Of a stretch of DNA of 64,000 nucleotides, positions 1-64,000 are shown piece after piece. The notes beneath the pieces are model-generated. The model saw only the letters and a program-made list of their open reading frames with translations, had not been told where the DNA came from and searched no databases. The stretch is from Rhizophagus irregularis. Its lineage: Eukaryota; Glomeromycota; Glomeromycetes; Glomerales; Glomeraceae. The stretch covers positions 3,022,001-3,086,000 of the forward strand of contig NC_089451.1 of assembly GCF_026210795.1 (NCBI RefSeq). The letters run 5' to 3'. Position 1 is the stretch's first letter, and each line of letters opens with the position of its first letter. Made by a program: the position numbers and the translations under genes.

Positions 1-348
1 AGGTGTTTCGAAAGAGAAAAGAGAAAATTTGAAAAAAAAGAAAGAACCGAAAGTAAAAGATCGGTTCAAGAAAAAAAAACAAAGGTAGATTGAAAAGAAA
101 AGGAAAAAAAAATTCTGATTAAAATTTCATTAACCGGAATTGGATTAGATGTACAACATGACTTGCCGATCAAGCAGGTTTTTTATCACAAAATCCGATC
201 AAATTGTAAAAAATTTTTATTCAGGTGAATAAAATATAAAAGTTAAATATTTTCATATATTAAAGTCATATGCTAATTATGATTACATGTATAGAGCGAA
301 TGTTCTTCGTCTAATAATTTAGATGACTCGGTTGCATTCAGAATACCA

Positions 349-3300
349 ATGCTTGAAAATACGCTCAACAGTTGTATCCTTGAATTAGAAATGAGCGGAC
401 TTACAACGCCTAATGAAAAAGCGGAAGTGCTTATTAATAAAGATTTGACTAAAATAGAAAATTTGTTTGCTCTTAAATTACTTTTTGAAAACCCACTTAA
501 TGAAATTTCGCCTGGAATCCTTCGTAATTCTTTAGTTACTTTAGCGAATCCAACACTTTTTGATTATTATGATAAATTAAGTGTGGCTAGGCTAGAGTTA
601 CATATTCGTACCTGGGTTGCTGTATTGGAAAAAATTTGCTTTACACCAATGCGCTTAAGTAAAGAACTTCGAGATAAAGTTTATAATTCTTTAGCAAAAT
701 TTGCAGAAATTCATAAAAAAACAACGCAAGTAATGCAAGAAGGAATTGATAATAATTATAGGTCTGACTTTAATCAATTCAATCAATTACAGGATAATAA
801 AGAAGATGAAGGTATTATAAACAAACGAAATTATAATATTGACTTCTTATTAATTCACTTACGGGATACATTGCATAGTTTGCGTGATGATGAGACTTGG
901 TTTCAAGAAATTATACGAAGAACTAAGAAATTGTTTAAAACTCTATTTAGCCTTGCACTACAAGAAGCAAATAGTGTTAGTCCAAATGAAATTGGTTCAA
1001 TACTTACTCAATTACGCGAGGGAGTAAGTTTTAAGTATCCAGTAGCGTCATATTATGTAGATTGGAGAATTATGTTGATAATTCAACATAATCTATTCGA
1101 ATTGTCTGGAAGCGTCAGTAGAAAATTTCAAGAAATGGTATTAATGGAATATTTTTGGAGTTATTTGGAAAAAGAATGGACTATTGTTACTAACAGTTCT
1201 ATTTTAGATTTACAATCCAAATTTAATGAAGTATCAAATAAACTTGTTAAAGTTTTAAGAAATACTGGGAATTTCATCAATGATCTTGCTGGAAATGAAC
1301 CTCTCACTTTACCACATACTTTATGGTTTGGGATTTTAGATCTTGCACAAAATCTTATTCAAAATTCTACTCGAAAATCCACGCATGGTCTTTGTTATTA
1401 TTTGGCAATTGAATCACTTAACAGAGCTCCAAGCAGTTTCATTCAATTTAAAGCAATTGAAATATTATTTCACTTGCGTAAAATTGATGATCAAATGTTT
1501 TCAATAATTAAAGCTGACTTTGATCAATACATTCAAAAATTAGATGAAAATAATTCAGAAGAAGTTCAAAAGTTATTAATATTTGTTGATAACAAATGTT
1601 CTGATGATTTTAATTTATTAAATAATAATCAAGGAAAGGAAAAAGGAAAGGAAAAGGGAAAGGGAAATCAAAGTGCATGTTTTACAAATGTACAAATATC
1701 AAAATCGGATATTTTAGGGATTATTGCGATTGAAATGACTTGTCCAATTGATCGTGAACCAACGGATCAATTGTGTGTTCTAAAATGTCAACATTTATTA
1801 TCATTTAATAATTTTAGGAAATTAAAACACAAAAATTGCCCTAAATGTCGAGAAAATATTGAATATAATGACATTAGATATTTACCACAAAATGTTATTT
1901 ATAACCACTTACGTTCGCAATTTTTTGAAGCTGGACATATTTTACCTTTAATTAAATCGGAAGAATTATCATGTGATAGTGATTCAGGTGATTCAGAAGT
2001 TGATAATCCTATACTAGTTAAGAAAAAGAAAATTCTAGAGGCAGTTAAATCAAATCCAAATATATCATTTCAATCAATATTTCAAATTGGAAATTCAAAA
2101 AAACAACATCCAAAATATCAAAATGCAATGAAAGAATTAGAAGAAAAAAATTATAAAAATGCTGAGCATTTGTGTAAAGAATTTCTCAAACCTTTTCCAG
2201 AAAGTTATTCCATGAGATGTATTTTAGCTTATACTTATTTATGTCTTGATGATTATGAGCAAGCATTTTTATATTTAAATCAAGCTATTAAGTTGAAAGA
2301 AAAAAGATCTATTACTTGGTCTATTCGTGGAGAAATTAATTTTAGACAAGGCAATTATTATGATGCAATAAGAGATTTAAAATCTTCAATAAAATATAAG
2401 ACTAAAATTAATAACATATATATTGTGCTTGGAATTAATTATTGTAATATTAATTGTGATGAATATGCTATAAAAAATTTCAAAATTGCACTAAAAAAAG
2501 ATTCAAAGAATAGTTTATGTCTTAAGTATTGTGCTTATATCTATGAAAAGCAAGGAAAATATTCTGACACTTTAATGGTATTGAATAAGTTGCTTAGTGT
2601 TAATAAGAAAGATTCATTAATCTTATGTTATTATGGTGAAATTCTAAGTATAATGGAAAAGTATGATGAGGCCGCAATATATTTTATAAAAGCAAATAAT
2701 ATAGATCCCGAAAATGTTCATAATTTAACTAAGAGAGCTATTGCATATTATAATCTTCAAGAATATGATAAAGCCTCATTAGATTTTAATAAAGTTATAC
2801 AATTGGATATTTCAAATATTTTAGCATATTATTATAAAGGACTAATTTATTACAGAATGGGAGATATTGATAGTTCTATTACAACATTTAAAAAATGCAT
2901 TGAGTTAGATCCTAACAATGATTTAGAAAAGATGTATTTGAAAGAGTCAAGAGATTATCTTTCTCAAATTTCTACAGTTGATTTTAACCTAAAGTGCTTA
3001 CCAAACTACCATAAATTAATTACTAAGATTAATCAATTTACTAATATTTATCATGATAAATCATTGCTCATTATGAGATGTAAAGTATATATTGAATTAA
3101 AAAAGTATAAAGATGCAGAATTAGATTTGAATAGATTATTTGAGCTAAATAATGGTATCTCATTTGTATACTTACTAAAAAAATATTCAAATTTTTGGTA
3201 TTACTTGTGTAAAGGTTACTGTGTTAATGATTTTAATGACTTAATTGGATTTAAAGAATTTATTAATATGTATATGTTTAAAGGTGAGTATATTTAAAAT

Positions 3301-4206
3301 AATTTGTTATTTAAATCAAACTAAATAACCTAATTTAATGTATTTTACAGAACATTATGTTTATTTTGCTTCAAATCTTTATAATTTGAAAAATTATCAT
3401 CAATTTCATTTTCAAGAAAGTAATATAATTAGGTAAATATGTTTATAAATAAAATCATTTGCAATTTAAATTATTTAATATACTAAAATTAAAAATATTA
3501 AGTACGTCAGGATTGATATTATCTCTTGAATATAATCATTTAAGATTGCCCAGACTATATTCGCGTGATATAGAATTTTGCAGCCATCATAGTACAATCC
3601 CTATAACCCCAATAACCTATGATATAGTTTGGAGAATAAATGTCAAAAAAATAAATTCGCCAGATGCCTTCATAAATTTTATGATTGAAAGTAATACAAT
3701 AGTAAGTTTAGTTAATAATGAATTTTTTAATTTACTGCATTTATATTTATTAATTAATTTATTTAATTTTACAATTTAAATAAGTTTTATAAGACAAAGG
3801 AATATAAATTAGAATACACGGATTTACTAAATCTTGAGGGATTAGGTTGGATTGAATATGTGACATTTTTTTCTATAAATTGGCCTTATTCAGAATGGAT
3901 ACAATTTTCAATTGAAACAAAGAAAGAATCTATTGATATGGTATGACTTTTCATTTTAATGTTTCTATAAAATATAATAAGTAATACATGAGCGTAACAT
4001 CACTATTCCTTTACTTATAATAGGAAATAGATTATGTTCGACTTATAAGATCTACTGTAGGAAATAATCATGAAAATCGAATTTATTTTCCTAAAATGAA
4101 TCATTTATTATTAGATAATGTTCCAGAAGCTTTAGAGGACAAATACTTTTTACGAAAAGAAACAGAACATTTGCTTGAATTAAAGGATATCATCGGTAAT
4201 CTATAA
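349..4206 (+). CDS. RING/U-box-like plus TPR repeat protein, five exons
   Basis: I join exons 349-3283, 3351-3432, 3503-3701, 3794-3940 and 4024-4206. All junctions are GT-AG and phases agree (1, 2, 0, 0), giving about 1,181 aa. Residues 1-440 are helical with no motif I recognise. A lysine/glycine-rich linker (KGKEKGKGKG-like, near 440) precedes a RING/U-box-like cysteine motif starting CPIDREP at residue 465 and ending CPKC near 500. An acidic-serine patch follows near 550. From about 590 to 930 come tandem TPR-type helical pairs. The last four exons form a C-terminal domain rich in W, Y and F. Single-exon reading stops early at 3297, so the spliced model is preferred. RING plus TPR suggests a ubiquitin ligase or chaperone-type scaffold, which is inference. 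Such TPR proteins are abundant in arbuscular mycorrhizal fungi. Confidence 0.85.
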
Positions 4207-4501
4207 AATATATATTATTTCCTATTTGTAGTCTTTTTTTTTCAATATCAACTTTAAATAACATTCATTTAGAACTTATATTTAAATATATTTATAAGTA
4301 AATTTTTTCAAAATTCACTTACACACTATCTATATCTATCTTCATATGTCATCATTTCAAAGAAAGTCAGATGTGCAAAATAAATATTGTAATAAATGCA
4401 TATAATAAAAATATAGAAAATTAAAATTCATGAAAAAAATCACTAGATAAATAAAAGTCTTTTGAAACAAATTAATGAAAACTTTTTATATGTTTCTTCA
4501 A

Positions 4502-4564
4502 GGGCTCATGGCCAAATGGATAAGGCGCCTGACTACGAATCAGGTTCGACCCCTGGTGAGCTCG
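4502..4564 (+). tRNA. tRNA-Arg(ACG)-like gene, 63 nt, probably a deletion pseudogene
   Basis: The acceptor arms GGGCTCA and TGAGCTC pair (one G-T wobble) and G follows as discriminator base. The D-arm/A-box region and the anticodon stem CCTGA with loop CTACGAA (anticodon ACG) are normal. The TCAGG that should close the anticodon stem is also the only candidate for the 5' half of the T stem before TTCGACC and CCTGG. The copy is therefore about 10 nt short of a normal tRNA-Arg: the variable loop and one stem strand are missing, as if lost between two CAG repeats. A T4 run at 4571 could terminate Pol III. Both internal promoter boxes survive, so it may be transcribed but should not fold normally. 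Confidence 0.75.
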
Positions 4565-5698
4565 ACCTAGTTTTACATTTTTTTTATTATTTTGTACTAC
4601 GAATACATTGCACAAAAGAAAAGAAATGGAATAAAAGTTTTTAAGAAAAATTAAAAAAAAATGAAGAATCTTTTTGAAAAATAAAAAATAAAATACTATA
4701 TACGCCCAGGCTAATCCTATGCAATAAATCTGTTGTATTCATTAATTCTGAACCCACATTCCCACAATAGTATGGGGCGGGGGCATCCAAGAAATCTGAA
4801 AGCTCTGATTGGATCATTTTTCAGGGAACGATATCTAAGTATATCGAAGGGAATAATACCCTAACAAAAATTTTAAAATCGTTTTATTTTTTATTTTTTG
4901 GTTGTCTTTTCTATTTTTATTTCTTTCTTTTTGTAACTGAAATCATGCTTTAACTTCATTTTTTTTCTTAGTTATAAAGATAATTTTAAAGGAAACATTG
5001 AAGAAAGCAAGCTTAAAATATTATTTTGAACGAACTTTAAATAGAGTGGCTTAGCATTAACATGTGATGTTACACTGATCTATTGACGTATTTATAAGTT
5101 ATAACGTTAGTAGTTTGAGATTTTTGAAAATCATGATCAAATTAAATAACCTTTATCTTTTCCGGTTAGTATACATTTGTAATTTATTTAAGCCTATAAA
5201 TTTGATTAAAGCTACGTTTGGTTATTTAAAGCAAACAATATTGTTTATCTACCACAATTGGGTATGTATACAAAAAATTTCTTATTCTGAATTACAAATA
5301 ATCTTTTTTTTCTTACTATAGAAAATGAATCATACGAACTTGTTGGCTTATAAACCTAAGTTCGTAACACGTGGTGTACAGGTACTTTTACTAGTGATAT
5401 AAATATTAGAATATGATTATAAGACTTTTTTTTTATAAGAAATTTCTTGCCAACAAATTTTTTTTTACTAGTAAATCAGTTCGCCGCAACAGATCATATT
5501 TTCCACAGCGGAATAGTGATTTTTTCTTTTTATCCACGGTTCCTAGTTAAAATTTATGATTTTTTTTTCTTGATATTCTCACGGGTAGTGTTTATTTAAA
5601 AACTGGGTAAAAAGTCTATCAATATTGGAATAAAAAGTCAATCATTATATAGTTAAAATAAATATATTAAAGGGTTTATGGTACGGATACCGTAAATC

Positions 5699-5774
5699 AG
5701 TTATTTCACGGAGTCACTGGAATATCATGATTTTCACGGCTGCGCCGTGAAAGACAGTTCCCCGTGAAATAACT
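5699..5774. repeat. Nested inverted repeat (two-tier hairpin)
   Basis: The outer arms AGTTATTTCACGG (5699-5711) and CCGTGAAATAACT (5762-5774) are perfect complements. Inside them TTTCACGGC (5732-5740) and GCCGTGAAA (5744-5752) form a second perfect 9-bp stem with a 3-nt loop. All four arms share the word TTTCACGG. It may be a small foldback element or a structured transcript; no target duplication was identified. Confidence 0.6.
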
Positions 5775-6254
5775 ATCTTTTTCGGTTTTATTTTTTAGGC
5801 TTGAACGTCACCCTTATGACTCGCTTGCCGCAACAAACCAATTATGGTATATTTGCTACTTTTATTTCAAGTTCTTACATTTTAAATACAAAAGTCTTCT
5901 TTTCATAGGAATAATATTTCATATTCTTTAATTTTTATTTGTTTCAGCGATTTAACTTAGATTATTAAGGTCTTGTTATTATTGGTTGGAATGCTTTATT
6001 TCGTTTAAGGAATATATTATAGAGATTTTATTCTCAATTTTTTTTTAGACGGCTGGTAAAGTGGGAGTATGATTTTAGCAAATTTTTTTTTCTGAGAAGT
6101 ATAATTTTTATTTCTTTATTTTTAGGAAATGGAAATATTTTGTATTATTTGTCGTCGTGATAAATTACTGTACGTGGGCGCTTCGTTATAATATTTATTA
6201 AATTATTAAGTTTCAATAATAAAAAGTTTCAGTCACAATTACAGGATTTTAATT

Positions 6255-6385
6255 ATTAAATAAAGAACATGAATAACTAAATAATTTAACGTCCGACATA
6301 TTAAATAAAGAACAAATTAATTTAACACTCGACATAATAAATGAAGAATATGAATAGCTAAATAATTTAACATCCAACATACATA
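6255..6385. repeat. Three-copy loose tandem repeat
   Basis: Three imperfect units of about 36-47 bp each run from ATTAAATAAAGAA to a version of TTTAACNTCCGACAT. The middle unit is shortened. No coding potential is visible. Confidence 0.5.
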
Positions 6386-7330
6386 AGTGAATATTGAATA
6401 TTATTTTAAAAATACGGAATTATTTATTGAGAAAAAATCCAGTTACGTAAAAGGTGCTACACGAACACATGAACTTCTTTCATAGATACAATTTTTCATG
6501 AAAAAAAAAATGAATAATAATAATTTTTCAGAATAGAATAATATCACTATTGTTATTTACAATATTTCTACTGCGGATACAAATGAGTTCTTTGTCCCTG
6601 TGTCTCACAATAAAAAAAACAAATAAACGTTTTTTTTTTTATTAAGAAAAAATGGAATAAAATTTTCTTTTACTTTAAATAAATTATAAGATAAGTAACT
6701 TTTATACATAAAGGTATTATCATACAACAAAGATAACAATAATATTTATTTATTTTAAAACCGGTGTTTAGATTAAGATTCTCTTAATAGAATATTCTAA
6801 TAATAAGATATGTATTTAATACGGATTAGATTATATTTAATAAAGTGTATAAGAAGTGAATAAATGGATAAATTAATAAAATAAATTTTCTATTTATATT
6901 TTATTTATTTATTTATCTTATTTATTATCCAAGCGGAATTTTTCCTATTTATCAATGAGAAATGAAAAACTGTTAGATATCGGTTACACGACAGAATGTT
7001 GGAACTTATGTGTTACAATTAAACAAAATAAACAATAAAAAAAAAAGTGTATCAAACCCAAAATTGTCATTTGAACAAAGTGAATAAGGTTTTGTGTTAC
7101 ATTCTCTTTATGTTTCCATATACGTAAATAAAGGATTGTCTCACACTTATCGTTTTATCTTTATTTATTAGGCTAAATTTTTATAATTTTATTTATTATT
7201 CATTAATAACCTCATTAAAAATTATAATATTGTTATGGCACAATATGGTTTATTGAAACTTTTTATTAATACCTCTTCTTTTTTTTTTCTTCCAAAATTT
7301 TATAATATATTGTAAACATATTTTAATAAA

Positions 7331-8185
7331 ATGGAAAACGATAATATATTTATAAGTTATGAGTCGAAAATGAAATCATTTGAAGACCCTTTACAAAATA
7401 CATTTTTTAAATATCATTCGAATCATGATATTAAGTCTTATGACTCTGATATACTTTGTAATGATCCTTCTTACTCAAAAACCTTGTACGATGATGATTA
7501 TATTAACTATTTAGTTGAATTACATAGACCAATTTTTCCTCCTGATATAAATGTGGAAGAGTTTGTTAATGAAAATGAGAATAATAAAAAAATTAAAGAT
7601 ATGAGTAAAATGAATAGGGGAAATTCTTTTATGGTTTATCGAAAATATCTTCATAAACATCTGCAAATATCTGGTGTCAACTTTCCTATGAAACAACTAT
7701 CACAATTAGCAAGTGCTTTATGGAAGAGTGAACCTGAAAATGTAAAAGACCATTATAAAGTTCTTTCTGAAAGAATACAGGAATTACATTATGAACGTTT
7801 AGGAAATTTAATAATTAATGGTAAACGTAAAAAGTCACCAAACGATGATGATGATGATAATGAAAAGATGTCTCATAAAAAAATTAAAGATATGACTAAA
7901 AAAAATGGTGGAAATAGTTTCATTATTTTTAGGAAAAAACTTAATGAATTTTTGAAATCAAAAGGATTTAACCTTCCAATGCAAAAACTATCACCTTTGG
8001 CGAGTGATCTTTGGAGTAAACAACCAGAATATGTGAAAAGTCAACATAAAGAACTTTCAGAGCAAACCAAGAAATTACTTAACGAACAAATGAAGAATTT
8101 GTATTATGGACAAGATGATAATGGGTCGTTCGTGAATAATATTCAAAGCGAACAACTAATGCCTATTTATATCGAATTAGAATAA
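7331..8185 (+). CDS. Double HMG-box protein (MATA_HMG type)
   Basis: This is an intronless 284-aa frame ending in TAA. Two related boxes lie in tandem, roughly residues 82-158 and 180-255. Each begins KKIKDM(S/T)K, continues NSF followed by an R-K-rich helix, then LPMxxLSxLAS and LW followed by V..H/...LSE. These are hallmarks of the fungal MATA_HMG family of DNA-binding domains, which is strongly amplified in Rhizophagus. The N-terminal 80 residues are acidic and unstructured. A KRKKSPN stretch before a run of aspartates may be a nuclear localisation signal. The two boxes probably arose by internal duplication. An AATAAAAA signal lies about 115 bp downstream at 8299. The target genes are unknown. 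Confidence 0.85.
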   Translation: MENDNIFISYESKMKSFEDPLQNTFFKYHSNHDIKSYDSDILCNDPSYSKTLYDDDYINYLVELHRPIFPPDINVEEFVNENENNKKIKDMSKMNRGNSFMVYRKYLHKHLQISGVNFPMKQLSQLASALWKSEPENVKDHYKVLSERIQELHYERLGNLIINGKRKKSPNDDDDDNEKMSHKKIKDMTKKNGGNSFIIFRKKLNEFLKSKGFNLPMQKLSPLASDLWSKQPEYVKSQHKELSEQTKKLLNEQMKNLYYGQDDNGSFVNNIQSEQLMPIYIELE

Positions 8186-8508
8186 GATATAAGTTACTTT
8201 ATTATGTATTATTTTTTTCATGTATTTGTATTTATTTATGTTATGTCTGTTATTATATTGTGCTTATTTTATTGTATGTAATCAAGAGCATTCCCAGTAA
8301 TAAAAATTTTGTTCTTTATTTATTCGACAAAAAAAAATTTAACACGTGATGTGATTTAAAGCTTTCTCGAACGCATAATACTAGCAATTGCCATTGTATA
8401 TAATTAATTACACAATAATATATAATTAATGAAGATATAGGAAATATTGATTTAGTTAAACAAAATTAACCGCGTTGGGGCTTTGTTTGGGTGGTCATTT
8501 ATTCAAAT

Positions 8509-8670
8509 ATGTCCATTGAAAGAACACCTTTCCTTTTGCGAATTGAAAGAAGGCGTCAAAACCACAATTGTAAAAGAAATGTAAAAAGACAGCAATTATA
8601 TTATATGCCATGCCGTGCAAAATTTAATGGTAAAGTAATTGGTATTTCACCGATTTTACCGACTTTGTAA
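8509..8670 (+). CDS. Small basic open reading frame, hypothetical
   Basis: This 53-aa frame starts with ATG and ends in TAA. It is rich in arginine, lysine and asparagine and begins MSIERTPFLLRIERRR. I do not recognise it. It could be a degraded exon or chance. It lies 320 bp downstream of the HMG-box gene, beyond that gene's likely polyadenylation site. Confidence 0.2.
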   Translation: MSIERTPFLLRIERRRQNHNCKRNVKRQQLYYMPCRAKFNGKVIGISPILPTL

Positions 8671-8793
8671 TAATTCTTTTTTTTTTCATCTCAAGATCTT
8701 TTATCAGTTTGTTTAATTGTAATTAAATGATTTATTTAAATTTAATTATTTTACTTACTAAGTTAATCATCGTTTACTATTTCAGAACTCAAA

Positions 8794-9170
8794 TTAAAAT
8801 ACTTCTGGTTTGTTGATATAAGCTAAATTAATAACGACGATCAATAATAAGAGGAGCCTTATGTTAGTTCTGCTTGAAATAGATCCAATAGATGATCCCG
8901 TTGAATACGTTAAAATCCTGAGATGTAGCTTCCAGTCGTACCTGTCTAGATTGATTCTCGATGTTCGATTTATTTTCACATTCCTCAGACCGGAAATATG
9001 CTCCGCTTTACTGTTATATTGCGCTGTAAATACGAAGTCCAGATTTCCTGCCTCGAGAGTTCAGTTGTATGTCACACACATCGTATTGTCTATCCAACCA
9101 ATGTTTGTGATAAGTTTACAAAATAGAATCGGAAATTACTGCTGAAGCTTTAGGAAGAAATTAATACGGA
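8794..9170. other. Less AT-rich segment, possible decayed coding fragment
   Basis: Base composition rises above the surroundings and overlapping open frames exist on both strands (for example 8861-9145 plus). The minus strand has stretches resembling coding sequence but broken by stops. I assign no family. It may be a remnant of a transposon or gene. Confidence 0.2.
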
Positions 9171-11690
9171 TAATAAATAGTGAGTAAAAATTTTTTATTG
9201 ACAATTTTTTTCATGTTTTAATTTATAGATTCCAATAAATTGGAGATAATTTTTTGATTTTTTTTAACTGGTATTAAATTGGCAGTCACTTGTATGGGAA
9301 TTTTGAACGCAACATATTTCTATTTTGTTTCCCCGAATCCAAATTTAGTTATTGTGACTTAATTAAAGACACGCAATTAAATATCAGGCTTAATTTATTA
9401 AAAAGACAAAACTCATATTATTATCTCATATTATTAGCCTACATAGAAGAGATTCCAACAAGATTATATTAAACATAATTTCGATGTTTATCTATTAATT
9501 ATCATCAATGAAATACTTCAAGAATTTGTTTTAAGCTACAAAAATTTACGTAAAAGATGTGATTTTGTGTAATATAATATTACTGTTTGATTCTTACAAA
9601 GTCCTTTTATGGAATCAATATATGATATGTAGTCAAATACATGTAGTAAATTTAATGCAAATTATTTTATTTGATCAAACAGGATTTTAAATTACTTTTT
9701 GCAATAGAATTGCGATATTAGTAATAATAAGAAAATTTGAACCAGAATTATAAGCCGGAATCCCGCTAAAAACATCATCATTAATAATCGTAATTATTTC
9801 TATTTATTATTAGAAAATAATTAAATTATTTTCTTTTCTAAATTTGTAATAATTTATTGGATTTTAAATTTTTTAAAAATAAACCTTTTTTTTTTAGAAA
9901 ATTAAAATAACATTTTATAATTTTTCTGAGAGATTTAAATTGATACCCGTTGAATTAGTATTTGGTAGTATTGATATTTTTTTAGAATTTCTTTAAAACT
10001 ATATGTTCGTTCATAAAAATTACTGCGTTGAAATAAAAATCTTTGAGCAGGCTGTGTAACTTTGGTAAGATAATCCAAATCACTTCACATGATCACATCA
10101 ACTTATAATAAACATTACATATGAATTTGAGATTTTTGAGGCTATGCTTTATTTTATATATGTATTTCTATTGTGATTTTGAGGCTATGACTATGAAATG
10201 TAGAAAATTCCTATTGTTTTGTGGCTATGGCTTACTGGGTGGCTGTTCATAAATTTAATAATAAATATAAATATGAATTTGAAAGCCTTATCATCATCGA
10301 TCCCCTTTTTTTCTTTTTTCCCTTTTTCCCCTTTTTTCTGATTTTAATTTTTTAAAAAAATTGTTACATATTTAAAATTTCTTTACATACAAAAAAATAT
10401 CATTATATAATTACATAAAGATATATAATGTCTATTATTTATACATATTTAAAAAAAATTGTTAAATATTTAAAATTTCTAAAAAAATATCATCATGTAA
10501 TTACATAAAGATGTATAATGTCTATTATTTATACATATTTAAAAAAAAATTGTTAAATATTTAAAATTCTTTACATACAAATAAAATATTCATTATATAA
10601 TTACATAAAGATATATATAATGTCTATTATTTATACATAAATAGTTTTAAGGAGTTCACTTCCGAAAAAAAATTTTTTAAGATAAAATATTACAAAAACT
10701 CATTTGTAACTATTTTTGTAATAAAATGAACTTAATAACATATTATTGACTGTTAATATTCTTAATTATAAAATTTATAAATTCTACACAAAATTATATT
10801 AAAATTGGATCATGAAATTTTAGCTTCCTTCAAATTTTTATAACCAAAAATTTTATTTCATATTAAATTTAAGATTTTTGTTGATATAATTTTAAAGTAA
10901 CATATATACTTTATATTATTATCCTCATCTTTCCCTTCAAAAATGTAATGCTCCTTTGTCAGAAAAAAATGAATTAGGGAATGGTAAAAATCATCAATAT
11001 ACCATCATTAGTTTATTTAATTCCATTTTAATAAAAGCACACATCCTTCTCCTCTATTTATACAAATTTATGAATTATATAGATAAATTTGTTTAATAAT
11101 ATATAACTTAAATATTCAAATTCATTATTATACAAATATATGAATTAATTAAAGATAAAAATTATTTTTAGAAGGACAATGATACTAAAAATATAATTGA
11201 AAGGAAATAATATAAAGATTTTGACTTTGTCCACCATATTTATATAAAGAATTGAATACAAATACTTTCACAATAAGATATTTTCAATTATTTTATATCC
11301 TGTAATATTCCAAATAAGTTATTGGAAAGTAATAATTCATTTTCAAGAAATTATGAAAAATTGCATGGCAAACCAAAATTTACATGACAAGAATTTTATA
11401 ATTTTATTAAAGAAACCAAACCACTATATTGGCTTTTTTTTCTTGTTACAAAGTCATTTATTTATGATATACTTAGAATATTCAATTTTACTTGAAAGTT
11501 GAAATTACAAAACTGGAGTTGACGATTTAAAAGATACTGTACTTCTTTCATAAATATAAAATATATACAAATTACTTAATGTAAAAAAAAAAATAGTTTA
11601 GTATTCCAAAATTTTTGTTTAAATTAAATTATTTTGGAATATTTTATGTTGGTAAAAATCTACTCATTGTGGTACAAATTACATAGAGTC
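9171..11690. other. AT-rich non-coding stretch
   Basis: I see no credible exon here apart from the tandem repeat near 10.35-10.64 kb. Open frames are short and driven by composition. Confidence 0.5.
10350..10640. repeat. Three-copy tandem repeat of about 95-105 bp
   Basis: Each copy contains TTGTTAAATATTTAAAAT, then ATATCATTATATAATTACAT, then ATGTCTATTATTTATACAT, with small indels. Copies begin near 10350, 10451 and 10550. No coding or transposon end is visible. Confidence 0.7.
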
Positions 11691-12315
11691 ATAGGATGCA
11701 CAAAGTAAAGGTGTCAGATTGGGATATTGTTAGATTCTTCAATGAATGTACAAGTATAGAATCTTATAGACAAAAAATAAAATAATACGTATCATCTCTT
11801 GAGTTGATAGCTAGTACTGAAAATGATCAAAGGTGTGAAAAAGCGCAGGTGCTCCTCAACACTTACAAGAGGTTCTTCATACACAAAATCAAATAGAAGA
11901 ATTGTAAGAAGTTGTGAACAACTAACAAAAAAGAGTTTTCATTTGGAGATAAAGTGTGAAAAAGAACTCTATTTCCAAGCTAAAATTTCTGGCATCAATC
12001 TTAATGAGGAGAAACATTATTTAAAAAAACTTTTTACAATAAAGATTATATTACAATTGAAGTAGAATTGTATGATATTTATCCAATATAATTTCTTCAA
12101 ACAAGAAATCCATCTGTGGAGTCATTTGATAGTTTTATCCCTTTTAATTTTTTATGCAGGTATCACACTTGATCAACTTGTTAATATCAGTATGACCATT
12201 ACAGACTTTGATAATATTTATTATATGAAATTTTTATCAGCTCTTGATCCACAAATTGTTTTTACAATTTTTATTTTTTTATGTTTTTATTATAATATAT
12301 TTTTATATATGTAAT
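11690..12315 (+). pseudogene. Decayed coding region, family unknown
   Basis: Two open frames (11823-12065 and 12072-12314) sit in a stretch where peptide-like sequence switches frame several times. For example, VSDWDIVRFFNEC near 11715 and VESFDSFIPFNF near 12115 lie in other frames. The pattern suggests one old gene with several frameshifts and stops. I cannot name the family, and it borders the transposon-relic region. Confidence 0.3.
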
Positions 12316-15300
12316 TGATTATAAAATAATTTAATTTGTAAATTATGTATATATAATTTAATATTATGCAAATTTAAATACAATTATGCAAATTACAAGA
12401 AACTTGTCATGTTAAAAAAAAAGAGAGTTTTTCTTATTTTAACATCTTCCATTTTTCACTTATAGTATTAATTAAAAATATCTTATTTATATATTTTAAA
12501 ATTATACTACTCATTATATGAAATTATTTGCAATATGTAAATAATTTTTATAATTTTTTTTTGATTTTATAATTAATGGTGAATATGTACACAGTCAAAG
12601 AGTATTATTATGATAAAAAAAAAAATTTTTTTTACACTTCATCATTCTTCCAATTTCATAATGTCTTCTATAATTTTCTGCTTCACTATATTTCTTGACT
12701 TATTAGTGAGTGACTTATTATCTTGCTGATAACAAAATAATTATTATATTTAACATCCATAATTTAATTTCTATTTTCAAAAATCCTTTTAGTACTTACG
12801 TCATAATTCTCACGGTATATACTTTCTGGATTGTTATTTCCTTCTTCTCTGTCTTCTATGTCTACATATTAGAAAATCATTTATAGATATAGTACCTTTT
12901 AGTAATGCATGTTATAATTTATAAATTCTGAAAAATTATTGAAAAAATTTTTATTAAAAACGTCAGAACATCACCTTTGATATGCCATCATCAGCATGGG
13001 TGGATCACAATAATTCTTCTTGCTTTTGGATGTATAGTATAGTACTTTAAGGATTTATTATTAAATCTATTATTATTGATGATTGATAAACTACAAAATA
13101 GTTAACAATCATAATTAATGTGTGTAACATAATGTTAAACCAAAATAGATTAATTCTTCAATTAATGGCTTTTGGTTTTATTTTTATTCTTATTTTTAAG
13201 AAATCTCTATAATAATATAATAACATAAAATTTCACTTTTATTGGAATAGACTGTAAGATAAGAATTATCAACAAATCAATTACAATGATGATTTTGGAA
13301 GACTATAGTGCCTTATGATTATTAATAATGGCTACCCTAATTTTTTACCAATTATAACAAAAAAGTTTCATTTCTGATATTACTAATTATTCTTGTTAAT
13401 CAAAGATAATTAAGAGACACAAAAACAGATAATATCAACTCAACATCATCTACTTTATTAATACATCAAAAGCAATTTACTTATATAATGAAACTTTGAG
13501 GACTTCTTCAGCTTATTTACTTTTATGGAAATATCCAAAATTAATTGCAAAACAAATCAAAAAACTGTTAAAAATAATTTCTCTCCCATTTATTCACATT
13601 AATTAAACTCATCATATCTTCCAAATTCTGATATAAATATTCTTTTCTTTTGTGCATCCTTGAATATTTGCAAACATCAACAACTCGGTCATCGCTTCCT
13701 ATTTATCAAATGACAAATAAATAGGGAAGGAAGATGTAATTTTTGTTATTTATTATAGTGTAAAGCTAGTAATGAAATAAAATATAATTTTATCAATATT
13801 TTATTTTATAGTAATAATATTGAATATTTTAAGCTCAAAATTCTATAAAAGCTTAGCATCAAAGATAAAAAGTTTTTATAAACAAATATTAATATTTGTA
13901 TAACATTAGTATTTACTAGAACATTTTTGGTGGACTAAAGAAATTACACTGAGATATTATTACAAATGTATTACATTTGTAATACTTTTTTATATTGTGA
14001 ACAAATAGTATGAAAGCATTCATTAAAATGAAGACATCCTTTCAAATTGAAAGCACTTATTGTTTCTATTCTTTGTTTCTTTATTTATAATAATCTTCTA
14101 TTATCATTACTTATAATATATTATGCATGTATTAATTTAAAATTATAAGAGAAATCCAAAAAGAACAAACATCTTGTGATACTTAAATTGGTATTACCAC
14201 TACTTACTTTAGGAATTAAAATACTACCAGATTTTTACAAAAATGTAAAAGGATCAAGATTTACAATTGATAAAGAGAAAAAGTTTGTTGTTCAAACTGT
14301 GATCTTTCCTGAAGAATGAAATATGTCTTAAATTTTTTTTGATTCCATCCAAAACCAAAGGAATAGCAATACTGTTTAAACTTTAAAAAACTTTAGGCCA
14401 CTTTTCAAAATACTATACAACAATATAAGAATAAGATTATTGACATTGTTGCTGGATTATGACCAGGGCATATAATAAAATGATCATTTATATGTTTAGA
14501 AAATAATGGAGTTAATATTTATTTAGAAACATTTAACTGATTACAATACATGCTTTGACAATAACTCAGCCCCTCCTATGAAAACTAATGATAATATGTT
14601 TACAAATATTATCATTATAAAGAAAAAAAAATCTCTTTCCAAAATTTTCAGTACATGTAATTTTCAGAGACAACAAAATATAGCTGTTATGTGAATTAGT
14701 GATTGTTTCACGAATGAATGTTAAGTACAGTATATTATAATATCAACACTCAGCTCTTATGAAGTAGAACTAGCTTAAAATAAGATAATACTCATTTTAC
14801 TATTGATTTCTAAGAATGCCACACTTGATAGTAGCTTTTTTCTTATTTAACTAAAGAGAAAAAGTCTTTTCCAATATCAGGATTATGTCAAATAAAATCA
14901 AAAGGATTAGATGGAAAATTTGTCAATAGACTAGCAAAAGACATGATTCATTAAGATAATATGACATAGGTTGTAAAAAATTGTTTATAAAACGAGATTT
15001 CATCTTTTTTTTTCTTAATAACATGCCATTTTATATCATTATTTAAAGGTTTTCCTATTTTAAGAGTTATTCACAAATCCTTATTTAAATCATCTTGGAA
15101 AAAATAATTAAAGGAATTAGAAAAAAGGGGAATTAGATAAATAATAAATATACTAAGCTATGACAAAGTTAATTGATTGGATAATTTCCAAGTATAATTT
15201 TAACCATTCAATAGCAAAATTAACTTGGAATTAAATAAAGTTCCAAATTAAACAAGAATAAAGACTACAAATATAAGAATTCAAATTCCAATGGTATATA

Positions 15301-15900
15301 ATAATTATCTTCACAATAATTTAAACATTATATTAAATATAATAATATTCTCATGATCTCATCTCAATCATTAAAATGATTATAATGGCATGTATAAATT
15401 TTAGTATATATATGATAAGCATTGAATTAAATGCATGCATGTATTAAAAATATGAACTATATGTTTTATTCATGGCATATTGTAAAATATATGATCCACA
15501 ACATGCATGCAGTGGGTCAAGACTCAAGATTAATACATGTGAAAAAATAAAGCATGTAATCACAAACAATTTCATGCACAACTTCCATATTGAGATTTTA
15601 TCACCCATTATGATGTTAAACTCATTATTTAGAAATATTATTTTCACTTCTACAAGTGTATTTGCCAAAGAGAGGAGAATGAACTTACTGTGAGTAATGA
15701 ATTACATTGAAAAAAGAATTGCTGCTGAACCATATGATTAAAAACACAGTAACAAAATGACACTAATTTTGCTTTCAGTAAATGTTAGTGCATAGATACT
15801 TTGAAAGCAGTACCTCCAAGTTGAAAATTGTAAATTTTTTAAACGTATGTAAGCTTGAACCTTTTGAACAAAAGATGGAGTGTTATGTTAGAAGTCTCAA
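12316..15900. other. AT-rich relic-bearing intergenic region
   Basis: No intact gene is visible. A short peptide-like stretch (about 14,200-14,325, containing LGIKILPDFYKN) hints at an old transposon, but the family cannot be named. The overlapping frames on both strands near 15.44-15.69 kb come from an ATGCATGC-rich, partly palindromic segment. Confidence 0.4.
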
Positions 15901-15929
15901 GAATATTGCCAATAATGAGGAAGATATGA

Positions 15930-16170
15930 ATAGTAGGTGAAAAGTGCACAAATCAAATGGCATAATGAATACATTCAGAAACATCATTACCAGATCAGGG
16001 ATAAGTTTTATACACAATTTCAATGCCAAGAGATTTGGCATGGCCCATATTATATATATGAAGTAAAGGCTAGTGGGATGTATAAGTTGTGGTTCTTTGG
16101 TAAAAAATATTATATATATTCAGAATCAAACATTTTACAGTTAGTCCCAACTCCCAAGTTGCCATCCTAG
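15930..16170 (+). pseudogene. Ty3/gypsy-type integrase C-terminal relic
   Basis: The 77-aa frame contains IWHGPYYIYEVKASGMYKL. This resembles the WKGPYYIHEV...GSYKL core near the C-terminus of Ty3/gypsy integrases in fungal retrotransposons. The upstream integrase region is present only as frameshifted fragments, and no LTR or reverse transcriptase was recognised nearby. Confidence 0.5.
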
Positions 16171-16247
16171 GTATGGGGTTTTAAAAAAATTTTGCGTTTT
16201 TTTCACCAGTGACATATAATGAATGACAAATAGTCCCCATTAGTAAA

Positions 16248-16505
16248 ATGAAAAACAGACTAGACAGGCGAATTAGAAAGTTTAAACTCTTCAAACTCTA
16301 CACCCACAGCTGTTACTGGACATCCAGAACCATTGAAGATATGATCCAAGATCATGTCATCCGATCAATGATGCCGGATTCACTCTACGAACCTGAACTA
16401 TATGCTGCTGTAGTGGCGAACCAAATACACACCTGTAATTTGAAATGCCAAGGTCCAGCACCTCCCGGCCAGACTTGTAAGAAGAGATTTCCTCTCTTTC
16501 AGTAA
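16248..16505 (+). pseudogene. Helitron-type Rep/helicase fragment
   Basis: The frame contains ELYAAVVANQIHTC followed by C...PGQTCKKRFP. This is the QxHxC...C(K/R)xxFP zinc-binding stretch of Helitron Rep-helicase proteins. Flanking parts of the protein are absent or out of frame. It belongs to a different part of the protein, and probably another subfamily, than the long Helitron relic at 19.8-25.4 kb. Confidence 0.5.
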
Positions 16506-16741
16506 CAAAAAAATTTTCATATATTATTTTTCCACAATGTTTGCTCATAAAGTCATACAAAGCATCATCCAAAGAAGATTCAAATGTAAAATACCAAATA
16601 TTTCAACTTCATATGAAAAGAATTCTAATGCTATATTTACTAGTAGGAAGTTTTCAAAACCTTTTAATTTATCTATTACTACTAATAGTGAAGAAAGTAG
16701 TCAAAGTAATCATCTGGATAATAATTGAAAAGAAAATATAA

Positions 16742-19450
16742 AAAAACAAAAAGAAATATTTTAAAAACTTACGAAAATTTAATCAATTATAAGAGAAATG
16801 TCAGATTTATCATAATTCCAAAATATAACAAATACTTAATCTTTAAGTTTATTTACAGATTTTATTTTTATCTCTTTTAAAAATATCAATTAAAATAAAA
16901 GATGGATTAATGGAAAACTATTTAGATAATTCCTACATATTATTTTAAATTTAATTCTTTTATTAAATTAAATTAATAATATTTCTTATTAATATTTATT
17001 TTATCTTACATATATAACAATTATAATTTTAATTTTTAATATTATACAAATTTAATATTAATAAGAAATTACTGTATTTGATATTTTTTAAATCATTCTA
17101 CAATTTTTTTCAAACTTTTGATTCTCAAATTTATATATAATTTTTTCATCTCTTGACCTGACTAGTATGATATATTCAAAAAAGATTTTGAAACAAAAAG
17201 GAATTGTTTGAAATGTATGAATAGATAGTTATTTTATTGCTGATAATTCATTTTACAGTTTAATGTACTACAACATTATTGATACAACCATATCATCTGA
17301 AACAATAGAACATGAGCTCTTCAAGAATCAATATATATATATGCATTATTAGGCATCATTTACTATAAAACTATCACATCTCCTACTGTCATGCCCAACT
17401 TTTCTGCCAAAATCATCCAGAAATACATTACAGATGAGCTTATCACTTTTTTGTGAGAATTGAACTTTAAGAAGAACTTAGAGCTCAATAACAGTGTGAT
17501 CAATAAGCAGTGGGAGCAAGAAGTGAATGGCAATGACTTCCTGGAAACTTGTAAGAAAGAGTTCATTTACTTATTGGAGAAATTTAAAATAATTAAAACT
17601 TAATGATAATTGTCTTATAGATCACAAAGGTATTAATTATATACTTGAGAAAAAGATTAAATTTCTTTAAACATCACAATTATTTTGAATGAAAACCTGA
17701 AGATTGGAGTATTATATACTTTTAAACTAGTGTAATGTAAAACTGAACTATTTAATACTAAAATTGACAGATATATAAAGTTTCAAGTTGAACAAAAAAG
17801 AGGCTGAGATTTGGTTTATAGATTCAAGAATACAAAAAATGCACCATTCATAAAAGATAATCAGAACAATGTTTTTTTATTAGCTAAATTTAAAGGTTCA
17901 CAAATGCTATAATATATTTAATAATGATATAATAGATTCTTTAATTTAAAACAAAGGTGAAAATCAACTTCAATATTATCTTTTATTAACACTAATATGA
18001 AATAATATTACTTTTTAATGGTATTTCTCTATTTAAAGGGTTTAATCAGTTGTCAGTATAGTATATTGTTATTTCTCTAATGAATTTTAACATGTAGAAT
18101 AATAAAAAATCAAAATGGATAATAATGGATGGTGAGGATTCTCAAACAATTTTTCACATCAAATCCCTCCTCAAAAGAAGAGGGAGAGGAAAAGAAAGAG
18201 AAGAGGTCAAAGGAAAAGAGAAAAATTTTGTATGAACTGTAATCAGATGCATTCATATTGTTTATTATTTTATCTCTTTTATATATGTTGCCAATTATAA
18301 ATTATAACTAGTAAATGCAAACTTCAGAATTCAATGAAAATATTGAAGTAATTTTTTCAAGGTACACATATGGTTTATTCCAAATATAGTTAAAATGTTG
18401 TAAATCAAATTTTTTAGAATATTAAATACAAATGATTATGAACTTGTCAACTATGAACATAGTATGTTATACCCAATACCAATTTTATATTGTCAATAAG
18501 AAGCCTTTCAGTAGTGAGGATGATGAACTTAATCTTTTATTACTAAAATGGAACTTTGGAAAAAAGTTTAAACAGTACTAATAATGTAGTTAAAGCTGCA
18601 CATGCTTTACAATATGCCTTTGATATCAAAAACAATCAGACAGAGTATTTCATCCACCAACTGCTACAAGAACTTATTACGCATAGTGTATAATCAAGAA
18701 AATGTATGTCTAACAAAACAAAAACCATCACATTACCATCATTTATACAAACAGCAGGAGAAACATATTTCAATGAGAAATAGCAAATTGGATAGGAATA
18801 TTTTTAATTATAGTAGCACCATTTTTTTAATTATTATTAACATCTTTTTTGAATATTTAAAGTATATATATTGTTTTCCAAATATTTTTTACAAATTACA
18901 CATTTACCCAATTGGTGGAAAATTATAAAATCTGATATTCATAATCTAATGAATAGTTTGGCTATATTGTAGTATTCCACCTTTTAAATTTATAAAATTT
19001 AATTATTGGAATTACTTAATAGAAAGACTAGAATTATTATATATTTACTATATATTAAATTATAAAATAGTTTACTCACCAAATAATGATAATAGGACAT
19101 TTGTTTTTTAAAGAAAATAAGAAAAAAAATACTAAAAAAATAATTACCAGAAGAAAAATATTGAAGCAAGTAATATCCAACTGAAGAAAGGAGGTATAAA
19201 AAACAAAAAATAATAAAAGTAAAAAAATAATCACCAGAAGAAAAACATTAATCTTATATTTAAGTATATTACTTTTATAATTATGATAAAGAAAATTTTA
19301 TAAAGAAGTTTTGGAATTACTTTCTAAAAAAATGAATTCTTATTTTACTATACATTTTATTAATAAGAATTGGATTTTTTAAAAGCATTTTACTATTAAA
19401 ATTTACATATATTAGTGAAGTAATTGAATCAATACTAGTGATATTTTTCA
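16742..19450. other. Relic-rich AT tract with no intact gene
   Basis: Peptide-like fragments appear at 17,370-17,600 on the plus strand (NFSAKIIQKYITDEL in one frame) and 18,590-18,680 (LQYAFDIKNNQTEYFIHQLL), each broken by stops. I cannot assign families. The rest is low complexity. An asparagine/lysine-rich coiled-coil-like piece follows at 19,490-19,600 (EILLNEIYERDNRIQQLK). Confidence 0.35.
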
Positions 19451-19841
19451 TGTAATAAGATTCTGATAATCTTTACTTTTGAGTATTGCCAGCTTGTTGC
19501 TGAAAATGAAATCTTGTTGAATGAAATTTATGAGAGGGATAATAGAATCCAACAACTTAAAAATAAAAAAACCAGCAAGTATCTTGCATTGCATCATCAG
19601 TTATTGTTCTTATAAGAAAACTGTAATAGATTATGAAATAAAAGAAATTCTGCATGTCAAAGGGCTGAGGGGATGGAATTTTATCACCACCAAGTTAATC
19701 TTTTTTTATTTTACAATCTTTAGTTTCAAAATATGATCACAGAAAAAAAAAAATTTTTTCAACTTTTTTTTTCAACTTATTCGTTATTTTATTTTAAACC
19801 CTGTTATTTTTTATTTTTTTTCTCTGTAAACCATTAGGAAT

Positions 19842-22800
19842 GTTTATAATGATTATTGCTATAATAATTCTTTAATTATTAATGATTCATCAATTCAAAA
19901 ATATGATCAAAACAATTTTTTTGGCATATTTGAAATAAATAATAATTCACCTGAAGAAAATGAACTTGAAATTGAATATCTTAGAAAACCTGTGATTAAT
20001 TATGAAACTTCTGATGTTTCAATGGTAATTCATGGTGATCACACAAAAAATTTACACAAATATGGAGCACCTATATCTTCTGATGTTGCCGTACTTATGA
20101 TTAGAGATGGATGTGATATTGAGCCATCAAATTGTAATATTTTACTTAGTCAATGTGAAGGAGATTACAAAAAATATCTGAATTGCACCCTTTTTATGAT
20201 CCTTTGTATTATATATTATTATTTCCAAGAGGTGATAATGGCTGGCATCCAGATTTACCTCTTCTAAGATCCAGGATAAAGAAAAGAGTAACACAAATGC
20301 AATTTTATTCTTACAGATTGCAAATTAGAAATGGTGATTGGATACAAAATACTGGTAGATTATATCAATAATATATTGTTGATCAGTATACCAAAATTAT
20401 GCAAAATCATTCAAATTATTTGAAGAAAAACCAGTTAACACTTAGAACTGAAGGAATTTTAAATGCAATACATGCAGAGAATAGTGCCAATAATATTGTA
20501 CATCATATTATTCTTCCATCATCATTTTCTGGAGAATCATGACAAATGTACCAATTATACCAAGATGCAATAGCAATTGTATATTATTTTGGCAAACCTA
20601 ATCTTTTTATTACATTTACATGTAACCCAAATGGTCAGAAATTACAAGAGAATCATTACTGTACTAAACATCTGCAGACAGACCAGACCTAACTGCTAGA
20701 GTTTTTCATATGTAATCTAAGCAACAAAATAAATATATTTTGGTTGAAATTGCAAGAAATGATGAAAGAACTTTGTGAAAGACATTGGCTTGAAGAAGTT
20801 GTTGCTTATATTTATGTAATGGCATTCCAAAAAAGAGGATTACTACATGCATATATCTTACTTATATATTCTACTAAAAGTAAAATACAATCAATAGAGA
20901 AATATGATTTATTTGTTTCTACTGAAATTCCTGATCATAAACTTAATCCTTTAGCATATGAAACTATAACAACTATAATGATGCATGGTCCATATGGTAT
21001 ACTAAATACATCATTACCATGTATGAAGGATGGTAAATGAAAAAGCATTATTCAAAAGACTTTCAAGAAACTACACAAGAAGGTCCTAATGGCTACCCAC
21101 TTTATTATCAAAAAAATAATGGTTTTTATATTGAAATTAGAAATGGAATCCAATTAGACAACAGATGGATTGTTCTTATAATATTAATAAGTTAATAGAA
21201 AAGTATAGTGCACATGTAAATGTTGAGATTTGCAATTCATTATTGGCTATCAAATATTTATATATATATATATATAAGGGTCATAATCATGCAACTGTAA
21301 CATTTTCTCAAAATATTAATAGAACAAATAATAACAAATAGCAAATTTAAATAAACCATTTAATGACATTAAAATGTATTTAGATGCATGATATGTTTCA
21401 TCATCTGAAAGTATATGGAGGATTTTTCATCATAAACTGCATGAAGGTAATCCTAAAATACAGAGATTAGCAGTTTATCTTCCAAATTATCAAATGATTA
21501 CATTTTCTGAAAATGCTAATTTACATAATATAATTAATTAATCAAGAAACTACACATAAAACAACTTTAACTGTTTGAAGAAAATGCAAATAATCCTAAT
21601 GCACAAAATTTTAATATATTGACTTTCCAATTCATTAAACCTGAAATAAAGATCAATGCAAATGGATTTGCAGAATAAATAATATAGGAACAATAGGATG
21701 ACTTTATATGGTTTAACCAACAGAAGGGTTATTCATGAATATTACTTACACATATATCAGAAGTTACATTTTTTAATAGTTTAAAAACTGTCAATGGACA
21801 AATATGCACAACTTTTAAAGAAGCTTGCATTCAGCTTGGTCTTCTTCAAGATGATTGATAATGGGATGTATATTTATATGAAGCAAGTACTGTGCAAATA
21901 AGAAAATAGCTACAACATCATTGTGCCAGCCTACAGCACCTGAATTATTATGGAATACACATAAATTGGCATTATGTGAAAATCTTTTATACAATGCACA
22001 ACAACTTTCTCCATTTCAGGCTATTATTTTAAATGATATAATAGAAAATAAAGCACTTATTCAAATAGAACATTACCTTCAATCAAATGAAACATCTTTA
22101 AAAAATTTTCCTCATATGCCAATTCCTTCAACACAAAATATATATCTCAATTCTACTGGAAAACATTTCTCTATAATATCTTACTGGCTAATATCAGGTT
22201 ACATAGTGATATTGCAATAGCAGTAGTATCTTCTGGAATTGCTATTGTTACGATAAAAAAAACGATGTGATGAAATCACGTGATATAACCATTGATCGAT
22301 GGTAATTTATTGGGACAATTAATATTACCGTTGGATGATCAACGTCATATAACGGGAGGATCAATGTTCAAAATGTTTGATATATCAAATATATCAAATA
22401 TATTAGATATATTGCACATATTAAACATATCAAACATTTTAAACATTTTTAGCTTAGTGTTTTTACATATAAATAGATGCATTATTTTTCGATGTATTTA
22501 AGATAGGTATCCAAGTCACTAAGATATTAAGTGATAATTTATTGATATTAAATAAAATATTTTATTGTAATAAATATCTTTGGTTATCTCATTGTTATTT
22601 GTCGTCATATACACTTAACCTGTTGTTTTATTGTCATTTATTGTCATAATCCTTTATTTGTGTCTGATCATATTTGCCATTGGGAGTGCAATACCTTATT
22701 CACATCTGATCGGATTTGAAGTAATTTTGGTCAATTGTAATTTATAGATATTATTGTGTTTATTAACTTTGCGTTATATATCATCATATTACTTATACTT

Positions 22801-25446
22801 ATATACCTTCTGCTTACCAAATAATCTTTTGTTTATATTAATAAACAATAAAAGAACTGATATTAACACTATTTTATTATTAAGTGGTGGTAGAACAGCA
22901 CATTTTAGGTTTAAAATCCCTTCAAAAATAGATGAATTTTTAACATGTAATATTTTTTGTAATATCCAATTGGCATGTTTAATTAATATAGCAAAACTTT
23001 TCATTTGGGATGAAGCTCTTATGATGTACAAGTTTGTATTTGAAGCAGTTGACTGATCATGATATTACACTGCTAAAGTACTGCTAGGATATTTTTCACA
23101 ATTAAAAGTGAAAACTATTTCTCAAAAGAAATCTAAGAGTTTTAAGTTAGCAAAACACACTCTTTACAATTCCTTGAATATATTGACACAACCAATACTT
23201 GACTATAATATCAATGGGTTTAATCTTCAAATGGATAATAATGAGTTATGGTATTATTCCATTTATTTCTGTGATGTTAGGTGATCTTCCTGAAAATGCT
23301 GTGGTAACTTTTGACATTTAATTCCGCTAATTGTAGTTGCCCTATCATCAGTATTTGATAGAAAATGAAAATTGAATAATGTAGAGTTAACAGATGATCA
23401 AATTATTTTGAGGATACTAATAACTATGAAACTTTTGTTTAGCAGGGGCTTGCACAATGGTATTCTTTACATAAAATAAAGAACATTTTTTGGATTATCT
23501 GTAAGTATCATGTGTATTGTTAAAAAAAAATGTTTAATCATGTTAATCATGTCAATTTACTAATAATATTCATTCAACAATATATTATAGTCACTTAAAT
23601 ATTTGCTTGTCAATAATTCCTGATTGGATGCATCACCTTGAATTGGGATTGTTTAATTACCAAGTGATTTACACAAGAGAGATGTTGAAAGAAATATGTG
23701 AGCAAACAGCAGTCAATGTTCATTTAGCTAAAATCTGCTAAAAATGAGTTGGAGAATATTAAGCAGTTTACTGTTGATGAATTCCAAAATATGATAAAGG
23801 TGTTTATTTTTGTCATTGAAGAAATAATTATTAAATATCATAAAGAAACAATGAATGCAAATCAAGCTAATAAGCTGATGAATCATTGGTTGACATGTTT
23901 TATTACTGGAATAAGATGTATCTGTCAGTCAATGGAAATATTTTTTAAAATTGGAGCTGGAGACTTTTAAAGTATAAAGATTAGTAATTTATTTTGTGTT
24001 TATTAACAATTGACATGTTTAACATGATATTTTATTTTATTTGTAAAATCTAATTATAACTTGGGCAAAATGGTTTATAAAGCTTTTTAAAAGTATTCAT
24101 CATCAGAACTTCAGTTGCCTAAACTCCATAATTGGTGTTAACATGTCATCATGGCTATTAAAGAGTATGGGCAATTAACAGTTTATTGGCATAATTTTAC
24201 TGAATGATCTTAAAGGAACAATTTTTTGTATAACAATTAGTATAAGTTGATTTTTTCACTAAAAACTGAACAAGCTTTCATTTAACAATCAGAATCAGTC
24301 AATTTTTGTGATTGATTTTACTGATATTTGCCATTGGTCAAAAAATGTGATGAATCACATAACCAACCAGCAAAAATCATGCTGAAAGCTCTTAATGGTT
24401 GAAAGTTTTGATTTTGACCCATGATATTTTCTAAATAATAGTTTAATTTTGATGTAAAAAGAGAATTTATACATAAAAAATTAGTAAATATAGCACATTA
24501 AAATGTAATTAATGTAATCTATATTATTATTAATCTATAATATAGTAATTTATAATAAAATATTAAATGTAAATTAATAATTAATACAATGATATTATGA
24601 AAAATTTGATTATATTAAATCCTTAAAAAACTTAAAACCTTTCAGAATTCTTTGAACTTTTAATTCTAAGGATCTGCTGAGGTGGAAAATAAGGATTTCA
24701 CATGGATAATAACTCCTAAAACATTACTGACGATATACAATCAATTCTGATACAGAGGATATGATTACTCTTCCTTCCAATATAGTAATAACTAAAGGAA
24801 CTTTAAGAAACCTGATTGATTTGTTTACCCAGATTTAGTTGATAATTGTGGCATGTTAACTATATGGTTAGTAAGCAATTTTAGCATCATTTCAGAAATA
24901 ATAATAGAGCAAATTCCTGCAAATTTGTTTCATATCCCAATGCTGACTACATAAATTTACTAGAAGATGCAGTAGAACAGCCTCAACTTTATTCATCTGA
25001 ATTTTAAAATCTTTAAAAATTCTTGAACCCCCTTCTGGTGAGTTGAAATTAAAGATAGGAGTACCAATTATACTTCTATGAAATTTAAACCTATTTGAAG
25101 GCCTCTGCAATGGAACTAGACTGATCTGTCATGGACTTCAAAGAAAAGTTATTGATGCTGAAATTGTAAAATATTCACATATTAGTAAACATGTATTTAT
25201 TCCACATATTACACTTACAACATCAGAAACCAAACTGCCCTTTGTTTTAGGTCATCAACAGCTTCCTGTACATGTTGCATTTGCAATGGCAATTAATAAA
25301 TCACAAGGAAAAACTTCAGGCAGGGTTGGTGTTTACCTACCTGAACATGTTTTTTAACCTCATATCAATACATTAAGGTTCTTATAGACAATAGTGACAA
25401 TTCTATTACAACAAACATTGTATATTATGAAAGATTTTACTCTATA
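19842..25446 (+). mobile_element. Dead Helitron with Rep (HUH) and Pif1-like helicase
   Basis: Translated pieces follow the order of a Helitron transposase across many frameshifts and stops. They are: the N-terminal Helitron-like domain (19,990-20,600, with YYILLFPRGDNGWHPDLPLL and LFITFTCNPN); the Rep HUH region near 20,830 (FQKRGLLHAYILL, where the second histidine of HxH has become tyrosine); a tyrosine-rich KYLYIYIYKGHN near 21,250; and helicase pieces. The helicase pieces are FLYNILLANIRLHSDIAIAV at 22,170-22,240, LLLSGGRTAHFRFKIP then WDEA at 22,875-23,020, LPSNIVI near 24,780, and AFAMAINKSQGKTSGRVGVY near 25,275-25,345. A 623-bp LTR splits the helicase. The P-loop region is degraded. 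It is non-functional but nearly full length. Confidence 0.85.
22246..22868. mobile_element. Solo LTR inserted in the Helitron helicase
   Basis: The element starts TGTTA and ends TAACA and is flanked by the direct repeat CTAT (22242-22245 and 22869-22872). Removing the LTR and one CTAT restores an uninterrupted helicase reading, S-G-I-A-I-L-L-L-S-G-G-R-T-A-H, exactly as expected for this family. Size, TG...CA ends and 4-bp duplication fit an LTR retrotransposon of Ty3 or Ty1 type. No internal coding region remains, so it is a solo LTR. Orientation is not established. Confidence 0.85.
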
Positions 25447-25689
25447 AATAGAATTTGTATTTAATTGTAACATTTTATATGTAATATAGTAATAACATTT
25501 TATATGTAACATTTACATTACATGATTGCAATAAAGATATGATTATCTAATTTTTTTTTGTCTTATACTTATACAATTGTAATGATATCAGTAGAAAATC
25601 TGGAAATGTTTGCATTACAAATCAGGTATGCTGCAAATATATTGCTATATTACTCTCTTCCTTTAATCATTATGGCACCCTCCATTCCC

Positions 25690-25716
25690 TGGCATAGCAT
25701 GATGGGCTACACCTAG
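25690..25716 (+). repeat. Candidate Helitron 3' terminus
   Basis: A short TAGC...GCTA stem is followed by ACACCTAG and then T. This fits a Helitron 3' end (hairpin then CTRR, followed by host T), about 270 bp past the last helicase residues. The stem is only 4 bp, so the call is weak. Confidence 0.3.
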
Positions 25717-25896
25717 TATTTTAATAAAATATATATTGTAGTGATAAAAGAAGATAATAGCGAACAAAAGACACCAATAATAAGTTTATATTCTGAATAA
25801 TTGTAAATTTTCTTTCTTTTCTTTCATTTAGTTATTTTTATCTATAAAAATAAAATTATTTACAGTAAATTATTAGTAAATTAAACATGCAAAAAG

Positions 25897-27518
25897 TTAA
25901 TTTAAATGAGTACCTAGGTTGAGTTTAGTGAAATCTATTGATTCTATGGATTCTATAAGATAAAGGTAATTTTGTATTATAAGTATTTGAGAATTCTCTC
26001 CTGATAATAAAATAAGATATGAATTACCTGAATATTCAATTGAATTATCATCAATAGCATTTATTGGTTCTGGAAGATTTTTAAAGTCTAAAAGTCTACT
26101 CGTGCAAACTGCTTGAGGATTTGTAGTATATGAAAGAGAAGTACCAGTATGTGATAATGAGGAAGAAAATAGCTTTTCATTAATTTTATCTACTTCTTCA
26201 ATTTGCTTTTTGATTTCATAATTACTTGTACCATGGTCTCGCAAACTCCTATATAAATCTTCCAATAAATCAACTAATTTATTTGCTTTAGGTCGTTTTA
26301 AAGAATCTGCATCCCAACATTGTGAAATTATGTTCAAAATTAGTTGAGGAATTTTATAATTAGATTTTGGCCTAAGGCCGTGACAAATTCCAATAGCTAA
26401 GAATTGATTATGAGCAATATCATGATAAGGAGGAAACCCTGTACAGACTTCATATGCAATAATACCGAATGAATAAATATCACTTTCTTTAGTATATTCT
26501 TTTCCTCTTACAACCTCAGGTGCTACATAAGGTAATACTCCATATATTTCTTTATATTCATCTTGAGAAGGTACTACATTTGCTGGTCGACAGAATCCTA
26601 AATCAGCAATGTAAACGAAAAAATCATGACTATTAATGCTACCATTCAATATATTACCACAATGAAAATCATTATGAACTAAATTTTTATCATGAATATT
26701 TTCAAGGCCTCATGCGATTTTTTGTAAAATATTTAACTTTTCTTCCCATTTCATTGAATTAAAATTATTATTTAAATGTTGTCTTAAATTTCCATTTTCT
26801 GCATATTCCATTACCATCTTAAAATTATCAGATTCTGGATCTTTAGTAATGCCATAGCAGCGAATTACAAAACCAAAAAAAGATGTAACCATATGTGATT
26901 CAATCTAAAAAGAATTTATATAAGTTAGTTTATCATTTATATAATTTATAAATTAGAAAGTCTCAATTTATATAAATATCAACTTACTTCTTTTAAAAAT
27001 TCAGCTGTAATATTTTGTGAGTTATGTAAACATTTTAAAACAACTGGAAAATTTTCATGCCTTTCAACAATATTTTTACTTATTTTCCATTGATTATTTT
27101 CAGTATCCCATTTTTCTATACATCCATCTTTCCAAATTGCTTTATAAATAGTTCCAAACCCTCCTTTGGTCAAATATTCAACGTTTTCAAATCTATCATA
27201 TTCAATCCACTCTAAAATTTCTCTATCATTATTGGCTTTAAGTTGTGTTTTTTGAATAAATTTATCAACTTCATGGTTTCCACTAGTCCAATTTTTGAAA
27301 TTTTGTTGAAAATGTTTGGCACCACACAACTGACACCAAACATAAGCAGTTTTGGGCTGCTTACATTCATTACATAAACCATACCATTTAAAACGATTTT
27401 TCAATTCTTCGTTTAATATTAGCTTATCTATTAACAAACTTTGTTCACTTGTTAACTTCTGATAGTTAAAATCTTTTATTTGCTCAATTACTTCGCTACT
27501 GAGCATAAGTTCTTCCAT
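25897..27518 (-). pseudogene. Tyrosine-kinase-like protein kinase with one in-frame TGA
   Basis: Exon 1 is 27518-26988 (177 aa) and exon 2 is 26904-25897, with an 83-bp GT-AG intron in phase 0. The N-terminus carries a Cys pair motif (CNEC...WCQLC) typical of Rhizophagus kinases. The kinase domain has a glycine loop LTKGGFGTIYKA, the catalytic lysine in VVLKCL, the catalytic loop LVHNDFHCGNIL (HND rather than HRD), IADLGFCRP (DLG rather than DFG), YVAPEVVRG and a conserved C-lobe. A single TGA at 26710-26712 interrupts the domain in KIA*GLENIH, where family members carry a residue such as arginine or glycine. The rest of the frame is intact, so this is a recent pseudogene or a nonsense allele. 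Confidence 0.8.
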
Positions 27519-27539
27519 ATTTGGATGGTAAAACTATTA

Positions 27540-29750
27540 TATTAATGAGTAAAAGGGATTTTTTATTTATTTTTTTCAAAATCCACGGCACTATAAAATG
27601 TATTACAGTCGCACAGCAGCGATCGACAAATTTAGAATAAGTTAAACAAATCAGCTGATGATCACAAAGAATTTCGTCAGGATAACCCTTTAAGCGCAGC
27701 AACGATCTGAAAAGTATGGCGAATAATTATCTTCTAATGATTCTTTTATTTTTAAACATTTAATCTTTAGAAATATGTCAAATAATACAGTATCTAACAT
27801 TATATCAATAATATTATTGAATTTCAACTGCTATCTTATTAAATATTTAAATTTCATTAGTAGTAATTATTCTTTAAGAATTTATACAATGTGAAATCTA
27901 TTGTAAAAAAAAAATTGTCCTTTTTAATATATAATAAATACTTATGTATTGATATCAGTATTTATATGCAAATCTACTGTAAAGCGTAAACCAGTCCGTT
28001 GATCAGTAATACGGATCTCAACGCTTTCAGAAACAAAAGGAGCAAGGTTTATTCTTTTAACTTAGTTTATTGAAACATTATTAGTACTGTCCCGCTGCGT
28101 AAATGACCAATCAATTTTCAAGATCAGGTATAACATTTAACATTCTGACTTAAACAGTATGTTAGATTTTTAAGAATTTATTTTGATGTTACATTTTTTA
28201 GTAATATCTGGAAGTAGGTAGTACATTTCTTTACTGATTAATGTTTGGACTCTCCAAAGGTTTCCGTTACCTAGTTTTAGTAATTAATCATAACCTCATA
28301 ATCTATTTTCGTCTACTTTATTTTATACTGAATTTCGTACTGGATTTCGTATTTGACGTTACTATAATTCTCTCAGCAATGGTCACTTTGGAATTGAAAA
28401 AATAATGAATTCCTACTTTTGACTAACTTTTAATAATAATAACCTTTTGAAAGAAATTTAGCAATCTCATTCTCGATAACATCGATATGCTTTCATCAAA
28501 TAAAAGAAACTGGCCATATATAAAAGGTTCAGAATTTATTAAAATATTGGTTTTGACTCTTTATATAATAGTATGTTATCAAGTCTTGAGAATTTCTTAG
28601 TTGATCTAGAATTTTATTGATTAATACATCATATTTTTACATTGCTAATCTCTTAGGTAAATTTTTTTACGTTTATTATAAATAAAGAGATACATTTGAC
28701 TAATCTTTTAATAGTTAAAAAAATTTTGTGTTTTTAGATTTTTGGCTGGATATCAACAATCTTCCAAAATGATAGTAAATTTAAAATCATTAATTATATA
28801 TAACCTGTGACAGAAGTGACAGAAGTTGCACACAGAAGCATAAAAGTTTGAGCATAATGTGAGGAAAAAAAAATACTTTATTAGCACACAGCATTTTGCA
28901 AAATAAAATTGAACTAACAATTCGTTGAAAGAAAAATATAGCATTTTTAGCATTTTACAGAATATAATTAAACTAATTCATTGATCAATCATTTGTGCTC
29001 TTGTTTTCTTTCCTTGATTTACAGAAGGGTATGCTTCTGGATATATATCTGAAAGAAAGCGTATAACAAAAATTAAAATATCAGCGACTAATACAGATAT
29101 TGGCATAAGTTTTTTTGCATACATCAGCAAATTATGCGATTAAAAAATTTAAAGAAACTTCTAAGGAAGAACACATCTTTTTTTGATAAGGTAACTTATA
29201 AATTATTTTTCAAGATTAAGATTATGAAATTATGAAATAGCTTCTCATCATTCATTTCAGCTATTATGAAAGAGTCTAAACCATTTTGTTACAAGGTAAT
29301 TAAATAGGTAATAGTCATTTAACGGGGAGTCATGAATATTGTAAGACCAAAGCCCGTGATAAGTCACGTTGCTTAACAAAATAATAATTTAAATAAATAC
29401 AAATATATGCTTGGTTTAATATAACTAAATATAAATATAACTAAAAATAAATCCCAAAATTCGTATCATGAGATTTCACATACTCAAAATTTACCCTTTT
29501 TATAATATCTTAAAATACTTTCTCTAAGAAACATTTTATCTTTTTCAACTCAAAACTATAAAATTTTAAATTCTCCCAATTTCATACTCAATAAAACTGC
29601 ACACTTTGAAACTTATCATTTTTGATTTTTCATGTTTTTGAAATTTATTATAACTTGTTACTCAAATCACATGGTCTATAGTTTAACGTCATCCCAGACG
29701 CTACATTTGTGACGTCATACAATTTTAAACTACTAAAAATTTATACACTA
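27540..29750. other. Intergenic region with no supported gene
   Basis: Base composition is less AT-rich around 27.6-28.1 kb, but frames on both strands are short and without recognisable motifs. The minus-strand frames at 27.5-27.7 and 28.75-28.95 kb look like chance. Confidence 0.5.
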
Positions 29751-29973
29751 ATTCTAAATATAATACTGCGCCCCATAATTAAGGTATTCTACGTATGGCA
29801 AAGCGGTAGTGGTCAAAAGTGCGTAGCTACCCCTGTTCTGTTGGGTTAACCTGTCAATTTCAGGGGTAACCCGCCATAAGTGTATACGCTACATAATTTA
29901 ACGTGTATGCGCTTTATATTATAACGGTTTATTAATTTATTTTGGAAATTTTAAATTATTAAGGGAACGAATA

Positions 29974-30050
29974 CCCGCCGTTTCAAATATCAGGTACCCG
30001 CCGTTCTACATATCAGGTACTCGCCATTTCACATATCGGGTATGCGCCAT
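29974..30050. repeat. 23-bp tandem repeat, about 3.3 copies
   Basis: Units of 23 bp start at 29974, 29997 and 30020, with a partial unit at 30043. Each reads C(C/T)CGCC, then TTTC or TTCTA, then ATATCAGGTA. The units are markedly more GC-rich than the surroundings. Confidence 0.75.
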
Positions 30051-30055
30051 CTAAT

Positions 30056-30895
30056 TTTTTTTTAAAAAAAAAATTTTTTTTTTTATTGGCTTTTTTTTTA
30101 TAAACAAATTTTGTAGAGAATTTTTATTTTTAATATAGACAAAGACTTTGTTTGATAGAATTCATCGGGAATTTTTTTAATAAGACTTTTTTTATAAAAA
30201 ATTTCGTTAGAAAATTTTTTTCATTGATAGGTTTTTTTGATGGATAATTTCGTTAAAAACTTTTATTTGATAGAAATTTCATTGGAGAATTTTTTTTAAA
30301 TAAAATGATTTTTTTTTTTTTGACATATACTTAATTTGTTGGAGCAATTTTTTTTAACAGGAGAGATTTTTTTGATAGAGAATTATTTGAGATTTTTTTT
30401 TTTTTTTGTAGAAAATTATTTGAAGAATTTTTTTAATAAAGAAGATTTTTTTGATAGAGAATTTCATTAAAGAATTTTCTTAAATAGGTTTCGCTGAGAA
30501 TTTTTTTTTTTTGATAGAAATTTTATCATAGAATTTTTTTTGATAGATCATTTCGTTAGTGTAAATTTTTTAACAGAGGAGATTTTTTTTTTGATAGAGA
30601 ATTTCGGTAAAGATTTTTTTTTAATAGTGGAGGAGTTTTTTTTTTTTTGATATAGAGAATTTTTTTTAATAGGTGGTAAGAATCTTTGAATTTTTCTTTA
30701 ATCGGGGATATTTTTTTGATTGAGAATTTCATTAGAGAATTGTTTGTTGAAAAATTTTTTATTTTTTTTTTTAATAAGTGTATCGATAATTTTGGCTTGA
30801 AAATTTTTTTTAATAAAGAATTTTATTAGAGATCTTTTTTTTTAAAAAAAATTGATTGAAAATTTATTGGAAAATTTTTTATTAAATTTATAATT
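30056..30895. repeat. C-poor T/G/A tract of degenerate GATAGAGAATTTC repeats
   Basis: About 840 bp of the plus strand contain few cytosines. The tract is built from imperfect copies of TTTTTTTGATAGAGAATTTC followed by (G/A)TTAGAGAATTTTTTT, with variable T-run lengths. No coding frame is plausible. Confidence 0.7.
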
Positions 30896-30910
30896 TTAAT
30901 AAATTTTTAC

Positions 30911-31030
30911 TCCTCTTCATCTTCCCATCACTTCTTTTCATCTCTCATCGCTCCTTTTTGTCTCCCGTCACTCCTTTTCGTCTCCTATCGCTTCTTTTCG
31001 TCTCCCATCACTCCTTTTTATCTCTCATTA
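30911..31030. repeat. 20-bp polypyrimidine tandem repeat, six copies
   Basis: Six consecutive 20-bp units follow the pattern CTCCTTTTCGTCTCCCATCA, the last five in exact register from 30931 to 31030. The plus strand is almost purely pyrimidine. It lies directly downstream of the T/G-rich tract. Confidence 0.85.
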
Positions 31031-31639
31031 TGTCCTATCCGTCCACCGACTGACCATCTCTATTCTTAATTCGTATTTAATAATATTTATATTAATCATT
31101 AGTCCATACGTAATAAAATCCTGGTATATATTATATGAACCGAAAAAGTAAAAAAAAAAGATGGAGAGATCATAGTTAAATTAAAATTTCTTTTTATTTT
31201 AAATCACTAAATCTGTAATTTATTATCAAAGCTTAAACAAATAGATTTTAATCGATTATTTCTCTATATTTAATGAATATTTATAACTATGTTTAAACTT
31301 TCAGATATCCCAAAGCATCAAAATATATTTAAAAGTTCGATGAACATTTATTTTATTACTTGACAAATAATTGACTTTATTCTTAAAAATATAAAATCAC
31401 ATGTTAAAAATAATATGTCACACGTATTACTAATAAAAAGTTTAAAAGGTATCTTGAGCTTAAGTTTTTGCAGCTATTCACTTGAAAGATTGAAAGATTG
31501 GATAGAAAAAACAAGTATTTGCGGCCTTTAAATATTATATAACATGATGAAGTCTAGCTTTAAAAAGAAATAAAACATTGAATTGACTTGCGATAAGTAT
31601 GATATATATTTTACCTCACTTAATTATCTATTAAAAGGC
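31031..31639. other. AT-rich 3' flank of the KH gene
   Basis: I see nothing coding here. Confidence 0.5.
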
Positions 31640-32248
31640 TTAGTATTCTCTTCCACCATCAATTATTCCATACCAATTCATTTCATCGGAATAATCTGGA
31701 ACTTCGCCTTGCTTTCTGGAAAATCTTTCTTCTAAATCTTCATTAACTTCATAAGTCTCTGACTCTTCATAGTTTTTATTATAGTTGCTTGAAGATTTGT
31801 TGGATTTTTTTTTGTACGCTACTGTTTCGAACCCGTCATTAAGTTTTTTGGTGTGTCCTAATTTTTTGAACCCATCATCCTTAACTTTTGTAATTTTATT
31901 ATTTTTTCGCTCAAAATAGTAATTTTGTGCAGTAATATTGAACCCATCATCTTTAACTTTTTTAATTTTATTATTTTTTCGCTCATTTTGTGCAGAAATA
32001 TCCTTCATCAAGTCGTTTAGTTGATTTCTTGCTTCATCAATTCTATTTTTAAATGGTGGACCTTCTTTTTTCTTGTTCACGCTAATTGAAATTTGTTCTG
32101 GTTTTGTTGTTTTATCAATGTAAATGTTTGTACCAGTTCTTTCAGCAATGGGTTTTATATTACGACCTTCACGACCAATTAATTTACCAATCTCAATTTG
32201 TTGAGGAATTGGAATATTCAAACTTTTTATGTATTCGGAGCGTTGCAT
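31640..32248 (-). CDS. KH-domain RNA-binding protein
   Basis: This is an intronless 202-aa frame from ATG to TAA. Residues about 10-85 form a KH domain with the diagnostic GKLIGREGRNIKPI loop (GxxGxxG). The preceding strand is IPIPQQIEI and the following strand NIYIDKT. The domain should bind short single-stranded RNA or DNA. The C-terminal half is lysine/asparagine-rich and repetitive: ERKNNKI(K/T)KVKDDGF occurs twice, followed by two variants. The tail ends in an acidic YSDEMNWYGIIDGG segment. The protein is short compared with multi-KH regulators, so it may be a single-domain factor. No other domain is seen. Confidence 0.85.
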   Translation of the reverse strand: MQRSEYIKSLNIPIPQQIEIGKLIGREGRNIKPIAERTGTNIYIDKTTKPEQISISVNKKKEGPPFKNRIDEARNQLNDLMKDISAQNERKNNKIKKVKDDGFNITAQNYYFERKNNKITKVKDDGFKKLGHTKKLNDGFETVAYKKKSNKSSSNYNKNYEESETYEVNEDLEERFSRKQGEVPDYSDEMNWYGIIDGGREY

Positions 32249-32466
32249 TTTGTTAAGAGAAAGAATGTTTTTTAGATATATTATATTACGAAAGTTTTTT
32301 ACTCGATGAGAAAAGATTTTTTTTTTTTAGATACATTTATGTAAATAACTATATATTCATTATTCGTGAACAAAGACGAATTTTATTTAGGAATCTTATA
32401 ACATGAGATTGTCACACTATATTAACAACCATTGTGATTTTTGTACTATCGAAAAAACTTCATTGT

Positions 32467-32563
32467 ATTACATAATTTTTTTACTATTGTTGTTTTTCTG
32501 TTACATAATTTTTTTGCTTTTGTTGTTTTTCTGTTGCATAGTTTTTTTGCTTTTGTTGTGCAT
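32467..32563. repeat. 33-bp tandem repeat, three copies
   Basis: Three 33-bp units (TT(A/G)CATA(A/G)TTTTTTT followed by CT(A/T)TTGTTGT) give a spurious open frame of repeated leucines and phenylalanines. I treat it as a minisatellite, not a gene. Confidence 0.7.
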
Positions 32564-32639
32564 CATCTCATATTATGGCATTGATCGTTCAGCCCAATTA
32601 CTACAACTATAACTTATTAAGTAATTTGTTGTTGATCAT

Positions 32640-33420
32640 GTTTTAATTTTCAAAACAAAAACAGTCACCTTCTGCTTGCTGATCAGCCAGGCACGGCTTA
32701 TTAAGAAATAGATCTTTTGTAGAATTCCGAAGTTCCTGCTGAATGATCGATAAATCATACTCTTACTTGTAAAGATGTTATTGGCCCTGCAGGGTCTTTG
32801 GAATATTTGAAAAAGTAGCTACAACTGCGCCTTAAAATTTTGTGGCACAATAGATTGAGGACAAATAAACAGTAAACTTTTATCTCAATCTAATCAATCA
32901 GTTAGAATCTAAGGAAAAAAAATATTTTTTTTACCCGGTCTTTTAACATTTTATCAGATGTTGATCTACGCCACGTCACCACGGGGAGGCAACCTGATAA
33001 TTATTACAAACATTCCCATATAGAGAACATTAAAAAAAAATTATAAATTGTTTAATAAAAAAAAAACTACACTTTAGAGTTTTTCTTTTTAAAAATAAAG
33101 CCATTTAAATATTCTTTGAAGCAAAGCTGATTATTTTTTAAAAAAAGTTTTTCTGATTATACCTTTTTTTTAATATGTTTTTTAATTTGATTTTTCATAA
33201 TGTAGTTAGCCGTAAAACATCTAGTTTAATCACAAAAATTTACATAAAAAAAAATATTTATAGCTCTCCTCATTTTACGCAGTAAATTTTTTTGGGGGTT
33301 CTATGGATTAAAATAACGTACCACACAACAATAACTGAAATAATGTGTATATTGATGTTTATTTTGATATTTCAAAACGTACAGTATATCCTCTTTTTTC
33401 ACTTTTCTAAAGTATTTTCG
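32640..33420. other. Intergenic region without a gene
   Basis: I see no coding evidence here. The stretch is mostly homopolymer-rich DNA. Confidence 0.5.
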
Positions 33421-33430
33421 GAGATACAGT

Positions 33431-33613
33431 ATGTCCGAATTGACAAGTAAAATCATACGATATTTAACTTTTAGACTACATTCATGTATTTTTGTTAACA
33501 GATTATGGTGTTGTATAACAATTCAAACTCCAGCATTATTTGAGAATTTTCAATGTTACCAGTTTTTAAAAATATACACGGGCGAATTACTGTATGTATA
33601 TATCACCATATAG
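33431..33613 (+). pseudogene. F-box N-terminal fragment
   Basis: The 60-aa frame contains LTSKIIRYL, then LHSCIFVNRLWCCITI. This resembles the F-box motif of the large Glomeromycotina F-box family (ILxxIIxYL...LxSCLLVNRLWC). The middle of the motif is shortened and the rest of the protein, normally leucine-rich repeats, is missing, so this looks like a truncated copy. Confidence 0.5.
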
Positions 33614-34248
33614 TATAATGAACATAATCCTTACAGTTTTAGATAGTAAAATTATTGTAAAATATTTAATTTAGACAACATTGTAAAGCAACGCAGTAAG
33701 GAGTGGAGTAATTAATTAATCATGTGAAACCGCAACAATCATGTGATCAGAGCAGCAATCAGGTGATTGTGTAACAAGTGAAATTAAAGGTTAGAAATAA
33801 TTGTTCAAATATTGGTTTCCATCGCTTTTTATTTGTTTCCTTTCTTGGTCTGTGTTTCATTCCTATTTCCTTCATTATTTCCTACGACGGAATTTTAGTA
33901 ATTACGCCCACACTCAAAAAAATGCTTTTTCTAGTTAATCATAGTATGCGTCTTAACTAAATAAGTAAAAAATAATAAAGCCGATTTTTTAATTACATAC
34001 AGTATTGTTATACATTAGCTCTTCGATAAAGAACTTTTAAATTTAAACCGGATTTTTCCGTTATTAAAAATTCCATGAGAAAATATAGAAATACTTTCGT
34101 ATCACTAACAGAAAGTTCCATCTTTACCAAACTCTTAATAGTGTATCATTCAGATTTCAGATATAAATAAAATACGTTCAAATTTTTTCAAATTCATTAT
34201 CATTATTGATACTTGTTTATAACATATACTAATAATTAACATAATAAA

Positions 34249-35545
34249 ATGGAATTTGTGAATATAAATGATGAAAATTCATTTGACCCGACGCCAAGAT
34301 TAAAATCTAGTCCTATACCAATTAAATTTCTTTCTTTTAATAGAGAAGATGAAAAGTGTTTTAATTGTGGAGAAGAATATATTGAGACAATTCTTTGTTC
34401 TTGGCAAAATTATTGCAAAAAATGTTTATCGCGTTATATTAATGATATAACTGACAATAATAATACATACTTGGACGTATATATTTACACAATGGACTTG
34501 GAATGTAGTAATTATGAAATAAGTAGGACAATAGTATCACAAAATATTCAAGATTTTTGTGGAAATTGTGAGAGAATTATATGCTTTAAACAAATAGATG
34601 GATGTATTAAAAGTGAATATAGTACTGATAACGATAATAAAGTGGTTGAAAGGCTGGTTGGAAGTGAACAAGATTGTAAATTATGCGGAAAGTCATTATC
34701 ACTCACATATAAAGCATTTCATTTTCTTGCATTATGTTCGGATTGTTATCTAGTTTTTTCTGAATGGATAGAATCAACTTTGGTTAAAAAGCGAATTTTG
34801 ATTCTTTACTTACCATGGTGGTATAATGAATCTTTATGTTACACATGTCATTATAAATTAAAGTTAACATTTACATCAGACTGTCAAAAGTATTGTGTAC
34901 ACTGTTGTATATTTTATGTTGGATGCAGATATTGTTAAACAACAAACATTATTTTTGGACCTATACTTGAATCTAAATGTAAAAAATGTAAAAGAATATT
35001 ACTTATCATAAATAGTAGAGAATACAGCAATATTGATGATTTTCTTTTTAATAATGTTTTACACGGTAACTTTGAGTTAGCTGACACTGTAAATATTGCA
35101 AAAGATTTTGGTAAACATTTTAACATATTGGACATATTCTTTTCTCTATTTAAAACACGAAAAAGTGAAAAACAAATGAATTGGATACCATATTCTCAAT
35201 TTAAAGATGTAAAAGAAATGACAAAAGGAGGGTATGGTATTATACATAAAGCAACTTGGTTAAGTAATAATGAAACTGTCATTTTAGAAAGATTTGAAAA
35301 TTCTATAAATGGTAGTAACCATTTCTTGAATGAGGTAAATACAGTATTTTAAATATTTGTTGAATAGTTTTTTGTTAAAATTAATCTTTAATTAAAATCT
35401 AGTTAAAATCATATCAACGTTGTTTTGACGAATCACTTCGTGCTCACATAATCAAAATTTATGGTTTTACAAGAGATCCTGAATCAGAAGATTATATATT
35501 AGTTATAAAATATGCGTCAGAAGGACTTACAAAAGAGCTTTAAAA
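34249..35545 (+). pseudogene. 5' part of a split kinase gene: Cys-rich domain and N-lobe
   Basis: Exon 1 (34249-35334) and exon 2 (from 35403) are joined by a 68-bp GT-AG intron. The product has a Cys-rich N-terminus (CFNCGEEY, CKKC, CGNC, CKLCG, CYTC, CVHCC, CKKCKR), probably zinc-binding, then the start of a kinase domain with MTKGGYGIIHKATW. The lysine of the VAIK motif appears as glutamate (VILERFEN). An in-frame TAA at 34936-34938 interrupts the Cys-rich part, yet the same frame continues for 132 codons to the intron. Exon 2 runs through IYGFTRDPESEDY and then loses its frame near 35540, where foreign DNA begins. The matching 3' part is at 44.4-45.5 kb. Confidence 0.8.
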
Positions 35546-35741
35546 ATAGATAACGGAAATCTTAGGTACATGCATATATATAATCACGTGATAATCATTT
35601 GATAAAGTGGCTTAGCAAAAATTCGTAAAAACATTTTCAATTTCAAGTTTTATTTCGTAATTAGACAAATACGCAATTACACACACACATACACGCATAT
35701 CTATATACTCAGTAATGAATTTATATGACTTCTGTAAAATT

Positions 35742-38611
35742 TTATTCCCTATCCGAAATAACAACCCATGGCTCAAGTTCCATTTCGCTATATGACCGTT
35801 TTCGTTGAGAAGGAAGAAGAGAAAGATCGTCAAAAGCTGAACTTTGTTGTTTCTTAGGTCTTCCACGGGTAGTAGGGTGCATTAACACAATCATAGGATC
35901 ATTATTTATTGGTATTAATCGTTTATGGTTTACTAAAAAAGCGAGAGTAGGGAAATATTTTTGACAGACAGGACAGCAAAGTCGTAAGTATGTATTTTTT
36001 TCCATAGACTCACAGTGGGCATCATAACCAGGTATTTTCAGGAGATCTCCATACTGAAGAAGGTGAATTGGGTTTATAAATCGTCCATCTTTCGCTTTTG
36101 TGACTGGTGGTAAGAATCCATTATGAAGATGAAGGAAATCCATGGCTTCTTTGGCTTTTGGTGGTCCACAGCAACTGCGATTTGTACATCGTTTAATATC
36201 AAGAGAATAGGTGCATAAATTGCAATGATTTTCGATCCAAGACCATGGTACAAAACATTCAGAATTACCATGTGTTTCTTTATCTTGTTCTTTCAATTTT
36301 TTTTGTTGTTCTTTCTTTCTCCTTTTTGATTTTTCAACCATCTCTTTTTCTGTCCCCTCAAATTGTATGTGCTCAAATGGATTTGTATGCATATCAACAT
36401 AGCAAGCGTCAACCTTCTTTCCAAAAATTAAATCACGACGCCAAATTTCACAAAGAGCTTCTCCTGAATAACGAAAATTTCTGGCAGCTAATTCTGGGTT
36501 TATTACTTTGCCTTGTGAATCCAAATGTTTACCAAAATGGTCAATTGGCAAAGTGATACCAGCGAGTTTACCAGAAAGTGTTGCCATACCTCTTTCAACT
36601 GGATTATACTTTGATTGACCTGGAGCATGAGTACGTATACTTAAAAAATCTAAATCAAATTTCCTGAAGAGCTGACAATATGTTTTTATATTTTTCAAGT
36701 GTCTAGGATTCTCGTCTGGCCCTCCATCTACTAATAAAATCCATATTGGTCGGATCATTCCATTGGTTTTCAGTGCATCATCATACTGAGAATTTGAAGC
36801 AAGGCTTTCCAGATCTTGCATATGCGTTAGTGAAGATGTGCCAAGAGACCACTGAGGACGTATAAAGATTGCCAATTTACCCGTTCGTAATTCATCATTA
36901 GATTCATTTGGATTTATTATCAAATATACTGAGGGAATTAATTTTTGTCCAAATCCAATAGGAAAGTCATGATCTGCTATAGTTGCAGGTTCGTTAACAG
37001 ACTGTAATTTGTGAAATGTGTGTCCTACTGCTGGTACGCCAAGTCCGATCTTTGCCTTGTCATCTTGGGATATAACAACTGATACATCAGCAAAAGTGCT
37101 AGTAAATTGTTTTGCACATTTTACTGATGCAAGACAATAATGGGTATCAGGATGTTCATTTGTTTCAGTACGTGATACTCTAGCAACTGCAACCCATGCT
37201 GGATGATGATGGGCTTTTGCGGCGAGTGAATTTGATTGGTGAGGTAAAAGGTAACTTTTCAATGTAGTTCTTGCCATGTAAATCTCATACCTTTCTTCAA
37301 GATTTTTACGCAGATTTTCTATTGTTCGAACTTTAATAGCCTCTTTACGTCGTTCTGCATCAGCTGATCCAAATTCTACACAATCATGTATACGATCATG
37401 TAAGTCTGGATTTTTGAAGAGGAGAGATGGCCTTCCAGGTTTATCATAACGAACAACTTCTTTTTTTTCAATAAGTTGTTTTAATTTTTTTTTCTTTACA
37501 ATTCTGAGCATATTTGGCGTTTCTTTTTAACTTAGCAATTCTATCCTTATTAGATTTAACTACATCCTGCAAGCTTTCTATTTTTTTATACATATCATCC
37601 CGAATCTGTGCATCATTGGTAATATTGTAAATCTGCTCATATTCATATATTTGTTTTTCTGCCATTTGGATTGCATTAGCTGCACTTTTTTGAGCCGAGG
37701 CATTAGCAGGAATCTCTGACAAAGGGTCTACTGAATGAATGGTGGAAGGAGAGGGCAAAGAATTTGATTTTTCTATTGGCACAGAGTGTTTATATCTCAT
37801 TGATTGTATGTCAAATAGATTAATAGGTGTGGCCATATAGTTTCGTATTATATTATCAATTTCATCAATACTTCTTTTCTTAATATTATTCCACTCATTT
37901 ATGGCTTCGCGGCAAACAGCGGCACGATCTGGAGTAGGGATTGGAATCGATTCAATCGAAAATCGAATCTTGAGAATCGATTAAAGATTCGATTTGACGA
38001 TTCGATTTTCGATTTCGATTAATCGAATCTAAACCGAATCCCATTTGCGTCGGAGTCACGTGAAGTTACACAAATTTCCAAAAAAGGAAATTTTGGCTCC
38101 CCGGAAATTTCGGAAAATCACGAAATTTTGGTTACATGGATTTCCAAAAATGGAAATTTTATGACGATCATTTAATTCTGGCCAGAATTAATGAATTAAG
38201 ATTTTAATGGAGTAAATGGGCGGCAAAGCATATTAATGGTGATATTTATGTAGTATATATGTTTGATCATCATTTTTCAGCAATTTTGATAATTCCGATA
38301 TTATTTTTTTTACCGTAACGTAGTTATAGAAATGACATGATTACTTTTATTGTGCCATAATATAAAAAAAATTGATTTATTGAGATTCAATTTTTAGATT
38401 CGATTAATCGATTCTACAGATACGATTCGATTTTTGATTAATTCGATTTTGGTAGAATCGATTCCAATCCCTAATCTGGAGTTTGATTACTTGTTTTGAC
38501 CATGATACTGTATACATAAGCATTTGTAAACTCCTGGTATTTATTGGTTGGTGAATCATATATTGGTTTTTTATTAAATTTAGGGCTAAGAAAAAATGTT
38601 TGGCGACTCAT
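35742..38611 (-). pseudogene. DDE-like transposase, broken by a MITE and a frameshift
   Basis: Reading starts at ATG 38611. A 539-bp MITE (37935-38473) interrupts codon space near residue 46. Removing it with one 8-bp duplication restores the frame for 76 codons up to the methionine at 37836. A second defect lies in an A9 run near 37485-37493 (minus strand): deleting one A joins the first 115 or so residues to the 589-aa remainder. The intact product would be about 770 aa. A putative catalytic triad is D in VISQDDKAKIG (near 37060), D in LLVDGGPDENPR (near 36725) and E in YNPVERGM (near 36597). C-terminal Cys/His clusters (CNLCTY...CCGPP and CCPVCQ...NHKR) suggest zinc binding. The fold assignment is inference; I do not know a published family name. 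Confidence 0.7.
37935..38473. mobile_element. hAT-type MITE, 539 bp
   Basis: Terminal inverted repeats read TAGGGATTGGAATCGATTC at the left and its complement at the right. The element is flanked by an exact 8-bp direct repeat ATCTGGAG (37927-37934 and 38474-38481). TAGGG ends plus an 8-bp duplication are typical of hAT elements. Subterminal GATTCGATTTT-like motifs recur at both ends. There is no transposase inside, so it is non-autonomous. It lies inside the transposase coding sequence. Confidence 0.92.
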
Positions 38612-39000
38612 TTTTTAATATTTTAGATGAAATATTTTGTATTAAATTTGTAGGGTTATACGAGTGTAAGACGCCTAACATGAAATAGCGCGTTAAAGTT
38701 GTTGGAAAAGTTTATCACGGCTAATATTTGGAAGGGATCATCATAAACGGATTTATAAATAGATACGATTTTTTTTATTGAATACATTTTTCAAATTTAT
38801 AACGCTCATATGCATCATTCGTATCTAATGTAAAAATTCGTATATTTTTTTTCAATGCAAAAAAGAGGGAAAATATGAAAAAATTTATACATGGGAATGA
38901 GATTTTATCGTTTTTTATATAACTTTCAACATTTAGAATTTTCGATGTAGAAAATTTTACTCAATACGGATATCAATGAAATGCTGATCATATTGTTCCA

Positions 39001-39018
39001 TTGCCATTGTCTGTTTAT
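39001..39018 (-). promoter_or_regulatory. 18-bp motif copy 3 of the cassette array
   Basis: ATAAACAGACAATGGCAA on the minus strand recurs exactly at 41607-41624 and 44279-44296. Two copies lie 0.2-0.4 kb upstream of the two cassette genes, and this third lies past the second gene. A promoter or recombination-site role is inferred. Confidence 0.6.
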
Positions 39019-39234
39019 TTATTTTTTATTTTTTATTTTTAAAACCACGTGAACTAGATTACAGAAAGATAGACAAGAACAAAAGATAAAACAAATGTCA
39101 AACGCTATCTGATACTAAGCTATAATCAAACCGCCCGAGGACAGCGCCACTCTGGTACTTTTGACGAATCTGGAGGAGTCCCTAACATGACATCACATCC
39201 CAAATAACCAAAGTAAAGGCAATCAAATCTGAAA

Positions 39235-39310
39235 AAAGAAATGATCCGTATTTTTCTTTTGGTCATTAAAGACCACCACCTGTAAATACTGTAATAGGTG
39301 GAATGGTTCA
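39235..39310 (-). ncRNA. Two-hairpin element, copy 3
   Basis: On the minus strand a stem CCACCT/AGGTGG encloses the conserved loop containing TTACAGTATTTAC. A second stem TGGTC/GACCA and then AAAAGAAAAATACGGATC follow. It lies about 180 bp past the stop of the second cassette gene. The stems differ from the other copies but stay paired. Confidence 0.6.
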
Positions 39311-39491
39311 CACTATTCTAATTGTTGTACGTTGGTATAAAAGTTGTACGTGGGGGTTACCCAAAAAAAAAAAGATGTAATAAAATACAAGTCAATAGTA
39401 AAAATGTGGCTAAAATAATGTAAGTCTATGACTATCAGCGTGCCACTAAAATAAAAAAGAAAAAAAAGCTGATAGTTGTATCCGAAAGGAG

Positions 39492-41399
39492 TTAAGGCAA
39501 TGTGAAGACTTTAGAGTCTTCTGGAGACAGAATGTCTAGTCTCAATTTTTTGACCTCAGAGTTGTGCCTATCTATATTTGTAGATGGGATAGGGGGACGT
39601 TTGTGTGGTCTGAGTTCAAGGTGTTTTGTGTCGTCTGACGTGTGTCCTTTGTAACGGTAATGGGGTGCGCAGTCATCCATGACTGAGAAATAGTCGATAT
39701 TAAAACAACCAAAATCTTGCTCTAGTTGAAGCAATTGTTTGTTAGTTTTGTAGACGTTTTTTCCTTGTGTAAGTCTGTTTTGTAGAACTGAACGGCGGTC
39801 AGTTAAGGGGGTGATTTTCTTGTGAAAATGATCTTGAAAGTTAGTAAGGTCTTTGCACATATCTTCACGATACTCTATACGGTTGGAGGAGGTACCCCAG
39901 AGTTTAGCTCTAGTAGAAAGTTCTTCTTCATAAGCAAGACGTTTAACTTCCCTTGCTTCATATTCTTTTTGTTGTCGCACAGCTAGTTTGTGAGCTGCTT
40001 TACGTTTTCTTATACCATTTAACCAGTATATACATCCTGGTTCGTAATGTTGACCTTTAATTTTAGCCTGTCTGTTAGAAGTATAAACAGGTTCATCGGT
40101 TACATAAGGGAAGAGGTCGTTAGGAATCCAGATGCCCAACTTATCATGCCAAGTATTCTCTTCTTTGAGGAGAATGGGTTGTGAGGTGATGGCAGGTGAG
40201 TGAGTATTTGAAGCACTAAGTGAATTGTTCCCTGGGTCTAATCGAACGAGTGAGTTAAGAACTTTGGTCATAACGGCTAACGCGCCTAAAGGCTTGGGTG
40301 AGGCAGGAGGTATAGGAAAATTGTAATGTTCCTCATCTCTGAGCACTAGTCTTTTGTGATACTTTAAGTGTTGTATAGGTTTATTAATATGTTGTGAAGG
40401 TAAAAAAAGGAAATGGTGTTGTCTAGCGCGGTGAAGTTTTTCTTCAACAGTATCCACGCGTCTTTGAGATTTTTTTTTATTACCACGATTGTAGAAAACA
40501 GATCTACATGCCCGTTGAAAACGGGATTTTTGTTTATTACTCCTTTTACTACTGTCGGAGTGGTGGGAACGGAAATTGTCCAATCATTTTCGGTACATAC
40601 GACGGTCTTTGTGTGTTTGAAGAAATTTATGTCCATTAGCTAGGTATGAAACATCGTAGGAGATGCCAAGATGATGTGAATGAACGTGTTTTTTGACACG
40701 ATGTTGCCATTGTTTATGAATAAGGGTTGCGTGAAACTGTTTGTTATTTACGTTATCATTCAGTAACGGGGCGGGTTTCTTGATGTTGTGAAAAATGTCT
40801 AAATTATTATGATGAGAGACGCAAGCTCATCTATTGTGAGACATAATGTAAGGGGACGGGACACAACTCATCTGTGTGTGTTCAGTACCAAAGTTGTAAG
40901 TGGTGGAAAAATTACATGGTGTAAAAATACCAAAATAAAAACGATAACGTTTATAGGAAAAGTTAAAGAAAGTTTTTGTCCGGGAATTTCTATGTGTGAC
41001 TTTATCAGCACGTGATTTGACGAGAAAATATCTATTGAATAATTTGGAATGAATAAGATTAAAATATTTCTTTTGGATAGAACGCGGGATAACTTTTTGG
41101 TGAGAAAAAAAGTGTTGTAACATCTTACTAATCTGAAATTTCAGATTAGGAAAGCTACAGGTGGAAGAGTAGCTAATAGGGGTTGATTTCATGTGGTAAT
41201 CATTTGTGTGTATCTTAAGATGAATATCATTGGTGTTTGCTGAGGGATCAGCTAACTCAAAAAAGAAACTTTTTGATCTTCTGATTTCGTAAATCTTGTT
41301 ACATCCAGCCCGATTGGGTCTGGTCACGTGGAATTTATGGAATGAGACGTCGAAAGAAAATTTTCCCAAGGGAATAGGTTTATGAAAAGTAAAAACCAT
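39492..41399 (-). pseudogene. Second cassette gene, paralogue of the 42.1-43.9 kb gene, with two TGA stops
   Basis: One frame of 635 codons runs from ATG 41399 to the TAA before 39492. It is interrupted only by TGA at 40827-40829 and TGA at 40584-40586. It aligns along its length with the intact neighbour: FHVTxxxRxGxNKIY, RSKSFFFELADP, NTNxIHLKIHTNDY, TKTFFNFSYK(R/K)YRF, SPxIMSH, a middle R-F-x-R-x-C stretch, SQxIxxPIxHLxY and PNxLxPYxxxxPxY. At both TGA positions the intact paralogue has arginine, so CGA to TGA change is likely. The protein is basic and histidine-rich with no family I recognise. Two stops make it a pseudogene unless TGA is read through. Confidence 0.7.
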
Positions 41400-41606
41400 A
41401 TTTTTAATATGTTTTGTAAAAATAAGGTAAAAATATAATAAAAACTTCTTTCAGAGGTCGGGTGATAAGGAGAAGAACCTTTCCATAAGAAGCCACCCAG
41501 TGGTCTTCTTTCTTCTCGAACGTTAAAAACGTAAAAGGGGTGTAAATAAAGAAACAGTATTTAACTGCGGATTTCTATGTGAAAAAATGGAAAGGGAAAG
41601 AGTTTT

Positions 41607-41624
41607 TTGCCATTGTCTGTTTAT
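41607..41624 (-). promoter_or_regulatory. 18-bp motif copy 2 of the cassette array
   Basis: The exact minus-strand sequence ATAAACAGACAATGGCAA lies about 210 bp upstream of the second cassette gene. A hairpin (GAAG-CCAC with GGTGG-CTTC) lies between it and the start codon, near 41490-41510. A core-promoter role is inferred from position. Confidence 0.6.
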
Positions 41625-41984
41625 TCATTTTTTTTTATTTTTTTTTATTTTATTACTAAAAGAGTAGTACTCCCAAAACTATTACAAAATAAGAGTAAAA
41701 CATCATTTACATGATGGTACAATTAGGCGTGTATAGAATTTTGGAAATTAATCCCCTACAGGACCCCACCCTTTGAACAATACTATTCAAACTACTAGAA
41801 CTACGCTAATACTTCGAATGGGGAAAAGAAAAAAAGAAAACCTAAAGACCCATCCGTAAAAAAGAATCTAAAAATAAAACAATTATATATAAGAAAATTA
41901 ATAGTTCTAGAGTAGTATAGTCTATAAAAAGCACCCGATCATGGAGGATATGCATTGATATTCAGTGAATAAAGTTGTGTTCTC

Positions 41985-42060
41985 ATGATCCGTATTTTTC
42001 TTTTGGCAAAAAAGCCACCACCTGTAAATACTGTAAGAGGCGGAATGGTTCACACTAATT
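41985..42060 (-). ncRNA. Two-hairpin element, copy 2
   Basis: On the minus strand the stem CCGCCT/AGGTGG is closed by one G-U wobble and encloses the loop containing TTACAGTATTTAC. A second stem TGGC/GCCA with a T6 loop, then AAAAGAAAAATACGGATC, follow. It lies 40 bp past the stop of the intact cassette gene. The wobble is tolerated only if the minus strand is the RNA. Confidence 0.65.
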
Positions 42061-42099
42061 TTGAGTTGTTATATGGGTATTCCTGACTCATTACGAAAA

Positions 42100-43893
42100 T
42101 TAATATCGAGCAGAGGTAGAACCTTCTTCCAGGGAGTCATCAGGGTAACTGGTAGAAGTTCCTTTTTGTTTCTTGTTAAGCGGTTCGAGTTCTTGAATAA
42201 TTATATTGTCAAGTTGTGTCTTGACGACGTCCCATTGACGTTTATTATTCTCCATAATGTTTTGTTGTAAATTTGATAGATCATTATTTTGTTGTGTATT
42301 AATGTCATTATATAAAGTAAGGTCATTAACTGGTGTACTATCTAAAGTAGGGTGGGTGGAAATAGGACTAGAGTTGGTAACCCTAAAGTCTCGAAAGGGT
42401 AAATTACCATTTTTAATGTTCTTTTGTAAATAGTCAAACCACAAACGTGATCCAGGGATACAATAAGTGTATGTTGGGGGTCTAATTTTTTTTGACTTTT
42501 TATATGGTGTGGAGTCCATCATATATATTGGTCCATCAGGTATATATGGGCGAAGTTTGTTCGGAATATCAATGTTATCAGGAACAGGGTCCATATCCGG
42601 AGGAAGAGGATAAATGATATCTTTACAGAAAGGTGTCGCTGAAGCAACAGGTTCAATATAGAGGCTAGAAGACTTTTGAGATCGAGGTACATGAATATAA
42701 CTAGAACTAAAATCATGGGTAATATGATTTGTTCTCCTAATAGGGGGTACTTTCTTTTTAAAAAAAAAGAAAGGAACGTTAAAATTATAATCAGATTTTT
42801 TGATACTTCTCCTCTTGTTTGAATATCGCAGATGTGTAATCGGTTCATCTATATATTGTGATGGTGAGGTGAGAAATCCATGGCGATGAGCTAACCTGAG
42901 CTTTTGTACATCATTCAGCATTCGTAATTTGGTGTTCTTGTTGAAGACACGAGTACAATTCCGCTTAAAGCGAACCTCTTGTTTCTTTTTTGTTGAATTA
43001 TTTATACTATAATTGTGGCTGAAATTATTATAACGCTTTTTGTACATATAGCGATATTTGTTGTTTTTCTTAAAAATATGTTGATGACCGTTAGCGTAAT
43101 AACTAACGGTATATTTAATTCCTAATCGATTTGAATAGACTTCTTTTTTTGTGTGCGAGATCCATTTGTTGAACACATTCGATGCATGTGTACTTTTGTT
43201 GTTGTTAATTTCATTCTTTAAATTTTGAGTAGAGCACAGGAAATGATTCACTTCTGTACTAAAGAATTTCTTCTGATGCATCACACAGGCACGTCGATGA
43301 TGCGACATAATGAAAGGGGATGGAATTTGACAAAAATGAAGAGTCTTTGGGGTATGTGTAAGGAAAGCAGGTTTATCTGATAATAAATCTGATGTACAAT
43401 CAGGTAAACAAGGAATATAAATACCGAAATGAAAGCGATATTTTTTGTAAGAAAAATTAAAAAAAGTTTTTGTAGATCTATTACGATCGCTATTACTAGA
43501 ACCACGTGATCGTATTATAGTAATTCTATCCAATAATTTTGAACGAATAAAATCAAAAAATTTTGTTTGTATTCTACGGGGTAAAACTTCTTGTAAAGAA
43601 AAAAAATGTGTGAGCATTTTATTAATTTGGTATTTGTGATTAGGGAGTATACTTGTGAAAGGAAATCTAATTGGGGTAGTATCCATCGTATAATCGTTAG
43701 TGTGGATCTTCAGATGAATTTCATTGGTGTTTTTATTAGGATCAGCAAGCTCAAAAAAGAAACTTTTTGAGCGGTGGCTATCATAAATCTTGTTATAACC
43801 AGTTCTTTTGGAGTGTGTCACGTGAAATTTTTTCATAGAGACCAAGAAAGAATTTTTTCCCACCGGAAAATGAAAAGGTTTTGATAAAGACAT
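42100..43893 (-). CDS. Intact cassette gene, unrecognised basic protein family
   Basis: This is an uninterrupted 597-aa frame from ATG to TAA. The N-terminal 200 residues are the best conserved region against the neighbouring copy, with blocks KKFHVTHSKRTGYNKIY, SKSFFFELADPNKNTNEIHL, IHTNDY and TKTFFNFSYKKYRFHFGIYIP. Residues about 200-330 are Asn/Lys-rich. Residues 330-520 hold RFKRNC, SQYIDEPITHLRY and IPNKLRPYIPDGPIY. The tail is polar, with glutamine and asparagine. There are no membrane segments and no nuclease, polymerase or helicase motifs that I can see. The same-strand transposase and the tandem copy suggest it is cargo of, or needed by, the inserted element. Function unknown. Confidence 0.75.
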   Translation of the reverse strand: MSLSKPFHFPVGKNSFLVSMKKFHVTHSKRTGYNKIYDSHRSKSFFFELADPNKNTNEIHLKIHTNDYTMDTTPIRFPFTSILPNHKYQINKMLTHFFSLQEVLPRRIQTKFFDFIRSKLLDRITIIRSRGSSNSDRNRSTKTFFNFSYKKYRFHFGIYIPCLPDCTSDLLSDKPAFLTHTPKTLHFCQIPSPFIMSHHRRACVMHQKKFFSTEVNHFLCSTQNLKNEINNNKSTHASNVFNKWISHTKKEVYSNRLGIKYTVSYYANGHQHIFKKNNKYRYMYKKRYNNFSHNYSINNSTKKKQEVRFKRNCTRVFNKNTKLRMLNDVQKLRLAHRHGFLTSPSQYIDEPITHLRYSNKRRSIKKSDYNFNVPFFFFKKKVPPIRRTNHITHDFSSSYIHVPRSQKSSSLYIEPVASATPFCKDIIYPLPPDMDPVPDNIDIPNKLRPYIPDGPIYMMDSTPYKKSKKIRPPTYTYCIPGSRLWFDYLQKNIKNGNLPFRDFRVTNSSPISTHPTLDSTPVNDLTLYNDINTQQNNDLSNLQQNIMENNKRQWDVVKTQLDNIIIQELEPLNKKQKGTSTSYPDDSLEEGSTSARY

Positions 43894-44059
43894 AATAAAA
43901 GAATGTAAAAATAATATTATCTAATAATAATAATGATGTAAAATATAAAATAATAAAATTTTTTGAAATATTGAAAATATAAGATATCGTAAAGTAATAA
44001 ACTCTTTGTAATAAAGTTTGTGTATTTATTGAAAAAATATGTATATAAAAAAAAAAATA

Positions 44060-44165
44060 AAACTTCACTCTTCGAAAAGGGTCGTATATTTCTTTTAAAG
44101 GTTGAAACCTTTACCATATGTATATACTGTAAGATATGGAATGATGTCGTCAAAAGACGTATCCG
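44060..44165 (-). ncRNA. Two-hairpin element, copy 1
   Basis: On the minus strand the stem CCATAT/ATATGG encloses the loop containing TTACAGTATATAC. A second stem AAAGGT/ACCTTT with loop TTCA and AAAAGAAATATACGACCC follow. An extra hairpin (ACGTC-TTTT-GACG) precedes it. This copy lies upstream of the intact cassette gene, between its 18-bp motif and its start codon. Confidence 0.6.
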
Positions 44166-44278
44166 CACTTGTTTGAGGTTTTAAGCGAAAAAAAATAATA
44201 AATGTTGTGAAGTTATAAAACTTTACTGCGCCAAATTATGAAAATTGTGAATTATCAGAAAGAGTTTTTTTGTTCTTT

Positions 44279-44296
44279 TTGCCATTGTCTGTTTAT
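44279..44296 (-). promoter_or_regulatory. 18-bp motif copy 1 of the cassette array
   Basis: An exact copy of ATAAACAGACAATGGCAA lies about 385 bp upstream of the intact cassette gene. The spacing to copy 2 is 2,672 bp and from copy 2 to copy 3 is 2,606 bp, which defines the cassette length. Confidence 0.6.
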
Positions 44297-44397
44297 ATCA
44301 GATATATATATAAATACTATATAAGATTAAAATCACGTGATTACGCAGCATATCTTACCTGGGGAGGGGGGTAAACGCTTAATTTCTGACAGCACCC

Positions 44398-45538
44398 TAA
44401 TCAAAAACTACGTATATTATGGCAAATTTCAGAAGGGTAATTATATTTTAAACGTATTCATTATATTCACAAATTTAAATTATTAATTTTTTTTTAATTT
44501 AGACTTGAACATATCCATAATAATCAATTTATACATCGAGATTTCCATAGCGGAAATATATTATTTGATTTATTTAATGATCAAAAAAAAACTAAAGTAA
44601 GATATCAATGGAAAATTGGGGATCTAGGATTATCACATTCTGTAAATAATAAATCATCAAATAATGAAATCTATGGAGTTATACCTTATATTGCACCAGA
44701 AATATTTAAAGGGTCAGCATTTTCTAAAGAAGCTGATGTTTATAGTTTGGGTATGATTATGTGGGAACTTACAACAGGTTGTAAACCTTTTGCTGATGTT
44801 AAACATGATCATAGTCTTGTTTATAAAATTCTTGATGGAGAACGACCTGAAATTACCGAAGACACTCCAGAATGTTATGCTAATTTAATGAATAGTTGTT
44901 GGGACCATGATCCAAAAAAAAGACCTTCTATGAAAGTGATTCGTAATACATTTGGTAGTTGGGCTTTTAGAGGTAAAAACAAAGCAGAATTTGATCAAGC
45001 TGAAGCAAAACGAAAGAAACTGATAGAATTGAAGATTGGACATGAATTTGCTGAAAAATATCACTCGGAAGCAATTTATACAAGTAGACTATTAAGCGAT
45101 ATAATTTCTAAATGTTCGTTCATTAATTCATTTTCAACAATTTCATGTGGCAATAAACAAAGTATTACTAAAATAAAGATAATTATAATTTAAACTATTA
45201 ACTCATAAGATTTTTTGTTATATACTTTGGATTCTAATTATATCTCAGCAGAATTAGAGCTTGATATAGATACTGAAAGGTATTTCAATTATATTTTAAG
45301 TGGTATTACACTGTATACTAATTAATTGAAATCAAATTGTTATTTAGCCTTTCATCACAAAATTTAAGTATAAAAACTCAAGAATTAAATCTTGAAACCG
45401 ATGACGATAATGGTAAATATTTATTTGGCTTTTATGGTGTTTATTTTCATTTTTTTTTTGTTTATGTTAATACATATATTTTTTATTTTAACCAATTCTA
45501 AAATATTTAAAGTAGGAAAACGTATTAAAACTAGATAA
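44398..45538 (+). pseudogene. 3' part of the split kinase gene: C-lobe and tail
   Basis: The segment starts with the end of an exon (QKLRILWQISEG, to about 44437), then a GT-AG intron and an exon from 44503 to 45161. Further exons 45249-45279, 45348-45412 and 45513-45538 are inferred from GT-AG sites and phase. It carries the canonical catalytic loop FIHRDFHSGNIL, GDLGLSHSV (DLG motif), GVIPYIAPEIF, and the C-lobe motifs DVYSLGMIMWEL and CWDHDPKKRPSM. The tail ends with a KRIKTR-like basic stretch. It continues the kinase domain begun at 34.2-35.5 kb, about 8.8 kb upstream. Without the N-lobe it cannot be active, although this half is still open. Confidence 0.8.
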
Positions 45539-45762
45539 ACTAATTATAGACTCACGGTTATCAATAGAAGTCAATATTTAACTATTTATATAAGACTTTG
45601 TTGTATTTGTTTTTATATATTCATAATAAATATCACTTAAATTTATTTTTATGAAACATAATTTGTGTTTTAACTGATTATAATTAATTATTAAGATATT
45701 TTATAAATTAATATTAAATATAAAATTCTTAACGAACTTGTTAAATGAAGTAAGTTGCATTC

Positions 45763-46017
45763 TTAGAAGTTTTTAGTAGATAAAGGTTGATAATTTTTCA
45801 GTGAAAAACTTTCATTGTGAAATAAATAATATTTAGGGAAATTTTTATTCTCAAAAGTCGTACTGAACCGGTGAAATATCGTATATCTATGTCCTTTTCT
45901 TTTAATAGACGTTACATAAAAATGGGTTTCGAAATATGCAATGACGAATTTCAACTCATCCGACGTTAACGTTAACGGTACAAGAAATGACATTTTACAA
46001 AATCGAAGATTTACCAA
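45763..46017 (-). CDS. Possible small hypothetical frame
   Basis: This 84-aa frame is rich in aromatic residues (FVIAYFETHFYV). There is no family match I recognise and no clear promoter or splice context. It could be a relic of a transposon or gene. Confidence 0.15.
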   Translation of the reverse strand: MVNLRFCKMSFLVPLTLTSDELKFVIAYFETHFYVTSIKRKGHRYTIFHRFSTTFENKNFPKYYLFHNESFSLKNYQPLSTKNF

Positions 46018-46228
46018 TTTGACTAAAACGCTGAAGCGTAAAGCGTTGACTATCTGTCAGGTCAAATTCGGAGCTCTATAATAAAAATACATAAATTAAA
46101 ATCAATTTTATTTCAAGTTAGCTTGATAAAAATTAATGCTTAAGTAATGTAATTTTACACTTGTTGAACACTTAATTTTTAAATCTATTTATTTAGCCAA
46201 AATACTCTCTTATCCTTAATGGTACATT

Positions 46229-46462
46229 AGGACCCAGAAATATATATAAAAGGGTCAGGTTTGAGTTTGCGTATTTTGAACTAAAAAAATCATGGAAATC
46301 TTTCCTTTTTTAGATAATTTTTGATAATTCTAGTCAGAATTTTATTTCCTATTATAGTAACCGACTGACATTATCATAATTCCGGCCCTGAAAAAATGCG
46401 TACAGCTCATAGTAAAAAAATTTTTTCATCACCTGACCCCTATATACATATTTCTGGGTCCT
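46229..46462. mobile_element. 234-bp MITE with an 8-bp target duplication
   Basis: Inverted ends AGGACCCAGAAATAT... and ...ATATTTCTGGGTCCT extend about 30 bp with few mismatches. The exact direct repeat GGTACATT flanks both sides (46221-46228 and 46463-46470). An 8-bp duplication fits hAT-like or P-like elements. There is no coding content. Confidence 0.9.
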
Positions 46463-46470
46463 GGTACATT

Positions 46471-47160
46471 CGTATCTATAAAATTGAAAATAAATATGGC
46501 AATATAAGAAATATTAATGTTCTTTTATTTTTCATCATGTTTATTTGTTAAATTATTTCTATCAATTTATTAGTACATTTTTCCTTCTTTTTATTAATGT
46601 TCATTGTCCGGTTTCTCTTTTGTATTATTGTCTTAGTTCATATTAAATAATAAAGTATAAATTTAATCAATATAATTTAAATAAATAATGTTTAAACCAT
46701 TATAAATGTGTTTAACAGAAATTTTAGAAAATATGTAATTGAAAGTTAAAAAAAAATGTATAATGAAAAATTAAGAAAAAATTTAATGAAAAATTAAAAA
46801 AATTGACCGATCAAGATTGAATTTAAAGAAGGATGATTAGGAATAAATTTATTAATCATATAAATATTTAATTCATTTGACTGTTAATAAATGTTTAATA
46901 ATTTAATCCGACATCAAAAATTATATGTTTGGGTGAAATTTTTGAGGTGATTCTGGAGACATCCACCTATACAATTAAGTAGTATTTATATTTTCCAGTA
47001 AATTCCAGTACAACTTTATTCATCTTTTAATTTCTTTTCTCAATGCAACAAAATACTTCCAAAAGTAAATAATAAACATAGCTTTAATTTAAGAGTTCAA
47101 TACATAAATAACAATCCTTAATTTTACAATTTTAATGATACAACAAACCATTTCCTTCTT
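46471..47160. other. AT-rich intergenic spacer
   Basis: I see no gene or repeat structure of note here. Confidence 0.5.
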
Positions 47161-47164
47161 TTTG

Positions 47165-47790
47165 AAGCTTCATGTAAATGGTAAAACTTTGAAATTGCAA
47201 GTAGGAAAGGTAAGAGTTCCTTGTTTTTTGTTATTTTCGTGTCTTTTTTTTTATATGAGAACATTATTATCACATTCTTTTTTTTAGGAACTGGACTTTA
47301 GTATGAACTTTTAAATTACAAGAAGGTGTGTTTCTCAGTATTTTTTATTATTTTTGCATCTTTTTTGTTTGAAAATATTATTAATGCTCTTTCTCTCTTT
47401 TTTTAAAAAACACCTTGAACTTTGGTATGGACTTTGAAATCAAAGAAGGTGAGTTTCTCAGTATTTTTTATCATTTTTGCATCTTTTTTTATTGTTTGTT
47501 CTCTCTTCTTTTTCTTTCTTTTTTTTTAGAAACACCTTAGACTTTGGCATAGACTTTGGAATCACAAATAGAATGGTGAGTTTCTTGATTTTATATTATT
47601 TTAGTTATCTGAGAGTACTATTAGTACTCTTTTTCTTTTCTTTCAGGAATACCAGGATCTCAGTATGGTCTTTAAAATCACAGGAAGGTGAGTTTTTTAA
47701 GGGTTTTTTTTTTATTTGAGAACATTATTAACATTCTCTTTTCATTTTTTTTAGAAACGCTTTATCCTTTGAACAAACGATAAAACAGAC
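47165..47790 (+). pseudogene. Tandem array of five to six decayed exon-intron units
   Basis: Units of about 112-127 bp repeat. Each has a T-rich tract ending in TTTAG, a 38-46 nt exon-like block reading roughly AACACCTTGAACTTTGG then GACTTTGAAATCACA, and a donor GTGAGTTT. Donors lie at 47210, 47326, 47449, 47576 and 47688. One frame gives N-T-L-D/N-F-G-M/I-D-F-E/G-I in units 3 and 4. Unit 3 has lost its acceptor AG, and unit 2 has a TGA in that frame. It looks like duplicated exons of a former gene. Confidence 0.6.
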
Positions 47791-47799
47791 TTTAATGAT

Positions 47800-49239
47800 A
47801 TTCATTTACCTAGTAATAATATATTTATTATATTTGCATTATTAAATTTATATTATTGAAATATTATATTTGTATTTTACAATAAAATTAATAAAATTTA
47901 AAGATACAATGTTTCAAATTTTCAACATTATTTGCAGAGGCATAAATGTAATATATATTTTTTGAAGTGTTGCAGCTACATTTTCATAATAATATATTTA
48001 CATTATTAAAATGCTTAGGTTTTTAGTTATTTTTCCATAAATGTATCAATATTCACGGAGTTTTTACAGAAATAAATTTTTATATGGAAACGCATTATGA
48101 GCCAGTCAAGATTTATTCCGAAATAAAAAGTTATAACATTTAACAGGCAAGGATGTCAGAACTACTTTATGCTGTTTGTCCGCTTTACCTAAAATATCTG
48201 GTTCACATGAAAAACTTAACGTAATGAATCAGAATTGTAAGAAAAATTAGTGTTAAAAAACTATCAATCATATATTTTACTATAACAATCCATCAAATTT
48301 AAAGTATGCGAACTCAAGATTGGTGGTTTGATATAAATTACATAAATTTGAACATATATAGTTACGTAATTAAAATTTAATATGGTAAAAATGTAAGTAT
48401 TAAAAGATGATTTATTATTAAAATGAAGTTATTATTATCGTAATTAAGATTTCCCAAAAAAAAAAAATGTTTAACAATATATTTATTTAATTTGCAAAAT
48501 TTATCTATAAAGTAAATAAATAATAAATTGTAACATAAAAAATAATATAGAATAATAATGATATTTAAACATAATTATAATAAATAATAACTAAATTATC
48601 TTTGTGATTCCCCCGGAACAAGGGGCTCATTAAATAAATCATAAGTTATTGATAAGGTCTTTTAATTCAAGTAAATTTTCTGTTTCTTTTTCTTGAAAAA
48701 TATTTGCCCTCAAAAGCTTCTGGAACGTTCTTTGTGTTAAATGGTAATAAAATATTCGATTCAGGAAAAAAAATTTGTTGTTTACAACCATTAGTAAATC
48801 GAATATACTATTCGCTATAAATAGTACTTGGAATTTCCATGTGTTTTGAGACTATAAATTCCGTGAATATGATATATTTATGGAAATAATATGGAATAAA
48901 CACGGAATAAATTTTTTATAGGGTTTGTGTAAAATGACCATTTACAGCTGCTTTTGACGCCGTGGATGCATTCTGTTTTATGATTTTCTTCTTTTATTTC
49001 CGGATAAATCTTTGTTTGATCATGTGCGGTTACGTGTAATTGATCATCTGCAAGCTTAAAATGTTACTTTGTGCATTTTGTTAAATGATTTTCTTCTTTT
49101 ATTTCCAAATAAATCTTGATTGCTTATGTACCGTGATAATGCATTTACGTTAATATTATTTATATTTTATGCTGGTATTTTTTTTTACACATAAAATACT
49201 GCACAGATAATTCAATATCTTTGATTTTTTCAAATTTAC
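47800..49239. other. Intergenic region upstream of the BTB-TLDc gene
   Basis: No gene is visible. A short duplicated segment near 48.97-49.12 kb contains ATGATTTTCTTCTTTTATTTCC twice in slightly diverged form. Confidence 0.5.
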
Positions 49240-51093
49240 TTGAAAATAATGGAAGATTACGACATAAAAATTATAGTTGGCAAGGAACCAAATATTGAAG
49301 AATTTAAAGCACATTCGACAATTTTGTCTTCTAAGTCAATTTATTTTAAAAGTGCGTTGTCTTCACGATGGATAAAGAGAGAAGATGGAATCATCATTTT
49401 CTATAAATCTAATATTTTACCCTTGGTATTTGAAGTTCTTATAAAGTAAGCTTATTTTAAGCTTATTTTTAATTGTATATTTATGGTATTTGTAAAAACA
49501 ACAATTTAATACTGACATAAAATTAATATTTTTTAAAATATAATTTTGAATAGGTATATTTATAAAGGAATACTTTCAGTTGAAAATAATGAAATTAATC
49601 TTATGGATGTTATCATTGCTGCCGATGAGCTTAAATTACTTGAAGTTCATCAACAACTTGAAAATCGGTTTCTTGAGAATAAATTGAATTGGAAACCAAA
49701 AGAAATTATTACGGCTTTGCAACACGATCGTTTTACCAATTTATATAATTTTGCATTAGGAATAATATATAGAAATCCTATAATTATTTTTGAATCAGAG
49801 GATTTCTCAAAAATTAAAGAAGCTCAACTTATTCAGCTTTTGAAAAGTGATGATCTTGTATTAAAAGAAATTGAAATTTTGAAATATTTAATTAAATGGG
49901 GAATTAAAAATACTGATTCTATTTTAAATGATGATTTAACTAAATGGACACCAGAGAATTTCGTGGGTCTAAAAAATACTTTACATAATTGTATTCCTCA
50001 CATTCGATTTTTTAGTATGTCACCTAATGAGTATACAAAATCTACACGCCACTATAAAGATATACTACCAGATGGTCTTGATGAAGAAGTTTTGCAATAT
50101 TTTTTAGATCCTACCTCCAAACTTTCATTTGATGTTTTGCCATTAAGAGGATATCCATTTGATTCTAATATTATTAATGCTAAAGATGCAGCATTAATAG
50201 CAAGTTGGGTCCATAAGAAACGAACACCTTATAATAATTATAGAGATTTACCTTCTAAATTTAAACTTATTTATCGTGCTAGTAGAGATGGTTTTGGAAT
50301 TAATAATTTTCATAAAAATTGTGATAATAAGGAATCAACAGTTGTCATCATTAAGATTCGCAATTCAGGAGAGATAATTGGTGGATATAATCCATTAGAA
50401 TGGCGTAGCATCAAAATAGAAGATGATGAAACATCACGTCTATTATCTCATAATCAAGATTTTTATAATGATTATAAATGTAAAGCATCAAATAGTTTTA
50501 TATTTTCATTAACAAATCAAAATTTTCCTATTTTAAGCCAAATTTCCTCTAAAAAAGAAGCGATTATTTGGTGTAGAAATAAAGGACCCTGTTTTGGTCT
50601 ACGAGATTTGTGTATCAAACCACTAAGACCTTCAAATAATTTTAATGTCATTTGCGAAAGCAGGCAGCACTCTTATGAAAAGAAAATCATTAACGGAGGA
50701 ACTTTTGAAATAGAAGAATATGAAGTATTTCAAATTGATAAGGGATTTTCTTATTATAGAATGTTTCAATTTATTATGAAGTGGGCTATGAAAATTTTTT
50801 TATATATTATGATTATTTTTCTATATATTATAATAACAGTTATCATGATAATTATTCGTATAATTTTGCTCTACCTTTACATTGCATTATGCATAAACCT
50901 GATTTATTACGCTTTCATCATACCAGTTATATTATGGTATTTCAGTGGCATTACTAAGTTTACTGATCCCCTTGCAATTATTGTTATTTTTGTATTGTTT
51001 TTAATATTTATATTATTATTCATGGTTGCTATTAAAATAATGTGTAAGGTTGGTAAACATATAATTCCATTCATTTTTAGTTGTGGTTTTTAG
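49240..51093 (+). CDS. BTB-BACK-TLDc protein with C-terminal membrane segments
   Basis: Exons 49240-49445 and 49554-51093 are joined by a 108-bp GT-AG intron with matching phase, giving 581 aa. Residues 1-100 form a BTB/POZ domain (DIKIIVGKEP, FKAHSTILSSKS, YFKSALSS, YIYKG). Residues about 105-215 resemble BACK (WTPENFVGLKNTL). Residues about 270-460 form a TLDc domain (FKLIYRASRDGFGINNFHKNC, IIGGYNPLEW, FEIEEYEVFQI). Normally the family ends just after EYEVF. Here about 110 more residues follow, holding three or four strongly hydrophobic helices. BTB-TLDc proteins are probable Cul3 adaptors, abundant in Rhizophagus. The membrane tail would anchor it, or it may be a read-through into non-coding DNA. 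Confidence 0.8.
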
Positions 51094-52117
51094 ATAGTTA
51101 AATATAGTATATTTGCGAATAGGGCTGTGACTATGCATTATGTACATAACGCACATCAATAACTAAAGCAAGTACACACTCAAATTATGATAAGTTTTAT
51201 TTATTTGTATTCACAACATATAACTGTATTTACTTTTTTTTTTGTGACATTATTATTTTATGAAATAAAGTATTGATATATATGCTAAATCAAAAAATTT
51301 AAAAAACTTGAAAGTCATATGCAAAGTGATGTAATGTTATTACTATGATGCTGTAATGTTTCTAATTGATAACATGAATGGCATGAATCTATTTTTTTCA
51401 ATGAATTTGCTAAGTTCTAACCCTTTTCATTATTAACCTATCAATATTTTCTTTTTATATCTTGTTCTGTGGTATAGAGGTGTGATCAAAATTTGGTCAA
51501 TCGGATATCTGATTAGTGGTTAAAATTAATGGACATAAAATTAATATTTGTTATATTTTTATTTCATTATATTAGCAGTAACTTTGCATAGTAATTTACT
51601 GAATATTTAAAGGTTATGCTAAGTTTTAATGCTTATTGTTTAAAGTACATTTACATAATTGTATCTACAGATTTAAAATATTTTAGCTAAATTTACTTGC
51701 AAAATTGATGCAACATTATGGCAATTTATTGTTTTAATACCTCTGCAACATTTTGACAAAGTTCTCAAAAAAATTTTAACTTTCTGTAAAGTTTGGAAAT
51801 GTTATTCATGCAAATCATAAAGATTCTGAACTGTTATGGTTCTAAAGTTTCTATTTAATTTAACTATTAACAAAATTGTTAATGAGGTGAAATATTTAAA
51901 AATATTTGCAATATTACTAGCAGTAGCCCGTTGCTTCGCTTTATAACGTGGGGGTCATTTTAATTTTGGGAGAAAATTGCAAAGGTATAATTCCGGCCAT
52001 AATTATACAAATTTCCTTTTCCTGCACATTAGTAATTAGAATGAATTTGCCGATCAATTGGTCTTAACTATTAAGCATAGATCAGGCGCAAATACATTAA
52101 TAGATCATTGTATGTCT
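51094..52117. other. Intergenic region, transposon scraps likely
   Basis: No exon is visible. A less AT-rich patch near 51.92-52.06 kb is probably an old repeat. Confidence 0.4.
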
Positions 52118-52805
52118 CCCTATAAAAAAAAAAATTCTTTAAAATGTACTTAAAATATACTTATGTATTTTTTAAAATATACTTAAAATATACTTATATA
52201 TTTTTAAAATATACCTAAAATATACTTAACATTTTAAAATATACTTACCCTATAAAAAAAGAAAATTCGGAATTTGTCCTGAAAAGTATGGAAAATGTCC
52301 GGAAATTTTTCGTGCGTCCGGAAAACATTCGGAAACGGTCACGTTTTGGAACACTTTCCGGACGCACAAATTCCAGACATTTTCTTGACACTCCAGAATT
52401 TGTCCAGAATTTGTCCAGAATCGAGCGTCCGGAAAATGTTCCAAAACATGACCGTTTCCGAATGTTTTCCGGACGCACGAAAAATTTCCGGACATTTTCC
52501 ATACTTTTCAGGACAAATTCCGAATTTTCTTTTTTTATAGGGTTAAAATATACTTAAAATTGCAATTTTAAGTATATTTAAAGTATAAAATTTTACACTT
52601 AAATTATACTTAAATTATATTTAAAGTGCAATTAAGTATATTTTAAATGTAATTTAAGTATAAAATTTTATACTTTAAATATACTTAAAATTGCAATTTT
52701 AAGTATATTATAAGTACATTTAAAAATTTTAAGTACATTTTAGATATATTTTAAAATATATAAGTACATTTTAAGTATATTTTAAAGAAATTTTTTTTCA
52801 TAGGG
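52118..52805. mobile_element. Outer palindromic MITE carrying a nested relative
   Basis: The element starts CCCTATAAAAAAAA and ends TTTTTTCATAGGG, with arms built from AAAATATACTTA-type repeats that pair. TCT flanks both sides (52115-52117 and 52806-52808). The 3-bp duplication and CCCTA ends suggest an EnSpm/CACTA-like non-autonomous element. The arms are diverged, so it is older than the inner element. Confidence 0.65.
52248..52542. mobile_element. Inner 295-bp palindromic MITE
   Basis: Two arms of about 120 bp are almost perfect inverted copies (I count two mismatches). They start CCCTATAAAAAAAG and end CTTTTTTTATAGGG, around a spacer of about 55 bp. TTA flanks both sides. Its termini match the outer element, so it is a family member that jumped into another copy. 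Open frames on both strands (MENVRKFFV-like) are produced by the palindrome and are not genes. Confidence 0.85.
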
Positions 52806-53284
52806 TCTATAAGAAAACGTAATAGATCAGGTGTAGAGGCGCAGATGAATAACACTTAATTGGACAATTCAAAGATTATTTATATAGGCTAATCTAAACG
52901 TTAGTCACACAAAAACAATTTTTTTAATTATATAGATATATAGATGTGTATACTTGCTAATATTATACTGCATTATAAATATAGTTAAAAATACATTTTA
53001 AAAATACATGAAGTTAATTATTATGGTAATTTTATGGAATCTCAAAAATGGAAAGCAAATATTTATTGATTATGGAGTAGAATTTTAATAAACTCAAAAT
53101 GGAATGTAATATAAATTGGCATCCCAACTTGCAAAGTACGGTAATATGTTCGCATAATAAGGAAATTATTCACTGCAATTTGGTAACCTAATAATATACA
53201 TTGATTTTTTAATTTGATTACATTATGCAATAAATTAATATATACTGTATATTCATTTTATGGCATGCACAAAATGTACTTATA

Positions 53285-53640
53285 AATAAAATAGTATAAA
53301 GTTAGTGGATTTTGGTTTATCAAGAGAAATAAGTCTAAAGCTCCAAACAGGTTAGGTCAGGTAATTGACTGACCTGATCTGGTGGGACATAAATTTGATG
53401 ATCTGACCTTAACATCATGGGTCAGGTTGAGTACCCGATTCAATCCAAAAGTTAATTAATTTTTCCGTATACATTTCGTATATATTGAAATAAATTGTGT
53501 ATTAAATATATGAAATTATCATACGGTTAAACGTATACAAACGTATCATTTCCATATACGGATTTCTTATAGGGGAGCAGGGGAGCAGATAACTTCGGTG
53601 TAGTACCTTACAATCCTTACATTGGCCTTAATATTTAAAT
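53285..53640 (+). pseudogene. Kinase activation-loop relic split by a repeat
   Basis: At 53293-53350 one frame reads IKLVDFGLSREISLK, a DFG activation-loop start. At about 53590-53640 NFGVVPYNPYIGL resembles the FGVIPY segment that follows the loop in this kinase family. Between them lies about 240 bp of repeat DNA rich in GGTCAGGT and similar words. The rest of the kinase is absent. Confidence 0.45.
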
Positions 53641-54154
53641 CATATTAAAAATAAAAGTCAGCAATATAAATTAAATTCAATCAATTCTTGAAATAAGTAT
53701 AAAAAGTTTTACATTATTATTTTTAGTTTGATACATTAGAAATAGCTTTATATACTTATTATTATTTTGATAATTTATATTTAATAATTAAAGTTATAAA
53801 TAAAAGGATTTATTTAAATTGCAAACTAAGAAATTTGTAAATACTCTAGCTTTAGTGTTTAAATAATTCTTAAAAAAGAATACAATATTTAATATTTGGA
53901 TAAAATATAAAAAAAAGAAATTATTTAAATTACAAACTAAGAATCTTGTAAATTATTTTACTAGTACTCTAACCTTAGTGTTTAAATAAATCCAAAAAGA
54001 ATAAAATAAAAAACAACTTCTGTTAAATGCATGATATCATATATCACTTAAGAATCTATAAATCCTTTTAATTAAAAATACAAACAATTAATTAATTATC
54101 TGTTTTAATGTATAAATAAATAAATAAAGTTAATTAATTTGCAAGATTAATTTT
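53641..54154. other. AT-rich 3' flank of the kinase gene
   Basis: A diverged duplicate pair is visible near 53.82-54.00 kb (TTATTTAAATT(G/A)CAAACTAAGAA). There is no coding evidence. Confidence 0.45.
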
Positions 54155-57100
54155 TTATATATCACAGTGCATACCTGATGATCCCGAATCTTTAATTATA
54201 CAATCATTCAAATCTTCACTCATTTCATTTGCTTTTATACTAGCTTGTGAACCTTCACTTTCAAGAATTTCATTTGATTTTTTACCAGTAAAATTAAGTG
54301 AGCGACTTGTATAACATGCTTTAGGATGAGATTTAGTAGCAAGATTGTTATGTCCAGTTGGTGCATTTATAAATTCCATAATGTTGCTTTTTAATTCTTC
54401 ACTGACTTCACGAGAACGGAAAATCCATTTTTCAATAATTTTTAATACTTCTTTAGAAGTTGGTCTTTTTAATGGATCTTCATCCCAACACTTTTCCATC
54501 AAATCTACATAACATTGTGGAGTATTTTCAATAATTTCAGGACGTTCACCTTTACAAATACTTAAACTAAGTTGAATATCATGTGCTCTATTATTAAATG
54601 GTGGTACTCCAGATGTAAATTCCCACATAATCATAGAAAAACTATAAATATCACTTGCTGGTGTATAAGGTTTGCCTCTTAAAATTTCAGGTGCCATAAA
54701 TGGCATAACGCCAAAAATACCATCTTCATCTTTTAAAAATGATTTTACAGGTTGGCATAATCCTAAATCACTAATAAACAAACTATCCTTATTCTTATCA
54801 TTATGATTTAAAATATTGCCATCATGAAAATCACAATGAATAAGATTTTTTTCATGTATCTTACTAAGTCCAGAAATAATTTCGTACAACATATATAATT
54901 TTTGATTCCAATTATTTTCAACTATCCTTGTTAAATTTCCTCTTAAATTACCTTTATTTGCATAATCCATTACTACCATATATTTTGAAGTATTTGGATC
55001 TTCTGTAAATCCATAAAAATATATGATATTATTCGAATTTAAAACACTTGTATGATATTCCCACTATAAATAATAATAATAATTCATTAATATAAATGAA
55101 TATTAATTTAAATTAAAATAAAAAATAATATACTAATAAACTATCATACTTCTTTTAAAAATTCATTCAAATTTTCATTTAAAGGCTTATGGAACTTAAG
55201 AATTACTACTTCATCTTTATTATTCTTTAACCAAGTAGCTTTATATATAGTACTATATCCTCCTTCATCAAGATATTCAACGTTTTTAAATTTGCTATAA
55301 GGAATCCATTTTAATCCATTTTTAAGAATAAAATCATCTATAATTGCATTTTTACTTTTTCCAAATCTATAAATTTAAATAGTTAAAATTATATTATAGC
55401 TTGTGTTATAATTACACTAAAATAAATTATTACTTACTCTAAAATTTAAATAAGAATTTAATATAATATAAATCTTAGTTTTAGGATAAATATACATAAT
55501 AACCTATAATTTACAACTTACCAACTAAAGTAACAGATATTTTTTTAAAAGAAAAAATTCAGTTAACAAATAAATATCATATAAAATATATAACAATAGA
55601 AATATAAATATCTTACAAGCTATATCATAAATAATTATTCAGATAAAGAAATTAGTTTAAATTACATGCCAATATTATATAAATAAGTAATAATAGAATT
55701 AAATACTAAATAACTTATAACTTACGTTCTATTAAATAAAGAAATTAGTTAGTCTAAATTATATGTAAATATTATATAAATAAGTAATAATAGAATTAAA
55801 TAAATAACTTACTCCCTATATTATTTAAATAAAGAAATTAGTTAGATTAAATTGCATGTAAATACTATTATAAATAAACAATAATAGAATTAAATAAATA
55901 ACTTACACCCTATATTATTCAATAATTTTTTAAAAAAAGAAATTAGTCGGATTAAATTATATATAAATATTATATAAATAAACAATAATAGAATATAACT
56001 TATGACTTACCAACTAAAATAAATTGCAAAATAATTTTTAAATAAAGAAATTAATTAGGTAAAATTATATATAAAAATTATACATTAATAGAATTAAACA
56101 AATAACTTACACCCTATATTATTTAATAATTTTTTAAATAAAAAAATTAGTTAGATTAAATTGTATGTAAATACTATTATAAATAAATAATAATAGAATT
56201 AAATAAATAACTTACACCCTATATTATTTAATAATTTTTTAAATAAAGAAAATAGTTAGATTAAATTATATAAATATTATATAAATAAGTAATAATAGAA
56301 TTAGATAAATAACTTATAACTTACCAACTAAAATAATAAAAATAATTTTTTATATAAAGAAATTAGTTAGTTTAAATTATATTTAAACATTATATAAATA
56401 AGTAATAATAAAATTAAATATATAACTTATGACTTACCAACTAAAATTAATTACAAAATATTTTTTTAAATAAAGAAATTAATTTATAAATATAATAAAA
56501 ATAAGTAATAATAAAATTAAATAAATAATTAGACTAAATTACATGTATATTATATAAATAATAATAATAAAATTAAATAAATAACTTATAACTTACCAAC
56601 TAAAATAAATTGCAAAATAATTTTTTGAATAAAAAAATTAGTTAGTTAAATTATATATAAATATTATATAGTAATAGAATTAAACAAAATAACTTACACC
56701 CTATATAGATTATTTAATAATTTTTTAAATAAAGAAATTAGTTAGATTAAATTGTATGTAAATACTATTATAAATAAATTATAATAGAATTAAATAAATA
56801 ACTTACACCCTATATTATTTAATAATTTTTTAAATAAAGAAATTAGTTAGATTAAATTATATATAAATATTATATAAATGAGTAATAATAGAATTAAATA
56901 AATAACTTGTGACTTACCAACTAAAATAAATTACAAAAATTAGTTAGTTTAAATTTTATATAAATATAATATAAATAAGTAATTATAAAATTAAACAAAT
57001 AATTAGATTAAATTACATATATTATATAAATAATTATAATAGAATTAAATAAATAACTTATGACTTACCAACTAAAATAAATTGCAAAATAGTAATTTTT

Positions 57101-60100
57101 TAAATAAAGAAATTAGTTAAAATTATATATAAATATTATATAGTAATAGAATTAAACAAATAACTTACACCCTATATTATTTAATAATTTTTTAAATAAA
57201 GAAATTAGTTAGTTTAAATTATATATAAATATAATATAAATAACATCAAGTAACAAATAACTTACTTCCTATATTATTCAATAATTTTTAAATAAAGAAA
57301 TTAAGATTAAATTTATATGTATATTATATAAATAAGTAATAATATTAGAATTAAATAATTAAATTATGACTTACCAACTAAAATAAATTACAAAATAATT
57401 TTTTAAAATAAAGAATTAGTTAGTTAAAATTATATGTGAATAATATATAGTAAATAAGTAATAATAGAATTAAATCAATAACTTACACCCTATATTATTT
57501 AAATAGAGAAATTAGTTAGATTAAATTATATATAAATGTCATATAAACAAGCAATAATAAAATTAAATAAATAACTTACATCCTATATTATTTAATAATT
57601 TTTAAATAAAGAAATCAGTTAGTTCAAATTATATATAAATATTATATAAATAAGTAATAATAGAATTAAATAAATAACTTATAACTTACCAACTAAAATA
57701 AATTGAATAATTTTTAAATGAAGAAATTAGTTAGTTTAAATTATATGTAAATATATATAAATAAGTAATAATAGAATTACTTATGACTACTTACCAACTA
57801 AAATAAATTACAAAATAATTTTTATATAAAGAAATTAGTTAGTTTAGATTTTATGTAAATATCATAGTAAATAAGTAATAATAGAAGTAAAATAAATAAC
57901 TTACACCCTATATTATTATTTAATAATTTTTTAAATAAAGAAATTAGTTAGTTTAAATTACTATATGTAAATATTATAGGGCATTGCTAAATCTCATCGC
58001 AGGTGATTTTCACCATACCAGTATTAGCAAATATTAATGGGCGGAGTTACATGACAATTTTAATTCTGCCCAAAATCTACTCTAAATCTGGTATAGTGGC
58101 AATCATCAGGAGTGATATTTAGCAATACTCAATATTATATAAATAAAGTAATAATAGAATTAAATAATTAAATAAATAACTTATAACTTACGATCTATTA
58201 AATAAAGAAATTTGTCAGTTTAAATTAAATAAGTAATAATAGAATTAAATAAATAACTTACACCCTATATTATTTAATAATTTTTTAAATAAAGAGTTTA
58301 AATTATATGTAAATTTTGCATAAATAAAGTAATAATAGAATTAAGTAAATAACTTATAACTTACAATCTATTAAATAAAGAATTAGTTAGTTTAAATTAT
58401 ATGTAATTATAATAAATAAGTAAATAAATAAAATTAAATAAATAATTACTCCCTATATTATTTAATAATTTTTTAATTAAAGAAATTAGTTAGTTAAATT
58501 ATTATAAATGAGTAATAATAGAACTAAATAAGTAACTTACACCCTATATTATTTAAAAATTTTTTAAATAAAGACATTAGTTAGTTTAAAGTATAAAATT
58601 ATATGTAATTATATATAAATAAATAATAATAGAATTAAATAAATAACTTACACCCTGTATTATATAATAATTTTTAAAATAAAAAAATTAGTTAGTTTAT
58701 ATAAATAAACAATAATAGAATTAAATAAATAACTTGTAACTTACGATCTATTTTATCAAGAAATTAGTTAGTTTAAATTATACAGTATATAAGTATTTAT
58801 ATATAAATAAGTAATATTAGAATTAAATAAATAACTTATGACTTACCAACTAAAATAATTTACAAAATAATTTTTTAAATAAAGAAATTGGTTTAAATAT
58901 TATATAGATATTATATAAGTAAGTAATAACAGAATTAAATAACTTACTTCCTATTATTTATTAGTTAGTTTAAATTATATATAGATATCATATGAATAAG
59001 TAATAATAGAATTAAAATGTACTTATGACTTACCATCTAAAATAATTTTTAAATAAAGAAATTGATTAGTTTAAATTATATGTAATATTATATAAATAGT
59101 AATAATAGAATTAAATAAATAACTTATAACTTACGATCTATTACATGAAGAAATTAGTTATTAGTTTAATTATATATAAGTATTATATAAATAAGTAATA
59201 ATAGAATTAAATAAATAACTTATGACTTACCAACTAAAATAATTTACAAAATAATTTTTTAAATAAAGAAATTGGTTAGTTTAAATTATATATAGATATT
59301 ACATAAATAAGTATTAATAGAATTAAATAAATAACTTATAACTTACGACCTATTAAATAAAGAAATTAGTTAGTTTAAATTATACTTAAATATTATATAA
59401 ATAAGTAATAATAGAATTAAACAAATAACTTACATCCTATTTTATTTGATGATTTTTTAAATAAAGAAATTAGTTAGTTTAAATTATATGGAAATATTAT
59501 ATCAATAAGTAATAATAGGATTAAATAACTTATAACTTACGATCTATTAAATAAAGAAATTAGTTAGTTTAAATTATATGTAAGTACTATTATAACAATA
59601 AGTAATAATAAACAACTTACTCTCTATATTATTCAATAATTTTTTAAATAAAGAAATTAGTTAGTTTAAATTATATGCAAAAATTAGTTAGTTTAAATTA
59701 TATGTAAACATTATATAAATAAGTAATAATAGAATTAACTTACGATCTATTAAATAAAGAAATTAGTTAGTTTAAATTATATGTAAATATTATATAAATA
59801 AGTAATAATAAAATTAAATAAACAACTTACTTTCTATATTATTTAATAATTTTAAATTATATGTAAATATTATATAAATTAAATAAATAATTAATAAACA
59901 ACTTACTCTCTATATTATTTAATAATTTTTTAATAAAGAAATTAGTTAGTTTAAATTAAATATAAATATTATAAATAAGTAATAATAGAATTAAATAAAT
60001 AACTTACTCCCTATATTATTTAATAATTTTTTTAAATAAAGAAATTAGTTAGTTTAAATTATATGTAATTTATATAAATAAGTAATAATAGAATTAAATA

Positions 60101-61469
60101 AATAACTTACTCCCTATATTATTGAATAGGTTTTTTTAAATAAAGAAAATAGTTAATTTAATTTATATGTAAATATTATAACAATAAGTAATAATAGAAT
60201 TAAATAAATAACTTATGATTTACCAACTAAAGTAAAATAATTTTTTAAATAATTAGTTAATTTAAATTTTATAAATAATAGAAATATAAATGCCATATAA
60301 CTTACACCCTATAGTATTATTAATTATTAATTAGTTAGATATAAATATAATATGAAAGTATTTACTGTAAGTTATATATATTGCTTACAATCTAGTTATT
60401 AAATTTAGAATATAATTAGTTGAATCATATAAAATATTAAACAAATAAATATAATATATATATTATAACTTACCATCTGTAACATAATTAGTTATTAAAT
60501 CGTTATATATATATATATATAGGGTTTTGTTTTTTATCGCACCTGCGTTATGTCGCACCCCTATAATATGTTACATATAAAAGTCAAAAATGACATTCTA
60601 AATCCTTTTTGATATATTAAGAAACTTGTAGAATGGTCAAAAATATGTATAGTATAAGGTTTCTTATAGTACATAGTAAGTGCATAAGGTCTCACGCAAG
60701 GATTTTTTAAAAAATGGGAAATCTTAACGAAGTCATGTGATAAAAATGATCGACATAATTAATATATAAAAATTACCAAAAAAGGGAGATGCGACATATC
60801 GCAGGTGCGAAAAAAAACATATTCCATATATAGGGTATATTCCATATATATATATATATTATTGAAATAAAGAATTTAGTTATTGTAAAAAATAAAGCGA
60901 AAAATTAAAGATTTAAATAACTTGATAACTTACCAACTATAGTTTTATTATCATTAAATAAATTATTTAGTTATATGGAATAAAATAAAATCATTATTAT
61001 TCAATTACTATATTAACTTACGAGCTAAATATTTTATATAAAATAGTTAGTATTTTACTATTTTTCATATTATATAATTATAGATAGTATTTGAATTGTT
61101 TATAAATAAAAATTTAATACTTTTAGGTTCCTTGGTACCAATTCCTTCAAATTCCACAATACTACTTCTTTCAATTTCTCTAGTGCCACTTTCTTCAAAT
61201 CCTTCAATATTACTGGAAACTAGTTTTGTTATATTGCAAATTTGTTTTAAAAATTTTGAATAATTCTAATTTATATTATGTGTTTATGCTATATGCTTAC
61301 CTTTACCAATATATTGAGCCATTACTATATTAAAATTTTCTTTAATTGAAAAAGATAAATATCTTTTTTTTAAAAAAAAAACGTCTTTATTAGCATAAAT
61401 GTGGTAATAATATTTATTACATTGATCACAACCACTGCATAACACTGCATAATCACAACAATGTGTCAA
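54155..61469 (-). CDS. Tyrosine-kinase-like kinase with a micro-exon/intron array inside the gene
   Basis: The recognisable exons on the minus strand are: about 61469-61301 (Cys-rich CSGCDQC, ending MAQYIGK); 61219-61121 (acidic, EGFEESGTREIERSS, ending EPK); 55366-55150 (LDEGGYSTIYKATW glycine loop and VVILKF lysine); and 55063-54155 (LIHCDFHDGNIL catalytic loop with HCD instead of HRD, SDLGLCQP, FMAPEILRG, CWDEDPLKRPTS). The middle, 55.4-61.0 kb, is a tandem intron-like array described separately. Exon phases agree only if the array contributes 3n+1 nt. The frame at the 5' exon opens after a stop with TTG, so the true start is either the ATG at 61322 or a missed upstream exon. Confidence 0.65.
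57979..58130. mobile_element. 152-bp MULE-like MITE inside the intron array
   Basis: Inverted ends read GGGCATTGCTAAAT at the left and ATTTAGCAATACTC at the right. Arms extend imperfectly to about 43 bp, ending CATACCAG/CTGGTATA. A 9-bp direct repeat AATATTATA flanks it (57970-57978 and 58131-58139). G...C ends with a 9-bp duplication suggest a Mutator-like element. Base composition differs clearly from the array. Confidence 0.85.
60529..60818. mobile_element. 290-bp inverted-repeat element at the array's 5' end
   Basis: The ends carry about 29-bp inverted repeats built on GTTTTTTNTCGCACCTGCG followed by (T/A)TATGTCGCA. The target duplication is uncertain because the flanks are (TA)n. There is no coding frame. 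It lies within an intron-like unit of the array. Confidence 0.7.
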
Positions 61470-61546
61470 TTATCTCAATCATCTCGGCGGATATACTTTT
61501 GTTACACAAATTATTACATATGGCGCAGTAGAACCGGGAGATTTTC

Positions 61547-62439
61547 GGGGGAGTAGAAAGTGAGTAATGTAAATTGGCTAATTGAGTAACGTAATATCAT
61601 ATATATTACTCAATCTACGTTACTCCTATATATATGGCACGGAACGTAAGATGAACTTTATACACCTTGCGTTACTCCCCTACATTTTAATTGTTTAATG
61701 AATATAAATAAGAAGCTATTATTATCAATATATTATTCAATTTTCTCTAATTTTACTATTTAAATAATATAACATTTAATTAATTGCTTCTATTTTAAAT
61801 TAAAAAATTATTATTACATATAGAAATTATTTTAAAATACATACGCGATCTTTTTCAGAATTTTAAAAATGTAGTTATCTCAATTCAGAGTTTTGCCTTT
61901 TTCATTATTAGATAACTGAAAATCGGACTCCACCGTATTAGTTGTGTTGTCATAGTCATAAATATTTTCCATTTTTTCGCAAAGATATAACCTAAAATAG
62001 CAAAAACAATATTGTTACAAAATAATAATTTGATTTTTGCGAAAACTATTGTATTACACTATTTACATAAATTAAAAAAGAACTTATTGTATCTATTATA
62101 TTGAAAATTGTTAAAGTCTAACGTAAACGACACAAACGAAAAAAAATTTAGGAAATAAAAAGGCAGGTCAGTTTTAATTGTTGAGATGACGCGGTTAACA
62201 TGTATACACACTATATTTGATTTATGTAATACGATTGAAAATAGTAATATATACTCCAAAGAACGTAAAGTCACATGATCATCATTTTCCGCAACCAATA
62301 TAAGTGAGGGAATAACGTAAAGTAATTAAAAAATTCACTTTACGTTCCATACATTTTTAAGGGAAGTAACGTAAGCAAAATGTGTGACATTACGCTACTC
62401 ACTTAACCATCTTACGTTACTTACTTTCTATATACTCCA
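61547..62439. mobile_element. About 890-bp element with arms of about 140 bp rich in GTAACGTAA
   Basis: The left arm (about 61547-61683) and right arm (about 62296-62439, inverted) share GGAGTA...GAAAGT(G/A)AGTAA(T/C)GTAA, TGAGTA(A/G)CGTAAT and GGAACGTAA in order. Many short (T)ACGTTACT words occur inside each arm. The middle is ordinary AT-rich DNA with no gene I can support. The target duplication is not resolved. Its left end lies about 80 bp from the kinase 5' exon. Confidence 0.65.
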
Positions 62440-63220
62440 CTTTATTTGTCACATAGTTAATTTCTTAATTTCTTAATGCCAGCCGTTTCGTGACATTTTT
62501 GTAGGGTACGCTGGGGTAGTCAACCAGGGACGAATATTTAAAAATTTTATTAGGTTTTGTTATACAATAATTTGATAAATTTGATAAATAGTTCTTTTAA
62601 GCCAAAATACAATAAATATTATTCTTAGCAATACAGATAATATCTGTTGTGGAATCTCACTTTATGCAATAACTTCTGAAGTAAAAATCAATAATACATA
62701 TGTTTACAATTTGTTTGAATATAATGTACAGTAAGATAAATGTGAATTAATAATATGTTTTGAAAAATACAAAAAATGGGTAATTTTATAAAAATTATTA
62801 TAAAAAAAAATTTTAAATAATATTAATGAGTCTTAAAATACTTTTATAAATATTCATAGCTATTGTACCTATATAAATTTTTATTTTACTTTTTGTTTTA
62901 TTAAAACATACTTAATACACATTAAAAAAATACTATGCAGGTGAGAAATGGGTTTTTGCGTCTATTTTACATTGAATAATTTAAGTTTCGGCTGATGGAA
63001 ATTATGAAAGTCATTCAAATTTAGCATTTAACGCAAGGTGAACAAATCCGATGATATTTTATTGTTGCGTTGCGTAGTAAAAATCATAAATCAGATAAAA
63101 TTTTCTTAATACATGATATATAAAACTTCAAGTTATTTAAAATGCAAAGATAATTGTAAATATCATCAAATGATCTGCCGGTATGTACATACATATTTTT
63201 TATATTATTACTTACAATAT
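62440..63220. other. Intergenic region without a gene
   Basis: I see nothing supportable here. The stretch is low-complexity AT-rich DNA. Confidence 0.5.
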
Positions 63221-63389
63221 ATATAACATTTTTTTTCTTAAAATACAGAGTGAGTGACAGACAGTCAGAGCTCCGAATGTGTCGGGTCATCAAGTTCACG
63301 ACCTGACCTTGGATTGGTCGGGTACTCAGCCCGACCCATTGACCCGATATATTTTAGGGCCAAAAAAAACGTTTCGGCGTTTTTTATAT

Positions 63390-63497
63390 ATCAACAAAGG
63401 TCAATGTTATAAAGTAAGTTATGAAAAAACGATTAGACAAAGTAATGGATATTTTGAAGTAGATGAATACGAAGTATTTCAAGTTATTTACAAATAA
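63390..63497 (+). pseudogene. Orphan TLDc C-terminal end
   Basis: The frame ending at TAA 63497 reads CYKVSYEKTIRQ, then GYFEVDEYEVFQVIYK. This matches the last exon of BTB-TLDc proteins (compare FEIEEYEVFQI in the gene at 49.2-51.1 kb). Nothing upstream encodes the rest. A GC-richer repeat with GGGTCGGGT-type words precedes it directly, suggesting a transposon insertion or a truncated duplication. Confidence 0.6.
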
Positions 63498-63678
63498 TTA
63501 TCTTAAAAAATTAAGAAAGTAGTTCGTATTGCATACGATTCTGTATATCAAGGTAAAATTAAAAATTTTTTACATTAAAATTGAAGTTTCCATAGTGATC
63601 TTGATTCATAATGATGTCATTCTAAAATTTGATAAACCAAATTAAGAAATTTTTTTTTTTGAGTTTTTGGAAAAAAAA

Positions 63679-63974
63679 AATTTATTTCTCACCCGGGTGA
63701 TTTCGCCCCGAATTTAATATAAAAAAAATGACGTCATGTTGATCATTTGCCGATCATTTCCAAAAAAGGAACAGTAGTTTTTGACGGAAAAAAAAATTTT
63801 TAAAAATAAAACTTAATGTAAGTGCCTTCAAAACAATGACTTATGAGTAATTTGGACTGCTCTACAAATTTACTTAACGTCTTAAGAAAGGTTATAAATA
63901 CCATTTTGACAATTTTGACAATTTATGACTTGGGGTGAGGAATATCGAATCTCACTCGGGGTGAGGAATAAATT
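63679..63974. repeat. Inverted-repeat pair around 300 bp
   Basis: AATTTATTTCTCACCCGGGTGA (63679-63700) pairs with TCACTCGGGGTGAGGAATAAATT (63952-63974), with a few mismatches. A second GGGGTGAGGAAT lies at 63932. It is probably a small foldback element; the window ends just beyond it. Confidence 0.5.
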
Positions 63975-64000
63975 CACCCTTTTGGAAATTATTTTTATTT

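Follow-up and report, generated by a model that had tools for sequence, protein, structure and literature searches.

At the ratchet points of recursive splicing, as usually described, no nucleotides lie between the AG of the acceptor and the GT of the donor, and stwintrons are fungal introns in direct contact. A study in Arabidopsis has reportedly described a single-nucleotide exon. An RNA-supported exon of this length is recorded for CYP621A of Fusarium (PMC12940212). The MEG exons of Schistosoma mansoni (PMC10526429) measure 3–81 bp according to the abstract or 6–81 bp according to the text, most often 15 bp, and there are 10–20 of them per gene, with introns of up to 4–5 kb and products that are secreted and alternatively spliced.

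Here we analyse a window of 64,000 nucleotides from Rhizophagus irregularis (NC_089451.1, positions 3,022,001–3,086,000; all coordinates below are those within the window), in which a kinase gene contains an array of closely spaced acceptors and donors. An earlier note on this DNA knew of no described case like it, and our searches of open-licence papers likewise turned up no description of such arrays. On the evidence of the units, their spacing, phase closure, stop avoidance, a conserved start and recurrence in paralogs and in other genes, all read directly from the DNA, we put a probability of about 0.92 on the window array being a chain of genuine coding exons, each one codon long, that are spliced consecutively.

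Results

Organisation of the array and its host gene

The earlier note had proposed about fifty tandem introns separated by 3-nt micro-exons, and we listed 50 units of the form AG-NNN-donor on the minus strand between 61026 and 55526. Together with a final unit holding a single A (55438), the array runs from 61026 to 55438. From the unit listing and the gap spectrum it comprises 52 consecutive introns (55367–61120, minus strand) with 50 three-nucleotide exons and one single-nucleotide exon between them, the first micro-exon being CTC (61022–61024) and the last triplet TTG (55522–55524). Donor and acceptor are complete in every unit, and none of the introns lies within a splice site of another. 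The introns are mostly 70–120 nt long and two carry insertions; distances from unit to unit are 70–123 nt with four exceptions, of which those of 460 and 287 nt are insertions and those of 151 and 159 nt perhaps reflect the loss of one triplet each. An insertion with 30-nt terminal inverted repeats (93%) occupies 60528–60819 in array intron 3, which separates TTG from ATG, and a palindromic stretch with 68-nt arms (74%) lies at 57960–58149 within one array intron between ATC and GGT.

Exactly 3 nt separate 46 of the 47 exact GTAAGT hexamers in the array from the preceding AG. A scan of gaps from 0 to 20 nt found, besides 3 nt, only three 1-nt matches, two of them AGA triplets counted a second time and the third the genuine final unit, in agreement with the earlier description of a 3-nt gap throughout except for 1 nt at the end. 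Its repeated GTAAGT donor holds for 46 of the 50 units, the remaining four having GTAAGC, GTAAAT, GTAATT and GTAAGA, and its repeated CTAAC branch motif proved common without being general: across 27 arrays, 643 of 944 array introns of less than 140 nt contain CTAAC, CTGAC or CTAAT. As a gauge of chance, the rest of the window contains one match to AGNNNGTAAGT on the plus strand and two on the minus strand.

The host gene, also on the minus strand, begins with a 22-nt exon (61301–61322) that opens with ATG, encodes MAQYIGK plus a G, ends in phase 1 at a GTAAGC donor and joins in frame to exon 2 (61121–61219; 99 nt; VSSNIEGFEESGTREIERSSIVEFEGIGTKEPK), which has a TAG acceptor, a GTATTA donor and phase 1 at both ends. 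An acidic exon resembling exon 2, with a length divisible by three, precedes arrays L012–L016 and L019. Beyond the array lies kinase exon 1 (55150–55366; FGKSKNAIIDDFILKNGLKWIPY..GGYSTIYKA..), a member of an exon family with 152 genome matches, for which a search of this exon alone against Pfam matched no family. Kinase exon 2 (54155–55063), open up to a TAA, carries the protein kinase domain (PF07714, E 3.9e-33; PF00069, E 2.5e-32) and on its own scores 115.3 bits against the PF07714/PF00069 profile, with a cut-off of 23.1. By eye, an additional donor is possible near 54176 in this exon.

From phase 1 at the end of exon 2, the gene has to reach phase 2 at the kinase exon. The 50 triplets plus one nucleotide close this frame free of stops, and joining the flanking exons through them yields a 465-residue open frame with the kinase domain. 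The phases on either side, the in-frame chain and the absence of a stop across some fifty codons had been claimed from a first reading, and each was recovered here, as was the TAG reached after nine codons when the whole array is skipped. Dropping only the 1-nt exon A (55438, minus strand; TTTTAG-A-GTAAGT) also gives a stop; this base completes a Glu codon drawn from three exons (G, A, A).

Both ends of the array recur elsewhere. Micro-exons 1–5 of the window (CTC TTG ATG ATT GGT) encode x-LDDW, and 15 of 27 arrays start with L-x-[DN]-W in their first five triplets, with either CTT or CTC as the Leu codon (wobble); the motif is absent, as parsed, at the start of the other 12. The 1-nt exon is present in 11 of 12 array tails examined, and in the twelfth, L004, the 1-nt motif is found 510 nt ahead of the kinase match. 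Among the 62 listed C1–C10 kinase exons, the motif TTTAGAGTAAGT lies at most 600 nt upstream of 46, is lacking at 16 and is found downstream of none; by itself it is not very specific genome-wide (196 matches versus 67 in the control). G occupies exon position −1 in 31 of 51 units with a non-G donor +5, compared with 277 of 1052 others (28 arrays). This excess may hint at U1 pairing, a hint that weakens once L007 is removed (15/34 versus 276/1022, p = 0.03).

Recurrence across the genome

Acceptor–donor pairs at a 3-nt gap gave 2734 matches genome-wide, compared with 58 for a control in which the pattern was read backwards; the corresponding counts were 8 and 14 at 4 nt, and 15 and 9 at 6 nt. 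Within 27 arrays, 840 of 881 exact GTAAGT donors stand 3 nt from the nearest upstream YAG, a share that is not unbiased as the arrays were detected via the 3-nt pattern or the first triplet CTC. The remaining exact donors comprise 14 at 6 nt, 22 without a YAG within 37 nt and five at 0, 2, 10, 10 and 21 nt; with the AIG1-type array added to the kinase-type arrays, 877 of 919 are at 3 nt. Our unit parser, which permitted only 3 and 6 nt (the unrestricted gap spectrum being counted separately), returned 1034 units from the 27 arrays, 22 of 6 nt and the rest of 3 nt, with 91 exons parsed in the largest array. The introns have a median length of 96 nt. Donors drift to GTATGT, GTAAAT, GTAAGC and GTGAGT and intron lengths vary, yet the 3-nt gap persists.

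Arrays of this kind, with a separate 3-nt exon for almost every codon, seem to be present in at least two dozen kinase genes; 24 array-bearing kinase loci were seen, and extrapolation suggests more than 100. A search for an intronless copy with the spliced peptide found none among 24 matches (E up to 10), the longest of which ends at query residue 39, corresponding to exon 2 and its edge. Comparison of whole arrays among those fetched revealed no closely related pair, the best reaching about 77–83% identity.

Similar arrays also stand in front of three other genes: one with Sel1 repeats, an unknown one and one for an AIG1-type GTPase. The Sel1 and unknown-gene arrays have no phase-1 stops, with 18 and 3, respectively, in phase 2 (counts without a shuffle run). 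In BLAST, with AT-rich sequence and the low-complexity filter off, their introns match nearly every one, if not every one, of the 27 kinase-type arrays (each query hit 27 targets, among them the other query) at about 71–78% identity (best 70.8%, E 1e-51; 72.8%, E 1e-38), suggesting one intron family in unrelated genes. The AIG1-type and C17 arrays alone represent a separate intron family, and an array whose introns lack a BLAST match to the kinase arrays still has the 3-nt gap.

The three-unit pattern also picked out 26 stretches in viral contigs, of 2–13 units each on the better strand, seven of which were looked at closer and 19 counted only. All seven were rejected as arrays: L043, a phage-type contig, has a repeated stretch; in L057 the nine units, 54–81 nt apart, seem to lie within a coding repeat, one frame of which has a single stop in 252 codons; and in L045, L046, L053, L061 and L062 the spacing is irregular or too short.

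Stop codons at triplet junctions

Phase 1, set beforehand from the window, contains no stop in 16 further places (539 units, with only two from L021). In total, 2 of 1056 phase-1 codons are stops, compared with a shuffled mean of 39.3 and a lowest value of 24 in 2000 shuffles; the alternative phases 2 and 0 contain 159 and 6. The two in-frame stops, one in L020 and one in L027, are possibly parser errors or dead genes. A lag test then distinguishes consecutive joining from other joins. Between neighbouring triplets, stops occur at 3 of 984 junctions against 38.1 expected from shuffling, whereas they reach 37 of 958 (37.0 expected) for triplets two apart and 46 of 932 (36.5 expected) for triplets three apart. 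Counting distinct pairs only, the values are 3 versus 32.6 for neighbours and 33 versus 32.5 for triplets two apart. Since stops are avoided only between neighbours, selection appears to see consecutive joining, as expected of translated exons, and the test offers a general, RNA-free argument for the consecutive joining of micro-exons.

Turnover of triplets and introns

When units with at least 95% identical 45-nt flanks were compared (75 nearest-neighbour pairs from 15 of 28 arrays), triplets differed by 22.7% per nucleotide, against 1.8% and 2.7% for the adjoining 3-nt windows. Twelve collinear blocks of units have been duplicated along with most of their triplets. Mismatch in flank and triplet, respectively, was 0.2% and 13%, 1.7% and 6.7%, 6.8% and 0%, 7.0% and 27%, 7.8% and 13%, and 10.6% and 4.8%, among others. 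As the contrast in these blocks is weaker and more uneven than in the ≥95%-flank pairs, we claim only that triplets appear more varied than introns and leave the cause aside. A first comparison (861 pairs; intron mismatch 7.2%, triplet mismatch 39–50%) was replaced by the anchored comparison of units with near-identical flanks because gap-rich alignments flatter introns.

Discussion

If the window array is a chain of coding exons, its micro-exons would be out of register with the codons by one base (phase 1), and the spliceosome would take out some fifty short introns, joining each triplet to the next and so supplying about 51 residues that link the acidic N-terminal exon to the kinase domain. 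Each array intron is complete and ordinary, so its two ends are most likely recognised as a pair, with recognition across the exon the less likely mode. As there is no room on a 3-nt exon for two spliceosomes at the same time, adjacent introns most likely leave in succession. We infer both the order and the efficiency of splicing, and likewise a role for the linker as a fast-evolving recognition or spacer segment. The duplicated blocks suggest that tandem duplication, acting on an intron together with 3 nt, may make an array grow and shrink while always keeping the frame. It is conceivable, if somewhat doubtful, that such cassettes of an intron and a codon make up an array that turns over fast without risk to the frame, and that through it a fungus remodels linkers of the kinase family and other proteins by gain, loss and exchange of single codons, while introns homogenise or codons diversify through selection or a targeted process.

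The alternative that survives best differs in origin and leaves the product the same: copies of a mobile intron (introner) would have invaded ordinary coding sequence, one per codon. We rate this as unlikely, having raised our estimate because array introns from the Sel1 gene and the unknown gene match those of the kinase arrays, which would place a single intron family in unrelated genes; moreover, introns look younger or more homogenised than codons (1.8% and 2.7% versus 22.7%). Insertion, however, needs no 3-nt spacing, yet other spacings are nearly absent, and blocks of units were duplicated with most of their triplets, as duplication predicts. Combinatorial use of real micro-exons, in which transcripts would skip differing in-frame subsets and generate many linker variants as in Dscam, is less probable still. 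Any 3-nt exon could be skipped without a frameshift, and the introns of one array are so alike that mispairing seems likely, but junctions skipping one, two and three triplets carry 37, 46 and 46 stops against 37.0, 36.5 and 35.2 expected. Stops at or above the random rate imply that skipped forms are not protected by selection, so the lag test does not support skipping as a selected form, and the 1-nt exon cannot be skipped in frame.

It is very improbable that the AG-NNN-GT sites are merely stepping stones in the recursive removal of a long intron: the regular juxtaposition of acceptor and donor does resemble ratchet points, and stepwise removal would be the likely route in any case, but a 0-nt gap occurs at one of 881 donors in the 27 arrays, unlike ratchet points, and the triplets obey the reading frame as though kept in the product. 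Least credible is a non-coding satellite within one large intron, whose splice-like motifs would be copied with the repeat unit and whose 5.7 kb would be excised in a single event. Although its units are alike in sequence, with a higher-order repeat arrangement, and insertions are tolerated, the frame and lag tests reject whole-array excision, which breaks the frame of the window gene, stops are avoided at consecutive triplet junctions only, and the 3-nt gap is constant despite drifting donors and varying intron lengths, even in an array whose introns are unmatched to those of the kinase arrays. The micro-exon chain is preferred on account of the phase, the lag test and the L-x-[DN]-W start, none of which a non-coding satellite predicts.

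Should transcripts agree with the micro-exon chain, it would represent the most extreme exon fragmentation known to us, in many genes of an apparent major plant symbiont, the cell removing dozens of introns to build one protein segment codon by codon. Exon definition, the minimum exon, splicing order and spliceosome accuracy would become testable in a natural system, gene models of the expanded kinase family would miss part of the protein, and introns would have a simple route to multiply without harming the frame.

Among known systems, introners share with the arrays the many similar introns, one family of which may be spread across unrelated genes, but array introns stand in tandem inside a gene with a fixed 3-nt spacing. 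Recursive splicing likewise places an acceptor directly before a donor and makes stepwise removal likely, but the arrays would keep three coding nucleotides per step, the distance from AG to GT being 3 nt at 840 of 881 donors and zero at one. Stwintrons also have introns that touch directly, whereas each array intron is complete and none interrupts a splice site. The arrays lack the defining features of both classes, and we therefore file them under neither. Like the single-nucleotide exons described so far, the one base between AG and GT at 55438 is needed for the frame, which it restores between introns, and it is common to related genes. The exons of Arabidopsis and Fusarium are isolated, that of Fusarium being backed by RNA reads, whereas the putative exon A and others of its kind would close arrays in many paralogs, each array dozens of 3-nt exons long. 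With the MEGs the arrays share many very short, consecutive exons, mostly multiples of three and hard for automatic annotation; in place of 15-bp exons and kilobase introns, however, the fungal arrays consist almost entirely of 3-nt exons, up to 91 of them, separated by introns of about 96 nt and positioned before kinase and other domains.

Structure of the array in the window gene

From 61026 to 55438 on its minus strand, the window contains 50 units, each made up of an acceptor AG, 3 nt and a donor, followed by one 1-nt unit, in agreement with the earlier note, which had described about fifty tandem introns separated by 3-nt micro-exons and a last unit of 1 nt. In this array, 46 of the 47 GTAAGT hexamers lie exactly 3 nt past an AG. 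When gaps of 0–20 nt were tested, the only other matches were at 1 nt (n = 3), of which two echo the triplet AGA and the third is the true last unit. The repeated GTAAGT donor was found in 46 units as described, but the variants GTAAGC, GTAAAT, GTAATT and GTAAGA also occur, and the 3-nt gap is retained at these. Where units are spaced 151 and 159 nt apart, a triplet seems to have been lost, and two introns bear inverted-repeat insertions (60528–60819 and 57960–58149) resembling short non-autonomous transposons.

The gene begins with a 22-nt exon containing the ATG (61322–61301, minus strand, as for all its exons), which ends in phase 1. This phase is retained by the 99-nt second exon (61219–61121) and by the fifty triplets (within 61026–55438). 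The 1-nt exon, an A at 55438, shifts phase 1 to phase 2, and the kinase exon, from 55366, completes a codon from phase 2. With all exons joined, 465 codons are open up to a TAA and the last exon matches protein kinase, bearing out the proposal that the full chain is in frame through the 1-nt unit. The early stop predicted for skipping of the whole array was likewise found, after nine codons, and omission of the 1-nt exon alone leads to a stop as well.

Arrays recur upstream of kinase exons

In a search of the genome (146,748,485 bases, 32 contigs), the two-unit pattern with a 3-nt gap gave 2734 matches versus 58 in the control. The corresponding counts were 8 versus 14 for a 4-nt gap, 15 versus 9 for a 6-nt gap, and 203 versus 2 for the first triplet in context, TAGCTCGTAAGT. 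The first listing supplied eight arrays for analysis and the first-triplet listing sixteen places; three loci were added for their 6-nt gaps or a long frame, together with extensions. Seven of the eight first-listing arrays lie directly before, and co-directional with, a kinase exon of one family; the eighth, L002, is part of another gene (AIG1-type). The window array, these seven, the sixteen and the three make up the 27 arrays analysed. A kinase exon adjoins 24 of them and none was seen beside L021, L023 and L026, which have two, nine and fourteen units, respectively. These three were retained in every count, as were L027–L029, which begin inside the array.

A kinase-exon search of the genome returned at least 152 matches (150 of 3951 first-look candidates were scored). 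The R. irregularis assembly paper reports 2,533 kinases and improved exon–intron support, and the passages of it considered here do not mention micro-exons (PMC10234402). The motif of the 1-nt exon, TTTAGAGTAAGT, is present within 600 nt upstream of 46 of the 62 listed kinase exons on contigs 1–10 and downstream of none of the 62; it has 196 matches genome-wide versus 67 in the control, and the 1-nt exon is present in 11 of 12 array tails examined. Away from the listed kinase exons, G000:C5:3581565–3828495 holds some twenty TTTAGAGTAAGT matches, distributed over the two strands and often a few kb apart, possibly another gene or repeat cluster.

Gap length and intron anatomy

The nearest upstream YAG is at 3 nt for 840 of the 881 exact GTAAGT donors in the 27 arrays, a share that is biased because the search for arrays used the 3-nt pattern or the context of the first triplet; the genome-wide counts for gaps of 3, 4 and 6 nt are free of this selection. 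The distance is 6 nt for 14 of these donors and 0, 2, 10 or 21 nt in single or double cases each, and for 22 the nearest 37 nt upstream contain no YAG. The AIG1-type array has 37 of its 38 exact donors at 3 nt. Parsed introns of the 27 arrays (n = 1007) have a median length of 96 nt (interquartile range 87–105), a GTAAGT donor in 844 cases, and TAG (936), CAG (57) or AAG (14) as acceptor; they separate 52 different triplets. Units with a non-G at donor position +5 have G as their final exon base in 31 of 51 cases versus 277 of 1052 for the others (28 arrays), and in 15 of 34 versus 276 of 1022 when the array L007 is left out (p = 0.03), which weakly suggests U1 pairing across the exon edge. 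In two arrays, L027 (G000:C21:735300–742300) and L028 (G000:C24:900500–905500), several 6-nt exons stand among the 3-nt ones; they may represent an older state, or triplets fused when an intron was precisely lost.

Sequence evidence that triplets are read consecutively in one frame

The earlier note had found no stop along the triplet chain of the window, and this extends to other arrays. Across the window and the first seven arrays (297 units) there were no stops in phase 1 and 49 in phase 2, and across the sixteen later places (539 units) none and 84, respectively. The full count covered 1056 codons in the 27 arrays, with 6-nt units allowed and arrays extended to the kinase exons. Two stops (L020 and L027) lay in phase 1, compared with a mean of 39.3 and a minimum of 24 in 2000 within-array shuffles; phase 2 contained 159 and phase 0 six.

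Were each triplet spliced directly to the next, selection would be expected to purge stops at neighbour junctions only. Neighbours gave three stops in 984 junctions (shuffled mean 38.1; none of 2000 shuffles that low), the third being probably a product of dropping 6-nt units, which this test left out. Triplets two apart gave 37 of 958 (shuffled mean 37.0) and three apart 46 of 932 (36.5); at four, five, six and eight apart there were 46, 41, 40 and 35 (35.2, 34.4, 33.6 and 31.6), and at ten apart 25 (29.9). Counting each triplet pair once per array gave 3 versus 32.6 expected for neighbours, and 33 versus 32.5 and 40 versus 33.0 at the next lags. The window alone has no stops at neighbour junctions and 2, 2, 2 and 5 at two to five apart. 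Excision of the whole array as a non-coding satellite is made unlikely by the purging of stops at neighbour junctions only. Combinatorial use of the micro-exons, with selected skipping of triplets, is made unlikely by stops at about the random level beyond neighbours. These sequence statistics are evidence that the triplets are joined consecutively and translated.

The encoded peptide has a conserved start. The motif L-x-[DN]-W spans the first separate exons in 15 of the 27 arrays as parsed, with D, E, N, I, K or T at the x position and either CTT or CTC encoding Leu. It is present in one parse of L017 and absent in a later one, and in L001 one triplet, with a GC donor, is missing. Only D-W or N-W is found in L003, L004, L018 and L028, and L005, L006, L013 and L021 do not fit; in L027 and L029, which begin inside the array, the start is out of range. 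The 3′ end of the arrays is frequently CTT TTG A.

Arrays in other genes

The AIG1-type array (L009, L002 and L010; G000:C1:1723675–1731434) has 69 parsed units with the acceptor CAG, donors GTAAGT or GTGAGT, a median unit distance of 113 nt and gaps matching 58 times at 3 nt and once at 5 nt. Its start ATG is split across micro-exons 1 and 2, and a 26-nt exon connects it in frame to a sequence encoding a coiled coil and an AIG1 GTPase. Stops number none in phase 2, six in phase 1 and three in phase 0, counts that alone prove little, since the phase was picked post hoc and the phase-2 shuffled mean is only 0.75. By BLAST at E 1e-5 its introns have no counterpart in the 27 arrays; they form a separate family with the introns of a 19-unit array on C17 that precedes another kinase, the match being 77.0% over 1152 nt. 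A single stop, in phase 1, occurs in the C17 array, phases 0 and 2 being free of stops.

On the minus strand of contig 10 (L036, G000:C10:2415500–2424000), 52 parsed units precede a Sel1-repeat frame, with raw counts of no stops in phase 1 and eighteen in phase 2. The peptide that it encodes is periodic (YEYEREYIEYEREYIEP); a 12-nt exon can also be made out by eye. On contig 3 (L037, G000:C3:1573500–1579500), 31 units lie between a 13-nt ATG exon, which ends in phase 1, and a gene without Pfam match; raw counts are no stops in phase 1 and three in phase 2. For the C10 and C3 arrays, phase agreement at the two ends was judged by eye. Introns of each match 27 of 28 possible targets by BLAST (the kinase-type arrays and each other), which suggests that one intron family is shared by three or more kinds of gene. 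Within the window, 47150–47800 (plus strand) carries tandem copies of an approximately 40-nt exon plus intron, with GTGAGT-type donors and T-rich tails, by eye a milder exon–intron tandem duplication.

Evolution of the arrays and comparison with known systems

Array units were duplicated both singly and in blocks. Where the flanks of nearest-neighbour units are 95% identical or more (75 pairs from 15 arrays), the difference per nt is 22.7% for triplets, compared with 1.8% for the 3 nt before the acceptor and 2.7% for the 3 nt after the donor. For pairs at or above 90% in 22 arrays, triplet divergence exceeded that of adjoining windows in 14 and fell below it in two; the contrast is smaller and uneven in 12 collinear duplicated blocks. 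This could reflect homogenisation of introns by conversion while codons are retained, the spread of introns as copies, or diversification of the codons. The spacing, the frame, the consecutive joining and the conserved start can be read from the DNA itself. Recognition would occur across introns, which may be removed stepwise; arrays would grow via unequal exchange of intron-plus-codon units, and the encoded segment may be a fast-evolving linker.

No such arrays were described in open-licence full texts among the matches listed. Among the nearest known cases is a single-nucleotide exon reported in Arabidopsis. To these also belong the micro-exon genes of Schistosoma mansoni (PMC10526429) and a single-nucleotide exon in Fusarium (PMC12940212). 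Short exons in multiples of three are already known and, as far as we found, what is new here is the scale.
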